Assembly (NCBI GenBank): GCA_030427765.1
Contig: JAUICS010000100.1
Location: 1-5,914, forward strand
Origin: Alphaproteobacteria bacterium
GTDB lineage: Bacteria > Pseudomonadota > Alphaproteobacteria > Micavibrionales > Micavibrionaceae
Reading direction: 5' to 3'
DNA: 5,914 nt
Position numbers and translations under genes: made by a program. How positions within the stretch are numbered: the stretch's first letter is position 1; the number at the start of each line of letters is the position of its first letter. Below the pieces are notes generated by a model, which saw only the letters and a list, made by a program, of their open reading frames with translations, had not been told where the DNA came from and did not search any database. This document shows, in pieces, positions 1 through 5,914 of the stretch.

Positions 1-129
1 CAATTGCGGCAATGAAATGCTCAGTTCCTCAATATCCAGAATATCGGAATCGGATATACCCTCGTAGGTTTCGTCAACCAACCCGAGTAAATCATAAATA
101 TCGCTATCCGTATGTATATTCGTTTTCAT
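1..129 (-). CDS. Acidic protein of unknown function (N-terminal 43 residues, runs off left edge)
   Basis: I do not recognise this gene. It reads from an ATG at 129 with no stop to the left edge, giving 43 residues that begin MKTNIHTDSDIYDLLGLVDE. The visible part is strongly acidic (11 Asp/Glu against one Lys and no Arg) and shows no signal peptide or membrane segment, so a cytoplasmic protein is the simplest reading. It starts 9 nt after the TGA of the BatA-like gene. An AGG (minus strand of 135-137) sits 5 nt before the ATG, so it looks like the next gene of the same operon. It does not resemble the start of a MoxR ATPase or a DUF58 protein, the partners usually expected beside such genes. 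The coding call rests on the tight spacing, the Shine-Dalgarno match and the uninterrupted frame. Confidence 0.6.
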   Translation of the reverse strand, partial: MKTNIHTDSDIYDLLGLVDETYEGISDSDILDIEELSISLPQL

Positions 130-138
130 CTTTACCTA

Positions 139-2124
139 TCAACCTGTTCCCGGTTCAGGGCCATCCCGTCCTGAATTTGCACGCAGACTTAATTTGCCAT
201 CCTGCCGACTTCGTACCGCCAAATCGGCCATAAGTGCTGTGATTGCGAGGACGAGCAATAACGTCGCATAGTTATTATTGTCATCATCCTGTTTGTATGA
301 TGTCACCACAACACCGCCGGGAATATCTTCCAGCGGTTCCAAATTCGGCACCACATTGGAAATGTTGTAGGCAAGACGCGTTGTTTCATCGCCGTAATAT
401 CCGGGAGGATGAACGGCATCCATTTTTCCGGTGCTGAGAACCTCGGATGTTAATGCCTGCACATCACGTGATGCGGTTGTCAGACGTCCACGTGCATCCA
501 GTGTCGTCATCGGCGGCAGTGATTTGTTGAGTTGGTCTTGTTGTACAAGCCCCTGGCTATGTGACACAACGGCGCGCATCATTTTTAGGAATAATTCACC
601 GGATAGCGGCAGGTTGGACCATTCCATATTGGCGGTTGTGTGAACCAGAATGACCCAGCCGTCGCCCTGTTTCTTTGCGGTGACAAGCGGCGTACCATCA
701 TCCATGCGTGCCCATATGTGATCGTCAAGATCGGCACTTGGCTGTGGCAATACAAGCTGTTTTACGCGAACGTTATCCGGAATTGCTAAACCATGGAATG
801 GCGACGATGCTTCAAAGTCCGCAATTTTTCCCTGACCACTTCCGGCGAGTGAACCGGCCGTTGATTTTTGTCCCTGACGCAGTTCAACCGGAACCAGATT
901 ATCATTCGGGTTCGCGGCCAGACGCGGACCGGCAAAACGTAGCAATGTGCCGCCTTTTTCAACCCATTCTTTAAGCTGCGTTCTTTCACCTTCAAGAAGA
1001 GATACTTCATCTGTTGCAACTATAACCGATAGCGGCAATTTCATAATGGCTTCAATTGACCCGCGGTGCAGGTCGGTAAATGGCTCAACCGCCTGCTGCA
1101 CAAAATTTGCGCCGTCACGCAGAGGTTCCGTGGACCCTGTATCGATTACGCCAACGGAACGGATTTGCCAGTTTTCATCCAGAAGTAGTGTTGCACCTGC
1201 CGTGTCTTCGCCATTAATGCTGACACGTGCCAATTCCTTACGCAGTTCCGGCGGTATATTAAAGGTCACTTGTGTTTCTGTCTCGCCATCTGCAAATACA
1301 GCTTCGCCCTGAACAAGCGGACGACCGGCCTCATTACTCGCGGTAAGCGTGAGTGTTTCTTCGCCGCTTCCGGATGGACGTTGAACCTTCACAATCATTT
1401 TACCGTCAGCATTGTCGACAAGGGATAACAGGTGCGGCTGCGTTACGCCATCACCTTGGAATATTGTCACCGGTCCCATGTCCTGCAATGTTTGCAAGAA
1501 TGCGGTTCCGTCACCGGCCAAACCGTTACTTAACCAAAACACGGACGGTGTCTGTTGCATGCCGGATCGAAGATCGCGCAAAGCGGTGATACGGGCATCG
1601 CGATTGACCGGCCATGGTTTTGGTTCCAGCTCCATCAACACGCTGCGGGCCTCGCTAACATCCATGATTGAAAATGTCTGGTCATCGCCCGGTGCAGCGG
1701 TAGCGGTCGGAACAATCACAACCTGACGGCCTTGTGATTCGGCGGCGTTCAGAAGTAATTCAATCTGGCGTTTACGGGCATCCCAGTTTGCGGCGGATGC
1801 CCACCCGTTATCAACCGTAATGACAAGTGGTCCGGTTGTATTGGCGCCGTACTGGTTATGATTGATTTGCGGGTCCGCACCGGCAATGGCAACACCCATA
1901 ATGGCGCTAAGGCATAGCGCCTTTTGCCATTTCGGCATGGTAAGCGGTTTTTGATGTTTCGCCAGTGCCTCGAACATCAGACGGAAGCCCGGGAAAGAAA
2001 TTTTTGTTGGTTTTGGCGGTATCGAAGATAACAACCACCATAGCATAGGTAATGATGCACCTGCGGCACCAAGAAGCATTGGGGCAAATCCAGCACCAAA
2101 ATCAACAGGTCCTACGCCGAACAT
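139..2124 (-). CDS. BatA-like membrane protein with vWA-like and GATase-like domains, lacking DUF4159
   Basis: Seen from the ATG at 2124, the protein has 661 residues. Residues 12-50 match the BatA-type N-terminal module: a hydrophobic segment ending in LWWLL, then a basic PPKPTKISFPGFRL loop. A second membrane segment lies at about 67-83. A vWA-like domain follows (about 99-225), with a degenerate metal site: DNGWA at 105-109 and LSNG where TDG is usual. A GATase-like domain covers about 325-520 (EWVEKGG at 386-392, FAGPRLA at 397-403) with no nucleophile cysteine visible. A final membrane helix lies at about 619-637, before a short polar tail. From family knowledge the bulk should be periplasmic. 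Many alphaproteobacterial relatives continue into a DUF4159 domain; this one stops, and DUF4159 is encoded separately at 4792-5604. The ATG has no good Shine-Dalgarno sequence. The frame is open upstream to 2214, and an ATT at 2184 would add a signal-like segment (681 residues). Molecular function is unknown; a role in envelope assembly or stress together with MoxR partners is inference. Confidence 0.88.
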   Translation of the reverse strand: MFGVGPVDFGAGFAPMLLGAAGASLPMLWWLLSSIPPKPTKISFPGFRLMFEALAKHQKPLTMPKWQKALCLSAIMGVAIAGADPQINHNQYGANTTGPLVITVDNGWASAANWDARKRQIELLLNAAESQGRQVVIVPTATAAPGDDQTFSIMDVSEARSVLMELEPKPWPVNRDARITALRDLRSGMQQTPSVFWLSNGLAGDGTAFLQTLQDMGPVTIFQGDGVTQPHLLSLVDNADGKMIVKVQRPSGSGEETLTLTASNEAGRPLVQGEAVFADGETETQVTFNIPPELRKELARVSINGEDTAGATLLLDENWQIRSVGVIDTGSTEPLRDGANFVQQAVEPFTDLHRGSIEAIMKLPLSVIVATDEVSLLEGERTQLKEWVEKGGTLLRFAGPRLAANPNDNLVPVELRQGQKSTAGSLAGSGQGKIADFEASSPFHGLAIPDNVRVKQLVLPQPSADLDDHIWARMDDGTPLVTAKKQGDGWVILVHTTANMEWSNLPLSGELFLKMMRAVVSHSQGLVQQDQLNKSLPPMTTLDARGRLTTASRDVQALTSEVLSTGKMDAVHPPGYYGDETTRLAYNISNVVPNLEPLEDIPGGVVVTSYKQDDDNNNYATLLLVLAITALMADLAVRSRQDGKLSLRANSGRDGPEPGTG

Positions 2125-2190
2125 CCCTGCAAGATATCCGGATACTCCAAGTACGGCGGCTGCAAATAAATACCTTATTTTAATTGTTCG

Positions 2191-2196
2191 TCCCCT
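2191..2196 (-). promoter_or_regulatory. Ribosome binding site pointing to an ATT start for the BatA-like gene
   Basis: The minus strand reads AGGGGA here, followed by the 6-nt spacer CGAACA and then ATT AAA ATA AGG TAT from 2184. This is ideal spacing for initiation at ATT. The ATG at 2124 has only a GGAG about 20 nt away and a GCAGGG touching it. Starting at 2184 adds 20 residues, KIRYLFAAAVLGVSGYLAG after the initiator, which look like an export signal. ATT starts are rare (infC is the known case), so this site may be an authentic rare start or a mutated or misread ATG. Confidence 0.5.
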
Positions 2197-2223
2197 TAAC
2201 GGTTTCTTATGTTGTTACGTTTT

Positions 2224-2595
2224 TTAAGATGGCGCGGGTACAACGTCCGGTCCTGTTTTATCGGCCTTGATGTCTGCACCATCGTTATCGTCACTTTCGC
2301 CGTCATTGTCGCGGCCAAGTGCTTTTTTAATCTTTCGGTGATCACCGTCACGTGACCATCCCCATGCCAGTAATCCACCAACCAGTAATGCGCCAAGCCA
2401 GCCCGGAATTAATGGATCTTGATCAACGCCTTTTAATGACCGTGCATCACGGTTAATGATACCCATCCAATTGATACCGCCGCGTTCTGCGCCTGCATTG
2501 GCATCTAGTGTACGGACATCAGGAACCCATACCTGTCCATCGCCATTGACAACACGTACAACGGTTCCACCCGTTTTGGCGGAGATAGGTTGCAT
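2224..2595 (-). CDS. Detached C-terminal segment of the vWA/GATase-like protein (membrane anchor and acidic tail)
   Basis: The ORF has 123 residues from the ATG at 2595. It lies in the same frame as the 668-residue gene upstream, separated only by that gene's TAA and four codons (T E T I). Its content is what I recall as the conserved end of the alphaproteobacterial vWA/GATase-like family: TGGTVVRV (residues 8-15), then a WMGI motif (43-46), then PLIPGWLGALL leading a single membrane helix (about 62-81) that ends in SRDG. After this comes a charged tail (85-123), basic first, then Asp-rich, and probably cytoplasmic. No Shine-Dalgarno sequence precedes the ATG, so independent initiation looks weak. 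Translation by reinitiation 12 nt after the stop, or by readthrough, is possible. The next gene begins 100 nt downstream at its ATG, or about 40 nt downstream if ATT is used. The best reading is one gene broken by a nonsense codon, not a separate small gene. Confidence 0.7.
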   Translation of the reverse strand: MQPISAKTGGTVVRVVNGDGQVWVPDVRTLDANAGAERGGINWMGIINRDARSLKGVDQDPLIPGWLGALLVGGLLAWGWSRDGDHRKIKKALGRDNDGESDDNDGADIKADKTGPDVVPAPS

Positions 2596-2607
2596 AATCG
2601 TTTCTGT

Positions 2608-4614
2608 TTAAATGACATCGGCCAGTTCTTTGGTCTGATTTAATCCGACACTTATATTCCGTGTGAATATGTTTTCGCCGCTGCCTTGTGTAACGGAATA
2701 AATACCTTCCTTATCGTAAGGGTAGGTGATTTGCCAGACGCCCGGTGATACCTGCTCGGTAAACTCAACCGTTTCTGTCTGGCCATCGGGACGACGAATT
2801 TCAATAGCGGCCGGTTTTTCCTCCGACATTGTCTGGCGACGAATAATCAGTTCTGAATTACCAGTCGCAGATAAAAATAATGCTTCTTCTTCAAGTTCTG
2901 GACTTTTCATGAGCCAGTGTGATGTTCTGCGCAGCAATTGTGCGTCCGGCCCGCCACCTTCAAAGCCGGCTCCCCATAACGGGAAACTATCCGACATCAA
3001 CATGGCAACGCGGCCTTCACCCTTGTTATCGACAACAAGCAGCGGTTTTCCATCAGGTGTTTGTAATAATGTTCGGCCGGAAGTCACCTCACCGCTGACG
3101 GCTCGTGTCCATGGACCCCATGTTGGTTCGGCCCCATCACCAAGACCATTTAATCCGCGTATGACGGGATGACGGCCACCAAGATCGGTTGCAGATGGCT
3201 TGAAAATTTCTTCGGTCACACGTCCGTTCGGTCTGACCGGAAGTATAGACCCGATTGGCGTAGTATGCAGGCTACGTGAACCTGCATATTCCGGCCCGGC
3301 CACGACAAGAAGCGAACCGCCTTTTTCAACATAGTCGGCAATGCCTTTCAGATAGCGCGCGGGCAGTGTGTTGAAATCTTCATAATGATCAAACACGATC
3401 AAATCGAATTTCTCCAATGCTTGTCCAAATACTTCATGTAGCGGTACACGTGTCAGGGCGAGTTCCTTGCGTGGTGTATCATCAAAATCTTCACTCAGGC
3501 GCATGGACATAAAATGAATAACGTTACTATCCGGATCGGATTGGTAGAAATCACGAAGTTCGCGCACACTACCGTTAATTTTTCCTGAGATCATAAGAAC
3601 GTTAAGATCCTCACGTACGCCATCGATTTTGACAACAATACGGTTGTTGACGTCGGTGATTTCACCATCCAGGGCTTCGGCTTCAACGGTAATAATATTG
3701 CTGCCTGGATTGGCAATTGTAATTTGTGTTTCTATAACTTCACCCGGCACGGCTTTAATTGTATGTGCGCCTTCCGCGCCGCCCGAAATGCGGACACTTA
3801 TCGGTTCACCAGATTGTGCGCCGGTGCCTTTATCATCAACCTTGAAACGTATGGTATGTTTTTCCCCGACCAGACCGAAACGTGGTGAGGCGATCAATTC
3901 GGCAACGCGGTCTTTTTCATCCGGTTGTCCGATAATGAGTGTATGAATGGGGACATCGTTTCCGAATGGTGACAGGTCCGGAACATCATGAATTTGCCCA
4001 TCGGTTAGAACAATAATGCCGCCAAGGTGATCAGGATTAAGGTTATCAACCTTGCCTAAGGCTTCGAATATTTTTGAACCGCCATTTGCACCATCAAGTG
4101 TTCCGTCAACCGGCACAAAACGAACGTTTATATTTGGAATTTTACCAAATTGCTCCTGCAATTGACGTTTAACCTGCTCTCTTATGGTCGCACGGTCGGT
4201 GATACTATTACTGGCTGTTTCATCGACCATCACAACAATTTCGGATGGAAGCTGGTCATAATTTTCTTTTAGGATTTCCGGATTGGCAATCATCAGTGCC
4301 ATCAATCCGCCGGCCACGGCATAAGGTGCGGCAACTTTCAATTTACGGCGATAGGCATAAAGGGCAAATAATAATGCAAGACCGCCAAGCCCGCCGCCGA
4401 TTAATGCGCCGGTGGATGTATTAAATGGTGCGCCGGGATTAAATGTAATGGATGTATCGGTAACGCGTTTGGCGGGATCAACAAGTTCAACACGGCCAGC
4501 ATTTTCGGGTTCCAAATTTGGTTGTTGCGCATGGGATTCGTCAGCCGAAAAGACCTGAAATGCTAGTGCGGCTGGAATAGTCAGTTTCGCTATGCTGGAG
4601 AGCCTAGATAGCAA
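2608..4614 (-). CDS. vWA and GATase-like periplasmic membrane protein, cut short by an in-frame TAA
   Basis: The start is a TTG at 4614, supported by AGGGA 7 nt upstream. The product has 668 residues. A signal peptide (about 1-29, cleavage suggested after SHA) is followed by two membrane segments (about 68-88 and 94-110) joined by a short basic YRRKLK loop. A vWA domain covers about 123-235, with a MIDAS-like DETAS at 131-135 and LTDG at 203-206. An Ig-like beta stretch covers about 240-333. A GATase-like domain begins near 337 and includes EKGGSLLVVAGPEY at 430-443; no catalytic Cys is apparent, so it is probably not an amidotransferase. A C-terminal beta-rich part ends at ELADVI. Relatives, as I recall them, continue past this point through a TGG motif to a last membrane helix; here that portion is the ORF at 2224-2595, behind an in-frame TAA. 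As terminated, the protein loses its C-terminal anchor. It is the first gene of the minus-strand operon. The vWA domain suggests protein-protein contacts, and BatA/BatB-like systems work with MoxR ATPases; its exact role is unknown. Confidence 0.88.
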   Translation of the reverse strand: MLSRLSSIAKLTIPAALAFQVFSADESHAQQPNLEPENAGRVELVDPAKRVTDTSITFNPGAPFNTSTGALIGGGLGGLALLFALYAYRRKLKVAAPYAVAGGLMALMIANPEILKENYDQLPSEIVVMVDETASNSITDRATIREQVKRQLQEQFGKIPNINVRFVPVDGTLDGANGGSKIFEALGKVDNLNPDHLGGIIVLTDGQIHDVPDLSPFGNDVPIHTLIIGQPDEKDRVAELIASPRFGLVGEKHTIRFKVDDKGTGAQSGEPISVRISGGAEGAHTIKAVPGEVIETQITIANPGSNIITVEAEALDGEITDVNNRIVVKIDGVREDLNVLMISGKINGSVRELRDFYQSDPDSNVIHFMSMRLSEDFDDTPRKELALTRVPLHEVFGQALEKFDLIVFDHYEDFNTLPARYLKGIADYVEKGGSLLVVAGPEYAGSRSLHTTPIGSILPVRPNGRVTEEIFKPSATDLGGRHPVIRGLNGLGDGAEPTWGPWTRAVSGEVTSGRTLLQTPDGKPLLVVDNKGEGRVAMLMSDSFPLWGAGFEGGGPDAQLLRRTSHWLMKSPELEEEALFLSATGNSELIIRRQTMSEEKPAAIEIRRPDGQTETVEFTEQVSPGVWQITYPYDKEGIYSVTQGSGENIFTRNISVGLNQTKELADVI

Positions 4615-4621
4615 CTTTAAA

Positions 4622-4626
4622 TCCCT
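4622..4626 (-). promoter_or_regulatory. Ribosome binding site deciding the TTG start of the vWA/GATase-like gene
   Basis: The minus strand reads AGGGA, then a 7-nt spacer (TTTAAAG), then TTG at 4614. The residues that follow form a good signal peptide (MLSRLSSIAKLTIPAALAF), and no upstream ATG in this frame is needed. This supports a TTG start. Confidence 0.7.
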
Positions 4627-4640
4627 GTTCGTTTTATGTT
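4622..4640 (-). repeat. Leader repeat, minus-strand copy
   Basis: Read on the minus strand this is AACATAAAACGAACAGGGA. It matches the plus-strand copy at 4771-4790 over its whole length except for one inserted G. The two copies face away from each other, each lying just upstream of a gene, so the divergent genes share the same 5' leader. It contains the Shine-Dalgarno sequence of the vWA/GATase-like gene. Confidence 0.75.
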
Positions 4641-4661
4641 TATTATTCTTATTTTTTATAA

Positions 4662-4690
4662 TCTGTAGAATTTAAAGAGAACGCTGTCAA
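4662..4690 (-). promoter_or_regulatory. Predicted sigma-70-type promoter of the minus-strand operon
   Basis: On the minus strand there is a perfect -35 TTGACA (4690-4685), a 17-nt spacer, and a weak -10 TACAGA (4667-4662) followed by an AT-rich stretch. Transcription would start about 35-40 nt before the TTG start codon. The strong -35 and exact spacing support it; the -10 is only a partial match. Confidence 0.45.
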
Positions 4691-4718
4691 GAAAATTACC
4701 GACTCGATGTCTGTTTTA

Positions 4719-4746
4719 TTGACTAATACCCGTCATTATGTATTTA
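4719..4746 (+). promoter_or_regulatory. Predicted promoter of the DUF4159 gene
   Basis: A -35-like TTGACT (4719-4724) is followed after 16 nt by TATTTA (4741-4746), within the AT-rich run TATTTATA. The -10 is weak. If this is right, transcription begins near 4755. The ATG at 4738 would then be untranscribed, which favours the start at 4792. The element lies back to back with the minus-strand promoter, the two -35 boxes being 28 nt apart. Confidence 0.35.
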
Positions 4747-4770
4747 TACGTAATAAACATAAAAACGAAG

Positions 4771-4790
4771 AACATAAGAACGAACAGGGA
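4771..4790 (+). repeat. Leader repeat, plus-strand copy
   Basis: The sequence AACATAAGAACGAACAGGGA lies directly before the ATG at 4792. It is the inverted partner of 4622-4640. Just upstream, AATAAACATAAAA at 4752-4764 again resembles the flank of the minus-strand copy (AATAAACATAAAA). This could be an operator, a conserved translation leader, or an old duplication. Confidence 0.75.
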
Positions 4791-4791
4791 C

Positions 4792-5604
4792 ATGGAACGG
4801 AATAAGCGCAATTCGCCGCGCCGATCACTCGGGCGTAAATCTTTAACTATGTTTGTTGGTGCCGCATTATCATCTTTAATGTTGGCGTTCGCACCTGCCG
4901 CGCTCGGTCAAACACCGGACCCGGTTGAGCGCGCACAGGTCCTTCGTTATATGAACGGAACATATCTTGCCTACGTCAATTCGGGGACGGAACGCATTAA
5001 CCGCGACAGTGAACGGGGATTAACGGCACTGCAGGCTGCGTTAACGGATAAAACGTCTCTCGACCCTAACGCGGAAATTGTATCAATTGATCTGGATAGT
5101 GACACGTTGTTACCTTTCAAATTTTTATACTGGCCTGTGACCGATGATGATCCTGTTTTATCGAAACGTGCGCAGGAAAAGGTGCAGGCATTTATCGACG
5201 ACGGTAATGTAATTATGTTTGACGTACGCAGCACGAAACCGAATTTGCTTGAGGTTGTATCGCGCGTTCTTGGCGATGTAAACCTTGGTCCTTTAACGAC
5301 AATGCCAGGTGACCATTCATTGACATATACGTTCTATCGTACCGATGGACTGGCCGGTACATTTAATATCGACCCTATCTACATCCAGACACCTAATACG
5401 TCACGTTCCGAGGATGTGACATCCGTAATCATTGGTCGCCGTGATTGGGCAAAAGCATGGGCAGGACGCAGTATTGCGCCGAACAGCGAAGGGTTCAAAG
5501 CCGCATTGCGCGCAGGGATGCATGCGGTTTTATATGCCTACACCGGCAATTATCAAAAGGCAAAATTTGAAATGCGAGAAACGCTTGATAACGTAAAGCG
5601 GTAA
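4792..5604 (+). CDS. Exported stand-alone DUF4159 protein
   Basis: Taken from the ATG at 4792, the protein has 270 residues. A basic N-region (RRSLGRKS) and a hydrophobic stretch (20-37) form a signal peptide, with cleavage likely after ALG at 37-39, so the protein should be periplasmic. The rest matches DUF4159 as I know it: LRYMNGTYLAYVNSG (51-65), a TALQAALTDKTS segment (78-89), LYWPVTDD (112-119), FIDDGNVIMFDVRS (134-147), VIIGRRDWAKAWAG (212-225) and a final LYAYTGNYQ (247-255). DUF4159 has no established catalytic activity. It is usually the C-terminal domain of a BatA-like membrane protein in alphaproteobacteria, so this gene probably supplies in trans what the 139-2124 product lacks. 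An in-frame ATG at 4738 would add 18 residues but reads through the shared leader repeat and precedes the predicted transcription start. The AGGGA before 4792 is only 1 nt from the ATG, so the exact start is uncertain. The next gene follows after 19 nt. Confidence 0.88.
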   Translation: MERNKRNSPRRSLGRKSLTMFVGAALSSLMLAFAPAALGQTPDPVERAQVLRYMNGTYLAYVNSGTERINRDSERGLTALQAALTDKTSLDPNAEIVSIDLDSDTLLPFKFLYWPVTDDDPVLSKRAQEKVQAFIDDGNVIMFDVRSTKPNLLEVVSRVLGDVNLGPLTTMPGDHSLTYTFYRTDGLAGTFNIDPIYIQTPNTSRSEDVTSVIIGRRDWAKAWAGRSIAPNSEGFKAALRAGMHAVLYAYTGNYQKAKFEMRETLDNVKR

Positions 5605-5611
5605 ATGATTG

Positions 5612-5616
5612 AAAGG
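5612..5616 (+). promoter_or_regulatory. Ribosome binding site of the histidine-rich protein gene
   Basis: AAAGG is followed by 7 nt and then ATG at 5624. An in-frame GTG at 5621 is also possible but sits too close. The ATG at 5619 is out of use because it is followed at once by TGA. Confidence 0.6.
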
Positions 5617-5623
5617 CCATGTG

Positions 5624-5914
5624 ATGAGACGATCAGGCTCAAAAAATATCTTAGTGTGGGGCGGTATACAGCTGGTTGCTTTGGCATTCGCCTTTAATGC
5701 TCATGCGCATGGTGATGGACACGGACATTCGCACACGCATGGCCATTCCCATGCTGCTCCGGTTCTAGAATTTGACACGGAACGTTTGTGCGGCAGTGCT
5801 GATGCACTTCATAAATTGAAGGATGAATGTTACGGCCGTTTTTCACAGAATATGGTTACCTATGCCGAAACCGCGTCCCGTCCATTTTTCGCGGCGGATT
5901 CATTGCAAGATGCG
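5624..5914 (+). CDS. Exported histidine-rich protein, probable metal binder (partial, runs off right edge)
   Basis: The frame is open for 97 codons from the ATG at 5624 to the right edge. Residues 1-28 form a signal peptide (RRSGSK N-region, hydrophobic core 9-24, cleavage likely after AHA at 26-28). The mature protein opens with a run of alternating histidines, seven in residues 29-43 (HGDGHGHSHTHGHSH), the kind of stretch that binds Zn, Ni, Cu or Co ions. Beyond it are two cysteines (56 and 69) in a segment I do not recognise. It begins 19 nt after the DUF4159 stop, with its own ribosome binding site, so the two are probably co-transcribed. His-rich N-termini also occur on ZnuA-like or CDF-type metal proteins, but no such domain can be confirmed from this fragment. 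Export and metal binding are well supported; the specific role is unknown. Confidence 0.75.
   Translation, partial: MRRSGSKNILVWGGIQLVALAFAFNAHAHGDGHGHSHTHGHSHAAPVLEFDTERLCGSADALHKLKDECYGRFSQNMVTYAETASRPFFAADSLQDA

Follow-up and report, generated by a model that had tools for sequence, protein, structure and literature searches.

The window analysed here, a stretch of 5,914 bases, is the whole of contig C24 in a metagenome-assembled genome of 1,986,922 bases that is divided into 429 contigs and is 77.48 percent complete. Contigs C1 to C41 of this assembly decrease in length from 6,455 to 5,572 bases and seem to be numbered by size, C1 being the longest. The window holds, in order, a divergent DUF4159 gene, an interrupted gene for a GATase-like membrane protein, a BatA-type gene and, at the contig edge, the start of a DUF58-like gene (Table 1). 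Apart from the interruption, the genes of this cassette look intact up to the contig edge. Beyond the DUF4159 gene, a further ORF (5609-5914, + strand) starts with a signal-peptide-like sequence, contains a His-rich stretch (HGDGHGHSHTHGHSH) and is still open at the contig end; no counterpart was matched in the compared loci L141 to L148.

Table 1. Genes and features of the cassette in the 5,914-base window
Feature	Position	Strand	Remarks
DUF58-like gene start, 43 residues, runs off the contig	1..129	-	identified by visual comparison with how DUF58 begins in L142 and L145
BatA-type membrane protein, next cassette gene	139..2184	-	BatA 25.4 bits, just below the cut-off of 25.9
Interrupted gene, tail, same frame	2224..2607	-	small C-terminal domain, predicted membrane helix, charged end, natural stop TAA 2224-2226
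ATG after the stop	2593..2595	-	12 nt (2596-2607) downstream of the TAA; Met in some intact homologs
In-frame TAA stop	2608..2610	-	aligned homologs have Ser, Ala, Thr or Pro in the stop column
Interrupted gene, body	2611..4614	-	668 codons from TTG; ORF 4614..2608 including the stop
DUF4159 gene, divergent, intact	4738..5604	+	Pfam 80.3 bits; ends with TAA 5602-5604

Body, stop and tail of the GATase-like gene form an otherwise unbroken frame of 796 codons. After the first TAA the frame stays open for 127 codons, 123 of them counted from the ATG. The first-pass annotation had described ORFs of 668 and 123 residues sharing one frame and split by a TAA, which is confirmed to the base; it had also found the ATG to be devoid of a Shine-Dalgarno sequence, and by eye we see no such run before it either. 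The junction reads ELADVI-stop-TETIMQPISAKTGG in the window and ELANVI-T-TKEILQPIATQTGG in the intact homolog P0002, the two being aligned without a gap. A frameshift or insertion at this point is ruled out by the alignments, which are gap-free there. The tail also has the codon usage of a coding sequence in frame 0, with 0.458 bits per codon and negative values in the other five frames; this lies within the range of 0.26 to 0.57 obtained for same-length pieces of the 668-codon body, a range that is favoured by a codon table trained on the body itself and two neighbouring genes.

A protein search returned 103 proteins including the window's own, the nearest other one being P0002 (770 residues, on a 272-kb contig), which is 55 percent identical over 93 percent. 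P0002 resembles the window protein in family, clade and domain order, and differs from it in having a Thr in the stop column and no stop. The alignment with homologs that the first-pass annotation had proposed gives a uniform picture. A first set comprises 96 homologs, namely 104 records minus the window's own (P0001, P0104), three short ones (P0007, P0099, P0100) and three distant ones (P0101-P0103). All 96 pass the stop column, with Ser in 46, Ala in 44, Pro in 4 and Thr in 2, and in each of them 82 or more residues remain, counted from that column. A second set, made of 29 loci from relatives (all of L002-L030) and 17 proteins picked from the protein-search matches, is continuous in 46 cases out of 46 (Thr 18, Ser 16, Ala 11, Pro 1): in every member one uninterrupted frame extends through the C-terminal domain and helix, unlike in the window. 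Since homologs run through the stop column without a gap, the alignments indicate that the two ORFs belong to a single protein, interrupted by a stop that is common to no aligned relative. This agrees with the original reading of the locus, as does the presence in the downstream ORF of the family landmarks it had pointed out. The arrangement that it had named as a sign of ordinary gene fission, homologs ending at ELADVI with a separate downstream gene, occurs in none of the 29 relatives' loci aligned.

Searches of genomes extend this picture. The body is matched in 61 of 95 genomes when that of the window is counted, and the listed matches are all free of internal stops. When the tail was searched, 8 of 37 rows contained a stop inside the match. 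Four of the eight rows are readable (G006, G005, G051 and G090), and their stops fall beyond the natural protein end. In rows G004 and G086 the printed stretch lies outside the gene frame, the G004 gene being whole (L017); rows G086, G071:C1 and G093 are outside the readable set. Copies that are not whole do exist among relatives: pieces in G047, G006 and G091, a second short piece of 209 residues in G053 and a divergent 632-residue frame in G026. At G036:C45:33734-35394 a homolog is found in two overlapping frames (461 and 343 residues), with a frame break near query residue 445. As for the window's own species, no second strain was found: its protein is a cluster of one, and no other genome of its genus is listed. 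A first scan of genome contigs gave no match, and an alignment-based search, in a set that may omit the organism's own or very near genomes, gave nothing near-identical among the best 80 of 397 loci, many of them titled Rhizobium, Roseibium or Acetobacteraceae.

The body matches the Pfam families DUF7408 (32.5 bits, cut-off 27) and GATase1_like (29.1 bits, cut-off 27). Its layout comprises a signal peptide (by eye), two membrane segments, VWA-like and beta domains, a GATase1-like domain and a beta-sandwich, the VWA-like and beta domains being assigned by eye from the secondary structure of a model and having no Pfam match. For the structure of P0002, a model built from 7 sequences was poor (pLDDT 60.9) and was replaced by one built from 74 sequences (83.6). 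A Kyte-Doolittle scan at a threshold of 1.6 flags two N-terminal segments and does not flag the hydrophobic segment of the tail, IPGWLGALLVGGLLAWGW; the P0002 model has a 19-residue helix at the matching place (721-739), and the segment is accordingly a predicted membrane helix. The stop column corresponds to P0002 residue 651, between the end of the beta-sandwich (638) and a helix at 657-663, which suggests a position in an inter-domain linker. In a Foldseek search with the whole P0002 model, the top PDB rows (dextranases, Nir2) were set aside with TM-scores of at most 0.31, and no fold match specific to the tail domain emerged, the tail having been searched as part of the whole.

If the TAA is real, ribosomes would halt at 2608-2610 and the protein would end after 668 residues, ahead of the predicted C-terminal domain and membrane helix. 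The product would retain two N-terminal membrane segments and the folded domains and would lose the small tail domain and the last anchor; the prediction is thus of one lost attachment, with the two predicted N-terminal segments still present. Because the stop falls in what the model presents as a linker, a protein truncated there might still fold and retain some activity. Its function would probably be reduced or absent.

The sequence downstream of the stop bears no trace of decay. The ratio of tail to body identity, in a comparison based on 6 homologs, ranges from 0.79 to 0.98 in the 6 pairs that include the window and from 0.60 to 0.99 in the 15 pairs of intact homologs; in the tree, the window branch measures 0.33 against 0.41 for P0002. 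One feature of pseudogenes, a premature stop absent from relatives and with no change of length, is present, while another, relaxed constraint downstream of the stop, is not seen, which fits a very recent change only. Given an undecayed tail, normal codon usage and a branch that is not long, the stop must be very young, an error, or harmless to translation of the tail.

Two controls were run on the assembly. For stops, 967 predicted proteins, taken from roughly half of G023 and from its cassette, were compared with 245,945 bases of DNA, namely the window and 40 other contigs; this gave 62 aligned places and 18,461 codons. Stops occurred in three places, among them the window's TAA. The other two (L185 and L166, three stops each) were taken as antisense shadows; their opposite strands carry open frames of 130 and 171 codons, with 158 and 185 in the reference genome. 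No further sense-strand in-frame stop was found in the 62 places. Stops are therefore uncommon in the contigs compared, and the genetic code looks standard; an alternative code was rejected, as TAA naturally ends both the DUF4159 gene and the tail and no other sense-strand stop was aligned. For starts, all 26 genes with an alignable start on other contigs have ATG, GTG or TTG at or before it, in a lenient test that does not include the window's genes.

The second control bears on the BatA-type gene. Upstream of it, AAGGGGA (2191-2197, - strand) stands six bases before an ATT (2182-2184) that is followed by a signal-peptide-like sequence. At this expected start there is no ATG, GTG or TTG, where L141, L142 and L144 have an ATG shortly after an AGG-type run. 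ATT may be a rare start, the codon may be one more single-codon oddity, or translation may really begin at the ATG at 2122-2124. The missing standard start could be a sign of error or of an operon that is weakly translated.

A stop that is private, affects one codon without any gap and is followed by an undecayed tail has the appearance expected of either a recent nonsense mutation or an error in the sequence. These are the two causes that stand from the four listed in the first-pass annotation; old gene fission and recoding are disfavoured by the data. On the sequence evidence, we give about an even chance to a recent nonsense mutation private to this organism in the gene of the GATase1-like membrane protein. 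Bacterial genomes commonly contain recent nonsense alleles, and it is for this reason, and because the controls show few other faults, that we rank nonsense mutation first. A base-call or assembly error in a presumably thinly covered metagenome contig, the organism's gene being whole, is ranked second, since the assembly is fragmented and the base is read from the assembled contig; we hold it possible, if rather unlikely. The fragmentation and incompleteness of the source assembly, a stop seen only once with no close copy to confirm it, a tail as conserved as in pairs of intact homologs, and the unusual start of the BatA-type gene, which makes a second single-codon oddity within 430 bases, all favour such an error. 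Against it are the absence of any other sense-strand stop in 18,461 codons, the regular starts on other contigs (in their lenient test) and the alignment of the window's BatA-type and DUF4159 genes in one frame each. Several observations weaken the case for mutation: the undecayed tail fits an error equally well, the scarcity of stops elsewhere tells as much against pseudogenes being frequent as against errors being so, and the intact neighbouring genes give no sign of relaxed selection. Nor was a second copy of the family found in the organism's own genome, which is incomplete and has one match only.

Readings in which the stop is functional are the least likely, and two-piece translation and readthrough remain unlikely even when taken together. 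That the body ends at the TAA and that reinitiation at the ATG (2595) makes a small membrane tail rejoining the body is improbable. A same-frame ATG 12 nt past the stop, a tail that is open and conserved, and the location of the stop in a modelled linker would all suit it; but 8 of the 96 and 10 of the 46 intact homologs have Met in the ATG column, and no Shine-Dalgarno-like run is seen by eye, so nothing points to a start that has evolved here. Moreover the 29 relatives' loci aligned are all whole, the split thus not being conserved, and a free tail would have to move an N-terminal domain of about 60 residues across the membrane with no signal peptide. The window tail alone, used as query, found no free-standing relative among 18 candidates besides the window's own. 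A profile of 11 tails, scored on the 7,996 candidates with the most shared words, did find 91 tail-only proteins besides the window's own: 20 lie on contigs of at least 10 kb, but 62 lie on contigs below 5 kb, with 4 at 5-10 kb and 5 without a length. Among 18 tail-only proteins that were read, five start near the junction, P0107, P0121 and P0126 with a Met at most three residues from the window's ATG column, P0132 with a Leu near that column, and P0163 about two residues before the stop column; the other 13, however, have scattered starts further from the junction, as for fragments and frameshifts. From the protein records alone, we read these tail-only proteins as fragments and frameshifts. 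The contigs of P0107, P0121, P0126 and P0163 measure 124, 14.7, 49 and 38 kb, and P0107 represents 7 member sequences.

Programmed or leaky readthrough of the TAA, or its bypassing, could yield some full-length protein, the frame continuing exactly and the tail having been constrained until recently; identical ATT codons before the stop and before the ATG would even suit bypassing, but within a span of five codons chance would readily produce such a match. We consider this highly improbable: RNA folds around the stop are no better than shuffles (z -0.83 and +0.98), which speaks against a stimulatory structure, no aligned relative has the stop, TAA is the plain terminator at 5602-5604 and 2224-2226, and no ochre-suppressor-like tRNA occurs among the 4 tRNAs of 40 own contigs, a fraction of the genome. 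We give equally little credence to the general proposition of a real functional stop, in which the protein of this lineage would consist of two separately made parts, or would exist mainly in a short form with some full-length product, the cut at the linker leaving the last anchor of the envelope module separate or optional.

Should the stop be a real nonsense mutation, the locus would add one more recent gene interruption and would suggest that some lineages may be able to do without the C-terminal domain and anchor. Should it be an error, single-codon oddities in short metagenome contigs call for inspection of reads. Of more value is the finding that, next to the canonical cassette, a second BatA/DUF58/DUF4159 cassette with a different gene order exists in some Micavibrio-family genomes, both kinds being seen in G023. 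Relatives in the same clade as the window protein have DUF4159 divergent from a GATase-like - BatA - DUF58 - DUF4175 series. This order was met in L141, L142 and L145, as recognised by Pfam, and in L144, as recognised by matching frame sizes and a DUF58-like start; L143 has no DUF4159 match, and the contig of L146 stops before BatA. In G045, one neighbour of the cassette (L143:12729-15041, - strand) is a protein that combines a VWA domain with RTX nonapeptide repeats. Two GATase-like matches each are found in the Micavibrio-family genomes G023 (L141/L148), G020 (L142), G045 (L143) and G048 (L146). One of the two copies belongs to a cassette of the divergent-DUF4159 kind in G023, G020 and G048. 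The canonical order, BatA - DUF4159 - GATase-like, is that of the second copy in G023 (L148) and of L147 (G021).

The GATase1-like proteins 3rht and 3soz are chains of about 250 residues made of the GATase1-like domain alone. The canonical Micavibrio-family copies (L147 and L014 from G021, L013 from G051) are homologous, come from the same organism family and have a whole 717-residue frame; they differ in belonging to a paralogous clade and in having BatA, DUF4159 and GATase-like genes on one strand (L147). The tree separates the window protein from these canonical copies and places it inside a clade with support 1.000. The envelope protein is poorly studied, and no study of the intact GATase-like membrane protein under this name was found in the literature searched. 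A related alphaproteobacterial system is the Rhizobium leguminosarum RL3499-RL3502 kind of envelope operon, which is reportedly the subject of a 2011 paper by Vanderlinde; homologs of the window protein occur in genomes titled Rhizobium, Roseibium, Acetobacteraceae and others. RL3501 and RL3502 probably correspond to the BatA/DUF4159 and GATase-like genes, and the partner families of the MoxR - DUF58 - BatA/DUF4159 envelope operon presumably match those of the window's cassette. RL3499 is tied to envelope integrity and cell shape in a passage of PMC3893208, and the title of reference 10 of the same article ties the RL3499-RL3502 operon to both. Relative to the protein of this Rhizobium-type operon, the window copy lies in a separate clade (with the full support given above), stands in another gene order and is interrupted.
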